Shown here piece after piece: positions 1 to 64,000 of a stretch of 64,000 nt of DNA; position 1 is the stretch's first letter; every line of letters begins with the position of its first letter. The notes below the pieces were generated by a model, which had not been told where the DNA came from, searched no databases, and worked only from the letters and a program-made list of their open reading frames with translations. The translations under genes were made by a program, and so were the position numbers. The stretch is from Hippopus hippopus. Taxonomy: Eukaryota; Mollusca; Bivalvia; Cardiida; Cardiidae. Where the stretch lies: NCBI GenBank assembly GCA_946811185.2, contig OX328100.1, forward strand, positions 19,642,999 to 19,706,998, given 5' to 3'.

Positions 1-375
1 TCCGGCATTTAGATACTCTTGGAGAGCCTCACGTAGTTGATGATTTACCTCCTCCGTATTGATACTGCTTCCGAATATTGACACTGCTTTCGAAGTGATC
101 GTTAGCTGAGAGCCAAAAATGGTGAATGTATGAAAATAACGCCGAGCTTTATACGTTTACTGAGGATTGAAATTTTTTAAAGAGCTCGGACCTGGCAGAA
201 AGCACATACATTTTTCCATGCTACGTTTCATGCTAATATAGCAAAAAAGTTATGAGACGCTGTATGGAAAAAATGTAGACAGAACAAGTCTTTGGGGAAA
301 AACAGAATGATGAGCTCTATTGTTTTTGAATTTTTATTTTATTGAACTTTTATTTACTGAACAGAACTAAACAAT

Positions 376-706
376 GAATCATTTTTTTGCAATGCATCAT
401 AAAAAATTTTCTTGACAATGAAAAAATTTCTTGACAATGAAAAAATTCACAATGAAACATTTTTTTTGCAAAGCATCATAAAAAATTTCTTGACAAAGAA
501 AAAAATCACAAGGAAACGTTTTTACAATACAGCATAAAAAACAATTTCTTAGCAATGAAAAAATCACACTGAAACATTTTTTACAATACAGCATAAAAAC
601 AATTTCTTAACAATGAAAAAAATCACACTGAAACATTTTTTACAATACAGCATAAAAACATTTTCTTAACAATGAAAAAATCACACTGAATTATTTTTTC
701 ACAATG
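376..706 (-). repeat. AT-rich tandem repeat, left arm
   Basis: Five to six degenerate units of about 55-65 bp are built on TTTTTACAATACAGCATAAA and AATGAAAAAATCACA. This is the mirror of 6540-6870. It lies just downstream of the 102-codon ORF in its reading direction. The ORF seen inside it is translated repeat and is not called. Confidence 0.8.
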
Positions 707-726
707 AATTATTCGCAAATAATTTT

Positions 727-1035
727 TTACAATGCAAATTCACAAATACCACGAGTTTCACATTTGTTTTCATATTCCGTAATGTCTTTATGCAATTGGT
801 CATACCCCAAAAACATTGTATACTCACTGTCCATATCGTCGAAATCTCGTAGTCCTATGAATGTAGCAACATGTCTATAAGCGTCTTTTGTTGAAAGAGC
901 TGAATTCACAACTTCTTCTGTAACATCTCTATCAAATAGAATATACCCTGACATGGATTCCATTGTTTCTCCGTAGGAATCATGAACAGATCCTTTTTTG
1001 TACCGTAAGTAAAAGTCAAATAGAACTGATTTCAT
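727..1035 (-). CDS. Hypothetical 102-aa protein, left-arm copy
   Basis: An ORF of 102 codons starts at an ATG (1035-1033) and ends at the stop before the AT-rich repeat. It is identical in design to 6211-6519 in the right arm. The product starts MKSVLFDFYLRYK and ends CETRGICEFAL, is acidic, and has no membrane segment or signal peptide. I do not recognise a family. It follows the point where polymerase homology stops and is in another frame, so it may be a separate small gene or a diverged remnant of the polymerase. Expression is unproven. Confidence 0.45.
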   Translation of the reverse strand: MKSVLFDFYLRYKKGSVHDSYGETMESMSGYILFDRDVTEEVVNSALSTKDAYRHVATFIGLRDFDDMDSEYTMFLGYDQLHKDITEYENKCETRGICEFAL

Positions 1036-1045
1036 TTTCACAACG

Positions 1046-2460
1046 TTAAGAAAACTTTCTTCTATTGATCCTATGATAAAAAATGTCCATTGACTTGTGG
1101 ATCGAAACAGTTTCGGGTTTGTAATAAGACATATCCAAGTAAGGTCCAATGTAACTCCAAAATTCATCTGTATTTGCCCAGTGAGGGAAGTAACCTTTTT
1201 TATTTTTTTGAAGACCAAATATGGCTGGAAATTTTGCCAAACCAAAGCTCATGAAATTGAAAGAATCGACCAGACGTACACCATTCAGTTCTAACTTCAT
1301 AATATTGTTTCCATTCATGATAAATTTTGGAAGTTTTAACCCAACTTTGACAATATAGCCAAGAATGAACTGACCGTCATAACCTTTGAAATTATGGGCA
1401 ATAGCCGTGACTCCTTTATGATGTTTTGAAAAGAGCCACTTGCAAAATTGACTCAAAGTTTCTTCACCTTGAAAAATAACTTCCCTACCCTCTTCAAATT
1501 CACTGCATGTAGAACAATGAAAATCAAGTGATTTATCGATACATTCATCACATGCTCTGTGTGCAATACAATAATTCGGGATGTGTACACCTGTGTCTTG
1601 TTTGCATTCAAAATCAAAGAAAATAAACTGTGGTTTTTTGACTACAGAAGAACTCGTCTCGTCATCGCTGTCATGGTTCAACGTACTTTGGTAAGGCTGA
1701 ATATAGCATCGATAAAAAAAAGTTAACAATTTTCTTACAGATATGACACCTTTTCTTTCCATTGCAAACATGATTTTTCTTTCTGACAAGATATTGCACA
1801 CCACATTTTGAACAGAGTTTCACTAATTCACAAATGGATTTCTTTTCTCTACCTTGAACAATTCTGTGATTTTCAAAGCATTCAGCACTAAAAAATCGTC
1901 TACTGCAATAACTGCAAACATTTTCTTTTGAATCTGATGGACATTTTCCTTTGCGGTAACAACCTTTGCAGATAATTGAACAAGCATGACTTTCCCGGTG
2001 AGAGTAACCCACATCACAGAACTCACAATAATATCACAACAAAAAACTTTGATAGATTGATGTAGTCATAATGGTTTTGATGAAAGTACAAATGTATGAT
2101 CTTACTATTGTTTTTCACTTCTGGATGTTCAAATATTTTTTCCACTTTTGAATGCTGTTGATGAACTTTAATGACATAGCCTTTTTCATACAAGAATGCT
2201 TGAATTTTTTTGTATTCGTCAATTCCTACAGGTTGTGTTGGTGAAACTCCAGCTTCATTCAACAATTTCTCAGCTTCAGTCTTTTGAAGAGGGCGGTTTG
2301 AACGACAAATACGATCCCATTTTCTATTCCATGCCCCGGTGTTTTCACGTTCACTGTAGCAAATTCCCACAACAACGGCTCTTGCAGAACATAGTTGGTC
2401 ATGATTGCCAATTTGAATAATGGATTTTTTCTTCTGGGCAAAAAACTTTGATTCGAGCAT
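1046..2460 (-). pseudogene. Protein-primed-type family-B DNA polymerase, N-terminal/exonuclease part, left copy (broken)
   Basis: Read on the minus strand, the segment has an N-terminal domain, then a cysteine-rich stretch of several CxxC pairs, then a 3'-5' exonuclease. Exo I is FFDFEC, and an Exo II-like segment is HNFKGYDGQF. This layout is known from PolB of Polinton/Maverick and adintovirus-like elements. Coding is broken by frameshifts near 2035 (before the cysteine-rich part) and near 1715 in a T-run. Homology stops after the exonuclease around 1095. The palm and thumb are absent here, so no active polymerase can be made. The same breaks occur in the right-arm copy. Confidence 0.8.
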
Positions 2461-2480
2461 TTCAATCTATTGTTCAGAAA

Positions 2481-2645
2481 TCAAAACGAAAACCTTTCGC
2501 CGAGATCTTTGTATGGCTGCGTTATACGTTGTAGTTGGTTTTGTTCCTCCTCTCCTACGAAATGAGTGTTTAGTTGTAATAACTGTTGACGTGCATTTAG
2601 ATATTCTTGGAGAGCCTCGCGTAGTTGATAATTTATCTCCTCCAT
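2481..2645 (-). pseudogene. Truncated coiled-coil ORF, third copy, fused to the polymerase arm
   Basis: The ORF starts at an ATG (2645-2643), reads MEEINYQLREALQEYLN, and matches the ORF at 7189-7455 for about 48 residues. At 2499/2500 the match ends and the sequence enters the inverted-repeat arm, adding a few unrelated residues before a stop. The conserved C-terminal cysteine motif of the family is lost. Unlike the two arm copies, this one keeps ATG where they have ACG. It probably shows the ancestral start of the gene. Confidence 0.65.
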
Positions 2646-2756
2646 ATTGATACTGCTTCCGAATATTGATACTGCTTCCGAATATTGATACCGCTTTCGA
2701 AGTGTTCGTTCGCTGAGTGTCAAAAAATGATGAATGTATGGAAATAACGCTGGGTT

Positions 2757-2940
2757 TTTATACGTTTAAGGAGGATTGAAATTTTTAAAGAGCGCGGACC
2801 TGACGGGAAACACCAGGATTGTACTGTGTGACACTGAGTTAGGAGTGGTAAAAACAGCATGAAACGCCGACGTGGGAAAAAACATAGGAAAAAATGACGT
2901 CATGAGTCAATCAGTTCAATCCTCCTGTAAAGCTATAAAA
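2757..2940. promoter_or_regulatory. Divergent promoter pair with TATA-CCCAGCG cores and a CRE
   Basis: On the minus strand TATAAAA (2763-2757) is followed by ACCCAGCG and drives toward the ATG at 2645. On the plus strand TATAAAA (2934-2940) is followed by CCCAGCG and points to an ATG at 2980 that runs straight into the assembly gap. A perfect TGACGTCA lies at 2895-2902, and GTGGGAAA precedes it. The plus-strand half is closely similar to the promoter at 7870-7970, so the gene in the gap may be related to the one at 8014. Confidence 0.6.
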
Positions 2941-2986
2941 CCCAGCGATATTTTTACATAAAATCATATTTGTTCCAGTATGGTTC

Positions 2987-3186
2987 NNNNNNNNNNNNNN
3001 NNNNNNNNNNNNNNNNNNNNNNNNNNNNNNNNNNNNNNNNNNNNNNNNNNNNNNNNNNNNNNNNNNNNNNNNNNNNNNNNNNNNNNNNNNNNNNNNNNNN
3101 NNNNNNNNNNNNNNNNNNNNNNNNNNNNNNNNNNNNNNNNNNNNNNNNNNNNNNNNNNNNNNNNNNNNNNNNNNNNNNNNNNNNNN
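2987..3186. other. Assembly gap (200 N)
   Basis: Exactly 200 undetermined bases, a typical scaffold placeholder of unknown true length. It separates the contig with the left arm from the contig with the right arm. It truncates the zinc-knuckle ORF and an ORF starting at 2980. Confidence 0.99.
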
Positions 3187-3631
3187 GTTCTTTGTTACTC
3201 GTTTTTTCTTCTTTTCGTTGTTTTGCTTTTTTCTCCTCTTTTAGATCCAAAGTTTGTTGTTTTCTTAGATTATCGCTTGTAGATAATTTTTTCTCTGCCT
3301 GTTCTGTTATTTTGCAGATTTTTGAATCGGTGATATCCGTTGTGTCGGACTGCATGTCTACGGTCTGATTTTCAACCGGTGATATTGTAGTCTGTAGTGA
3401 ACTTGTTTTCCATGTATTTTCGTTGTAGAATGAATTTAGTGTCCCGACGAATTTCGTATGTTGGAGATCGACAACGTTGTAAAACGATGGTGAAATTTCG
3501 ATGTCATGACTGTGTGGGTTCACGTAGACAAAAAACAAATGTTCCTGTCTGATTTTCTTTTTTGGACAATTTCTGGACCAATGTCCTGCTTTGTTGCACG
3601 TAAAACAAATATTTGTTCTCTCACCATTCAT
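3187..3631 (-). CDS. CCHC zinc-knuckle protein, C-terminus lost in gap
   Basis: The ORF starts with an ATG at 3631 and carries CFTCNKAGHWSRNC near residues 9-22, a CX2CX4HX4C knuckle that binds zinc and usually nucleic acid. The rest is hydrophilic and ends in a lysine/glutamate-rich stretch (EEKKAKQRKEEK) that the gap interrupts. Upstream codons are open past the ATG, but a TATAAATAG box at 3704-3696 favours this start. The knuckle resembles those of retroviral Gag and of cellular CNBP-like proteins. No Gag capsid or protease is visible, so I treat it as a gene of the virus-like element with unknown function. Confidence 0.55.
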
Positions 3632-3684
3632 CCCATATCGTTTGTCGAGCGTCGCTTGATCTAAAACTCTGTAGCTGATAGTAC

Positions 3685-3851
3685 AGCGTATAGAGCTATT
3701 TATAAAAAAATACGCTTCACTACTAGACGCTGACGTAGTGTACCTCTACCCAATGGTCTATTTATAGCAACAGACGCTAACATATTGTGATTTAACCCCT
3801 TGTCACACTAAACGGCGTTTCCACTGAGTTGACACGGTGTTGTTTAAGTTC
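3685..3851. repeat. Promoter-like direct repeat, copy 1
   Basis: About 165 bp, repeated in the same orientation at 4575-4734. It contains two CTATTTATA boxes (3696-3704 and 3758-3766, TATAAATAG on the minus strand) and ends GTTGTTTAAGTTC. Copy 1 sits between the zinc-knuckle ORF (leftward) and the polymerase palm fragment (rightward). Copy 2 sits before the polymerase N-terminus. It is likely the native promoter of the polymerase gene, or a bidirectional promoter. Confidence 0.75.
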
Positions 3852-4290
3852 CCAGACTGCCAAGAGATCGCAGAAAAAATGCGAAGCTCCCGTGGCCTAT
3901 TATCGCGTTCCTGATGTTGATGAAAAAAAAAGCAAGAAGGAAATCAAGTACATTGATATCTGTTCTCTGTACCCTTATGTTTGTAAACACAAATCCTATC
4001 CTGTAGGTCAGCCAGAAATTTTGTCTGCTGAGAATATTGACATGAACAATATTCGACAATATGAGGGCTTAATCAAATGCAAAGTTTTGCCTCCAACTGA
4101 TTTGTTTCACCCCGTTCTCCCAGTTCACTGTAACAACAAAATGATGTTTCCACTCTGTATGAAATGTGCAGAAGAAAGTTCAAGTATTTGTAGCCATGGT
4201 GAAGAAAAGAGGGCTTTGGTCGGAACTTGGGTTACTTTTGAATTATTCAAGGCTCTTGACTGCGGTTATCGATTATTGCAAAGTAAAAAA
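3850..4290 (+). pseudogene. Family-B DNA polymerase palm fragment
   Basis: The segment reads through IDICSLYP, the motif A of family-B polymerases with its metal-binding aspartate, and about 100 further palm residues including KALDCGY. It then passes into unrelated sequence and a stop. Motifs B and C are absent. It begins abruptly after the promoter-like repeat and lacks the exonuclease that should precede it. It is therefore a displaced internal piece of the gene whose N-terminal part lies at 4785-6150. Confidence 0.75.
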
Positions 4291-4574
4291 GTTAAAAGTA
4301 GAAAAAGTCAAAAGTCTCTCTTATATAGGTCTAGATCTACATGCAGTGAGAAAATATTCCCGTAAAATGGTCTTTACAAGTGTGTGAACCAATAATTATT
4401 CCAAGTTATTTTTCTTGACATAAATTAACGAAAGTGTCAAGGAACTGTCTTTCTTTTGTTAAGGAAATCAGGGATATTCACCCTATTTCACATGTACAAA
4501 TCTACGAAAGAAAAAATGCTTTCTACTTTTGACAACGCTCAAAATTCGAACTCACACCTTTTTTATATTAGTTA
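4291..4574. other. Non-coding stretch after the palm fragment
   Basis: AT-rich sequence with short AAAAGT-type repeats at its start. I see no ORF, stem-loop or recognisable element. Confidence 0.5.
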
Positions 4575-4734
4575 AGCGTATAGAGGTATTTATAAAAAAG
4601 CTTTACTAGACGCTGACGTAGTGTACCTCTGCCCAATGGTCTATTTATAGCAACAGACGCTAACATATTGTGATCTATGCCTCTGTCACACTAAACGGCG
4701 TTTCCACTGAGTTGACACGGTGTTGTTTAAGTTC
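4575..4734. repeat. Promoter-like direct repeat, copy 2
   Basis: Second copy of 3685-3851 with small indels. It ends about 50 bp before the ATG (4785) of the polymerase N-terminal segment, consistent with being that gene's promoter. Confidence 0.75.
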
Positions 4735-4784
4735 ACAGAGTACCAACAAAGGTTTTCGTTTTGATTTCTGAACAATAGATTGAA

Positions 4785-6200
4785 ATGCTCGAATCAAAGT
4801 TTTTTGCCCAGAAGAAAAAATCCATTATTCAAATTGGCAATCATGACCAACTATGTTCTGCAAGAGCCGTTGTTGTGGGAATTTGCTACAGTGAACGTGA
4901 AAACACCGGGGCATGGAATAGAAAATGGGATCGTATTTGTCGTTCAAACCGCCCTCTTCAAAAGACTGAAGCTGAGAAATTGTTGAATGAAGCTGGAGTT
5001 TCACCAACACAACCTGTAGGAATTGACGAATACAAAAAAATTCAAGCATTCTTGTATGAAAAAGGCTATGTCATTAAAGTTCATCAACAGCATTCAAAAG
5101 TGGAAAAAATATTTGAACATCCAGAAGTGAAAAACAATAGTAAGATCATACATTTGTACTTTCATCAAAACCATTATGACTACATCAAATCTATCAAAGT
5201 TTTTTGTTGTGATATTATTGTGAGTTCTGTGATGTGGGTTACTCTCACCGGGAAAGTCATGCTTGTTCAATTATCTGCAAAGGTTGTTACCGCAAAGGAA
5301 AATGTCCATCAGATTCAAAAGAAAATGTTTGCAGTTATTGCAGTAGACGATTTTTTAGTGCTGAATGCTTTGAAAATCACAGAATTGTTCAAGGTAGAGA
5401 AAAGAAATCCATTTGTGAATTAGTGAAACTCTGTTCAAAATGTGGTGTGCAATATCTTGTCAGAAAGAAAAATCATGTTTGCAATGGAAAGAAAAGGTGT
5501 CATATCTGTAAGAAAATTGTTAACTTTTTTTTATCGATGCTATATTCAGCCTTACCAAAGTACGTTGAACCATGACAGCGATGACGAGACGAGTTCTTCT
5601 GTAGTCAAAAAACCACAGTTTATTTTCTTTGATTTTGAATGCAAACAAGACACAGGTGTACACATCCCGAATTATTGTATTGCACACAGAGCATGTGATG
5701 AATGTATCGATAAATCACTTGATTTTCATTGTTCTACATGCAGTGAATTTGAAGAGGGTAGGGAAGTTATTTTTCAAGGTGAAGAAACTTTGAGTCAATT
5801 TTGCAAGTGGCTCTTTTCAAAACATCATAAAGGAGTCACGGCTATTGCCCATAATTTCAAAGGTTATGACGGTCAGTTCATTCTTGGCTATATTGTCAAA
5901 GTTGGGTTAAAACTTCCAAAATTTATCATGAATGGAAACAATATTATGAAGTTAGAACTGAATGGTGTACGTCTGGTCGATTCTTTCAATTTCATGAGCT
6001 TTGGTTTGGCAAAATTTCCAGCCATATTTGGTCTTCAAAAAAATAAAAAAGGTTACTTCCCTCACTGGGCAAATACAGATGAATTTTGGAGTTACATTGG
6101 ACCTTACTTGGATATGTCTTATTACAAACCCGAAACTGTTTCGATCCACAAGTCAATGGACATTTTTTATCATAGGATCAATAGAAGAAAGTTTTCTTAA
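4785..6200 (+). pseudogene. Protein-primed-type family-B DNA polymerase, N-terminal/exonuclease part, right copy (broken)
   Basis: The ATG at 4785 opens the N-terminal domain, followed by a cysteine-rich domain (CKGC, CSYC, CSKC, CHIC) and the exonuclease with FFDFEC and HNFKGYDGQF. Frame changes occur near 5214 and in the eight-T run at about 5525-5532. A third break after DMSYYKPE (about 6135) ends the polymerase homology. The breaks at 5214 and in the T-run are shared with the left copy, so they predate the duplication or both copies are the same locus assembled twice. Family assignment rests on motif order and the CYIQP-type segment before the exonuclease. Confidence 0.8.
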
Positions 6201-6210
6201 CGTTGTGAAA

Positions 6211-6519
6211 ATGAAATCAGTTCTATTTGACTTTTACTTACGGTACAAAAAAGGATCTGTTCATGATTCCTACGGAGAAACAATGGAATCCATGTCAGGG
6301 TATATTCTATTTGATAGAGATGTTACAGAAGAAGTTGTGAATTCAGCTCTTTCAACAAAAGACGCTTATAGACATGTTGCTACATTCATAGGACTACGAG
6401 ATTTCGACGATATGGACAGTGAGTATACAATGTTTTTGGGGTATGACCAATTGCATAAAGACATTACGGAATATGAAAACAAATGTGAAACTCGTGGTAT
6501 TTGTGAATTTGCATTGTAA
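6211..6519 (+). CDS. Hypothetical 102-aa protein, right-arm copy
   Basis: ATG at 6211 and stop at 6517-6519; identical in layout to the left-arm ORF at 727-1035. It is acidic, soluble-looking and of unknown family. It lies directly after the broken polymerase and before an AT-rich repeat. No own TATA box is obvious. Confidence 0.45.
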   Translation: MKSVLFDFYLRYKKGSVHDSYGETMESMSGYILFDRDVTEEVVNSALSTKDAYRHVATFIGLRDFDDMDSEYTMFLGYDQLHKDITEYENKCETRGICEFAL

Positions 6520-6539
6520 AAAATTATTTGCGAATAATT

Positions 6540-6870
6540 CATTGTGAAAAAATAATTCAGTGTGATTTTTTCATTGTTAAGAAAATGTTTTTATGCTGTA
6601 TTGTAAAAAATGTTTCAGTGTGATTTTTTTCATTGTTAAGAAATTGTTTTTATGCTGTATTGTAAAAAATGTTTCAGTGTGATTTTTTCATTGCTAAGAA
6701 ATTGTTTTTTATGCTGTATTGTAAAAACGTTTCCTTGTGATTTTTTTCTTTGTCAAGAAATTTTTTATGATGCTTTGCAAAAAAAATGTTTCATTGTGAA
6801 TTTTTTCATTGTCAAGAAATTTTTTCATTGTCAAGAAAATTTTTTATGATGCATTGCAAAAAAATGATTC
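6540..6870 (+). repeat. AT-rich tandem repeat, right arm
   Basis: Units of about 55-65 bp with TGTGATTTTTTCATTGTTAA and TTATGCTGTATTGTAAAA; mirror of 376-706. Confidence 0.8.
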
Positions 6871-7091
6871 ATTGTTTAGTTCTGTTCAGTAAATAAAAGT
6901 TCAATAAAATAAAAATTCAAAAACAATAGAGCTCATCATTCTGTTTTTCCCCAAAGACTTGTTCTGTCTACATTTTTTCCATACAGCGTCTCATAACTTT
7001 TTTGCTATATTAGCATGAAACGTAGCATGGAAAAATGTATGTGCTTTCTGCCAGGTCCGAGCTCTTTAAAAAATTTCAATCCTCAGTAAAC

Positions 7092-7098
7092 GTATAAA
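7092..7098 (+). promoter_or_regulatory. TATA box (TATAAAG) of the coiled-coil ORF
   Basis: GTATAAAGCTCGGCG is a diverged form of the TATAAAACCCAGCG core found at 2757-2763, 2934-2940 and 7958-7964. It lies about 95 bp before the ORF start. A mirror copy is at about 148-154. Confidence 0.5.
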
Positions 7099-7188
7099 GC
7101 TCGGCGTTATTTTCATACATTCACCATTTTTGGCTCTCAGCTAACGATCACTTCGAAAGCAGTGTCAATATTCGGAAGCAGTATCAAT

Positions 7189-7455
7189 ACGGAGGAGGTA
7201 AATCATCAACTACGTGAGGCTCTCCAAGAGTATCTAAATGCCGGACAGCAGTTATTGCAACTAAACACTCATCTCGTAGGAGAGGAAGAACAAAACCAAC
7301 TACAACGTATAACACAGCCATACAAAGATCTCGGCGAAAGATTAGTTCAACTATTATTAAAGACAACACCGGATATCATCTTGGTTGATATCGAATTTGG
7401 AAGGAAGATTACAGCATGCCCCATTTGCCAAGCGAATTTCGGGTGCTGCCATTAG
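7189..7455 (+). CDS. Short coiled-coil protein with C-terminal Cys motif; start codon mutated
   Basis: The open frame encodes about 88 residues: an amphipathic, glutamine/leucine-rich N-terminal half (LREALQEYLN...QQLLQLN), a hydrophobic segment, and a C-terminus reading CPICQANFGCC. The expected start is ACG (7189-7191) where the third copy at 2645 has ATG, and no in-frame ATG precedes it. The gene is intronless. A histone-type stem-loop follows 35 nt after the stop. The C-terminal C-P-x-C-x4-G-C pattern is shared with the next small gene (8014-8247). Family unknown; the virus-like element is the likely owner. It may be a pseudogene if ACG cannot initiate. Confidence 0.5.
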   Translation, partial: TEEVNHQLREALQEYLNAGQQLLQLNTHLVGEEEQNQLQRITQPYKDLGERLVQLLLKTTPDIILVDIEFGRKITACPICQANFGCCH

Positions 7456-7489
7456 AAGTGGAAAAAACACAGCCTCCAAAAAACAAAAC

Positions 7490-7505
7490 AGCCCTTTTCA
7501 GGGCT
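7490..7505 (+). terminator. Histone-type mRNA 3' stem-loop 1
   Basis: AGCCCT-TTTC-AGGGCT is a perfect 6-bp stem with a TTTC loop, followed by ACCCA and, about 12 nt on, ACGAAAG. This matches the replication-dependent histone mRNA stem-loop (bound by SLBP) and a U7-type downstream element. It sits 35 nt after the stop of the 7189-7455 ORF. Confidence 0.8.
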
Positions 7506-7613
7506 ACCCATCTACCACGAAAGTTCTATCTTCAAGATGCCAGACGAAAGTTCTATCTTCAAGCTGTCAGACGAAAGTTCTATCTTCAAGTTGTCATTTC
7601 TTGAAATTGTCAC

Positions 7614-7653
7614 AGCTCTTTTCAGAGCTAACGCAACAGTCCTTTTCAGGACT
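7614..7653 (+). terminator. Histone-type stem-loop pair 2
   Basis: Two perfect stem-loops: AGCTCT-TTTC-AGAGCT (7614-7629) and AGTCCT-TTTC-AGGACT (7638-7653), each followed by AAC. ACGAAAG lies 10-16 nt downstream. Stem bases differ between the two loops while pairing and the loop are kept. Confidence 0.8.
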
Positions 7654-7896
7654 AACCATTACCACGAAAGTTCTATCTTTCTTCAAAATTGTCAAAACTC
7701 AAAATTGTCAAAAACTCAAAAGATTTACAATCAAAAAAAGTCATAGATTAGTCAAACTCTAGTTTTTTCTAACCCGAACAAGAAAATGTAACAAACCCAC
7801 GGATTGGCCAACAATAAAACATTTAGTATTAGAAATAAAACGCTGATTCTGATTGGATAACATTAATTTGGAGCCAAAACAGCATGAAACGCCGAC

Positions 7897-7982
7897 GCGG
7901 GAAAAACATAGGAGAAAATGACGTCATGGGTCAACTAGTTCAATCAGTCTGAAAAGCTATAAAACCCAGCGTCATTTCCCGC
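7897..7982 (+). promoter_or_regulatory. Promoter with E2F-like sites, CRE and TATA box
   Basis: GCGGGAAA (7897-7904) and TTTCCCGC (7975-7982) match the E2F consensus in both orientations. TGACGTCA (7919-7926) is a perfect CRE palindrome. TATAAAA (7958-7964) is followed by CCCAGCG, and the ATG is at 8014, about 50 bp downstream. E2F plus CRE plus TATA is the layout of S-phase-linked promoters; use by E2F is inferred. Confidence 0.6.
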
Positions 7983-8013
7983 ACATCGTTCATTCTCTTC
8001 AATTTACTGCAAT

Positions 8014-8247
8014 ATGGAGTGTGCTTTGAGAGATATGAGCTTCAGCGAGCTTGCGCAGCTGTCATCCAAAAAAAAGATGGACGCCAAGAAGAAGGAGTTT
8101 GTCGTACCATCGACAGAAGATTGGAACGATGACGCTGAGCCTTCGTTCTCGTTGGACTTTGGGTTGGGTGAACAGCAGTTGAAGAGGTTAAAGAGGCGAT
8201 CAGCAAGTAGCTGCCCAGCCTGCAGAAAGGTTGGAGGTTGTGCTTAA
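8014..8247 (+). CDS. Small intronless basic/acidic protein (77 aa) with C-terminal Cys motif
   Basis: ATG at 8014 and stop at 8245-8247. The product begins MECALRDMSFSELAQLS, has a lysine-rich segment (residues 19-29), an acidic middle, a basic KRLKRRS stretch and the C-terminus SCPACRKVGGCA. The C-P-x-C-x4-G-C ending is shared with the 7189-7455 product, suggesting a common C-terminal module, perhaps metal-binding. The TATA box lies 50 bp upstream. Two histone-like stem-loops begin 20 nt after the stop. I do not recognise the family. The KRLKRR stretch could be a nuclear signal (inference). Confidence 0.65.
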   Translation: MECALRDMSFSELAQLSSKKKMDAKKKEFVVPSTEDWNDDAEPSFSLDFGLGEQQLKRLKRRSASSCPACRKVGGCA

Positions 8248-8260
8248 AAACACAACCTCC
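8233..8260 (+). other. Perfect 10-bp hairpin enclosing the stop codon
   Basis: GGAGGTTGTG (8233-8242) pairs with CACAACCTCC (8251-8260) around an 8-nt loop that contains the TAA stop. It directly precedes the histone-type stem-loops. Confidence 0.7.
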
Positions 8261-8266
8261 AAACCA

Positions 8267-8307
8267 GGTCCTTTTTTAGGACCACCCCAACAGCCCTTTT
8301 CAGGGCT
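8267..8307 (+). terminator. Histone-type stem-loop pair 3 (after the 77-aa gene)
   Basis: GGTCCT-TTTTT-AGGACC (8267-8283), with a 5-nt loop and followed by ACCCCA, is a slight variant. AGCCCT-TTTC-AGGGCT (8292-8307) is canonical. ACGGAAG follows about 12 nt later. Distance from the stop and the order stop, stem-loop, purine-rich element are those of replication-dependent histone genes. Confidence 0.8.
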
Positions 8308-8467
8308 AACCATCTACCACGGAAGATCTACCTTTCTTCAAATTGTCAGACGTAAGTTCTATCTTTTCTTCAAATTGTCATTTCTTCAAATTGTCAGACG
8401 AAAGTTCTACCTTCAAGCTGTTAGACGAAAGTTCTATCTTCAAGTTGTCATTTCTTCAAATTGTCAC

Positions 8468-8507
8468 AGCTCTTTTCAGAGCTAACCCAACAGTCCTTTT
8501 CAGGACT
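8468..8507 (+). terminator. Histone-type stem-loop pair 4
   Basis: AGCTCT-TTTC-AGAGCT (8468-8483) and AGTCCT-TTTC-AGGACT (8492-8507), with CGAAAG about 14 nt downstream. Confidence 0.75.
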
Positions 8508-8615
8508 AACCATCTACCCCGAAAGATCTATCTTCAAGATGTCAGACAAAAGTTCTATCTTCAAGCTGTCAGACGAAAGTTCTATCTTCAAGTTGTCATT
8601 TCTTCAAATTGTCAC

Positions 8616-8655
8616 AGCTCTTTTCAGAGCTAACTCAACAGTCCTTTTCAGGACT
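8616..8655 (+). terminator. Histone-type stem-loop pair 5
   Basis: AGCTCT-TTTC-AGAGCT (8616-8631) and AGTCCT-TTTC-AGGACT (8640-8655), with ACGAAAG downstream. Confidence 0.75.
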
Positions 8656-8762
8656 AACCATTACCACGAAAGATCTATCTTCAAGATGTCAGACGAAAGT
8701 TCTACCTTCAGGCTGTCAGACGAAAGTTCTATCTTCAAGTTGTCATTTCTTGAAATTGTCAC

Positions 8763-8802
8763 AGCTCTTTTCAGAGCTAACCCAGCAGTCCTTTTCAGGA
8801 CT
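8763..8802 (+). terminator. Histone-type stem-loop pair 6
   Basis: AGCTCT-TTTC-AGAGCT (8763-8778) and AGTCCT-TTTC-AGGACT (8787-8802), with ACGAAAG downstream. Confidence 0.75.
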
Positions 8803-8929
8803 AACCATTACCACGAAAGTTCTATCTTTCTTCAAAATTGTCATTTCTTCAAATTGTCAAACTTCTTTTAGAAGAGATGCACTCCAAAAGAGTTATACTC
8901 CAGAGAGTTATACTGCAAAGAGTAAAAAA

Positions 8930-11705
8930 ACTCAGAAAAAGACTAAGTCCAACCCAGTGCTCAGTCTTTTAGAAAGAAAAAATCATTCATAATTGCAGAA
9001 AAAGACTAAGTCCAACTCAGTGATTAGGCATTTAGAAAGAGAGAAAATCATTCATAGGGTAAAAAAAGTCTTAAGTCGAACTCACTGATATAGGGACAAA
9101 TTCCTTTTAGAGAGAAAAAATCATTCATAGATAAGAAAAAAGTCTAAGTTCAACTCAATGATATAGGGACAAATTCCTTTTAGAAAAGAGAAATCATTCA
9201 TAGATGCAAAAAAAAACTAAGTACAACTCACTGATTAGGCAATTAGAAAAGAGAAATCATCCATAGGGTGAAAAAAACTAAGTTCAACTCAATGGTCAGG
9301 CTTTTAGAAAGAGAGAAAATCATTCATAGGGTGAAAAAACTAAGTACAACTCACTGTTATAGGGACAAAATCCTTTTAGAGAGAAAAATCATTCATAGGA
9401 TGAAAAAAGCTAAGTTCGACTCAATGGTCAAACATTTAGAGAGAAGAAATCATCCATAGATAAGAAAAAAGTCTAAGTCGAACTCACTGATATAGGGACA
9501 AATTCCTTTTAGAGAGAAAAAATCATTCATAGATAAGAAAAAAGTCTAAGTCGAACTCACTGATATAGGGACAAATTCCTTTTAGAAAAGAGAAATCATT
9601 CATAGATGCAAAAAAAAAACTAAGTACAACTCACTGATTAGAAAAGAGAAATCATCCATAGGGTGAAAAAAACTAAGTCCAACTCAATGGTCAGGCTTTT
9701 AGAAAGAGAGAAAATCATTCATAGGGTGAAAAAACTAAGTACAACTCACTGTTATAGGGACAAAATCCTTTTAGAGAGAAAAATCATTCATAGGATGAAA
9801 AAAGCTAAGTTCGACTCAATGGTCAAACATTTAGAGAGAAGAAATCATCCATAGATAAGAAAAAAGTCTAAGTCGAACTCACTGATATAGGGACAAATTC
9901 CTTTTAGAGAGAAAAAATCATTCATAGATAAGAAAAAAGTCTAAGTTCAACTCAATGGTCAGGCTTTTAGAAAGAGAAATCATTCATAGGGTAAAAAAGT
10001 CTAAGTTCAACTCAATGGTTAGGCATTTAGAAAAGAGAATTCAATCATAGGTGAAAAAACTAAGTCCAACTCAGTACTCAGGCATTTAGAGAAATCATTC
10101 ATAATTGCAGAAAAAGACTAAGTCCAACTCAGTGATCAGGCTTTTAGAAAGAAAATCATTCATAGGGTAAAAAAAGTCTAAGTTCAACTCCATGTTCAGA
10201 CATTTAGAAAGAGAAATCATCCATAATTGCAGAAAAAACTAAGTCCAACTCAATGTCCAGGCATTTAGAGAGAAAAAATCATTCATAATTGCAGAAAAAG
10301 ACTAAGTCCAACTCAGTGATCAGGCTTTTAGAAAGAGAAAAAATCATTCATAGATAAGAAAAAAGTCTAAGTTCAACTCAATGGTCAGGCTTTTAGAAAG
10401 AGAAATCATTCATAGGGTAAAAAAGTCTAAGTTCAACTCAATGGTTAGGCATTTAGAAAAGAGAATTCAATCATAGGTGAAAAAACTAAGTCCAACTCAG
10501 TACTCAGGCATTTAGAGAAATCATTCATAATTGCAGAAAAAGACTAAGTCCAACTCAGTGATCAGGCTTTTAGAAAGAAAATCATTCATAGGGTAAAAAA
10601 AGTCTAAGTTCAACTCAATGTTCAGACATTTAGAAAGAGAAATCATCCATAATTGCAGAAAAAGACTAAGTCCAACTCAGTGATCAGGCTTTTAGAAAGA
10701 AAATCATTCATAGGGTAAAAAAAGTCTAAGTTCAACTCAATGTTCAGACATTTAGAAACTAGAAAGAGAAATCATCCATAATTGCAGAAAAAGACTAAGT
10801 TCAACTCAATGTCCAGGCATTTAGAAAGAAAATTCATTCATAGATGCAAAAAAAAACTAAGTACAACTCACTGATTAGGCAATTAGAAAAGAGAAATCAT
10901 CCATAGGGTGAAAAAAACTAAGTTCAACTCAATGGTCAGGCTTTTAGAAAGAGAGAAAATCATTCATAGGGTGAAAAAACTAAGTACAACTCACTGTTAT
11001 AGGGACAAAATCCTTTTAGAGAGAAAAATCATCCATAGGGTGAAAAAAAACTAAGTTCGACTCAATGGTCAAACATTTAGAGAGAAGAAATCATCCATAG
11101 GGTGAAAAAAGTCTAAGTCGAACTCACTGATATAGGGACAAATTCCTTTTAGAGAGAAAAAATCATTCATAGATAAGAAAAAAGTCTAAGTTCAACTCAA
11201 TGGTCAGGCTTTTAGAAAGAGAGAAAATCATTCATAGGGTAAAAAAACTAAGTCCAACTCAGTGATCAGGCAGTTAGAAAGAGAAAAAATCATTCATAGG
11301 GTGAAAAAACTAAGTCCAACTCAATGTCCAGGCATTTAGAGAGAAAAAATCATCCATAGGGTGAAAAAAACTAAGTCCATCTCAGTGATCAGGCATTTAG
11401 AAAGAGAAAAAAATCATCCATAGGGTGAAAAAAACTAAGTCCAACTCAATGTCAAAGCATTTAGAAAGAAAAAATCATACATAGGTGTAGAAAAACTAAG
11501 TCCAACTCAATGGTCAGACTTTTAGAAAGAGAGAAAATCAATCATAGGGTGAAAAAACTAAGTCCAACTCAATGTCAAAGCATTTAGAAAGAGAAAATCA
11601 TACGTAGGCGAAGAAAAAACTAAGTCCAACCCAGTGATCAGGCTTTTAGAAAGAGAGAAAAATCATTCATAGGGTGAAAAAACTAAGTCCAACTCAGTGA
11701 TCAGG
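8930..11705 (+). repeat. Minisatellite, about 60-65 bp unit, with higher-order structure
   Basis: Roughly 45 units are built on AAAAACTAAGTCCAACTCA, a variable GTGATCAGG or ATATAGGGACAAA block, TTTTAGAAAGAGAAAATCAT and TCATAGGGTG. Larger blocks recur: about 9210-9460, 9600-9860 and 10850-11100 are near-identical, as are about 9950-10200 and 10375-10620. This shows repeated block duplication. There are no genes. It begins right after the stem-loop array. Confidence 0.9.
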
Positions 11706-12200
11706 CCTGACAGATCCCTATAGAGCACTCGAAGATGTATCATTTTTGGTCCCCCTCCCCCCCTTTCCCTTTTTTGCAGAAAAATTCCACTCAGGGACGA
11801 GAGCCTGGCTAATTTTTTCGCCAGACTGTCAGTCACAAGGCCGCCATTTTGAATGCTAAACCCCTCTCAGGGACGAGAGCCTAGCTAAAATAAAAAATGC
11901 AAATTCTTTCAGGAGGACAAACTAGCCCACATTTTTGTCAGGGGTGGTGATGTAGCCCACTCAGGGAAGAGAGCCTGGCGAACTACCCCTGGCCTGGGTA
12001 GTTCGCCAGGCTCTCTTCCTTTACTACTAACATGTTTTCAACATCATTTCAGTTTTGTTTCGGCGGCCCGTTCTTCTGTCCATCTTTCCAAGATTTTTCT
12101 CTACCAGTTATGTTTTCCAAGCTCCTGCTTGATTTCCCTCTTCCCTGAAGAAATTTCGTCGAAAGGAATGAGTCCTGTCACAATGATTTTTATCAATCCT
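11706..12200. repeat. Short dispersed repeats and a perfect 24-bp hairpin
   Basis: Three copies of CTCAGGGA(C/A)GAGAGCCT occur near 11790, 11865 and 11960. The third forms a perfect hairpin: 24 bases at 11965-11988 pair with 11996-12019 around a 7-nt loop. A C-rich run lies at about 11750-11766. I see no coding. Confidence 0.7.
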
Positions 12201-12209
12201 TAGAGAAAA

Positions 12210-12360
12210 TTTAGAAGGGCTTGGATCTGAACCAGAGTTCCAAGGATTTCAAGCCCTGTTGGTTCCCAACTGAGCTACCGGGTTCGGCATTTTTGAGTGC
12301 TTGCATAGTTTGTTTGACTCTAGAGCTGGTGGTTGCGGGTTCGATACCCCGTTTAGGCAA
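12210..12360. mobile_element. tRNA-like SINE heads, two facing fragments
   Basis: On the minus strand, TAGCTCAGTTGG (near 12275) and GGTTCAGATCC (near 12225) resemble Pol III A and B boxes. On the plus strand GGTTCGATACC lies near 12338. Both look like SINE heads rather than functional tRNAs, as no cloverleaf is evident. Confidence 0.5.
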
Positions 12361-12554
12361 ACCATTTTTCCGGCAATCTTTTGGTATAGGGTTAATTGCT
12401 ATATGCGACTTAAAGGAAGAAAGTTTGTTTTTGTCAAAACTTTTACGGATGCTTATTCATTTTGTTTTCCTTCGTTTTCATGTGTAAAAGCAACATAAAA
12501 AACCTATACTTCAACATGGATCTTGTGTTTTGGACAAAAAAAAAAGCTTCTGTC

Positions 12555-12602
12555 TGTCAGTCTGTCCGTCCGTCCATCTCTGTCTCTCTCTCTCTCTCTG
12601 TC

Positions 12603-12634
<32 letters not shown>

Positions 12635-12635
12635 A
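12555..12635 (+). repeat. CT/TCTG microsatellite
   Basis: TCTG and CT repeats about 90 bp before the CUB gene ATG. ORFs across it are low-complexity artefacts. Confidence 0.85.
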
Positions 12636-12721
12636 AGGATATTTCTAACTTTGGACGACATAACCATAGCCGAGTGTATAGAACATTACAAAGCCAAGTT
12701 TTACTTTTTCAGAACACAGCT

Positions 12722-15700
12722 ATGTTGAAAGCACTTACAGCTATCTTAACAGTCGTATTTGCTCTTCTTAAGCAAGGTAAGGTTAAATGGGGAGGAAATG
12801 GACGCTAGGTATTGTTTTTTTTTTTCCGTTCATCCGTTAGCTCGCAATCTCGTTCGTTCGTTCGTTTGTTCGTTCTTTCTCTTGATTGTTTACTTAACTG
12901 GCTTCTTAAGAGCAGGACAGATTGGGCCAGAGTCTCATTCAGCACAAGAACATCAGTGAGTCCCTACAGACGTGAGGTAGATCGTCAGCCTCGTAACTAA
13001 AAAGTCCAGAGTTCGATACCCGGGAGCGGATGTCAACTTAGGGCTTTTTATTGGCCTACATATTCGGCGCGAGTACTGATGTAGTTCTCAGAAATCGAGA
13101 GGGATTAGAATAAGTTGTAAGAAATAATTTCTCAACCGAATTATGGGAAAAAAAATAATACTACCATCAATGTTCTTTTCGTAAAAAAGAATTGAAGAAT
13201 ATCGATGAAAGATCAGAATGCATGTTTTGTGCAGTCTGATGTTGATCTACACAGTATCGTCTCCAAATAAAATTAGTGGCTCATAGCCTCTACTGGGCTA
13301 ACCCTTTGACATACAATCCAGAGTTTTAACGACGCTACAGAAAAAAATCTTTTGAAAACATCGTGTGAAAAGGAGAAAATGCTGGTAACACAATATTTTC
13401 GACTCTACTAAAGAAAAAACAGATTTTGAGTCCTATTTATTTTGTCGTCTAAAAATGCTTTGAATTTGGACCAGTCTAACATATTGTCTTCTGATAAAGG
13501 GTAAAAAGAACGCACATAGTTTTTTTACCCTTAACCTGATAAATAACTAAAATGAAACTATGAAGTCAATAGTAAAAAACCCAATATTGCTATTTCATTG
13601 TTTTTTTTTTTGGAGGAAAAATTATCTTCTTATCGGAAAATATACTTTCTGTGCACCTTCTGTGCAGTCTGATCTTGATCTTCACTGTCCGCTAAAGGTC
13701 CTTTCGTTGCCTTTAACAGTCTAAGGGTTAATCTTTTTTCTCCTGAATAGAATCAAACTATATACATGTGATTGTAAAATCAGATGGCGCGTTCTGTGCA
13801 GTGTGATTTTGATACATAATGCCCACAAATTGGCTTCATTACTATTCTCCATCATTGTTTGATTGTATGGTGTTTCACGCCTTTTTCAACATTTTTCAAT
13901 GATATCGCGGCGACCAGTGTATCTATCCGCGTTCTCCCGGATATTCTTTTATCAGTACTTTGCACAGCATCCTTCCAAGGCCACCGGCTGCCTTCCAAAA
14001 TAATCACCGTCGGAACAAAAACCAGCCGTGTGAGAGAGGAATGGACTCTGTTAAAACAAAAACTGTCATTAATCCTCGCAAATAAATCGGCTGAGATGGG
14101 GATTTGGACATGTATCTCATGGTTTCAAGGGCCCGGACGTAACCGATTGAACTTAGCCGACTTGAAATATTTTTGGTAATTGCTTCCTGGATAACCGAGA
14201 ATATTGCAGTCTGATCTTGATCTACACTGTACGCTGAAGCTATAACGGATACCATCGGCACTAAAGCAGCCTCGGTTCCAGTCCGATAATATTTTTCATG
14301 TTATAATCGTATTCGAACTTTTCTTTGTCAAAAATGATACACGGGTCCATTTTTGATAGCATTAAACATGACGAAGAGATGTTTATTTCCAGCAAACCTT
14401 AGCCTGAGTTCAAGTCCGATAACTTTTTTTCCTGTTATACATTCGGATGAAACTTTGTCTTAAATGACATAATAATATTTGAGCCATGGTCGAGCAAAAG
14501 GCGTCTAACACATCTCCGTGATGCATTATACTAACCCAGATATTACATATTTTGGATCCACAAAATCCGTTTTGACTAAAAACTCACCGAGTCATTGGTA
14601 CACAGATCCTCTGACATGCAGAAAACTGACCATTTGCAAAACATTTCGACTCAGGTCAGCCTGCGCAGGCTGACATGAGTCGATATTTTTTGCAGATGCA
14701 TTAAGCCCCCTTTTCACGGAGCAGAGATCTTATGATCCAGTAACAGATTAATTGCAAAAGTTATGTATGGATCGCGAAGGGAGACCGTGATAAGGAGTGA
14801 TTAAAAGAATATCACCGCCTGGACCCGGGCTAGCACTAGGGTAACAAAATATTATTTCAGGTAGCGGACAATGTAGCTCCGTGTTATCAGTGACGACGGC
14901 TTTGTACACCACCCCGATACCAGAATTTCAGTCACCTAACTACCCTTCTGCTTACAACGAGTAAGTAAATATATGATCTAACGCTGCTTTCACCTTTCAA
15001 CCGTTTATCACACAATCCCGAGTAATAACGACCCTGGGGAAGAAGAATTTGAAAACCATCATTTTCTCCTTTTGCCACAATGTTCTCCGACTCATCAAAG
15101 ACTGCATATGCTGTTCAACTGTACTAGTATAAAGTTTTACCGTCTTGTTAAGGGTCAGCATACATTCTAGACGTTTGATAAAAATGATAATAGGCCTACA
15201 TCAGCATTTATGTAAGATCTATGTTTATCAAACAAGTTGACTAGGCGAGCGTCAAATAGGCCTACATTTTTAGTCAACGAGTTTTATCAAAGTGATAAAA
15301 CATAAACATAAATGTAAGATTCTATTTTTATCACATAACCTCCCTTGTTTTCAGTGTAATATACCCATTACGAATTTTCTTTTACACGTTTGATATCATA
15401 TTTATGTGACGTCACTTTTCACGTCATTTTGTACGAGGGTTGTTCAAAAATTATCCGGATTTTGCCTTATAAAAAATTATTTGCGAAGCAATCATGCTAA
15501 ATTTTGCATCATTCTCTATCGGAATTCAATCCACGCATGTCTGTGCGTATTTTATATTCTTCTTTCATAAAACACGCTCGCAGTTGCCATCGAAAATGGT
15601 AACGTTTTCCCGGCGCAGCGCAACATATTATATCTATACTCGCCCTTCTCTTGTACATATCGTTTCTCTCGTAACCGATTACATTATGAAATTTAAGCAG

Positions 15701-18700
15701 AATACAAGATTTGGAGCTACTTACATCGTGATTAAATTTGACGTCATTTGACGGTTAAATGCTTCAGAAAATCGCGTTTAAATACAGTTGGGGTAAAAGT
15801 TTTGAACGTTAAAGATGGCGTCAACTGCTCGTCTGGAAATCCGGTCCATAATAAAATTTTGCCAGCAGGTAGGAGAAACTCCGACAAACACATACAAAAA
15901 ATTATCATGGCGAAAGGGAATAATTCGGTCACACGGACACTGGTGTATGATTGGCATAGACGCTTCAAAGAATGGGAAGAAAGCATTAACGACCGAGAAG
16001 GAAGAGGTAGAAAGAAGGAAATACCAGCGACGTTCGTAACATCCATTGGCAAGGCTATGAGGCGAGATCGGCGTTTGACAGTGCGGAACTTATCAGAGAC
16101 CTTCGACAATGCCTCATCCTATACTGCAGGGGCCACAGATCTGGAGCTGGCTTTACTTGGACTTGGGACCGTGTCCCATCCGCCTTACTCTCCAGATTTG
16201 GTACCATTTGACTTTGTCATTTTCCAAACCATAAAGGCACAACTAAAGGGTGAGAAGTATCAGTCCCTTCAAGAACTGCGAGTTGCAACACGTTTAATTA
16301 CGAAGCAGTACAAGTCCGAGTGGTACAGGAATGTTTACAGCCAGTGGGTACGCCGTCACCGACGATGCATACAGCATGGGGGGCGAGTACTTCGAGAAAG
16401 AATAGGTAACGTTGCCTGATGACTTTCCAACGACGTTGATGACGTCGTATATTGTAGCGTTTCGTGTGCCGGTTCCTAGTACCTGTGCATGTTTGATTGC
16501 GTGTAAAATCAACATGTATTGTTCGATTGTTGAAATATTTTGCACTTTTGTACATAATGAATGTCGTTTTACGATGCGTGGACTTTTGTCGCATTACGAT
16601 AACTCATTAAAATTTATAGACTTAATCCGGATAATATTCGAACAACCCTCGTATGCATTTCATAAAAGTGAACGGTTTTTATAGATAATACCGAGACTGC
16701 ATCTATCAATGGTTTTACATATTTTGATCTAAGTTTCGTGAAATATAGTTATGTGATAAAAAGAATCTGACATTTTTTGGTGTTTGAGATAAAAAATTTT
16801 AAACTCGTCAAGGAAGAATGTTATTAAGCTCGCCAGAAGCTCGCTTAATAGCATTTCCCTATACTCGTTTAATAAATTTTATTCGATGCTTTCCGGTAGA
16901 TTATCGAAAAATGTCGGTGAAATATTTTTCGATATTTCATGGTTACGACCAGAGAAACTATCGATTTTGTATATTCTAACTCTTCATTTGAAGGCGGAAA
17001 CAGTAGTTCCCGAAAAGAACTGTACTGGATTTTGATTAAGTTCCCACCGAAAGCGTTAAAAGCATTAAATAAGTAGAACATTTGTTTTGTTTCGGTGAAA
17101 GATCGAAATTCATTTCACCTCGTGAACATCATCGGTAATATTTTCACTCGTGGCTGCACCACTCGTGAAAATATTACCGATGATGTTCACTCGATGAAAT
17201 AAATTTCGATCCTTCACCGAAAAAAACAAATATCCTCAATATCTCAAAAGCCAGCTCATGTCAGATCCTATTTATCACATAAAACGGATGACAGAAAAAA
17301 GTACTCTGCCTCATCACTTTCAGCCTTATTTTGTTAGGAATTCACCTATTTCTAATCATGTGAAAGATTCTTAATAAACAGCAAAACAGGAAACCTATTA
17401 ACTGCTCTGCGTTAATCTAGAAGTCGAAATTGGAAGTCGAAGTTGAAAAGTTTTTTGATGACGGTCATATATTTTTTCTAAAAGACAGTAGGTTGAAGTT
17501 TGATAATTTCTGCACATTAAAGCTTTATTGTAATACTGATTTTTCAACGTCTGTGCACCCTTGTAGTGAATATTGTAAAATGTTGGAATTCTTTTAGCTT
17601 TTATACTTCGGTACTCTGATTTTCGTTTTAGTTACGATGATTGCAAATGGAGTTTTACAGCATCATCAAGCACCAATCGTATTCTATTTACCATTCCTTC
17701 TATATCGATCGAAAGAAACTATGACTTCTTGTCCGTATATGACGGAACGTCGACTTCCGGTACACGTGAGTATTTGAATCATATGATCAACTCGTTTAGT
17801 CTTAAATGAGTTAAAACTTTCATAGCTTAACCAAATTCTAATAAAATAAATAAATAAAATAAACTCTGTAGTATTTAGGAAAGATAGTTTGACCTCATGA
17901 AAAAGTTATCGTTTTTTTAGATGGCATTTTTTTTTATGGGGGGGGGGGGAGGGTTACGTGTTGGTCTAAAATTGCCTATTCGGTATAGGTTTATCAAATA
18001 CGAAATAAAACGTTGTTGTAAATTTCCTGATACTTGTTTTTGCTTCGAGTAGCGTGGGAAAATTTATTCTTATTAAACAAAATTTCTCCTTTTCCCCTCA
18101 TTGTTTTCTGTCAATAAAATAACAATACAACAGCGTTTTCAATACTAAGACCATTTGCCCATTGCTTATAACTTATCTTTAGAAAAATAGAAAGTGTTGG
18201 CAATATGAATGTAATAATCAATTTAATGCTACCGACCTATGTAAACCTTTTGTCGGTAATACACCTAGCGAACAAGCTGTTCATCATTTCAAGTGAATTG
18301 TTCGAGCCTGCGTTATCCACAATAGCCTACATTAGTAAACCTTTGAATGTGACTATTCCCTGTATACAAACACATGTATATAAGCCATGGTCTGAAAAGG
18401 GTGTATAGTACTTCTGCAGAAAGTATAGATTCAGGTCAGCATGCGCAGTTTGCGCAGGCTGACTTGGATCTAAACTTTTTGATATAGGTCAATTTTATGC
18501 ATGTCAAATGACCATACTACCGGGTAACCTAATGATTCAGCCGGCTGTCGGACAAAATGGGTTTTGTGGATCCACAATCATGTGGTAAATTACTTGGTAT
18601 CATGCATAACGGAGGTGCATTAAACTCCCTTTTACAGTAGCGTTGATCATATACCTTTCAGGTTTGTATTACTCGCTGTCTTACAGCGAGCCAACTATAG

Positions 18701-21700
18701 CTTTAACTTCTGGACAGTCCGCTTACGTCACCTTTACGTCCGATTATTCTGTGCGATATGGCGGTTTTGCGGTCAACTACATCGAGGTTTCGTCGACATC
18801 AAGTAAGTTATCATCATCATCATCATCATCAGTACCATCAGCATCACCTTTTTACCTTCCACCTCTATGTGTCTTGTTATCTATTTAAAAGAAATTTTTG
18901 CCTCTTGTCTCCTCCGACTGTTTTCTTATATTAAGACAGTTGTTTGGTGTGTATATCCGTAAGTGCTTTCTGTCAACTGTAGGATCACATACAGTTGAGC
19001 CATACAATCCTGAGTTTATAACGAAACATTATTAGTTGTACGGTCAGGTGGCAGGGGACTTGGAAACTTGTTCATGGCTGTGGTTAATCATGTCACCCCG
19101 AGCCGAAGGCGAGGTCGCGACATGATTCACCCCAGCCGTGAACAAGTGTCCAAGTCCCGTGCCACCTGACAGTACAACGAATTTATTATACTGCAAAGTT
19201 TTACCATTCCAACGTTTGTTAAGCGAATTTTATCCTGGTTTTTGGTTTAAAAAATTGAGTACGCTGACGAAGTAGAATTTCCCTTCTGAGTGTCCCAATT
19301 CAATGAAAACTGACGTCACTAAAACCTTGGTAATACGTGCTAAAACGTGTAGCTTGGCGCATAATCTTTATGTTAATCTTGATTGACGCCGCCATTTTGG
19401 ATGTTCTGTTGATAGTGCAGTCGTGTATACGGGGCTCCCGAAAGGTTTTGCCAGTGTACATGATATATATGTGTGTGGCATATTATCCAATCAGATTGCG
19501 AGAAATTTCTTTGCAGTAGAATAAAGATGATCCCGTGATCTGATTGGATAATATGCCACAAACATATATATCATGTACACTGGCAAAACCAACGTAAAAG
19601 CAGTTTCCCTTTCGGGAGCTCCGTATACACGACTGCACTATCAACACAACATGCAAAATGACGGCGTCGATCAAGATTAACATAAAGATTATACGCCAAG
19701 CTGCACGTTTTAGCACGTATTACCAAGGTTTCAGTGACGTCAGTTCCTAGTGACATCAGTTTTCATTAAATTGGGGCACTCAGAAGGGAAATTCTACTTC
19801 GTCTGACTACTCAGAATTTTAAACAACAACAACAAAAAAAAAAGAGTAAAATTCGCTTAACAAACGTTGGAATGGTAAAACTTTGCAGTATAATGAATTT
19901 GTTGTACAGTCAGGTGGCAGGGGACTTGGAAACTTGTTCACGGCTGTGCTGAATCATGTCGCTACCTCGCCTTCGGCTCGGGGCTACTCACCACAGCCTT
20001 GAACAAGTTTACAAGTCCCCTGCCACCTGACCATACAACTAATAAAGTTTTAGAAAACATTTTGAGAAAAGAAGAAAATGCTGGTAAGATGTTTTCTTCT
20101 TTTCCCACAGTGTATTCTTAACCTTTCGAGACAGAAATGGAAGTTTGATTTTCGTTTATTTAAAGTCGCCAACGCTTTGTTACGGGGGATAGCGCAGGAT
20201 ACAAGACGAAACCCGTCCTCAGTTACACCTGGTTCTGTTATTTAAGCGCTTAGAGTATAGCGTTCTCATACGGGACCTCGGTTTAACCTGTCAAGCGATA
20301 AATATTTCAGTAATTTGATGTGGTTAGCTGCGGGGATCGAACCCACATCCGCAAGTGGCCCGAGATTTGATGATCACTAGTCTCATTTTCGACCACCTGA
20401 GCTATAGAGGCTGGTTAGAAAGACAGAAATAATCACTTTGGCTGCATCTAAAATGTCGTCTGCAAATGCTTTCGATTTGGAAGTCTGAAATATGACGTCT
20501 GGTAAAAAGTTAAAGAAAGTACCACGGTCTTATTTAACTGTTATAAGTTTTTTTTTGTCTGTTTGAATGGTGTTTGATACCGTTTTCAACATTAATTCGG
20601 TTATATTGTAGCGACCAGTGTACTTATTCATTTTTCCTGGGGTTTCTGTCACCAGATTTAGCACAATATTGTTCTCAAACAAATGGCTGCTTTCCAACGA
20701 AAACATCGTCGAAACAATTATCAGCATCAGCTGAGAAAAGACCGAATCGTGTGGCAAGGCCTATCAGCAGTCCTAGGGAAGAAATTCGCAGAGGTTGGGG
20801 TTCGCACCATTGATCCCCTGGATTCACGTCGTGTATGCTACCGACTCCACTACCAGGGGTCGGCAACTGGTAATAATAATTTACCTCAAGCTACAAACAT
20901 TATATATCTAGTTCTGTTTCAGATGCCTGCACGACCACAGTGACAGCAACAAGTACCAAACAACACGTTTGGTACACACATGGAAAGTAAGTATAAACTG
21001 AACCAGATAAATTTGACACTCACCTGTTTCAATCAATGTAAACTTGAATCACTTTAATGACAATTTTACAACCTGGGTCCGTATTCACCAACCATTCTTC
21101 AGAACATTTTCATCCATATTCTCCAAAAGTTTCTAAATTTGAAAGTAACACAATTTCTGATTGGCTAAACCAAACGGTTTAGCCAATCAAAGTTACTGTC
21201 AAATGTAGAAAATTCTGGAGATTTACACTAGGAACGTTCTTAATAATGGTTGGAAAGTACAAACACTGACCGCTGTATCAAGGTAGCAGATCACTGCTGG
21301 CAATACAAAACTACAACTTCATGCATATATACAACTTCTGGCCTGTGTTCTTGTCTTCTGTGAGCAAGATTAAGCAAACAAATGCCGCATTAATTTATTG
21401 CGTTCAAATTACACTCGTTCTTCTCTCTTCTTCGATGTAACTGTTTACAACCACTGTCAGTCCATTCGCCTATTGTGTGGTTACTTACCTATTTGTCAAT
21501 GGTTCCAAAAGGCCAGAAAGGAGATGGCTACCCTGAGGAAGAAGGATTTTGAACACATTGTTGACTGTATGGTAATTTGTGTCTTTATCAACACTACTTT
21601 TGTTATATCGCGACGGTCAGTGCACATACCAATGCTTTTCTGGATACTCTGTAAGCAGTACATTTTTACAGTAGATCTATTCTTCTCAACCACATACTGC

Positions 21701-24700
21701 TTCTTCTACATAACCATCGTCGAAACATTAATCAGCGGCGTGAGATGAATGAATCCTGTCGCAATAACTTTCATCAATCCTCGAAAAGAAAGTGTGTTGA
21801 GCTGGGGATTCAAACCAGCGAGCCCCTGTTCTCAAGTCCTGCACGCTACGCTTCTGGAACATGGCTTCAAAATATTATGGGTAAAGGAGGAAACGGTGGT
21901 AACCAGCATTTTTTATCTTTCCTCACAATGTATTCCACCAATGCTTCAAAAGACAAGTAGACAGCATTTGAAAACTACTGATCCTCTTCCAAACTCCTTT
22001 CCAAATTCCCCCCCCCTTCCAGCCCCCCCCCACCCCACCCCCGCAAAAAAAGAGGCCGAGTCTTGTAAACATTCCTTTTTTCAGGAATGTTTTCAGCACT
22101 TTTCAAATAAAAAAGGTCAATCTTCATTTTATCAGTAGCTACAGTATGCAACTTGTATCACGTTCTGTTTGGCTTTATTATACAATCCCGAGTTTTAACG
22201 ACCCTGAAAAAACAAGGATTTTGAAAAAATTGTGGGAAAAGGAGAAAATGTTGGTAACCAGCATTTTCTCCTTTTCCCATAATGTTTTCTATCCTTCCCG
22301 AGACAGATATCATCTGAGCCAAACTTGATGAGTCGTCTGCATATGCTTTCAATTTAGTCTAAATTTTATCTTTTAATAAAGGATTAAGAGTGGTCTATTA
22401 CGGTAAGAGTTCAACAAATGTTAGAATCTTATTTTAATACTAGTGAAACGCAGGAAATACATGAATAGTTGAGCTGTCGCCTGAAATAATGCTGAAAGCT
22501 GCTTTAAACACCTTTCAATCAACCATTAGAACCTTTTTCAGTATCATATTAAAATACTGTCCTCTATATTTCAGTGGATGCTACATCACGATCAATGCTG
22601 ACCCTGGCAACAAAGTCAAAATTTCTGTTCTAAATTTGTTTCCTTCAGACACGCTTATCTTCGGTGATACAGGTAAAGTTTAACGGCCATTTTGCGTCAC
22701 TTGAGAAGGGCTAAAGATACATCCCTACAGCTAGAGAGAAAACACGCAGTTAAAACTTCAAAATGTGTAGAAAAACTCAGCTGTGTAAACAGAGACAAAT
22801 TATTAATATATATGGCGTAAGCGATAGAAAAACACAAGGGATTTGTTCTTTTTTTTTTGAAACTGGAAATGACAACAGCGATTGCTTCGATGGCCTCCAA
22901 AATATTAAATGCATTTTGTATCCGTCCCAATCTAAGCAATCTTGCAGCCATCAGGGACAACATTTGGCATGTAGAAAAGAGAATGATCACAGTTTAATAA
23001 AATAAGGGTGAAATTGGTTAAAAACTGGATGAAAACCAAGTAGCATAGATCTATCTAGTTTTTCAGTAGGAATATACAAAATAAAACGTTAAGAAATCTT
23101 AAAAATGATAAATCACCATCCTAAATATACATTATACAACGACTTCGGACTTATTCTTCACCGGAGTGTCCATTTAAGATATATTATCCATGCTCTGTGA
23201 AAAGGTGGTTTAATGCATTTGCAAAGAGTATCGACCCATGTCAGCCTGCGCAGACCGCGCAGACTGACCTGGGCTGAAACTTTTTGCTATTCGTCAATTT
23301 TTTGCATGTCAAAAACGACCACTCTATCTCATGATGCAGATGGTTGTTAGACGAAATAGGATCCATAATTAGGTGTTGACATGCTTGTTACAATGCATAG
23401 TGGAGATACATTAAGCCCCATCTTGACAGAGTATGGCTCACATGATTTACAGTATTTCATAATTTTGTAGACGGTTCGTCCTACAATTCAATATATGCTG
23501 CCGGTACTTCCGAATACGTGAGCCAGACGTCATCGGCCTATCTACAAGGGGTGAACTTCGTCAGATCCTTTATGGTTACTTATGAACAAGTATCGTCGGG
23601 AACCAGTGAGTATACATTTAATAACAGTCAAACAGCAATCGCACTCGGGCAATTCCGTAATTACGTCTTACCTCGTCCGTATCAAGGACGTATTCTTTAG
23701 AAATAACGTTACTTTCAGTCAAATGTTCTTAAAACTTGCGCCGCTCATGAAATTCCGATAATCGAATTGACCTAAACGACAACAATAGCGGTGAAGATAC
23801 ATGTATTTACATTTATCAATCTCTCACCTACATCTGCTATCGGAAGTTATAAACAACCCAGAAAAGTTTTATAACAAGCTGTTTGAAAAAGTAAATATTT
23901 TTAGAACGATTTCGGTGAAAAACTGAGACTACTATATTTTTCAGGGGAGTCTTATGACTTTAAACAGCAGTAAAGCAGTGTTTTTCCGGCGAAAAAAGTA
24001 AGGTTTGTCATTCGGCAAATCTCGGGGAATCCGCTGATCAGCTATGTATGATATACACCTAAAAAAAACCGTATAACGCTCCACTCAAATAAGAGAGTAC
24101 ACGAGTCACAGTTTTCTATCGAGGTCTATCTCAATACACGTCCATCGACAACCATTTACGTAATTCATTCTAACGTAGACACTTTTTACCGACAGATGTT
24201 GTTACGGAATCAATTCAAACAATGGCCTAATGGCCGTTAGGTACAATACGTACTGTGTAGTGCGTAATGTAGAAAGAAGGGAATTAGATAGAACATGTTA
24301 TTGTCTCTTTAAGTCATATTGTTTTTCCTTATAAAAAACCATTTGATCTTGACTGTCAAAATTAATGATAGTGACAAAGCGGAAAATCTTGCCATATTTA
24401 TTCAAAACAATATTAGTAGATTCCTTTTTGTTTGAAACTATTTTTCGTCTGTGATGTACACAATTGTCAAAGAAGCGAATAGTCTTCATGTAAATTTCAA
24501 TTCACTTTACGGTCTATATTTTCATCAGCTAATAATTCAATATTAGTTTTTTTCATGAACATTGGCGAGTTCTGATTGGCTGAATTTTTTTTTTCATAGT
24601 TCCATGAAAAAAAAATCAGCAATGCCGGGACTACTTTTGCAGTCAAAGTAATGTAAACAAACATGTATACGAGATTTCATAATGGTTTTCTTTCTGATTT

Positions 24701-27700
24701 TTTATCTTTATCGTGTCCGAAGTTCAAATTGCTAGTGTTATGTAGTTAGGATATACAGTGACCTGTTTTCAGAATATTCTAGAAACATGAGGAACATTTA
24801 TTGGTTTTTCCATTGTGGTTATTTTTAGAAACAGGTTGTTAGTAAACAAGCTGTTTACCAATCCATGATGTCATCTTTCTAGAAAAGACTAATTTAGAAT
24901 TTTCCAAGCTGATATAAATAGGAGTGAACTACTTGGTGACTTTGGATTTTGGAGTTAGACTTGTGGCTTGGAGGATACAGAATTAGTGCAAAGTGTTGGA
25001 TTTAATTTGGAATATACATCCGAAAGTTGGAATTATCTTTTTATTAAACAGGTTGCTCATATCTATCTGCAAGTTAATTTAGGTTTTAGGAACCAGAAAT
25101 TTCATACTTTTTGTAGTCTAAACTTAATTCTTAATTTTGGGGGACTTATTTTATTTCTTGTTCTAAGATTAAGAATTGTCAAAATTTCATTCAAACTTAA
25201 CTCTTGTTGTACTATTTTGTCTTTATTCATTAATAAATATTGTTAATTGTTAAAGGCTTGTTGCTGGTTTTCTTTCTCGTTACGCTTGGCTCGTAACAGA
25301 AATTGGGGGCTCGTCCGTGATTGATCATTTAGTCATTTTGGATATACTTTGAAAATATTTTGAACTTGTTACAGTATTAAAGTTTATTAGATAATAAAAA
25401 AATAATAAAAAATTAAAATTTGATTTTCATTCTACTGAACCAGCAAAAAGCAATCATGTCTTTTGATCTTGAAAAATTTATTGCTGAGCCTTCTCAGGAG
25501 TTGTTAAATTTGGCAAGAAAGTCTGATTTATTAGATCTTGCTTCTCATTATAAACTGACTGCCATTAAAGGTACTATGTTAAAGCACGAAATTAAGAATT
25601 CTATTGTTCAGTTTTTAGTAGATGAAGAAATACTTGACTCGTCTGCTCTGTCTCTTATTCTTGTGTCTCAGACAGACCTTAAAACTAAAACTGAGTTAGA
25701 AAAATTAAAACTACAGATGGAAAAAGAAGAAAAAGAATTAAAATTAAAATTAGAACAAGAAGAAAGAATGAAAGAAAAAGAATTAGAGCAAGAAGAAAGA
25801 ATGAAAGAAAAAGAATTAGAGCAAGAAGAAAGAATGAAAGAAAAAAAATTAGAGCAAGAAGAAAGGATGAAAGAAAAAGAATTAGAGTTAGAGTTAGAAA
25901 AAATGCTTGTTGAAGAAAGAGAGAAAGAAAGGCATTTTCAGTTGAGAATGAAAGAATTAGAAATAGAAAATAAAGAAAAACCATCTTTGCATATAATTAA
26001 AGATTTTGAGATAACAAAACACCTCAGACTTGTTCCACCATTTCAAGAACAGGAAGTTGATAAATACTTTTCACATTTTGAAAGATTTGCCGAAAATTTG
26101 AAGTGGGCAAAAGAACACTGGACCTTACTCTTGCAAAGCGTTGTAACCGGAAAGGCTCGCGATATTTTTTCTCAACTAAGTAATGAACAGCTTTCTAATT
26201 ATGATAATGTTAAGGAATTGATTCTAAAGGCTTATGAACTGGTACCTGAAGCATATAGACAAAAATTTAGGAATTGCAGGAAAGAAAATGTCAAACCCAT
26301 GTTGAATTTGCTAGAACTAAAGAACAATTATTTGATAGGTGGTGCCATTCAAAGAAAATAGGTTCAGATCATGGAAAACTTAGACAACTACTGTTAGTTG
26401 AAAAATTTAAAAGGTGCATTAATTTCGATATAAAAACTTTCTTAGACGAGAAAGAAGTTGAAACTTTAGAAGAAGCTGCTTTCCTAGCAGACAACTTTGC
26501 CTGGACGCATAAGGTCTCTTTCATGAATAAATCAAACACTCGAAAACCTTTTTATTCATCTACTGGTCCTAAACCAAATTTTAATCAATTTAATGACAAT
26601 TTCAATCAGAATAGTCCAAAACCCAAGTCTCCTTATGAAGCCAAAGGTCAAAATCCCTTATCTCGACCCTCTTGTAATCATTGCAAAGATTCAGGTCATA
26701 TTATTTCTGAATGTCCTGTTTTAAAAAGAAAACGGGAAAAACAAGAAAGCTTTAAGCCTACAGGCTTTACTTCATTAAAGTCTACACCTCAGTCATGTTT
26801 TAAAGACCAAACCTTTGTCCAGGCCAAAGTACCTGAGACTGATACTGTTATGGAGATTTATGAACCATTCTTATCAGATGGTTTTGTGCCACTAGAAAGT
26901 GATTTTGTCCAGTCTACCCCTATTAAAATTTTACGTGATACTGGAGCTTCTCAATCTCTTATTTTAGCAGATGTCCTGCCTTTTTCTGAGAAGACTTCTT
27001 CTGGGACAAGTGTCCTTATTCAGGGTGTAGAATGTGGATTTGTTAATGTTCCGCTTCATAACATTTATTTGTCTTCAGACTTAATTAATGGTCCAGTGAC
27101 TGTTGGTATTAGAAAAAATTTACCTTTTAAAGGTGTTCATTTGTTATTAGGCAATGATTTAGCCGGAGATAAGGTAATTATTAATCCACTTGTAACTGAC
27201 ACACCTTGTATGGATCAATCACCCGATCCGATTGAGGAAGAAATTCCTGACCTTTACCCGTCATGTGCAGTTACTAGATCTATGGCAAAGAAAGCCATTT
27301 TGACTGAAAATCAGTCTGATATTGACTTATCTGATTCTTTGTTGGGTCATTTATTTAATAATGAAATTAACAGATCTATTTCACAAAACCCGTCTGAAAG
27401 TAAGACAAATTCTAAACATAATTCATCAGAATTGGATTACACATCTTCACTTTTAGTTAATGAAGGCCATGATAGAAAGTCAATGTCAAAACTAACTGAA
27501 GACCAACACAATGATCCAGAAATAGCACCTTTATTTAAAAAAACTGTTAGTGAAACTGATCTTTCACAAGAACCTGTCTGTTTTTATATAAAAAATAGAA
27601 TATTGATGAGAACGTGGCGCCCTCCTGAAGTCTCTGTCGATGATGAGTGGGCTGTCAATTATCAGGTTGTTGTTCCTAAATCTTATAGATTAGAAATATT

Positions 27701-30700
27701 AAGATTAGCTCATAAAACACCTATGTCAGGTCATTTAGGCATCAATCCTAAATCTTATAGATCAGAAATATTAAGCTTAGCTCATGTACCAGCTATGTCA
27801 GGTCATTTAAGTATAAATAAAACCTATCGCAAAATTCTGAATCATTTAGAGAAAACTCAATGTAAAATGAAAGAAAGATATTTTAGCTCTTCTACCAGTT
27901 CCTGGTAGGCCTCTACAAGCAAGATATTTCGGTCCTTATTCTGTAGAAAAAAAAGTCAGTGACTTAAATTACGTGATAACAACTCCTGACAGGCGGAAGC
28001 AAAAGCAATTATGTCATATAAATATGTTAAAGAATATGTTGATAGGGATAATTCAAATATTTTACCAATAAATGTAGTTTCCTCAGTCCCTCAAAATCAA
28101 AATCACATTAACCATGAAGACATAAATTGTGAAGAAATGAGCTTTGACATGTCTAACCCTATTTGTTTAAAACTTCAAAATTCTGACATTTTAAGAAATT
28201 TAGATAAAAAACTTTCACATTTAGATAATAATCAAAAAGATGATTTAAAAAAGTTAATTTCTGAATATGAGCACCTGTTCCCTGATATTCCAACACGGAC
28301 AGATACAATATACTATGATGTGGACATTGAAAATTCAAAACCAGTGAAACAACATCCATATCGAATGAATCCCAAGAAATTGGAGCATCTTAGAGAGGAA
28401 ATCAAGTATCTATTGGACAATGACTTTATTGAACCTAGTCAAAGTGAATGGAGTTCTCCCTGTATTCTTGTACCAAAGCCAGATGGAACTTTTCGTATGT
28501 GCAATGACTATAGAAAAGTTAATACTATGACCAAGACTGATTCATTTCCAGTGCCAAGAGTAGATGACTGCATTGACAATATTGGTCATGCAAAATATGT
28601 TACCAAATTTGATCTTCTGAAAGGATTTTGGCAAATTCCTCTCACTGAAAGAGCTAAAAGAGATCTCTGCATTTGTAACTCCTGATGGACTTTATCAATA
28701 CAAAATTATGCCTTTTGGGATGAAAAACTCGCCGGCAACATTTCAACGTCTTATCAACATGATAATATCTGGATTGAACGACTGTAGAGCCTACATCGAT
28801 GATATCATCATTCACAGCGATGATTGGGATGAAAATCAGAAGACTGTCAGAGAATTTTTTGACTGACTGACGAAAGCCAAATTAACAATTTATCTTGTTA
28901 AAAGTGAATTTTGTCCAGAGTTTAACTTGTAATTAGTTAACATTTGTCTTTATGTATAATGTATTTTCATGTACAGTTTAGTGTAATGATATGTTTTATA
29001 TTCTAACAAAAGAAAGTTTTAATTCTTAAAACTTTCTTTTCCTTTAGGAGGGGAAGTGTTATGTAGATAGGATATACAGTGACCTGTTTTCAGAATATTC
29101 TAGAAACATGAGGAACATTTATTGGTTTTTCCATTGTGGTTATTTTTAGAAACAGGTTGTTAGTAAACAAGCTGTTTACCAATCCATGATGTCATCTTTC
29201 TAGAAAAGACTAATTTAGAATTTTCCAAGCTGATATAAATAGGAGTGACTTACTTGGTGACTTTGGATTTGGAGTTAGACTTGTGGCTTGGAGGATACAG
29301 AATTAGTGCAAAGTGTTGGATTTAATTTGGAATATACATCCGTAAGTTGGAATTATCTTTTTATTAAACAGGTTGCTCATATCTATCTGCAAGTTAAAAT
29401 TAGGGTCAATCCGGGTAAATACGGACAGAGGTATAATTACGGACACAAGCTACATTTCGGAAAATCCCCGAGCCTATTTTTAACTCCAAATATCCTCGCT
29501 ACTGTCTATTTAAAGCACCCCCCATCTTATTTCTGTGTCAGTGTGCTATTTTTGATGACGATTAAGTTTATGTGATGATGCAAGCACATTTAACGTCACA
29601 CGTGACTCGCCCTTTCTAAATCGTGTTTGAATTCAAAGATTTGTGCTTCAACTCTGACAGGTACTTGAACGCTTTCACAAATTATAGAAATTTTACACTA
29701 AGCCCTAATAATGTTAAAAACTAAGACAAGTGATTGAAGAAACGTAATAAATCATCAGAATAATGGCAAAATACACATTAGCAGAAATAATGAAGAAAAA
29801 GACAAGTGTCCGTATTAAACCAGTCGTTTGAACACACTGTAAAATTACGGACACTCACAAAAAATATTTCTTCTGTGCTACAGAATTCTTCTTTGTCAAA
29901 TATTTAAAAAGGAGGATATCTATAGGGTAAATTGATAGCTCGAGTCGGACACGATCTAGAGTAGGGTGATTCGGATAATAAATTGGAATGCGATACTATT
30001 CCGAAAATAAACACATGGAGCGAAATGATCTTTCATTTCACTGCATTTTGTAACTATTATCCTGTGTTTGTGTAGGTCGTGTTAAATCTATTACTATTAT
30101 TATCCATTTAGGCCACACCCAGTCCATTATTTTATTAGGTTATGGCAGTATTATTCTTTTTAAAACATTATAGGGAAAGAAGAAATAGCTTGTACCGAGC
30201 GATGCTGTATTTTTCCCACTAAAAGTAAGGTGTCCGTAATTTTCCAGTCTGTGTCCGTACTTCACCCCACATGTCCGTATTTACCCGGATTTGACTAAGT
30301 AACTTCAACTGCATTTTAGCAGTATCTTGGGCGAAGTAAACTGTACAGTATAGCGAAAATATCAAAGAGGAAAGTCGTGAAATGTTATCAAATAGGTTTT
30401 GGGGGTCATGGCTTTCAAACTGTAAGAGTATTGACTAACGAAAGTGAGCTGTGTAAAAATCGTCCGTATTTACCCGGATTTACCCTATTGTTAATTTAGG
30501 TTTTAGGAACCAGAAATTTCATACTTTTTGTAGTCTAAACTTAATTCTTAATTTTGAGGGACTTATTCTATTTCTTGTTCTAAGATTAAGAATTGTCAAA
30601 ATTTCATTCAAACTTAATTCTTGTTGTCTACTATTTTGTCTTTATTCATTAATAAATATTGTTAATTGTTAAAGGCTTGTTGCTGGTTTTCTTTCTTGTT

Positions 30701-33700
30701 ACGCTTGGCTCGTAACACTAGCTGAATTTATTTTCTCTAAATAATGAAAAAATATCCAACGGTAAATTTAACGAGAGAGCTGAAAACTCATTGTCACTTT
30801 GCTGGGTTCTAATAATCTTATTTTCAACTTAGTTCTAGCGTATTGAACTTCTAATAATAAATCTACTGAACCTGCAAATGTTCAATACTATAATGACATC
30901 ACGAATTTACGTCATTGTTACGTCATAAACCAGCAGTTTTACCGCAATATAAATTATGAATGAAATGGACATTAAATAAATACGCAATGTTGGATTTTCA
31001 ATGAAAAAAAGCAGTTAATATTATTCCAGCGCATGTTTGTTTGTGATATTGCGTTATAAGGAGTGAAGAGAATTCTTTTTTGTTTTCATGGAGGTATGAA
31101 AAAAAAAAAAAACCTAATTACACTGTATGAAACCGCTCCTCGGCGCTCCGCGGTTTCATACAATGTGATTAGGGTTTTTTTTTTTTCATACCTCCATGAA
31201 AACAACAAAAAAAATTCTCTTCATTCCTTAATTATTCTTGAGAAACGTTTGTGTAATGAAAAGAATCTTATATTCTTAAGACGATGTTTCTTGAAAATAT
31301 GATAAGAAAAGGACAAAATGCTGGCTACCATCATTTTCTCATTTTCCTTCAGTGATGTCTACCTTTTTAACGGCATTTTCATTATTTTAGCCATTTAACC
31401 ATTCCATTTGTCGTTAGCAAGTGCCTTCAGTCTTGGACAGGTCTTAATTCTTGTCTGTCATCTAGTAAATATTTAATCTGTGCCTTTTTTTTTTCCTTTT
31501 AATTCCAGATAACATTGTGACTACCTCTAGTGTGAACTATGGCTTTGATGTTTGTTCTTATTCGTCTCTCTCTGCCACATCTACTGTTGAGCAAGCTGTA
31601 TCGCCTAATTACCCCAACTCGTATCCAAAGTAAATGATTTTTTCGTTGCGTGTTTGTTTTCTCGGCTTTACAGATTTTTACGCCTTTTAAACAAATCAAA
31701 CGTATATGAGCCATGCTATGGCAAAAAGGGGCTTAATGCATCTCCGTGATGCATGATACCAAGCAAGTCATTACATGATGATGGATCTTTAATGTCCATT
31801 ATGTCAAGGAACCGACTTAATCATGAGCTACACTGGTCCTTGGACATACAGAAAAGTGATCATTAGCAAAAAGTTTCGCCCCAGGTCAGCCTGCGCGGAC
31901 TGCGCAGGCTGACCTGGGTCGAAACTTTTTGCAGATGCATTAAGCCCCCTTTTCACAGCTTATGACTCACATGAGTCATGAGCTATGAATATAGAATTAA
32001 ATACATCTGCAAAATGTATCTACCCATGTCAACCTGCCCAGTCAGTGCAAACTGAAATGGTCCACTACCCTTTGTTATCTTTAAATTTTCTACATGTTAA
32101 AGGAACATCGAACCTCATGATTGAGTCGGTTATTACACAGGATAGATTTTATGGATCCGTTATTAACAGATCTGTCCTCCCAAAAAAAAATTTAATGCAA
32201 AAAAAAAACGAAAATAAGCTTTTTGTTGACAAATTAGAACATTTCTAATTGGTACTGTGATCTATCTAGTGCCTTAATTCTTTCAGTTAATACTTTTTGC
32301 TATTGGAAAACATCAAATTTTTAAGAATAATCATTTATTTGGACAATATTTGTTACTTTAAGATCCTATTTTAGGTTTTGAAATTAAAGCCTATATTTTG
32401 TGATTTTTACAAGAGTTATCTCCTTTGAAGAGCCGTATCTTTGTATTTTGCACCGCAAAATATGAATTTCTGTTCATCTTTTTACTCACCTTACATAATA
32501 TTACCATCTGAGCAAAAGGAAAACAATAAATCCATAGGTTAAAAAACTGTTTCATATGCCCTGAACTGTAAATAGCCATTTTTTTAAAATTAATTTGTTT
32601 ATTTCATTCTTTATCTGTATACTTTTTTTTCACAGCTCAATAACATGCAGCGTGACAATAAGCGCGACAGATTCTTCCCAGTCGGTGTCACTTGTTTTTG
32701 ATGATTTTGATGTGAATTATGATGATTATTTAGTTATCTATGACGGTAAGTGGATTCAAACTTTGCCCATTTGCTGCAAATTACCTCCAGGGTTTCTTTT
32801 CATCAACAATTCTTAAGAATGTCCTTGGTCTCATAGGCTTAATGCATCTGCGAAAAGTTTCGACCCAGGTCAGCCTGCGCAGTCCGCGCAGGCTGACCTG
32901 GGCCGAAACTTTTCGCTATTGGTCGATTTTCTGCATGTCAAAGGATCAGTCTACCTCATGATTGAGTCGGTTGTTAAAAAAAGTGGCTATTATGGATCCA
33001 TAAGTATGTGATGGCTTTCTTGGTATGATGGATTACGGAGATGCATTAAGCCCCCTTTTGCCAGAGCATGGCTCATTTGGTTTAGCCAATCAGAAGTCGT
33101 GTAACTTTCAAATTTAGAATTCTTGTAGAAGAAAGAAAAAGAATGTAATAAAAAGTGGTTGGTGTATAGAGACCCTGAAGTGTGTAAATAGCGACTTTGA
33201 TAATATTCTTGTGAAACGCTGAAACGTGGAAACGGTAGAAAACATTGCTGGGGGAAAAGAAAAAAATGTCGCTTGTCATCTTTTTTTTTTTCCTTTCCCA
33301 ATTATTTTTTCAGAAGCTTTTTCATTCAGATCCGACAAAGAGTCAGTTGACATCACATTTTTATCTCTGCCTTCTGTGGTAGAATTTATGCGGAAAAGTC
33401 GCCAGCGGCTTGGAAAAAGTATTATGCGGAGTACTTTTTAAAAAAGAAGAAATCCAGGAAAGCACGGATAAGTGCTCTGGCCACCGTGATATAAATGAAA
33501 TAATGTTGAAAACGGCTCTAAAAACCATACAGTCAATCAATCAATCAATCAATCAGTCAATCAATAGATCGATAGATCGATCGATCGATCGAAGTTAATA
33601 TTGCAGTAAGCTTGGTGAAAGGTTTTGCTCCCTCGAGTATCAGTGCTGTAGCATATTACCCAGGGTATTAACAATTAATGTAACTCTGCTTTTTAGAGCA

Positions 33701-35815
33701 TCATAAGTAAAAAGGGAAAAATACTGGTACCACTCATGGTCCTCTTGTTTCTACAATGCTTTCTGTCTTCTCAAAGACAAATTCAATCAGCTGAAAAGAT
33801 TTTAACCTTTTACCACACGACTCTGACTTTAAACGAGCCTAAAAAACAAAAGCTTTTGAAAGAAATGAGGGAAACGGGAAAATGCTAGGGATGGGGGGGG
33901 GGGGGAATGCTAGTGACCCTTTCAAAGATAGAAATAATCAATTTAGCGACATTGCATTTTGTTGTCTGCAGATGCTTTCTATTTGGTTGACTCCAAAGTT
34001 TTGTCGTTCGGTAAAGAATTAATATGTCAATAGCAAATATGTACTTTCAAATTGGGTAAGTCTTCAACCTGATCGTCTTGTAAAGAGTTAAGTTTGTATA
34101 ACTGCGTCCGTTTTCACCAACCCTTTTTAACCATTACTCTACTAAATAAAAGAAATGAAACTTTTAACTCTTTACCAACCGACAAAATTTTAGAATTGCC
34201 AAAATTGAAAGCATTTGCAGACGACAAAATAATCGTGACTCAAAAACTGAAACCTGACTTTAGAAGAGTAGAAAACATTGTGGGAAAAGGAGAAAATGCT
34301 GGTTACCAGCATTTTCTCCTTTTTCCACAATGTTTTCACAAGGCTTCTTCCTCTGGGTCTTAAAACCAAGGATTGTTTGGTAAAGGGTTAAGCCGATTGC
34401 TAAAACCGAATTTTCCTATTTCATACGTAAATTTGGAGGAAAGATATCACCTTAATGGATAATGTAGATGCAAGATCAGACTGCACGTTCTGTGCGGTCT
34501 GATCTTGATCTACACTGTCCGCAAAAGGTCCTTGAGTCGCGCTTAACAGCTTAAGGGTTAAGAATGTTTTTCGTCTGCACCCTTATCCTGCTAAATAAGT
34601 AAATTGAAACTTTCGACCCGATAGTAAAAACCCAAATATTTCACACATATTTTGGGGACAAATGTCTCCTTATCGGACAGTTAAGATCCAAGACCAGAAT
34701 GCAGATATTCTGTGCAGTCTGATCTTGATCTACACTGTCCGCAAAAAGCTGTTTAGTCACGCTTTGTTAGCACTACTTTTTATTTCAAAAGCGGTTCTAA
34801 GAATGCTTACTAGCCTAAGGTGTAATCTTCAGAATTTACTAGGTTTTAAAGGTAAGACAACAGTTACTCCTGATTGGCTTAACCTTTTGGTTTAACCAAT
34901 CAGTTCTAAGTTGTTTTACTTTCAAATCTAGAAAATCTTGGAGACTAAGGCTAGGAATATTCTTAAATATAAATGGTGAAGACGGACCCTATTCATGTTA
35001 CAGGAGTGAGCAACCAATTCAACAGTCTGGGAAGCAGCTGGTATACCGGAAGTGGCGTCAACAGTACCGGAAGTGCCCTCACAGTGCGTTTTGCAACAAG
35101 CTACGCAGGAGTTCTGAGAGGATTTCAGCTTAGCTATATACAAATTGCTAGAGGTTAGTTTAATAATTAAACTTTGATATTGCGTCACTTTTAACACTAA
35201 GAATTTAAAAAACACCACAGAACTTCTGATTGGCTAAACCAAATGGTTTAGCCAATCAGAAGTTCTTTTACTTTCATATTGACAATATTCTGAAGAACAA
35301 GACTAAGAATGTTCTTAAGAGTGGTTGGTGAATACGGATTCTGGCGCCAAACATTTTGCTATCGATCAATTTTCTCCGGGTCAAAGGACCAATCTACCAT
35401 GGAGTGTTTCTTAGACAGAATGGACTTTACGGATCAATTATTAAACGGAACAAAGCAGCACTGATATGTACTAGACCCACTTTTGCAAGAGCGCCTATCG
35501 AGCCTGTTTTAATTGTCAGACGCCCCAGTCTCTTTGTCCACCGTGACAACCAAATTTATGTGCCTCCGCCGTATTTCTCTGCTTCATATTGATCTACACA
35601 GTCTGCAGAAATAACCTGTTCTAATATTGTTTACTGAAACAACTTAAGTCATGCTAAACGCCTAATAGGTTTATGACTTACTAATTCGATTTCAGCTATC
35701 CCAAACTGTGTCGCCAGCTTTACGACTTTAACAGCTAGTACTACTGTACAAACATTAACCAAGGGTGCCTACACAAAGTGAGTATGGTTTAGTGCTTATA
35801 TTTAATTTCTAGACA

Positions 35816-35847
<32 letters not shown>

Positions 35848-38800
35848 AACTGAAAGATGGAATAATATATGATCTTAGGCAATTGGTTCGATGGCAATTC
35901 ACTAATTTATCTCATATAAACAGCAATAAAGACCAAACATTTCACTCAATGTTTTCAAAAGTCCTCTCCATTAGAGTAGTTAAAACTCGGCATTATGTGG
36001 TAAAGCGTTAAACTCGGGATGGTTTAAGGTTAATCCATTTTTACCTCTATCTACATATATTACAGTAATGAGGAAGAGTACTGGTTGATCGTGAAGCCAT
36101 CCATGGACGATAGATTGGTGTTAGATCTGTCTGTCGTAAGCATAGAGGAAGCGAATGGTTGTGTCTATGACAGCCTCACCTTTTACGATGGTAAGTAAAG
36201 ATATAGAGGATATTTGGTTGAATTTTCGGTGAAAGATCGAAATTTATTTCATCGAGTGAACATCAACGACGCAGCCACTCGTGAAAATATTACTGATGAT
36301 GTTCACTCGATGAAATAAATTTCGAACTTTCACCGAAAATAAAAACCAATATTGTATTTATTTCATGCTTTTAACCTTTTTTTTGTGATAGAACGAAAAA
36401 AAAACAAGAGCTTCGCAGAGCGGCGCATGTACACCCGAAGGGGCTTGACATTGAGTAGCAGAACAAGAAATTGGTTATTTCAGAAATCAAGGGCAGATAA
36501 CTCTAGAACGCCTAAAGAGATCCAAATGTAAAGAGTCACATGCACAACTACACATCATAGAGATTCATTGTCGTAAGTTTCAAGTCATTCCGATGGAAAC
36601 TGTGGGAGGAGTTGCGCACACAAATTGCTAATGGACGGACAGACAGACGGACGGACGGACGGGCGGACGGGCGATTGACCGGGGCCATAACATAATACGA
36701 CCCTTCGGGCGTATAAAAAGACATAAATAGCGCCTAAGCCCTGACAAACTATTAATGATGTATGCTATAGTAAAAGGGTATCAAATGCATCGTACCTCAT
36801 CACGTAATTAAGGATAAATAAATTTCATTTTGTCTACAAACCCACTGAATTATGAGGAAGACCGATTCATTTCATTCAGAAAATTGTCCGTTAGCAAAAA
36901 GCTTCGACCCAGGTCAGCCTGCGCGGACTGCGCAGGCTGACCTGAGTCGATACTTTTTGCAAATGCATCACAGCCTCCTTTTCACAGAGCATGGTTCATT
37001 TATGCCAGGACATCAAAAATCAAGATAATATCTTTGTCTACTCAGGTGCCTGTACAACAGATTCCGTTATAGTTACAATGTGCGGCTATTCCCCCGCAAC
37101 ATTTGAGGACTCGACCGGTCAGTATGTGTTGGTACAGTTCAAAACAGATAGCAGTGTTGTGAAGGAAGGTTTTACATTGAATTACTATATTGGTAAGAAC
37201 CTTTAAAATCCTTTACCAGACCATCCCGAGTTTTAATGACTCTGAGGAAGATGCTATTTGAAACATTGTGGGGAAAGGAGAAAATGCTGCCACACTTTGA
37301 AATACAAATTCTACGATTTGAGCCACATCTCATTTCTTGTGTGCAAAATTTTGTTGCCTGGTAAGGAAGTAATATCTAGGATGCGCTTTCAGTGCAGTCC
37401 GATCTGAGATCTATTCTTTCCCACATCTTGCAAAATATTCTGGTTGATAAAGCATTGAATCTGGTTCAAGAGAGCACTTGTTACCGACTGAAAATTTTTT
37501 CTTTTTTTATGTACTGAAATCGAATTAAGATGCTTTTCGAAAAATTCGACGTAATAATTTCGGACAGCGCAGATTCAATATCAGACCTCGTGTTAACTTA
37601 AAGGAATCCCTTAAAAATTGGTTGAATGAATGAATGAATGAATGAATGAATGAATGAATGAATGACCTACCAATCGATTAATTGATCAAATGGTGATTAA
37701 CGCCGTTTGTCAGCATTATTTAAGTTTTATCGTCGCGGCCAGTGCTCCTATCCTTGCTTTCCTGGAGTTTCTCTTACCAATACTTTCCAAGCCACTGGTT
37801 GTTTTCCAACATAACCATGGTCGAAACAATGATCGGCGATGAGAGAGGAATGAATCATGCAGCAATAAGTTACATCAGTCCTCGGAAAGAAAGAGGCCGA
37901 GTTTGGAATTTGTACCAGCGATCCCTCTGTTCTCAAATCCTGTGCTCTACCGATTGCGCTACCGGGACTCGGTCCCTTAAAATGATAACGGTACATGTAT
38001 ATTGATAATAATGATAGTAGAAACAGAAGATGTGATCAGTATCATCGTTAAATCGAATAAAAAAAAAAGAAATAAGAACAATAAAAAAGAAGAAATAATT
38101 AATTGATCGATTTCATGGTGTTTAACGCCGTTTTCAACATTATTTCAGTTATATCGCGGCGGCCAGTGCACCTATCCATGCTTTCCTGGAGTTTCTTTTT
38201 ACCAGTACTCCGCACAATATTCTTTCCAAGCCACTGGCTGCCTTCTCACATAACCATCGTCGAAACAATGGTCAGCGGTGAGAGAGGAATGAATCCCGTT
38301 GCAATGACTATCATCAATCCGCGAAAAGAAATTGGCCGAGCTGGGGATCGAAGCAGCGACTTCTGTTCTGCACGTACCGACTGCGCTACCGGGCTCGGCA
38401 AAGGAAGAAATAAACTGTGTAGATGAAGATCTAACAAGTAGAGACGAAACTGAAAGCATTGAAATAAATGATGATGATGATGATCATCATCATCACCATC
38501 ATCATCACCATCATCATCATCACCACCATCACTACCACCAGCATCATCATCATCAGCAGCAGACGCATTATCATCGTATTAACATCATCATCAGTAGCAT
38601 CATCATCATTCATTATAAGTAATTACATGTATGTAATCTGTTACAGGTACATATACGGATACAGACGATGTCGATGATGACGATGATGGCTTTAATAAGA
38701 CTTATTACATTTTAGCTATTGTCCTTTTGTTTGTGCTAGCGTTTATAATCGCAACCATAGCAGTGTTTATATATATGAGACAGACCAAAAAGCAAAGAAC

Positions 38801-39284
38801 GGCCATTGCAAGCGGCGCAGTTCTCGCACCCAAACCAAACATACACAAGAAAACACCGCAACAGGTTTTATCCGAAATCAATGAAAAGCTTAATAACGAT
38901 GCGAAAAATAAGAATAAACCAAAATTGCAACGGAAAACTTCAAGGATGGATCAATATCACCACCCACAGCCCGCACCTCCGGGACCTGGGGTCAACGTTA
39001 TCATGAAGTTAGGACAGCAAATACATCCAGTGCCAGGTGCCCCGCCCGCGGCACCTATAAAACCTGGAACCTCTGGTGCACAAGAACCACACGTACCGTC
39101 TCATACCCCGTCCTACGATAATGTTGACAAGAGTGGAAATGTTCAAAATGTCGACCCTGCTTTCCCTCCGGGATACGACCCCAAATCATACAGCCAACCT
39201 CTTAAAATAATGGAAGGAATGATACCCCCACCATTTCATTATATCACTCCATCAGAAGCGAGGGCAATGGGGCTGCAGAAATAG
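12722..39284 (+). CDS. Four-CUB-domain single-pass membrane protein, 699 aa, 14 coding exons
   Basis: Coding exons: 12722-12776, 14861-14960, 17632-17765, 18662-18802, 20923-20986, 22575-22672, 23471-23605, 31509-31629, 32636-32745, 35004-35153, 35696-35777, 36066-36190, 37046-37192, 38647-39284. All introns are GT-AG, every phase agrees, and the sum is 2100 nt. Residues 1-18 are a hydrophobic signal peptide (MLKALTAILTVVFALLKQ). CUB domains lie at about 23-138 (SPNYPSAY, YDFLSVYDG), 146-238 (degenerate), 258-366 (SPNYPNSY, DDYLVIYDG) and 374-487 (YDSLTFYDG, four Cys). An Asp-rich linker (492-501) precedes the helix at 507-530. The 169-residue tail is basic then proline-rich, with FPPGYDP, a PPxY WW ligand. 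CUB domains bind proteins or glycans outside the cell; the ligand is unknown. CUB1-3 keep only the first cysteine pair. AG at 12711-12712 just before the ATG may mark an upstream UTR intron. I know no named orthologue. Confidence 0.88.
12940..13045 (+). mobile_element. tRNA-derived SINE fragment
   Basis: TGAGGTAGATCGTCAGCCTCG resembles a diverged A-box region and GTTCGATACCCG a B box. It lies in intron 1 of the CUB gene. Confidence 0.5.
13303..13505. mobile_element. Family B foldback MITE
   Basis: Consensus ends are ACCCTTTACCACACAATCC and GTCTGGTAAAGGGTTAA. The core is GGAGAAAATGCTGGTAACCAGCATTTTCTCC, which folds back; here the inner arm is partly eroded. It lies in intron 1. Confidence 0.65.
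13506..13740. mobile_element. Family F repeat (TGTGCAGTCTGATCTTGATC)
   Basis: Contains the shared block TGTGCAGTCTGATCTTGATC followed by CACTGTCCGC, after an AT-rich segment. Related copies are at 14190-14250, 34395-34562, 34563-34800 and 42660-42900. Confidence 0.55.
13858..14165 (-). mobile_element. Bivalve-type SINE, copy 1
   Basis: Body block GGTGTTTCACGCCTTTTTCAAC, then ATATCGCGGCGACCAGTGTA, the ACCGGCTGCCTTCC segment and a degenerate tRNA-like end. Other copies are at 20560, 21550, 37695, 38110, 40405 and 41070. The Pol III head is on the minus strand in the better copies. Confidence 0.6.
14481..14730. mobile_element. Family A palindromic MITE, copy 1
   Basis: Ends derive from GAGCCATGCTCTGTGAAAAGGGGGCTTAATGCATC. 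One arm bears AGGTCAGCCTGCGCAGGCTGAC, a strong internal hairpin. It lies in intron 1 shortly before exon 2. Confidence 0.7.
15001..15130. mobile_element. Family B MITE, partial
   Basis: Starts at CCGTTTATCACACAATCCCG and keeps one arm, with ATTTTCTCCTTTTGCCACAATG. Intron 2. Confidence 0.55.
15434..16651 (+). mobile_element. Mariner/Tc1-type transposon with deleted catalytic core
   Basis: TA-flanked 27-bp terminal inverted repeats at 15434-15460 and 16625-16651 (CGAGGGTTGTTC...ATCCGGAT) differ at two positions. Inside, a 15815 frame gives the first helix-turn-helix (MASTARLEIRSIIKFC). A shifted frame from about 15900 gives VYDWHRRFKEW, and it continues after a jump into HPPYSPDLVPFDFVIF, the region of the third catalytic aspartate. 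The first two aspartates of the D,D34D triad are missing, so the element is non-autonomous. Intron 2 of the CUB gene. Confidence 0.85.
15815..16419 (+). pseudogene. Mariner transposase remnant
   Basis: N-terminal DNA-binding region and C-terminal end of a mariner transposase joined without the catalytic middle, with one frameshift near 15890-15905. It ends LRERIGNVA. The family's usual length is about 340-350 aa; only about 200 codons remain. Confidence 0.8.
16655..17084. other. Intron 2 sequence without recognised element
   Basis: AT-rich; a weak inverted segment lies near 16815-16865 (AAGCTCGCCAGAAGCTCGCTT). No coding seen. Confidence 0.4.
17085..17225. mobile_element. Family D palindromic MITE
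   Basis: GGTGAAAGATCGAAATTCATT at the left is mirrored by AATAAATTTCGATCCTTCACC at the right. The internal GAACATCATCGGTAATATT is also inverted. A second copy lies at 36213-36345. Confidence 0.8.
17820..18200. other. Intron 3, low-complexity tracts
   Basis: AAATA repeats near 17840 and a G-run at about 17938-17950. No element recognised. Confidence 0.4.
18379..18653. mobile_element. Family A palindromic MITE, copy 2
   Basis: AGGTCAGCATGCGCAGTTTG with CGCAGGCTGACTT, and terminal AAGCCATGGTCTGAAAAGGG. It ends less than 10 bp before the exon 4 acceptor. Confidence 0.7.
19026..20043. mobile_element. 1-kb foldback (nested palindrome) element
   Basis: Arms of about 480-500 bp pair across a centre near 19520-19535. 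Outer ends read TTAGTTGTACGGTCAGGTGGC and GCCACCTGACCATACAACTAA. Each arm ends in its own hairpin built from GGTCAGGTGGCAGGGGACTTG (19043-19175 and 19905-20035). Arms contain a CCATTTTG and GACGTCA-bearing region. No transposase ORF. Intron 4. Confidence 0.85.
20335..20412 (-). mobile_element. tRNA-like SINE head
   Basis: Reverse complement has TAGCTCAGGTGG (A box) and GGGTTCGATCCCC (B box) at proper spacing for a tRNA-derived SINE; the interior does not fold as a tRNA by eye. Confidence 0.6.
20560..20860 (-). mobile_element. Bivalve-type SINE, copy 2
   Basis: Same body as 38110-38402, with a tRNA-like end near 20800-20860 (GGGGTTCGCACC). It lies just before exon 5. Confidence 0.6.
21070..21262. 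mobile_element. Family G palindromic MITE, copy 1
   Basis: Centre is TTGGCTAAACCAAACGGTTTAGCCAA; ends pair CACCAACCATTCTTCAGAAC with TTCTTAATAATGGTTGG. Other copies at 33075, 34845, 35176 and 42050. Confidence 0.75.
21550..21870 (-). mobile_element. Bivalve-type SINE, copy 3
   Basis: Degenerate body with ATATCGCGACGGTCAGTGCAC and ATAACCATCGTCGAAAC, then a tRNA-like tail. Intron 5. Confidence 0.6.
21870..22170. other. Intron 5, C-rich tract
   Basis: A C-run at about 22008-22040. A partial family B arm lies at about 21875-21935. Nothing else seen. Confidence 0.4.
22175..22387. mobile_element. Family B foldback MITE
   Basis: GGAGAAAATGTTGGTAACCAG pairs with CATTTTCTCCTTTTCCC; full outer ends are present. 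Intron 5, before exon 6. Confidence 0.75.
22690..23180. other. Intron 6 without recognised element
   Basis: No ORF, repeat or RNA gene that I can support; a T-run lies at about 22850. Confidence 0.4.
23188..23442. mobile_element. Family A palindromic MITE, copy 3
   Basis: CCATGCTCTGTGAAAAGGTGG at the left, GTCAGCCTGCGCAGACCGCG inside, and GACAGAGTATGGCTCA at the right. Intron 6, just before exon 7. Confidence 0.8.
23606..24731. other. Intron 7, 5' part
   Basis: AT-rich intron sequence. At 24530-24625 a short palindromic element (TTTTTTTCATAGTTCCATGAAAAAAAA) recurs in inverse form at 47690-47775. No gene seen. Confidence 0.45.
24736..25298 (+). repeat. 5' LTR (563 bp)
   Basis: Begins TGTTATGTAG and ends CTCGTAACA. 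It contains TATAAATA (24913-24920) and AATAAA (25232-25237), giving U3, R and U5 landmarks. Confidence 0.9.
25304..25321 (+). promoter_or_regulatory. Primer-binding site, tRNA-Pro type
   Basis: TGGGGGCTCGTCCGTGAT lies 5 nt after the LTR. It matches the TGGGGGCTCGTCC... proline-tRNA complement used by several retroelements, with one mismatch. Confidence 0.8.
25456..26361 (+). pseudogene. gag: gag, N-terminal part (frameshifted)
   Basis: ATG at 25456 (MSFDLEKFIAEPSQELLNL). A charged coiled coil holds four near-repeats of LEQEERMKEK (about residues 110-150). A capsid-like helical region (FQEQEVDKYFSHFERFAENL) follows. A frameshift near 26285 switches to the frame that continues to 27908; this frame runs to a stop at 26361 with unrelated residues. 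Confidence 0.8.
26286..27908 (+). pseudogene. gag C-terminus, protease and integrase zinc-binding domain
   Basis: Continues gag, then CNHCKDSGHIISEC (CX2CX4HX4C zinc knuckle). The aspartic protease has ILRDTGASQSL at the active site and LLLGNDLAG near its end. After a linker comes the H2C2 integrase zinc-binding domain (YRLEILRLAHKTPMSGHLG), part of which is duplicated in tandem (27675-27746 and 27747-27818, 72 bp each). It stops at 27908 soon after a single CxxM-like remnant. The DDE catalytic core is missing. Confidence 0.8.
27895..28685 (+). pseudogene. Integrase GPY/F tail and start of reverse transcriptase
   Basis: Right after the integrase zinc-binding remnant a frame reads QARYFGPYSVEKKVS, the GPY/F module at the integrase C-terminus. 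A frameshift near 28030 leads into the 28011-28685 frame. This carries the RT N-terminal part: PVKQHPYRMNPKK, SEWSSPCILVPKPDGTFRMC and KFDLLKGFWQIPL. This places integrase upstream of RT on one reading line. A frameshift near 28660 ends it. Confidence 0.8.
28660..28932 (+). pseudogene. Reverse transcriptase catalytic part, truncated
   Basis: In a shifted frame: TPDGLYQYKIMPFGMKNSPA and AYIDDIIIHSDD, the YxDD catalytic motif. An in-frame stop follows at about 28863, then LVKSEFCPEF, after which the sequence runs directly to the polypurine tract. The connection domain and RNase H are deleted. Confidence 0.8.
29046..29056 (+). promoter_or_regulatory. Polypurine tract
   Basis: AGGAGGGGAAG directly before the 3' LTR; second-strand primer site of LTR elements. 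Confidence 0.8.
29057..30717 (+). repeat. 3' LTR, split by an insertion
   Basis: Same sequence as the 5' LTR with few substitutions, interrupted at a TTAA by the 1093-bp element at 29398-30490. The LTR resumes at 30491-30717 and ends CTCGTAACA. Confidence 0.9.
29398..30490. mobile_element. TTAA-flanked DNA element inside the 3' LTR
   Basis: Flanked by TTAA (29394-29397 and 30491-30494), the target of piggyBac-type elements. Terminal inverted repeats of about 29 bp include CCGGGTAAATACGGAC (left) and GTCCGTATTTACCCGG (right). The same block recurs internally near 30270-30290, and shorter GTCCGTA or TACGGAC words lie near 29822, 29850 and 30230-30250. No transposase ORF is visible, so it is non-autonomous. 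Confidence 0.8.
30722..31060. other. Intron 7, 3' flank of the LTR element
   Basis: AT-rich; contains ACGTCATTGTTACGTCA near 30910. Continuation of the pre-insertion sequence at 24731. No gene seen. Confidence 0.4.
31067..31232. mobile_element. Perfect-type palindromic element with homopolymer arms
   Basis: GAGAATTCTTTT and TTTTCATGGAGGTATGAAA on the left mirror TTTCATACCTCCATGAAAA and AAAATTCTCTTC on the right. Centre is CGCTCCTCGGCGCTCCGCGG. Intron 7. Confidence 0.85.
31276..31400. mobile_element. Family B MITE, partial
   Basis: GGACAAAATGCTGGCTACCA then CATTTTCTCATTTTCCTTCAG; outer arms are lost. Intron 7. Confidence 0.55.
31703..31977. mobile_element. Family A palindromic MITE, copy 4
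   Basis: TATGAGCCATGCTATGGCAAA at the left. The arm hairpin is CAGGTCAGCCTGCGCGGACT with GCGCAGGCTGACCTG. CCCCCTTTTCACAGC is at the right. Intron 8. Confidence 0.85.
31984..32170. mobile_element. Family A MITE, degenerate copy
   Basis: CATGTCAACCTGCCCAGTC and TCATGATTGAGTCGGTTATT match family A internally; the right end is lost. Confidence 0.55.
32171..32635. other. Intron 8, 3' part
   Basis: AT-rich with no element recognised; it ends in the TTTTTTTTCACAG acceptor of exon 9. Confidence 0.4.
32837..33080. mobile_element. Family A palindromic MITE, copy 5
   Basis: GCTTAATGCATCTGCGAAAAG, then CAGGTCAGCCTGCGCAGTC and GCGCAGGCTGACCTG, ending CCAGAGCATGGCTCATTT. Intron 9. Confidence 0.85.
33081..33300. 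mobile_element. Family G fragment followed by a family B-like arm
   Basis: GTTTAGCCAATCAGAAGT through GGTTGGTGTATAGAG (family G half), then GGAAACGGTAGAAAACATTGC with TTTCCTTTCCCAATTATTTT (degenerate B). Intron 9. Confidence 0.5.
33534..33594 (+). repeat. TCAA / ATCG tetranucleotide microsatellite
   Basis: (TCAA)n passes into (ATCG)n over about 60 bp. Intron 9. Confidence 0.9.
33700..34019. mobile_element. Family B MITEs, one degenerate and one fuller copy
   Basis: 33700-33790 has AAAAATACTGGTACCACTC. The segment 33806-34019 starts CCTTTTACCACACGACTC and ends GTCGTTCGGTAAAGAATT, with a G-run at about 33893-33905. Intron 9. Confidence 0.55.
34160..34392. mobile_element. Family B foldback MITE, well kept
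   Basis: GGAGAAAATGCTGGTTACCAG pairs with GCATTTTCTCCTTTTTCC. Outer ends ACTCTTTACCAACCGACAAA and TTTGGTAAAGGGTTAA. Intron 9. Confidence 0.8.
34395..34800. mobile_element. Two family F copies in tandem
   Basis: Both contain TCTGATCTTGATCTACACTGTCCGC (in pieces: 34497-34521 and 34719-34743) after AT-rich arms with ATTTCACAC or ATTTCATACG. Intron 9. Confidence 0.6.
34845..34993. mobile_element. Family G MITE abutting the exon 10 acceptor
   Basis: GATTGGCTTAACCTTTTGG mirrors GTTTAACCAATCAG. The right end, ATGGTGAAGACGGACCC, stops about 10 nt before the AG at 35002-35003. Confidence 0.65.
35176..35344. mobile_element. Family G palindromic MITE, copy
   Basis: GATTGGCTAAACCAAATGG pairs with TTTAGCCAATCAGAAGTTC; ends with GTGGTTGGTGAATACGGAT. 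Intron 10. Confidence 0.8.
35345..35460. mobile_element. Family A MITE, internal fragment
   Basis: TTTTGCTATCGATCAATTTTC and AAAGGACCAATCTACCATGG match the middle of family A. A family F word follows near 35590. Confidence 0.5.
35817..35848 (+). repeat. TCTG/TC microsatellite
   Basis: Simple repeat in intron 11. Confidence 0.9.
36213..36345. mobile_element. Family D palindromic MITE, copy 2
   Basis: TCGGTGAAAGATCGAAATTT mirrored by AAATTTCGAACTTTCACCGA; the inner GAACATCA is also inverted. Intron 12. Confidence 0.85.
36400..36720 (+). mobile_element. Non-autonomous element ending GGGCGTATAAAAA
   Basis: Starts AACAAGAGCTTCGCAGAGCGG, carries a GGAC-rich run (36630-36675) and ends ACGACCCTTCGGGCGTATAAA. 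The same end occurs at 53380-53405. Class unknown to me. Intron 12. Confidence 0.5.
36758..37002. mobile_element. Family A palindromic MITE, copy 6
   Basis: CAGGTCAGCCTGCGCGGACT with GCGCAGGCTGACCTG; ends CACAGAGCATGGTTCATTTA about 40 bp before exon 13. Confidence 0.8.
37203..37366. mobile_element. Family B MITE, half
   Basis: AAATCCTTTACCAGACCATCCC and GGGGAAAGGAGAAAATGCTG at the left; the right arm is short. Intron 13. Confidence 0.6.
37621..37664 (+). repeat. TGAA microsatellite
   Basis: About 11 TGAA units in intron 13. Confidence 0.95.
37695..37980 (-). mobile_element. Bivalve-type SINE, copy 4
   Basis: Body TTAACGCCGTTTGTCAGC and ATAACCATGGTCGAAACAATG. On the minus strand GTAGCGCAATCGG (A box) lies at the tRNA-like end near 37960. 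Confidence 0.7.
38110..38402 (-). mobile_element. Bivalve-type SINE, copy 5 (best kept)
   Basis: GGTGTTTAACGCCGTTTTCA, ATATCGCGGCGGCCAGTGCA and TAACCATCGTCGAAACAATG form the body. The minus-strand head has CGGTAGCGCAGTCGG and a B-box-like GATCCCC. A tRNA-derived SINE inserted in reverse to the gene, intron 13. Confidence 0.75.
38466..38605 (+). repeat. ATC/ATG trinucleotide tract before exon 14
   Basis: GATGAT changes to (CATCAT/CACCAT)n over about 135 bp, ending about 40 bp before the exon 14 acceptor AG (38645-38646). ORFs across it are poly-His or poly-Ile artefacts. Confidence 0.95.
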
Positions 39285-39409
39285 ACTGATATGAACAGAT
39301 ATGAACAGTTTCTTTATACAAAGCTCGTATATTTCTTCCACATCCAAAGTTATGCCCGGTTCTTTAACGGGCTCAGAGTATAGTATCGTCACACAGGACT
39401 TAGGTTAAA

Positions 39410-39740
39410 CATCTCACCCGAAAGATTTTTTAGTAATTTTAAGTGGCCACCGTGGGGATCGAACCGCAACTGGCCCGAGCAAACAGATGAATTGACCCAA
39501 CGATTTTCTCCACACCTTAACAATAAGCAGGTTCACAGTTTTCTGTAGTGTTTTGAAACATATTTCTTTTATTATTTTTAATACTTTCATGCCTGACTTT
39601 TTGTCAAACGAGCGTTTTGAAAAAAAAGCGCCAGCGTTCGAAGGGCTTCCCTTTAGACCAGGAAGTAGAGCATGAGACTCTTGAACGTCAAATCTCGGGC
39701 CACTTGAAGGTGTGGGTTCGATCCCCATGGCTGGCCACCT
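39410..39740. mobile_element. Two tRNA-like SINE fragments
   Basis: The minus-strand B box GGTTCGATCCCC lies near 39455. On the plus strand a pseudo-tRNA at about 39640-39735 carries AGTAGAGCATGAGACTC and GGGTTCGATCCCC. Downstream of the CUB gene stop. No clear polyadenylation signal is seen within 150 bp of that stop. Confidence 0.55.
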
Positions 39741-39744
39741 AAAA

Positions 39745-40400
39745 TTACGAGAAAGGTTTACGGATGAGACGTTAAACCGAGGTCCCTTGTGACGGTACTA
39801 TACACTGAGCACGTTAAAGTTCCAGCCATAACTTATGATGAGTTTCGTCCTATATCTTGCACTATTCCCCGTAACAGAACTAACAGTCTTCTGGGGCGTC
39901 GCCTGTATGTGCACCGGTGGCGATGATAAGCAAGAGAAACTTGATCAATCGATCGGTCTTCCGATGTCTTCCCATAATACTCATACATGTAAGATTGCTC
40001 CACTGTTCACGTGTTGCGGTTGTTGTATGAGATTGTATTGAATTTCTGAAAGACGCTGAGTCTTCCTTATCAAATTACACCGTTTTAGTACCATGTGTTA
40101 GATGTCACATCAAGCCTCTTTAAAACACAATTAATTGCACCAAACTTGTACTCTTTGTCGGCAAATAGCTTTGCTTGACGGCAAATAACGTTGCTTGTCG
40201 GTAAATAGCTTAATGCTAATCTGTAGCCATTGATAAAATTTGCAGAGGACAAACTAAGTGTGACTTAAATAATGAAACTTGTTTGTGAAAGAGTTGAAAA
40301 GGTAAAAAACAATGTGTAAAAGAAAGATTTTCACAGGCCTACAGCTATTTTTTTTTTTGCCATAGTATCCTATTACATCGGAAAAACAGACGCAAGATCA
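39745..40400. other. Intergenic, no gene supported
   Basis: Contains three TTGCTTG(A/T)CGG(C/T)AAATA-like words near 40160-40205. An ORF at 39835 lacks features of a real gene. Confidence 0.4.
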
Positions 40401-40404
40401 GATT

Positions 40405-40630
40405 AAATGGTATTAAGCGCTGCTTTCAACATTGTTTCAATATTACCAGGGCGACAGCTCACATGATGAATGTATGTCACAGTTTCACCGGTGGTTGGCT
40501 ACGGCTCCGAAGCGTCTTGCCCAGGGACACACCCTCGGAAAGACCAAGTGCTCCAAGAACGGCTCGAACCCTCGAATTCCAGGTTCTGATCCTTACACTT
40601 TACCACTGAGCTTCGCAGGACTTCCGACAC
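40405..40630 (-). mobile_element. Bivalve-type SINE, copy 6 (diverged)
   Basis: GGTATTAAGCGCTGCTTTCA body and a tRNA-like end with ACCACTGAGC near 40603. Confidence 0.5.
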
Positions 40631-40683
40631 AAGATCTGACCGACATGTAATATGATTTGATTGAAGTCTCAACAATAAAATTT

Positions 40684-41060
40684 TAGACCGGTCTAAACTG
40701 AAAGCATTTGAGGGAGATAAATTAGATGTCTCACGAATGAATTTTTCTTTGAAACGGCAGAAGACATGGTGGACAAAGGAGAAAATGCCGGTACATCATC
40801 ATTTTACCCATGTTCCACAATGTTTTCAAAGAACCTATGTCGCAGGGTCGTGATAACACTAGATTGTAAGACAAAGGGATGAAACACCGTCAAAAGGAAT
40901 TCGTAGTTCTAGCATTCTAAGATTTTTTTTTAATCGATCTCTAGTTTTTGAGGAAAAAACGCTTTTTGAAAACATTTTTGTAAAAGGAGAAAAAGCTAGA
41001 AACTAGCATTTTCTCCTCTTGCCACGATGTTTCATTCCCTCTCAGACAGAGCTTATGATG
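40684..41060. mobile_element. Two family B MITEs in a row
   Basis: 40684-40880 has GGAGAAAATGCCGGTACATC with ATTTTACCCATGTTCC. 40890-41060 has GGAGAAAAAGCTAGAAACTAG with CATTTTCTCCTCTTGCC. Confidence 0.65.
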
Positions 41061-41069
41061 TGTTATGTC

Positions 41070-41245
41070 ATTGTTTTGGAGTTTCACGCCATTTTAACAG
41101 CTTAGGTCATATCATGGCGGTCAGTGACGCACCCATATGTTTCCTGGCTTACTCACACCAGTACTGACACAACTTTCTTTCTAAAGTCACTGAATGCTTT
41201 TCTCACATGCATCAGAGGTGAGAGGCGAATCATGATGTGTTACAA
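41070..41245 (-). mobile_element. Bivalve-type SINE, copy 7 (fragment)
   Basis: GAGTTTCACGCCATTTTAACAG and TCATATCATGGCGGTCAGTG match the SINE body. Confidence 0.5.
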
Positions 41246-42050
41246 CATAGCTCTACATCTACGGGTGTATTGAAATTTACATAAAATATATTTGCTTCTT
41301 TGACATGAGTGTACGAACAACACGGACAAAAAACATTACCTAGGAGACTTGCATAATGATCTTGTATTGAATGTAAAGATCATTAATTTCGCAGCTTTTT
41401 CACAATCATCTATTTGAGACTTGATTTCACAGAAAAATCTGGGTCGGCAATGTTCTAGAAACGAGGCATATGACTGCAGAGTTTTGACCAAATACGGCAC
41501 TTTTTGCTTATCTCAAACGTGTGTACCGTAAGAAAACTTGTGATGACTGTATTACACTGAAAATAGGGGTAGTTATGTGATACATAATAATTAATTATAA
41601 AGTTAAAATCTGAAACGACGAGGATGTTTTAAGCACCTAATTTTATTCATTTGTCATTGATATACATGTAAAAATTGAAACGAAATATTATTGGAAGATA
41701 AGAAAAAGTGCTAAAGAAAAAGAGTGATTATTTATGATATAGATAATGTCAATGATTCATAAGCTTTACTTTGAATACAATATTATGATTAAAACAAAAA
41801 CATTAATGATAAGGAGATTCAATCAAAAGAAACATGCATATCCTTTACATAAATTACAGTAATTAACATGGATTCAAAGATTTTCATATTATTTTTTCAG
41901 ATAATTTGTAGACATTTTCATTAATCTCGGCATGCCAAATAAAAGTTTAGGTGCTTTTTTGGCAGTGTTGGTCAAGATCAAATTGCACAGTAAGAGCAAT
42001 CTTGTCTTTGATGTACACAGTGTGTTCTGACGGGCTGACGATGAAATAAC
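41246..42050. other. Intergenic AT-rich, no gene supported
   Basis: No repeat family, ORF or RNA gene that I can support. Confidence 0.4.
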
Positions 42051-42200
42051 CTGGGCCCATAATCATCAACCATTCCTCAGAACGGTCTTAGTCTTATTCT
42101 CTAGAATTTTCTAACCTTGAAAGTAATACAACTTCTGATTGGTTAAACCGCTTGGTAGTCATGACACTTTCAAATTCAGAAAACCTTTGGTAATAAGACT
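42050..42200. mobile_element. Family G MITE fragment
   Basis: CATCAACCATTCCTCAGAACG and GATTGGTTAAACCGCTTGG; the right arm is eroded. Confidence 0.55.
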
Positions 42201-42205
42201 GGAAA

Positions 42206-42422
42206 TGATGCATCTGCAAAAAATACCAACCGACGTCAGCCTGCGCCGGCTGACATTGGTCAAAAGTTTTTTGCTATTTGTAAATTTTTCAAAGGACCAA
42301 TCAACCCCAGTCGGTTGTTAGACAAAAGAGGTTTTATGGATCCATACTTATGAGAGGCATTCCTTGGTATAATGCATTATGGAGATTCATTAAACACCCT
42401 TTTGTCAGAGCATGGTTCATAT
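42206..42422. mobile_element. Family A palindromic MITE, copy 7
   Basis: GACGTCAGCCTGCGCCGGCTGAC internally; the right end is TCAGAGCATGGTTCATAT. Confidence 0.7.
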
Positions 42423-42659
42423 ATCTACCATCATATTATATATGTAGCAATGTAAGTATCAAAACCGTCCATTATTTATTCAACAGATATATGTCCAATA
42501 TCAGATTCCCAAATAAAGAAAGTTAATTTCAAGTCGTGAAAACTATTAAAGAATAGCAATTTCAAGATAGTTTGAAGCCAGAATATGCACAAATAGCAAA
42601 TAGTGTGAGTCCTATATCCTACTTCAGATGCTTGCACTGTGTAATCCGATTTTAAGCTA

Positions 42660-42900
42660 CACTGGCTGCAAAAACAACTTAACCCGTAGGCTGCTGAGCG
42701 CAACTCACTGACCTTTTGCGGACAGCGTAGATCAAGATCAGACTGCACAGAACGTGCAGGCTGATCTTTGATCTACACTGTCCGCTTAGGAGAAATTATT
42801 CCCCAAAACATACATTTGAAAAAGCAATACTTGGGTTTTTACTATCAAATCGAATATTTCATTTTAGTTATTTAGCAGGATAAAGGTTCAGTTGTGCAAA
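42660..42900. mobile_element. Family F repeat, inverted orientation
   Basis: AGATCAAGATCAGACTGCACAG and CAGGCTGATC with CTACACTGTCCGC, making a local palindrome near 42730-42785. Confidence 0.6.
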
Positions 42901-43439
42901 GCAAATATTAATACATACATGTAGAAGACATGGCTTTCTTAAGATATACGACATTCCGTAGCATATACTTTATCCAATGGACATTAATACAGAATAAAAA
43001 GAACATATAAGAAAATAAATGCAATGGCATCTACAAAATGCATACATGGGTAAAAGTCTTAGCTTTTCCTTAAGTTAGGCGTATTATTAGATACTAGTAA
43101 AAGCCTGAGCAATCATTCGAATAGTAGCCAATCTTTTGGACGGACAGTCTATTGTTGGATTTTCTCAATCGAAAGACAATTATTTAGAACAGTCTGTTAG
43201 GAAATATACCCCCACAACAAGAATTTAAGGTCATCAAATCAACATCTGTGTCAAATTTTATAAATATTATTACTGGTTCATACACAGTGAACATCTCTGA
43301 AGAGTTGCATGTGTCCAATGGCCTCTTGGGTATGTCCGCCCAGTGTTTGTTATGTACTTTGCATTTGCACTGTACTTGACCTTTGATCTAGGTGGCCTAA
43401 ATTTGGTAAGTATCATACTTAAATCATACACAATACATC
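42901..43439. other. Intergenic, no gene supported
   Basis: AT-rich. CTTGACCTTTGATCTAGGTGGCC near 43375 resembles units of the later satellite region. Confidence 0.35.
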
Positions 43440-43675
43440 TCAGCCATGCTTTGGCAAAAGAAATTTGATGCATCTCCAATATGCATTGAACCTAGCAAGT
43501 CATTTCATGATTTCCATAAAATCTCATTTTGAATCATGAGGTAAACTGGTAGTTTCACATGCAGAAAACTGACCAATAGGAAAAAGTTTTGACCCAGCTG
43601 GTCAGCCTGCGGGGATAGCGCAGGCTGAGGTTGGTCAATACTTTCTGCAGATACATTAGAACCCTTTTCCATAGT
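43440..43675. mobile_element. Family A palindromic MITE, copy 8
   Basis: CAGCCATGCTTTGGCAAAAG at the left, GGTCAGCCTGCGGGGATAGCG inside. Confidence 0.7.
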
Positions 43676-44425
43676 TCATCTGTAAATTGCTGCATAAGTC
43701 TAATAGCCTATGCTAGGCTTAAACACTGTATGTATACTACCTTGTAAAGTTTATATGGTCTTTGACCAAGCTGCCCTAAATTTGATAAGTATGATCATAC
43801 TTGAGTCATACAAATGACAAGAGTCAATATTGCATATATCAATAGCCTCGGAGATCATATACATTACAACTGTTAAATTTTCCACTGTTCTATTCAAGGA
43901 AAGTCTCTAAGTTAAACCCTTGCATAGTTTCAAAGTTACTGCACAAAGTGACCTTTAACCTAGGTGACCCCCAACAAGTTTAGAGGCTATAATTATGCAA
44001 TTGGACATGACAAATAAGTTCTAGATAAAATTTGGATTTCACAATCATTTCCTTTTTGCCAAGAACAAAAAGGGGTAAGTTAAAGAACAATCACACTCAC
44101 GTATGTACCAGACCTAAGAAAAAAATACAAGTGTAAATATAATCAAGTGTAAATATAATCACAAGTTACAAGAAGACTAGAATTCTACATATGCTAAATA
44201 ATTTAAGAAATAACAAGTATGTTATTAAACTCTGCTTACAATCATATGAAAAATTTGGAAGACCTAATGATGATGCAAGGAAAGATTATGACAAATTGCC
44301 CATAATCAGTGATCTCTTCAGTCATCTCAATGATGTATAATTAATCTCATCTTGCACTAATTATATCAATATTCATTGCATTCATTTCCCTTCTTCAATA
44401 CTTTTAAAACAGAGAAATTTATAAG
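43676..44425. other. Intergenic repeat-derived sequence
   Basis: Several TGACC/GGTGACC words (43750, 43950) as in the 53.5-56.7 kb array. No gene supported. Confidence 0.35.
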
Positions 44426-44429
44426 CTGC

Positions 44430-44690
44430 TCATGAAATCACATGATAAAGAAGAATACCGTATGTGGGTGCCAACACCCAGCTGCATGTGCTTGATTTTA
44501 AGTAAAAATCATAAGTCGAAAAAGGGGCATAACTGTAATAGTTATCTGCCCCTATTTATAGTTAAGAACTTGTCAAAGTTTGAAGAAAATATCTTAAGTA
44601 AAGAAAGATATTACAAAATGTCAAGTTTTTGCATGATGACCATGAAGCAGATGACTACGCAAGGCCTATGACAATAACTTGTAATTTTCT
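44430..44690 (+). repeat. Dispersed repeat also present at 63650-63910
   Basis: Shared words include GCTGCATGTGCTTGATTTTA / GCTGCAGCTGCTTGATTTTC, AAAAAGGGG(C/T)ATAAC and ACAAAATGTCAAG. Confidence 0.6.
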
Positions 44691-44773
44691 TTGCAAACAA
44701 TTAAGCTAACAAAAATCTGATGCAATACTGCAACACAACAGTCAACTCTAAACCAGCTGCCATGGGCAGCTTA

Positions 44774-45562
44774 ATAACCCTTTACCGAAAATCTCGTGTT
44801 GTAGCGACACCAATGAACAAGCCTTCTGAAAACAGTGGGGAAACAGAGAAAATGTTGGTATTCAGCATTTTCTCTTTTTCCCCACATTTCCCACATTTCA
44901 ACTGTGTCAGAGATCATTCTCATAATTTCAGCAACATTTGATATGTCGTATGCAAATGCTTTCAATTCGGACCAGTTAACAACCCAAGTGGAGAAGGCTT
45001 TCGGAAAAGAAGAAAATGCTTGTAAAGAGCATTTTCTCCTTTTCTCACAATGTTTTCTACCCATTCAAGAAAAAATGATAAAATCTGAAAAAAAAAAAAA
45101 AAAAAAAAAAGTTGATTTGTTATCTGTATATGCTTTCAACTGGGTCAAGTCAAAAACTTTGCCATTTGGTAAAGAATTAAAAAATTGCAACATCACAAGC
45201 AAGTCAGTTTTAGAGTACAACAAAAAAATATTTCAGTGCTCCCTTTTGTACTCATTGTTCTAAATTTTGGTAGGTGTGAAGGTTGCTAGTGCAATAATGG
45301 ATTATCTAATATTAACTGAATGCAGAAAAGAAGTCTGGAAGTCTAGACTACAACAAAACTTTAGACCTAACCAACTTGAAAGCCTTTGAAGACAACAAAA
45401 TTATTGTGACTCAAAAGTAAAAGTTCTCCCTAGATATGATAGTAAACATTGTGAGAAAAGGAGAAAATGATGGTTACCAGCATTTTCTCCTTTTACCCAT
45501 AATGTTTTCAAAACCATTCTTTTTCAGGGTCGTTAAATTTCAGAACTGTGCGATAAAGGGTT
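44774..45562. mobile_element. Cluster of three family B foldback MITEs
   Basis: Copies at 44774-44945, 44960-45180 (with an A-run) and 45365-45562. Their loops differ (GTTGGTATTCAGC, GCTTGTAAAGAGC, GATGGTTACCAGC) while the flanking GGAGAAAA/TTTTCTCC arms pair. Confidence 0.75.
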
Positions 45563-45707
45563 AATGTAATACTAATTATACCTCTACAGGACGGAGTTAT
45601 ATCAGATCTAAATATGTATGACATGGTAGAAATAAACATTATTATATGAGGAAAATGGTATTAAACATACCACCTATACATGTATGAGATATACATAAAG
45701 ATAATTA

Positions 45708-45860
45708 TGTTGTAGTAACTTTCCTGGTGCTTGTATTTAATTCGAGCAACGTGAGAAAATTTGATATCGCGTGAGACTGAAGAGGTCTCACGCGATGTCA
45801 AAATTTCTTACACAGCAAGAGGTAAATACAAGCACCAGGAAAGTTACTACAACATAATAT
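45708..45860. mobile_element. Palindromic element (GTAGTAACTTTCCTGG)
   Basis: TTGTAGTAACTTTCCTGGTG mirrors CACCAGGAAAGTTACTACAA; the centre TCGCGTGAGACTGAAGAGG/TCTCACGCGA forms an inner hairpin. A single word of this element recurs near 18030. Confidence 0.85.
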
Positions 45861-46560
45861 ACCTTTTATTATATACCTACAACTTTCAACGACAACATTT
45901 TCGAACTACTGACATTTTATTCGAAAACGGTGAACAAAATGAGACAATTAATATTATGAACGGTAGTTACTCTGTTTTTATGAATGGCGGATTAATATTA
46001 CAGCGTAACATTCTGACCAATCAAATCGCAAATCAATGCATGCTTAGTTAGTGCACCAGATACGTCATCATACCATATTTGGGACCGTATTTCACAGTGT
46101 AGAAACGGATTTTTTTTCTGTCATATGTTTATCTCATCCGATTTCAACGTATGTATTGGAGCCGGAAAATTTACTGGTAAATAATAAATCAAATTATCAC
46201 AAACATAATGGAGGAAATTATGAACTATAAATAAAACACAAAAATGACAAAAAACCAAATTCAAAATACAATAGAAAGTGGTACATGCAAAAATGTTTAG
46301 TAAATAAATGAAAAACATTTAAAAATATGAAATCTACATCATTATGATCCATAGCAAAGATACATTGCATAGTACAATAAATGCATAAATGTTATAAATA
46401 ATGTAATATACAGTATATATCTACATAAAAAAACATACTGGAAAGTCCATGGTAGAACCTGCCATGTACAATTTACTTGCTTCCCAAACTAAAATCTTCA
46501 TCATAAAAGCAGAAATTAAAAGCATTCAAAGCATAACAACCCTTTTTTTCCCTATTAGTT
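45861..46560. other. Intergenic AT-rich, no gene supported
   Basis: No recognised element. Confidence 0.4.
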
Positions 46561-46566
46561 CAAAAT

Positions 46567-47075
46567 TAACTCTTTGCTGGATGACAATACTTTGGACTTG
46601 TCAAAACTGAAAACATCTGAAGGCTACAAATTAAACATGGTCCAAATGATGAGATTTATCTTTGAAAGTGATAAAGCATTGTGGAAGAAGTTGGAAAAGC
46701 TGTTTACCAAAATGTCTCTTTTTTTACAATATGGTAAACCCCCTTCTTGCTCAGGGTCCTTAAAAAATAAGAGAGTTTGGTAAAGGGTCAAGTAAAAGGT
46801 TTATTTTTCTGTTGAAGTGATGGCACTTTTTTAAACCCTTTTCATAAATAGCAACCCTTTACCACACAATCCCAAGTTTTAACAACCCTGAAGAATAAGT
46901 CTTTTGAAAACATTGTTGGAAAAGGAGAAAATCCTGGTGATCAGCATTTTATCCTTTCTTCACAATCCTTTCCATCATTTCAAATACACATGATTTCATT
47001 TGAGTAACATTTAATTTGTCATGAACAAATGCTTTCATTTGAAACAGTCTAAAATTTTGTTGTCTAGAACAGAAT
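46567..47075. mobile_element. Two family B MITEs
   Basis: 46567-46790 is eroded. 46853-47075 has GGAGAAAATCCTGGTGATCAG with CATTTTATCCTTTCTTC. Confidence 0.6.
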
Positions 47076-47206
47076 TAATTTCAAATCAAAGGCAGCATTC
47101 AAATATATGCATTTAGATACAAGCAATTCCTTTTTTTTTTTCAGAAATGTTTTTGCAGTTGATGTGCAAAAATGCAACAAAATGAAGGAAAAAGTGAAAT
47201 AAAAGT

Positions 47207-50200
47207 TTATTCTTGAGATCCTGATGGTTTAGGTTCCGTTTCCTGTGGTTCTTTTTCATCTGGTGACGTAGTAGGCAAATGAGTGACATTTGACAGTGGA
47301 TGTGACCAGGTGGTTATCTGGTTTAAATGGCTGGAAGAAAAAGTGATAATATTCATCTTTCCTTGTTTCAAATATGTGTCTACATTTATGAGCCATGCTC
47401 TGTGAAAACGGGGCTTAATGCATCTCTGTAATGCATGATACTAAGCCAGTCATCACATAATTATGGATCTATAAAATCCATTTTGTCTAACAGTAAAATG
47501 TAACCCAGTGAGTTTTAAGTTAGACTTGATGAATTTATTGTTGGATTTTATTTCCAATTCATGATATTCAGAGAAAATAAACTTAGCTACCACTTGAACT
47601 TTGGACTCTGTATAAAATTGGAAAAGAATAACATTCTGAAATCTTGTATATATATTTCTTTACATTAGTTTTACAGCAAAAGTAGTTCTGGCACTGCATG
47701 ACTTTTTTTTTTTCATGGAGTTAAGATTTTTTTTTTTCAGCCAATCAGAACATGCCAGTACTGATGAAAACAACTAATATTGAATCATCTTAAAATAATG
47801 TAATGGGGCAATAAAGATCATACAGCATTTTCTCTGTTGTCTGATCACGTTCTTGGACAAAAAGGTTAAACTTACTTGATGTAGTATTTCATCCCATCAG
47901 CTGTATAGGTTTCTTCCCAGCCAAATGGCAATGCTGAAAGTAAATAATAAACTAATCATCAGACCTCACAGCTCAAATTTATCTCATTAAATATTGTAGT
48001 AAAGGCTTTGTAATATTTTACATCTACCAGAAGTGGTCCAGGTACATGTTCTGTATTTGTAGTGCCTAAACAGTGAATCTTTCTTCTTTCTGACAGTAAG
48101 GAGTACCTTAAACCTTAAAGCTCCTTTCACAATTAAAGTTGCTTTTGCTGCCAGTGTAGATCAGATTCAGACTGCACAAAAACATTGTGGAAAAGGAGAA
48201 AATACATATAAACTTGTCTATTTCTGAGAATTAGAATTTATATCATTCTTACGCTGTTTATCAATCATTGATCGTACAGCTGTCATGATTTCCTTTGCCT
48301 CATTAGACAGTGCTTTTGTTGAGGGAGCTGATCGTTTGTGTTTTCCTAATAACCCTGTATTGCTCTTGGACCCTGCACCTGTTAATGGTCTGTGAAAAAA
48401 AAAATTACATATATGAGTCATGCTTTGTGAAAAGGGGGTTCAAAGCATCTGCAAAAAGTGTTGATCCAGGTCAGCTTCTGCAGTCTGCGCAAGTTAACAA
48501 TATTTTGAAATATTTCGAAATTTTTCGCTATTTGTAAATTTTCTACATGTCCCCGGATTATTCTACTTAAATCCATTGTTTAAATTGATGGATTTTTTTA
48601 ATCCATAATTATGTGATGAATTGCTTGGTATATTGCATCACAGAGATGTAGTAAATCCCCTTTTGCCACACCATGGCTCATATATAATCAAAGGCACATG
48701 AAATACATTCACAACAATACATTCACAATAAAAGTATGAAATCTAGGCAAATCCTCACATTATCATAATAGTGTTCTAACTCCATTTTGGTGAAATTTGG
48801 GATTTTTGTATCATTGGAATCGTCTTGAAGAGTTTTATCTCCCCATGAAATCAGTTTTGCATTATAGGCCCTGGTTAAGAGGTTTTCAATATTAACTTGT
48901 TCTAACTCCACTAATGATTTTACTACCCTCAGAAACTTTTGAGCTAATTTTCTACAAAACATCCAAATGGCGGTTAGTAAACTATTACAATAATGCTACG
49001 AAATGCTATCAGCAAAACAGGGTTATATCATGAACAAGAGCAGCAAATTGTCACAAGATACACCAGTCCCACCGCCAGTTGTCGAGGGGGTATAATAATC
49101 ATAAAGGGCAGGTAATGCAACAAACATGTTTACCAAGTCTCATGTCAATTTGACTTGAGGTGACAAAGTTCCATTCCGGACAAGCAAAGCAACAAACATG
49201 TTTACCAAGTCTCATGTCAATTTGACTTGAGGTGACAAAGTTCTGTTCCGAACAAGCAAGAAATACTGTAAAAATGAAGATCAAAGTGGAATTACTCAAA
49301 ACCCGTGCTACGCTGAGTTATTGTTCTTGCGCACTGTACTCCGTAATATTGCAACAAACATGCATACCAAGTTTGAAGTCACTCTGACTTGAGATGACAA
49401 AGTTATATTCCGGACAAGCACTAAATGCTGTAAAAATGACAATCAAAGGGAAATAACTCAGCACGAGGTAGAGTTACAATTCTTGAGCACTGCACTTCCA
49501 AATTTTGCAACAAATAGGCATACCATATTTTAAGTCATTCCTACTTAACATGACAAAGTTTTGCTCTGGACAAGCAAGAAATGCTACAACAAGTGGGCCA
49601 TGATGGCCCTAAAGTCGCTCATCTGAGTCTTTTGACCAAATTAATCCATTTTCTATTGTACACAAGTTTTTCTAAGATTTGACCTTTTGACCTAGTTTTT
49701 AACCCAACATAACCAATTATTGTATTGGTCTGAGAAACCACTAAGACAAACATTCTCACCAATTTTCAAGAGTTTTTGTCAGTTTTGTTGCCATGGCAAG
49801 CAGAGATTTTACTGAATTGAAACTCTTTGAAAAAATTCTGAACAGGACTACGGCAGGATAATCTTTGTAAAGTTTTACCAAAATTGGATGTATGGTTTCA
49901 GAGATGTTTGAAATACAAGTTAATGCACACACACATTGACACACAGACAGATGCACACATGAACAGCAGACACATGGCAATGACATGCACCTGTCGGGTT
50001 TCTGCAAGTGGGGCTAGAAGTCAACATGGCAGTGATACCACAATCAACACTTACTATAAACTTACATTTTGTTTTATTTTCGTAAGTTTACATTTCCAAA
50101 TGCAATTTACAAACAACAGAAACTAGAACTGTCGCAAAGCGACTAAATACCCCCCACCAGCGCCTTGTCAGTATATCGATGTGAACCAAAAACAACAGTG

Positions 50201-53200
50201 CACCTCCTTGGGTCATGAGCAACACTTATATAAAGTTTCAGGGTCCTAGGTCAAATATTTTTTACGTTAGAGAACGGAAACGAAAAACTGCAAGAAAAAA
50301 TGAAGGAGCTAGAGTCTAATTGAAGTCAAATTCAGCAATTTTTCAAAATTCAAGGGCAAATAACTCTGGACATACTACTCCAATCACGCTCAAAAGGAAC
50401 TCATCTGACATCTTATTGTCAAATATATTCTGTTAAAATATGATTAGGTTTGGTAAAAAAGTAAAGGAGCTTAAGTGTAAACACAGCAAATTTAAGCGAT
50501 TTTTCAGATTCATGGGCAAACAATTCTGGACGTACAGGAATATCAAGGATCCCACAACATAGGGCAAACTTCCATCCAACGTCCATAATTCAATGTATTT
50601 TGGTAGATGTCTACTAGACGATGCTAAATGCAAAATATGACAGTTCTAGCCCTTACGGTTCAGGACAAGATAATTTTTTAAGATTCCCTGCTTTATCTCT
50701 TTGTAAAATCCTGAACCCCACAACAGAGGGCCAATTTCATCCCTGGACCAAAATTTGTAGCATTTTGGTACAAATCCACTAGACAAAGCTACAACCCAAA
50801 TATGAAAGCTTTAGCCTTTACAGTTTGGGACAAAAAGATTCTAAAAAAATTTCCTTCTTTATCTCTATGTAATATCTGGGAACCCACAACATAGGGCTCA
50901 TTATGACACTATGGTTATAATTTGAAGTCTTTCAGAAGGGGTCCACCAGACAATGCTACATGCCATATATGAGAGCTCTAGCCCTTAAGGTTCAGGACAA
51001 GAAGATTTTTAAAGATTTCCTTCTTTATCTCTATGAAAATCCGTGACCCCACAACAATGGGCCAATTTCCACACAAGGGCCATCATTTGAAGTATTTCGG
51101 TAGAGGTCCACTAGATGATGCTACATGCCAAATATGAAAGCTGTAGCCCTGAGGATTTAGGACAAGATGAATTTTAAAGATTTCCTTCTTTATCGCTATG
51201 TGAAATCCGAGACCCCACAACACAGGGCCAATTTCCACACCAGGGCCATAGTTTGAAGTATTTTGGTAGAGGGTCACTAGATGATGCTACATGCCACATA
51301 TGAAAGCTCTAGCCCTTACAGTTTGGGACAAGAAGATTTATAAAATTTTTTCTTTCGGTTGCCATGGCAACCAGAGTTCTTCATGGAATTCAAATCTTTG
51401 AAGTATTCTGAGAGTGTATCACCTAAGGATCATTTCTGTGAAGTTTCATTGAAATCTGTTCCCTAGTTTCATCAGAGAAGATTTTTTATGAGAGCTCTAG
51501 CCCTTAAGGTTCAGGACAAGAAGATTTTTAAAGATTTCCTTCTTTATCTCTATGTAAAATCCGTGACCCCACAACAATGGGCCAATTTCCACACATGGGC
51601 CATCATTTGAAGTATTTCAGTAGAGGTCCACTAGATGATGCTACATGCCAAATATGAAAGCTGTAGCCCTTAGGATTTAGGTCAAGAAGATTTTTAAAGA
51701 TTTCCTTCTTAATATCTTTGTGAAATCCGAGACCCCACAACATAGGGCCAATTTCCACACCAGGGCCATAGAGGGTCACTAGATGATGCTACATGCCATA
51801 TATGAAAGCTCTAGCCTTTACGGTTTGGAACAAGAAGATTTTTAAAGTTTTTTTCTTTCGGTTGCCATGGCAACCAGAGTTCTTCATGGAATTCAAATCT
51901 TTGAAGTATTCTGAAAGTGCATCACCTAAGGATCATTTCTGTGAAGCTTCATTGAAATCTGTTTGTCGGTTTTAGAGGAGAAGATTTTTTATGTAACTGT
52001 TCATGGACGGACGGACGCCGGACGGTGATCGATCACAATAAAGATCAAAGGGGGAATAACTCAAAATTCATGCTAGGAAGAGTTATGGTTCTTGTGCACT
52101 GCACTCCGTAATTTTTCAACAATAATGCATACCAAATTTGAAGATGTTCAGACTAGAGATGACAAAGTTATATTCCAGACAAGCAGAAAATGCTGTAAAA
52201 ATGACGATCGAAAGGAAATAACTCAAAGACAGCACGAGGTAATGTTATGGTTCTTTTGCACTGCACTCCGAATTATTGCAACAAACATAAATGCCAAGTT
52301 TCAAGTCAATCGGACTGGAGATGACAAAGTTATGCTCTGGACAAAGAACTGGATGCCACCCACCCCGACGACCGCCAGCCCGCCTGGGAGTTATTGTTCT
52401 TGCGCACTGTACTCCGTAATATTGCAAAAAACATGCATACCAAGTTTGAAGTCGTTCTGACTTGAGATGACAAAGTTATAATCCGGACAAGCACTAAATG
52501 CTGTAAAAATGATGATCAAAGGGAAATAACTCAAAGACAGCAGGAGGTAGAGTTACATTTCTTGTGCACTGCACTTCCAAATTTTGCAACAAATAAGCAT
52601 ACCATATTTCAAGTCATTCCTACTTAACATGACAAAGTTTTGCTCTGGACAAGCAAGAAATGCTATAAAAATGAAGATCAAAGGGGGAATAACTCCAAAT
52701 TCGTGCTAGGTAGAGTTATGGTTCTTGTACACTGCACTCCGTAAATTTTCAACAATCATGCATACCAAATTTGAAGATGTTCAGACTAGAGATGACAAAG
52801 TTATATTCCGGACAAGCAGAAAATGCTGTAAAAATGACAATCAAAGGAAATTAACTCAAAGACAGCATGAGGTAGAGTTATGGTTCTTTCGCACTACACT
52901 CCGTATTATTGCTACAAACACAAATGCCAAGTTTCAAGTCAATCGGACTGGAGATGACAAAGTTATGCTCCGGACAAGCAGAAAATGCTGCAAAAATGAC
53001 GATCAAAGGGAAATAACTCAAAGACAGCACGAGGTAGAGTTATGGTTCTTTCGCACTGCACTCCGTTTTATTGCAAAAAAACACAAATGCCAAGTTTCAA
53101 GTCAATCAGACTGGAGATGACAAAGTTATGCTTCAGACAAGCAGAAAATGCTGTAAAAATGATGATCAAAGGGATATAACTCAAAGACAGCACGAGGTAG

Positions 53201-56200
53201 AGTTATGGTTCTTTTGCACTGCACTCCGTATTATTGCAACAAACACAAATGCCAAGTTTCAAGTCAATCGGACTGGAGATGACAAAGTTATGCTCCGGAC
53301 AAAGAACTGGACGCCGCCCTGCCACCGGCCAGCCCGCCCAGACGCCTGCCCGTACGCCAAGGGTGATCTTATAATACGTCCCGTCTTCGACGGGCGTATA
53401 AAAATGGAAAAGCTTTTCATTACAGGCAAAATTACAACATCATTATATACATCAATATAAATATCAAAATTGGTACAAGAGGGCCATCATGGCCCTGGAT
53501 CGCTCACCTGAGTCAATAGGCGAAATTCACTCCACATGCATAATTCAATTTCTGACAAATTGTCAGGTCAACTGAGCTTAAGATGTGGCCTCTAGAGGCG
53601 TCCACAAGGGATTTCTGTAAGTTGACCTAGTGACCTAATTTATCACCCCACATGACCCAATTTAGAACTCATCAAAAAATTTATCAAGACAAGCATTCTG
53701 AACAGTTTTCAAGTTAATTGAGCAATAAATGTGGCCTCTAGAGTGCCCACAAGGTATGTCTTTAATTTGACCAAGTGACCTAGTTTATGACCCCAAGTGA
53801 CCCAATTTCAAACTCATCCAATATTTCATCAAGACTAGCATTCTGACCAATTTTCAAGTCAATTGAGCAAGAAATGTGACCTCTAGAGTGCCCTAAAGGT
53901 ATTTCTTTAATTTGACCTTGTGACCTAGATTATGACCCCAGGTGACCCAATTTTAAACTCATCCTAGATTTCATCAAGACAAACATTTTGACCAGATTTC
54001 AAATCAACTGAACAATAAATGTGGCCTCTAGAGTGCCAAAAAGGTATTTCTTTAATTTGACCTAGTGACCTAGTTTATGACCCCAGTTAACTCCATTTAG
54101 AACTTATATGAAAGTTTATCAAGACAAACATTCTGAATAATTCTCAAATCATTTGAGCAATAAATGTGGCCTCTAGAGTGCAATTTGACCAAGTGACCTA
54201 GTTTATGACCCCAGGTGACCCAATTTCAAATGCATCCGATATTTCATCAAGACAAACATTCTGACCAATTTTCAAGTCACTTGAGTAAGAAATGTGACCT
54301 CTAGAGTGCCCTAAAGGTATTTCTGTAGTTTGACCTTGTGACCTAGATTATGACCCTAGGTGACCCAATTTTAAACTCATCCTAGATTTCATCAAGACAA
54401 ACATTTTGACCAGACTTCAAATCAATTGAATAATAAATGTGGCCTCTAGAGTGCCAACAAGGTATTTCTTTAATTTGACCTAGTGACCTAGTTTATGACC
54501 CCAGTTTACCCCATTTAGAACTTATCTGAAAGTTTATCAAGACAAACATTCTGAATAATTCTCAAATCATGTGAGCAATAAATGTGGCCTCTAGAGTGCC
54601 CTAAAGGTATTTCTTTAATTTGACCTAGTGACCTAGTTTATGACCCCAGGTGACCCAATTTCAAATGCATCCGATATTTCATCAAGACAAACATTCTGAC
54701 CAATTTTCAAGTCACTTGAGCAAGAAATGTGACCTCTAGAGTGCCCTACAGGTATTTCTGTAGTTTGACCTTGTGACCTAGATTATGACCCCAGGTGACC
54801 AAATTTTGTACTCATCCTAGCTTTCATCAAGACAAACATTCTGACCAATTTTCAAATCAATTGAACAATAAATGTGGCCTCTAGAGTGCCAACAAGGTAT
54901 TTCTTTAATTTGACCTAGTGACCTAATTTATCACCCCACATGACCCAAATTCAGACTCATGTGAGATTTTATCAAGACAAACATTCTGACCATTTTTCAA
55001 GTCAATTGAGCAATAAATGTGGCCCCTAGAGTCCCACAAGGTATTTCTTTAATTTGACCAAGTAACCTAGTTTATGACCCCAGGTGACCCATTTTCAAAC
55101 TCATCCGATATTTCATCAAGACAAACGTTCTGGCCAATTTTCAAGTCACTTGAGTAAGAAATGTGGCCTCTAGAGTGCCCTAAAGGTATTTCTTTTATTT
55201 GACCTTATGACCTAGATTATGACCCCACGTGATCCAATTTTAAACTCATCCTAGATTTCATCAAGACAAACATTTTAAGTAATTTTCAAATCAACTGAAC
55301 AATAAATGTGACCTCTAGAGTGCCCACAAGGTATTTCTTTAATTTGACCTAGTGACCTAGTTAATGACCCCACATGACCCAACTTTAGAATCATATGATA
55401 TTCTATCAAGACAAACATTCTGACCAATTTTCAAGTCAATTGAGCAAAAAATGTTGCCTCTAGAGTGCCCTAAAGGTATTTCTTTAATTTGACCTAGATT
55501 ATAACCCCAGGTGACCCAATTTTAACATCATCCAATATTCCATCAAGACAAACATTCTGACCAATTTTTAAGTCAATTGAGCAAGAAATGTGGCCTCTAC
55601 AGTGCCCTAAAGGTATTTCTTTTTTTTGACTTAGTGACCTAGATTATGACCCCACGAGACCCAATTTTAAATTCATCCTAGATTTCATCAAGACAAACAT
55701 TTTAAGTAATTTTCAAATCAATTGAACAATAAATGTGACCTCTAGAGTGCCCTAAAGTTATTTCTTTAATTTGACCTGATGACCTAGTTTATGACCCCAG
55801 GTGATCCAATTTTAAACTCATCCGAGATTTCATCAAGACAAACATTCTGACCAATTTTCAAGTCAATTGAACAAGAAACGTGACCTCTAGAGTGCCCACA
55901 AGGTATTTCTTTAATTTGACCTAGTGACCTAGATAATGACCCTAGGTGACCCAATTTTAAACTCATCCTAGATTTCATCAAGACAAACATTCTGACCAAT
56001 TTTCAAATCAATTAAACAGTAAATGTGGCCTCTAGAGTGCCCTTAAGGTATTTCTTTAATTTGACCTAGTGACCTAGATTATGACCTCAGGTGACCAAAT
56101 TTTGAACTCATTCTAGATTTCATCAAGACAAACATTTTAACTAATTTTCAAATTAATTGAACAATAAATGTGACCTCTAGAGTGCCCTAAAGGTATTTCT

Positions 56201-59200
56201 TTTATTCGACCTAGTGACCTAGATTATGACCCCAGGTGACCCAATTTTGAACTCATCTTAGATTTCATCAAGACAAACATTTTAACCAATTTTCAAATTA
56301 ATTGAACAATAAATGTGGCCTCTAGAGTGCCCTAAAGGTATTTCTTTTATTTGACCTAGTGACCTACTTTAAGACCCAACATGACCCAAATTCAGACTCA
56401 TGTGAGATTTTATCAAGAAAAACATCCTGACCAATTTGCAAGTCAATTGAGCAAAAAATGTGGCCCCTAGAGTGCCCACAAGGTATTATTTTAATTTGAC
56501 CTAGTGACCTAATTTATGATCCCTGGTGACCCAAATCCAAACTCATGTGAGATTTTATCAAGACAAACATTCTGACCAATTTGCAAGTCAATTAAGCAAA
56601 AAATGTGGCCTCTAGAGTGCCCACAAGTTATTACTTTAATTTGACCTAGTGACCTAATTTATGACCCCAGGTGACCCAATTTTGAACTGACTGAACAAGT
56701 TGTGCTCAGGTGGGCTGACAAAATTAGAACAGTTTCACTACATACCAAATAACAAAGCTCTATGTCTTCCAGTTTTAGAAAAGAAGAATTTTAAAGTTTT
56801 CCTTCTTTGTTCCTATGTTCGAACTTGTGACCCCAGGGGCAGGACCAGTTTTGACCCCAGCCGCATCATTTGAACAAACTTGGTAGAGGTCCACTAGGAG
56901 ATGCTGCATACCAAATATCAAAGCTCTACACCTTCCAGTTTTAGAGAAGAAGAATTTTAAAGTTTTCCTTCTTTGTTCCTACATTAGAACTTGTGACCCC
57001 AAGGGCTGGGCCAGTTTTGACCCCAGGAGCATCATATGAACAAACTTGGAAGAGGTCCACTAAGAGATACTACATACCATATATCAAAGCTCTACGCCTT
57101 CCAGTTTTAGAGAAGAAGAATTTCAAAGTTTTCCTTCTTTGTTCCTATGTTCAAACTTGTGACCCCCGGGGCAGGGCCAGTTTTGACCCCAGGGGCATCA
57201 TATGAAGAAACTTGGTAGAGGTCCACTAGGAGATGCTACATACCAAATATCAAAGCTGTATGCCTTCCAGTTTCAGAAGAAGAAGAATTTTAAAGTTTTC
57301 CTTCTTTGTTCCTATGTTCAAACTTGTGACCCTTGGGGCGGGGCCAGTTTTGACCCCAGGGGCATAATATGAACAAACTTGGTAGAGGTCCACTAGGAGA
57401 TGCTACATACCAAATATCAAAGCTCTACGCCTTCTAGTTTCAGAGAAGAAGATTTTCAAAGATTTTGCAATTTTTTCCCTTTTTGTTGCCATGGTAACCA
57501 GAGTTATACGTGGAATTCAATCTCTTGAACAACTTTGGTTGCCGTGGGGTAAAGAGTTAAACCATTAAAATTTGCAACATTGCTCATTACATCACATCCT
57601 GACAAACAACTTCAAAAACACCCTGAAAAATAGGGATAGTCAAGATGAACTGACTCCTTACCAAATGACAAAATTTTAGTCTAGTCCTTAAGGATCGTTA
57701 AAACTTGGGATTGTGAAGTAAAGGATTGATGGAAGAATTTACATGAAAACACTGGCAAAAGGAAAAATTGTTCATTTGAGTTATTTCTCCTTTTCTCACA
57801 ATGTTTTCAAAACTGGTCTATTGCAAGAAGGAATAAAATGTCTGAAGGGGTGTAAGTATTCAGAAACAGCCCTACCTTGATTTTGCTCCACTTGCATTGT
57901 CCCCCAGAATGTCATGTACAGTCTGTGGATGAAGAAGTTAAAACAATTTGAGCTTGGAGAAAAAAGATAATGTTACAATACATATTGGATGTAAACCGAT
58001 CAAAATTTGAAAACTATTCCTATCAAAACACAATGTTTTAGTTTTAAACAGCACCAGGCCTATATTTGAAGGGTTGTTTTATTTTAACATTTTTTTTGGA
58101 AGCCAAGTAAATTTATAATAGAATTTACAAAACTGTACAATATGCATAAGAATCCAATGACACGGCAAAAGGATCACAAGTTCTCTCAACTTAGATTTGA
58201 TCATTCCCTTTGAAGGACTGATTTCCAAACCAATGTCAAACTTTTGTCTTTTGGACAAGTGGATGGTCTTCCTCCTCTGCCCTTTGATCATATTTTCTAA
58301 ATGATGACAGGGTAACAGATTAACCCTCTCTCAAACAAACCCGTGTTTTTACGTGTCTGCAGTATAAGTCTTTTGAAAACACTGTGGGAAAAGGAGAAAT
58401 TGCTCGTAACGAGCAATTTCTCCTTTTCCCACAATGTTTTCTACCCCTTTAGACAACTTTCTGCCACTTCTATCAAATATTACGTTGTCGTCTGCAAACT
58501 CTTTGAGTTTGGAAGAGTCTCAAATTTGTCGTTTGGGAAAGGGTTAACAACCACTAGGGGATATTTTTTTTGCCATAAAACATCATTTTTGGAAAAATTG
58601 ATGCAAAAGCAGATATTGTTTATTGAAATGCAATTTCTTCTTTGCAACAATTATAAAACCAGACATATTCTAAAGCTTAAGCTTTACCTGATAATCCCCT
58701 ATTTTAACAACCCTTAGGAAAAAGCTTTTTGAATACATTGTGAAAAAAGGAGAAAATGCTGATACCCTGCTTTTTCTTCTTTTCCCACTATGATTTCTAT
58801 CCTTTCAAATCATTAGGACAGCATTTAGTTTGTCATCTACACTTGCCTTCAGTTTGGACCAGTCAAAATTTTGTATTTCGGTAAAGAGTAAATCCATATA
58901 CACTACTTCTATCTGACAAGGATGTTGTAAAAGTCGTCTGCATTAACTTTGCAAAAGTCTACACCTGTGATCAAGCTTTATCTTATAATTCAAATAATGC
59001 TTAGGAAGACAATCCATTTAAGTAACCAAATGCCACAAATATATAACTTTTTTCACACACCCTTAACCCTTTACTGCACAAGCCGACTTTTGATGACTCT
59101 TGAAAGAAGCCTTTTAAAACATTGTTGAAAAAGGAGAAAATGCTGGTAACCAGCATTTTCTCCTTTTCCCAAAATGTTTTTACCCTATCAAAAAACAATT

Positions 59201-61275
59201 GCATCATTTGAGCCACACTGAAATTGTAGTCTGCAAATGCTTTCAATTTGGACAAGGCTAAAATTTTGCTTCTGATAAAGGGTTAAAAAGATAATGCTTA
59301 AAAACATTATTGGAAGAGGACTAATTGCTTGTCATAAGCAATTGGTCCTCTGCCAAGTATATTTTCCAAATTCATAAAAAAAGACACATTTCTTTTAACT
59401 TTTGCTCCTTTTGTGTCACAATTAATAGCTGGTGGTAAAATGCAGGTTGAATGCTGCATACAGTTACTCATGGAATGTGTAAATAAAGGATACCTCTGTA
59501 AACTGTAACAACTTTTCTGTAGCAACTTTGTATGTTTCCTTTTCTGACTCGGCTTTCCTTAACTGACATGTTAAAACAGCAAGCCTTCTCTGCATAATTG
59601 GGTCAGCTTCCTGTTATGTAAGACTAATATTATTAATATCTAAACAATGTTAGACTATAATTTTAGAAGTATATATCCCTTCATATCTAAAAAGAAGATT
59701 GTAATCAAAAGAATAATCATATCTATGTGCATACTACAAGCTGGGTAAAAATTTCTGAAAGTCATAAAGCACAGTCTATTATAAAAACTTCCCATTCAGG
59801 TTTTTCACTGCAAATGAAAATCATATACCTCTTTATTACTTATATAACGGGGAATCTATTGATCATGATAAAAGCATTATCTATTGGTAAGTCATGTAAA
59901 ACTTGAACTATTGCTCCAGAGGGAGTAGATCAAGATCAGATTATGAAAAATATGCAGTATGACCTCCAACCTACAGTTTCTGCTTTGTAGAGATACATGA
60001 ATAATGGTAAAATAAAAATACTAGAAACTTCTTGCTTCCATGAAACTGTTTGAGGATAAGTAAAGAATTTACCATTATCATGTACCTGTGGACCTTTTGT
60101 CTTGCTGCAGATCATATTTCAAAACACCACAGCGAAAAAAAAAGTTGTATTGGCGTTCTTGAAAAACAAATGATCTGTTTGCCACAACACTGACCTCCTC
60201 TTTTTAAAGGCGTTTCAGCGAGTTATTTCTAGCGCAGACAATTTTGTGAAATTTGACACAGAGACACTTCAAAGTATATTCTTTCAGTATATGAAGAGAT
60301 AATCAGACCTAACCAGATGAACAAAAAAGTTCTGAGCCCATAAAGAACATAACCCTTCTTTCAAATTACACAAAAACCCAGTTATTGCAGCAAACATCAG
60401 AATTTTGTGAGTAAAGTCTATCATTTCAGCCAAATCATGTTCTGTGTGTTTTAAATTCATAAGAAATCGATTGATCCTCTCAACTTGATGAGAAATTAGT
60501 ATTTGTTTCAAATTAATGACCCACTATCGATGTTTCAATAACATACATAACTACCAAAAAGATCATTTTATCATAGAAAGTCAAGACATTATTTGACTTC
60601 CAAAAAAATCTAGCACAGAGATTTTTCTTATTTTTCGCAGATATACACATTTTAGGACTCGATTACCTCCCTTGGAACAACGAAAATGACACAAATCACC
60701 CAAGATTCAAATTAATAAGTAAGATTAATTATTTTCAGCACAAATCAATGTCTTTTTCACAATAAAGATAATACTGCCTTTCCCTGATATATACTCGATT
60801 GAACAATGGAATGGGACGGCTTTGGAAAACATTTTGGTAAAAAGAGTAATTGCTCGTAACAAGCAATTTTGCCTTTCCCCACAATATTTTTACACAAGCG
60901 GTATTTCAACTTGCATTAATACCTTTTTTAAATTTGTCATCTGCAGCTTCTTTCAATTTAGAAGTTCCTATTCAATTCATTTAGGAAAGGGTTAATGCAA
61001 AATAGTACATTTTTATGGATGGAAAAACAATAAAAGTAGAACTGTCCAGGAATTACTCGAAGGCATAAATTACAGATGAATCCTATAGCAAAATGAACCA
61101 AGCGATCCTGATTTATATCAATATCCAGGAAAGAGACTTTGAAAACACTGAAAAGGACAATTGTGTCTAGTTTTCTCTTTTTTCTCACACTAAACTTACT
61201 ATCCGGATAAGTGATGTCTGAAAAATGTACCTGTTCCGAGTCCGCTGTTTCGGAACGGTTTACACTTTCAAACAT
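47207..61275 (-). CDS. STXBP4: Coiled-coil and WW-domain protein, syntaxin-binding-protein-4-like (short form)
   Basis: Exons on the minus strand in reading order: 61275-61231 (MFESVNRSETADSEQ), 59610-59494 (EADPIMQRRLAVLTCQLRKA..EKLLQFTE, coiled coil), 57922-57876 (TVHDILGDNASGAKS), 48951-48759 (KLAQKFLRVVKSLVELEQ..), 48389-48253 (PLTGAGSKSN..MIDKQ), 47933-47876 (LPFGWEETYTADGMKYYI), 47330-47207 (HLNQITTWSHPLSN.. to the stop). The last two join into a complete WW domain with both tryptophans and the YY pair; WW domains bind proline motifs such as PPxY. The C-terminal WW after a coiled coil resembles STXBP4/Synip, a partner of syntaxin-4 in vesicle docking; its N-terminal PDZ is not seen. All phases fit except between 48759 and 48389, where one exon leaves phase 0 and the next needs phase 2: a microexon or other donor is missing. 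AATAAA (47206-47211) overlaps the stop. The first exon is the least certain. Confidence 0.62.
47388..47500. mobile_element. Family A MITE, half copy
   Basis: GAGCCATGCTCTGTGAAAACG to CATTTTGTCTAACAG; the GTCAGCCTGCGC arm is lost. It lies in the WW gene intron between 47330 and 47876. Confidence 0.7.
48413..48688. mobile_element. Family A palindromic MITE, copy 10
   Basis: TGAGTCATGCTTTGTGAAAAG at the left and CACACCATGGCTCATATA at the right. It fills most of the intron between WW-gene exons 48389 and 48759. Confidence 0.75.
49040..49600 (+). repeat. Satellite-like array, about 190-bp unit, block 1
   Basis: Units contain ACTTGAGATGACAAAGTT, CCGGACAAGCA, AAATGCTGTAAAAATGA and GCACTGCACTCC. 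It lies in the long WW-gene intron. ORFs in it are translated repeat. Confidence 0.8.
49600..50110 (+). mobile_element. Element starting with the GGGCCATGATGGCCC hairpin
   Basis: AAGTGGGCCATGATGGCCCTAAAGTCGCTCATCTGAGTC begins (split at 49600-49630) a segment with GACCTTTTGACCTAG and an ACAC-rich stretch (49920-49975). A related start is at 53474. No ORF. Confidence 0.5.
50110..52015 (+). repeat. Satellite-like array, about 150-165 bp unit
   Basis: Units contain GCTCTAGCCCTTAAGGTTCAG, AAGATTTCCTTCTTTATC, TGACCCCACAACA and CCACTAGATGATGCTACATG. Two longer copies end in GTTGCCATGGCAACCAGAGTTCTTC (51357 and 51860). The block ends in a GGACGGACG run at 52005-52025. Confidence 0.85.
52030..53405 (+). 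repeat. Satellite-like array, about 190-bp unit, block 2
   Basis: Same unit family as 49040-49600, about seven units, often GGAGATGACAAAGTTATGCTC. It ends in a C/G-rich stretch (53300-53360) and ACGGGCGTATAAAAATGG, the same end as 36690-36720. Confidence 0.85.
53474..56700 (+). repeat. Satellite-like array, 145-bp unit, carrying RevDR2-type sites
   Basis: Starts with ACAAGAGGGCCATCATGGCCC. About 21-22 units of CAAGACAAACATTCTGACCA, GTGGCCTCTAGAGTGCCC, AATTTGACCTAGTGACCTAG and GACCCCAGGTGACCCAA. Adjacent intact sites at 54476 and 54621 give the period of 145 bp. No coding. Intron of the WW gene. Confidence 0.9.
56740..57490 (+). repeat. Satellite-like array, about 165-bp unit
   Basis: Four units of CTTGGTAGAGGTCCACTAGG, ACATACCAAATATCAAAGC, GTTTTCCTTCTTTGTTCC and GGCCAGTTTTGACCCCAGGG; it ends GTTGCCATGGTAACCAGAG. 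Confidence 0.9.
57560..57840. mobile_element. Family B MITE, diverged
   Basis: CTCCTTACCAAATGACAAAAT at 57646 to ATTTCTCCTTTTCTCACAATG near 57780-57802; close to exon 57876-57922. Confidence 0.5.
57923..58320. other. WW-gene intron, no element recognised
   Basis: AT-rich; no ORF with gene-like features. Confidence 0.4.
58322..58893. mobile_element. Two family B foldback MITEs
   Basis: 58322-58548 is very well kept: GGAGAAATTGCTCGTAACGAG pairs with GCAATTTCTCCTTTTCCC. 58692-58893 has GGAGAAAATGCTGATACCC with TTTTTCTTCTTTTCCC. Confidence 0.8.
59064..59370. mobile_element. Family B MITE with a related short hairpin
   Basis: 59064-59287 has GGAGAAAATGCTGGTAACCAG with GCATTTTCTCCTTTTCCC, perfectly paired. 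Next, GGACTAATTGCTTGTCATAAG pairs with CAATTGGTCC (59317-59350). Confidence 0.8.
59611..60790. other. WW-gene intron, 5' side
   Basis: AT-rich. A family F word (GTAGATCAAGATCAGATTATG) lies near 59925. No exon I can support. Confidence 0.4.
60800..60995. mobile_element. Family B MITE, diverged
   Basis: AGAGTAATTGCTCGTAACAAG pairs with GCAATTTTGCCTTTCCCC; the end is TTTAGGAAAGGGTTAA. Confidence 0.65.
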
Positions 61276-61900
61276 TGATCTTTAAAAAAAACTTGTATCT
61301 ACCACTACTTCCTCCAAGTCTTGCAGCTGAAATTGGCAGTCCGATAATAGTACTACATGTGAGAAAAATTACGCGCAAGGAAAAAAAGAAAGCAGAGAGA
61401 CATGCGCGGAAATGTTGCGCAATGACAATCCGACGAAATCTCTTAAATCATATTCATGTTGATTATCCATTTTTTTGCAAAAATATCTCCGAATTCATTT
61501 TCTGAAAATTTGTTTCAGGCGGTCAGTAGACAAAGCTTTACCTTGATAAATTTAACATTTGCTAACTCTCTTTGATATACAGAAACTTTAAACTGCAATT
61601 ATTTTTTTTTTTTCATCTCATAAAATGTAAATTTAGTCTTGGCTGTAAAATTTTCTTCCAGGAAACAATCCCTTTTCCCATTCTGTGAAATGCAATGAGT
61701 TACTGAATCCATGAACAAAAAAAAAAAATGAAATAAAATTCCTCTTAAGTTTTTTACCATACATGTATGTACAATATTGTTTCCCATATTTATCAGCAGT
61801 GTTTCTCTTATTCACATGGAAAACAAAGTCATCCATGTAACTTGAGAACTCATTCACTTACATTTAGTCTGTTTGCTTAAATGGTGTTTAACAAAGCTTC
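61276..61900. other. Upstream of the WW-gene ATG, putative promoter region
   Basis: Has a few CpG words (ACGCGCAAGG, ATGCGCGGAAATGTTGCGC near 61370-61420) in an otherwise AT-rich region. No TATA box is clear. No other gene. Confidence 0.35.
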
Positions 61901-62099
61901 CATCAGCATTTCATTTACAGGTATATTATGGTCACTGCTAACTTATTCATGTATTTCCTGGTTTTCCCAGTATTAGATTAAAACCTTTATCAATCACATG
62001 TTCAGTTACACAATTTGCACCTACACACCTATTCATGTATATCCATTGCATTTACTTACAGCTCTTGATTCAGAATTTGAATTCTCTTAACTTGCACAA

Positions 62100-63620
62100 G
62101 AATGTATGTTTGTAAAACTGGCACCAGAATACTAGTTAACCTGCACAACATATTCACTCTTACAACTGGCACCATAATACCTGTCCACCTATACAACTTG
62201 CCCTAGAATATTACCAGTTCACTTATACAACCTGTTCACTTAAACAACTTGCTAGGTTATACAACTTGTACCAGAATACCTGTTCACTTATACAACTTGC
62301 ACCAGAATATTTGTTCACTTATACAATCTGTTCACTTATACAACTTGCACCAGATTATCTGTTCAAAAGTACAGCTTGCCTGTTCATTTGTAAAACTTGT
62401 ATAAGAATCCTGAAATTTACTTATGCAACTTGCACCTGAATTTCTGTTCACTCATTCAACTTGCACCTGAATATCAGTTTACCTACTATTCATTAATGGC
62501 ATTAGACTACATGTTTACTTATACATATTCTTTTTACTTTGCACCAGAATACCTGTTTACTTAAACAACTTGTTCATATATACAACCTGTTCACTTGCAC
62601 CACCTGTTTGCCTCTATGTCTAGCACCATATTACTGGTTAAGTTATGTAACCTGTTCACTTAAACAATTTATTTATGTATACAAGTTGCACCAGAATACT
62701 TGCTTACTAAAACAACTTGTTCACTTATTTGAATTATTCATTATACAACCTGTTCACTTTTACCACCTGTTCACTTATATTACTTGTTCAATTTATTTGA
62801 CTCATTCACTTTATACAACTTGTTCACTTTCACAACTTGTACAAATTGTTCACTTATCCAATTTTTCCACTTGTGCAACTTGTACAACCTGTTCACTTAT
62901 ACCATCTGTTCACTTATACCATAGTTCACTTTTACACCTTGTACAACCTGTTCACTTAAACCATCTGTTCACTTATACCATTGTTCACTTTTGCAACTTG
63001 TACAACCTGTTCACTTCTACCATCTGTTTACTTATATAACTTTTCATTTTTTATTCACATTGTTCGCTTATACCACCAGTTCACTTATGCCATCTGTTCA
63101 CTTATACATCTTTTTTAATTTATTCCACATGTTCACTTTTACAACTTGTTCACTTTTACAACTTATACAACTTGTTCACTTATACAACTTGTACAACCTA
63201 TTCACACATACAACTTGTTCACTTACACCATCTGTTCACTTATATAACTTGTTCATTTTTTATACACGTTGTTAGCTTATACAACCTGTTCACTTATTTA
63301 CTTTGTTCAATTATACAACATGTTCAGATATATAACTTTTTCTCTAATACAGCTTGTTGACTCATACCACCTGTTTACTTATACAACTTGTTCACTTATA
63401 CAATATGTTCATTTATACAACCTATTCAAATACACAACTTGTTCTCTTATACAATATGTTCACTTATATAATCTGTTCAGTTATACAACTTGTCCACTTA
63501 TACAACCTGTTCACTTATACCATCTGTTTATGTATACATGTACACTTATACATGTTGACTTATACAACCTCTTCACCTATACAACACATGCACTATCTGT
63601 TTGCTTATTTGACATAAACA
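62100..63620 (+). repeat. Short-period minisatellite (TATACAACTTGTTCACT)
   Basis: Imperfect 16-18 bp units of (C/A)TTATACAAC(C/T)TGTTCA run for about 1.5 kb, sparse at the start and dense after 62560. Long ORFs here are translated repeat in several frames. Confidence 0.9.
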
Positions 63621-63649
63621 AGAATTTCTGTTCACTTACCAAACCTAAA

Positions 63650-63910
63650 CAAGAGCACCACACGCAGATGCCAATGCTTTGCTGCAGCTGCTTGATTTTC
63701 AGTGAAAATTCTCAGTCAAAAAGGGGTATAACCATATCATATATTTTGCTGGTAATCTGCACTTGTTTCATGGGTTTCCTTTTTGATATTAACAACTAGT
63801 CCGGGTTTAATGCAAATAGCTTCTATAACTACAGAGATACTATAAGAAGTCAAAGTTTTTTGCACAATGAAGCAGATTGAGACAATGACTGGGCTATGAC
63901 AGTATCTCTA
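63650..63910 (+). repeat. Dispersed repeat, second copy of 44430-44690
   Basis: CTGCTTGATTTTCAGTGAAAA, AAAAAGGGGTATAACC and CAATGAAGCAGATTGAGACA match the earlier copy; it embeds in the minisatellite, which resumes near 63955. Confidence 0.6.
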
Positions 63911-64000
63911 TGTTTTTTCATTGAAAAAAGTCTATCTAAAAAGAAAATGTGTTAACTTATACAACTTGCACCAAAAAAACATGCTCACTTATAAACATTG

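Follow-up and report, generated by a model that had tools for sequence, protein, structure and literature searches.

Short hairpins of the histone mRNA type were found after several small genes of a multicopy, Polinton-like mobile element, and judged from their sequence and setting they very probably act as working 3'-end signals of these genes. Part of one copy of the element lies in the 64,000-nucleotide stretch of DNA analysed here (the window; positions 19642999-19706998 of contig C5, in a genome of 1.07 Gb and 34 contigs). This assessment is based on the sequence and position of the hairpins, their recurrence across the genome, their likeness to the 3' ends of the histone genes of the host, their conservation and their presence after some genes of the element only. 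It suggests that the element borrows the poly(A)-free, S-phase histone mRNA pathway of its host for several small genes.

Hairpins of the window and the genes they follow

Pattern searches between positions 7490 and 8802 of the forward strand bore out what an earlier note on this DNA had claimed, namely eleven hairpins with a 6-bp stem, ten of which possess an exact UUUC loop, with the eleventh (at 8267) possessing a loop of five U residues (Table 1). The stems of the ten are AGCCCU, AGCUCU or AGUCCU, all being perfectly paired and differing from one another by two-sided changes. The pattern TTTTCAGRRCT was found ten times in the window against 0.41 expected from shuffled sequences, but these do not represent ten independent events, because six of the ten lie within a 147-bp tandem array (8383-8828). 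The 6-bp stem and four-nucleotide U-rich loop of the Rfam histone family (Histone3, RF00032) were found in ten of the eleven hairpins. A G at the second position of the stem, where SLBP makes contact, was present in all ten UUUC hairpins, the search pattern having itself required it. SLBP is described in PMC10388802 as requiring a G at position 7, and this is the G that the ten window hairpins keep.

A CGAAAG-like element follows six of the ten hairpins, 11-12 nt past the stem (five exact copies, with CGGAAG after the hairpin at 8292), while the remaining four (7614, 8468, 8616 and 8763) are followed 8 nt further on by a second hairpin instead; the earlier note had placed CGAAAG 10-16 nt after each of the ten. 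It had also placed the hairpins 20-35 nt after stop codons, which agrees with those at 7490 and 8267 but not with that at 8292 or with the others, which lie further away. The 5-U hairpin is perhaps the decayed first hairpin of the gene B 3' UTR, and among 22 young copies of gene B it was found to be the least conserved stretch of that region, the following hairpin type and the stretch after it being near invariant.

The two genes concerned, described in the note as tiny, differ in their condition. Gene B is open and encodes a protein with an acidic stretch, a KR-rich stretch and a CPACRKVGGCA tail, whereas the window copy of gene A has ACG where the copies in L053 and L057 have ATG, so that it is probably not translated normally here. 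One relative of the gene B protein was identified outside this genome (P0001, 77% identity over 68%), with none identified for that of gene A. The note's statement that no histone fold is encoded agrees with searches of Pfam, in which no histone family was matched by genes A, B, C, D, F or G at E up to 1; a sequence search of the PDB with genes A and B gave no match better than E 0.04.

Table 1. Features of the element and its hairpins in the window
Feature	Position	Strand	Remarks
Part of element inside window	1..12028	.	right end CCTTTACTACT at 12028
Zinc-knuckle gene (zf-CCHC)	2954..3745	-	interrupted by N gap
Gene C, probable start (ATGGTTC)	2980..2986	+	cut by 200-N gap 2987-3186
DNA polymerase B fragment (PF03175), palm part	3796..4365	+	
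DNA polymerase B fragment (PF03175), exonuclease part	5475..6200	+	mirrored at 1046-1771 (-)
Gene H, part	6079..6519	+	no hairpin within 500 nt 3'; AATAAA at 6892, 6903 (chance could give)
Gene A frame, ends CPICQANFGCCH	7189..7455	+	ACG replaces ATG
Hairpin AGCCCU-UUUC-AGGGCU, histone-type	7490..7505	+	34 nt 3' of gene A stop; RF00032 28.5 bits, below gathering
CGAAAG downstream element of hairpin 7490	7518..7523	+	further copies at 7545, 7572, 7665
Hairpin AGCUCU-UUUC-AGAGCU	7614..7629	+	tandem pair, member 1; pattern search
Hairpin AGUCCU-UUUC-AGGACU	7638..7653	+	tandem pair, member 2; CGAAAG 11 nt later
Gene B promoter	7897..7982	+	E2F-type TTTCCCGC at 7897 (-) and 7975 (+); TGACGTCA at 7919; TATA at 7958
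Gene B, open	8014..8247	+	77 aa; many genome copies
Hairpin GGUCCU-UUUUU-AGGACC	8267..8283	+	19 nt 3' of gene B stop
Hairpin AGCCCU-UUUC-AGGGCU	8292..8307	+	44 nt 3' of gene B stop
CGGAAG variant downstream element of hairpin 8292	8320..8325	+	
Second downstream motif AATTGTCA	8341..8348	+	
CGAAAG, further copies	8399, 8426, 8520, 8574, 8667, 8694, 8721, 8814	+	
Array hairpin AGCUCU-UUUC-AGAGCU	8468..8483	+	
Array hairpin AGUCCU-UUUC-AGGACU	8492..8507	+	
Array hairpin AGCUCU-UUUC-AGAGCU	8616..8631	+	
Array hairpin AGUCCU-UUUC-AGGACU	8640..8655	+	
Array hairpin AGCUCU-UUUC-AGAGCU	8763..8778	+	
Array hairpin AGUCCU-UUUC-AGGACU	8787..8802	+	

The element and the distribution of its hairpins

The left end of the element was located at position 19638218 of C5, outside the window, the left flank (L095) having been compared with the window. 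On either side of a centre that contains 200 N lie the arms of a perfect inverted repeat of approximately 2.5 kb, at 1-2497 and 4748-7245 (detected as two pieces). Both ends of the element are present for this copy, with no duplication common to the two outer flanks. In a copy on C4 the end string recurs and is flanked on each side by CGCGGT, a 6-bp target duplication; the string was absent from the four other flank pairs searched (on C17, C2, C16 and C11), making C4 the one in five with it. Target duplications of 6 bp are typical of Polintons.

The type B DNA polymerase is of the protein-primed type (PF03175) and fragmented in the window copy, while in pieces of other copies it is open over 800 codons, with a PF03175 match of E 1.5e-45 in L061. 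Outside this genome, 48 relatives of the polymerase protein were found, including those of Holothuria, Ostrea, Crassostrea and Lottia; polymerase queries of IMG/VR returned no relatives. Among the ORFs tested with Pfam and PHROGs, matches were to polymerase B and zinc knuckles and were otherwise weak (gene C with a terminase family of PHROGs, at E 0.0066, being one such), and no retroviral-type integrase, capsid, ATPase or protease was recognised in the pieces of the element that were read. The term Polinton-like used in the earlier note is favoured by the polymerase, by the terminal inverted repeats and by the 6-bp target duplication of one copy, but not by any recognisable integrase or capsid.

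Across the genome, the pattern RGYYYTTTTCARRRCYAMC, which itself imposes no pairing, was matched 15,448 times (7,760 and 7,688 on the two strands, against 0 and 5 for the reversed control). Among 100 of these places that were listed, all on C1, 99 lay within 10 kb of another. Gene B is likewise abundant, with 1,781 candidates, of which the best 150 were scored; 149 of these 150, a favourable sample, were without an internal stop. Many of the 150 form inverted pairs approximately 8-13 kb apart, so that in those copies each end repeat contains a gene B. In 20 copies of gene B, which were picked from plus-strand matches so as to span the identity classes, at least four fully paired hairpins were found 3' of the stop in every case, and AGCCCU-UUUC-AGGGCU was found 44-45 nt past the stop in 19.

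Pieces of several copies of the element revealed that the earlier note, which had described hairpins after two genes, understated their spread, as they follow most of the small genes that were read. A complete hairpin lies no more than 80 nt past the stop in gene A (3 of 3 copies), gene B (2/3), gene C (2/2), gene D (2/2), gene G (1/1) and gene F (1/2). The distance from stop to hairpin is 27-45 nt for genes A, B, C, D and G. For gene F it is 79 nt in the old copy, with no hairpin within 500 nt in the young copy, and the hairpin of gene B in the old copy has one broken pair. No hairpin was identified 3' of the polymerase (0/2), gene H (0/3) or the zinc-knuckle gene (0/2) in the 359-500 nt seen.

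Comparison of a single old copy with young copies showed all 16 hairpin bases to be kept for genes C and D, the proteins of which are 73% identical with saturated dS and 48% identical with dS of approximately 1.1, respectively. The downstream element of these two genes is also largely kept, the stretch from stop to hairpin being less alike. For gene B the same comparison gave dN of 0.35 and, leaving aside 12 of 22 pairs with undefined values, dS of approximately 2.3, and no average dN/dS is given among the 22 young copies because dS is undefined for some pairs. When sites were chosen by loop and flanks, all six pairs were formed in 96 of 104 and the G at stem position 2 was lost in 6 (one of the 104 is counted twice, and the flank rule left out the AGCUCU class).

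These distributions bear on the idea of a satellite-like repeat without a role at mRNA ends, which the element carries along and which may once have been captured from a histone gene. Six of the ten window hairpins do sit in the 147-bp tandem array, and such arrays follow gene B near both ends of the element. Against this idea, hairpins lie 27-79 nt past the stops of five or six unrelated genes and were not found after the polymerase, H and zinc-knuckle genes, those of C and D are unchanged between old and young copies, and the downstream layout resembles that of host histones; this explanation is regarded as very improbable. Derivation from a captured histone cluster, with no link to the element, was likewise not supported: the hairpins occur in a dispersed element after several unrelated non-histone genes, and the host histone cluster lies elsewhere, on C15.

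Host histone 3' ends and the downstream motifs

The canonical pattern GGYYYTTTTCARRRCCAC was matched twice in the genome (19 times by the reversed control), one of the matches being a solitary H2A gene. With the protein of this gene as a query, 71 matches were obtained, 63 of them in the tandem cluster on C15. At the 3' end of the solitary H2A gene, CGAAAG lies 11 nt and ATTGTCA 30 nt past the stem. H2A of one C15 cluster unit has a UUUA loop with CGAA at 11 and ATTGTCA at 32 nt, and H1 of the same unit has a UUUC loop, no CGAA and ATTGTCA at 29 nt. ATTGTCA is found 29-32 nt past the stem in all three host genes, and CGAA at 11 nt in two, the comparison covering two H2A genes and H1.

The hairpins of the element were found to carry a host-like downstream element at equal spacing. 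In the copies shown of genes A, B, C, young D and F, CGAAAG lies at 12 nt and ATTGTCA at 32-34 nt; gene G lacks exact copies of both, and the old copy of gene D lacks CGAAAG. The pieces of the element contain 142 paired hairpins, of which 91 are single, that is, with no second hairpin directly after. CGAAAG follows 67 of the 91 (90 with variants that were chosen after looking) against a shuffled mean of 0.16, and ATTGTCA follows 42, being absent from 49, against a shuffled mean of 0.18. The second downstream motif of the window (AATTGTCA) has 19 matches there, 11 of which lie at 7605-8859. Hairpin, spacing and downstream motifs are thus common to the element and the three host genes, which supports the earlier reading of a histone-type 3'-end architecture. 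The stems differ in their closing pair: the element has A-U, the three host genes have G-C.

Covariance-model searches gave a mixed outcome. No Rfam family reached its gathering score anywhere in the window, while Histone3 was matched below its gathering score of 34 bits, best at 7485-7529 (28.5 bits), with five further matches of 18.9-22.7 bits. On the host histone 3' ends the same model gave 37.9 bits (solitary H2A), 33.5 bits (cluster H2A) and 30.0 bits (H1). As two of these three also fall under the gathering score, the 28.5 bits are no strong objection, and since the score belongs to a general model it was not taken to exclude a host-type end.

According to PMC7026596, cleavage takes place 4-5 nt past the stem and U7 pairs with the downstream element. 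In the bivalve Lucina pectinata, histone mRNAs carry hairpins, with purine-rich elements in some genes only and at varying distances (PMC6210712). A search for U7 with RF00066 gave no match in the host and is uninformative, as none of 14 control genomes gave a match either. A U7 pattern was matched 337 times (187 for the control), with no convincing candidate among the 30 inspected of the matches listed. Approximately half of the pattern matches listed represent a single repeated sequence, TCTTTCGATTGATTCCATTTTATCTAG, the tail of which folds weakly. Two copies of TCTTTCGATTGATTCCATTTTATCTAG lie inside hairpin clusters.

Hexamers of the poly(A) type were also compared. In the first 500 nt 3' of gene B, none of the 20 copies has one (5.3 expected), and over the whole stretch 3' of the gene one of the 20 does (9.0 expected); as the copies are related, this deficit does not come from independent samples. 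AATAAA occurs 200-372 nt 3' of gene H in three of three copies and 3' of the zinc-knuckle gene in two of two (one with an uncertain frame end), and the hexamer 3' of the polymerase sits inside gene H. In this A+T-rich DNA, the chance of at least one hexamer after these three genes is 0.46-0.94. AATAAA after gene H and the others was for this reason rejected as the mark of a second, polyadenylated class, the hexamers there being no more frequent than chance, and polyadenylation of the polymerase, H and zinc-knuckle genes can thus only be presumed. The genes with hairpins were mostly seen for 90-290 nt downstream in this comparison, and hexamers were found beyond the hairpins at 357 and 378 nt for window gene A, 143 nt for gene G, 314 nt for old gene B and 577 nt for one of the 20 gene B copies.

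Such AATAAA and ATTAAA hexamers 3' of some hairpin genes, together with arrays near both ends that could bind proteins, would agree with a different use of the hairpins: they might act as plain transcription terminators, govern the stability of polyadenylated mRNAs or be bound, as DNA, by replication or integration proteins of the element. Neither a terminator of a generic kind nor a site on DNA would need the likeness to host histones seen in the loop, the flanks and the two downstream motifs with their spacing; furthermore, the orientation of the hairpins follows that of the genes examined, and hexamers after gene B are below chance. A use of this kind is considered improbable.

Proposed 3'-end processing and comparison with known systems

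Under the preferred reading of the hairpins as histone-type 3'-end signals, a scheme is proposed in which binding, cleavage, the absence of poly(A), the polyadenylation of other genes, S-phase expression and the role of the arrays are all inferred. Transcripts of genes A, B, C, D and G (and of F in the old copy) would be cut just 3' of the hairpin, with SLBP bound to the hairpin and the U7 snRNP guided by the downstream stretch (CGAAAG, perhaps with ATTGTCA). The resulting mRNAs would have no poly(A) and would be abundant in S phase, while those of the polymerase, gene H and the zinc-knuckle gene, which have no hairpin, would be polyadenylated. Gene B is outermost and reads outward at both ends of the element, and the arrays after it may serve as repeated fail-safe sites against read-through. 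Points against this best explanation include the A-U closing pair, the change of the gene F hairpin between copies and the lack of a convincing U7 candidate among the matches inspected.

The presumed link of the element's mRNAs to S phase is supported by two E2F-type sites in the promoter of gene B, in young copies only. Two of the three TTTSSCGC sites of the window (3.2 expected) lie in this promoter, and at least two TTTCCCGC sites in its 233 bp were obtained in none of 200 first-order resamples. Both sites are present in 16 of the 20 gene B copies and one site in three more, the promoter of the L039 copy being left unscored (upstream ATG taken). TGACGTCA occurs at five other places in the window. 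Young copies have one such E2F-type site upstream of gene C, one upstream of gene D and one further off upstream of gene F, which is without a hairpin there; none was found upstream of gene A (three copies), of window gene C or of five old genes.

This uneven distribution among the genes lends some weight to a narrower version of the preferred reading, in which the histone-type ends are real but allow intronless genes to be expressed without poly(A), in early embryos or germ cells for instance, and do not couple them to host replication. The paired sites of the gene B promoter, their rarity in resamples and their retention among copies speak against it, and the narrower version is judged rather unlikely. 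A further proposal extends the reading of histone-type ends to two classes of mRNA, with small regulatory or structural genes following S phase through the histone pathway and replication genes being polyadenylated; approximately 15,000 sites could then outnumber the host histone genes as SLBP and U7 substrates and compete with them. This is put forward tentatively, its chances being judged slightly short of even.

If the element uses histone ends on several unrelated genes, parasites can enter the histone mRNA pathway. The element would then offer a natural non-histone test of the effect of the hairpin alone, and its expression could be coupled to replication of the host genome. With so many sites, possible competition with the processing of histone mRNAs becomes testable.

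Literature searches, confined for the most part to openly accessible journals, brought up no description of histone-type ends in a mobile element or in a DNA virus. In the hairpin search of IMG/VR the canonical pattern had no matches and the A-U variant had 11, none of which was paired, and phage records gave no match in the hairpin-pattern search. According to PMC7786107, a virus sequence, that of SARS-CoV-2, matches RF00032 weakly (14.7 bits); in contrast to the hairpins described here, this match is single, belongs to an RNA virus and lies inside the nsp3 coding sequence, away from a gene end.

The element resembles Polinton/Maverick elements and adintoviruses in its PF03175 polymerase, its long terminal inverted repeats and, in one copy, its 6-bp duplication. 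It differs from them in that no integrase, capsid, ATPase or protease was recognised among the tested ORFs and in the histone-type ends of its small genes. With the ends of replication-dependent histone mRNAs (RF00032; SLBP, U7 snRNP) it shares the 6-bp stem, the UUUC loop and the A/C-rich flanks, a G in the second position of the stem (in all ten UUUC hairpins of the window), the short intronless genes, a downstream element 11-12 nt on and the ATTGTCA of the host at approximately equal distance. Unlike those ends, its hairpins have an A-U closing pair and Rfam scores below gathering, belong to a mobile element and to genes other than those of histones and, after gene B, follow one another several times in succession.

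Element copy and its small genes

The copy of the Polinton-like element in the window was found to carry a perfect inverted repeat of approximately 2.5 kb flanking a 200-N gap and, judging from this repeat and the outer flank, looks as though it either underwent a fold-back rearrangement or was joined at the gap during assembly. Between its array of histone-type hairpins and the element end lies a long array with repeat units of 62 to 73 bp.

A C-terminal CPxC...GC tail is common to the small hairpin-bearing genes A and B, and gene B from an old element copy possesses an additional N-terminal stretch; together, these features suggest a possible distant paralogy between the two genes.

Coordinates of the features described
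Feature	Location
Inverted repeat	window 1-2497 vs 4748-7245
Gene A	window 7189-7455
Gene B	window 8014-8247
Unit array	window 8966-11706
Old gene B	L064 1818-2120
TCTTTCGATTGATTCCATTTTATCTAG	C1:2165594, C1:3637793 and others (L065, L066)
Host histone cluster	C15:40573168-41456989

U7-like repeated sequence

The repeated sequence TCTTTCGATTGATTCCATTTTATCTAG, situated inside hairpin clusters in two cases, bears a likeness to the 5' end of U7 snRNA with an Sm-like site after it. Its tail, however, folds weakly, and the likeness is probably due to chance.

Host histone genes and the ATTGTCA motif

The host histone cluster yielded 63 H2A matches, with scores almost all alike. Located 29-34 nt past the hairpin stem, the motif ATTGTCA, which to our knowledge does not feature in accounts of the histone downstream element, is common to three host histone genes (L110, L114, L115) and many of the element hairpins.
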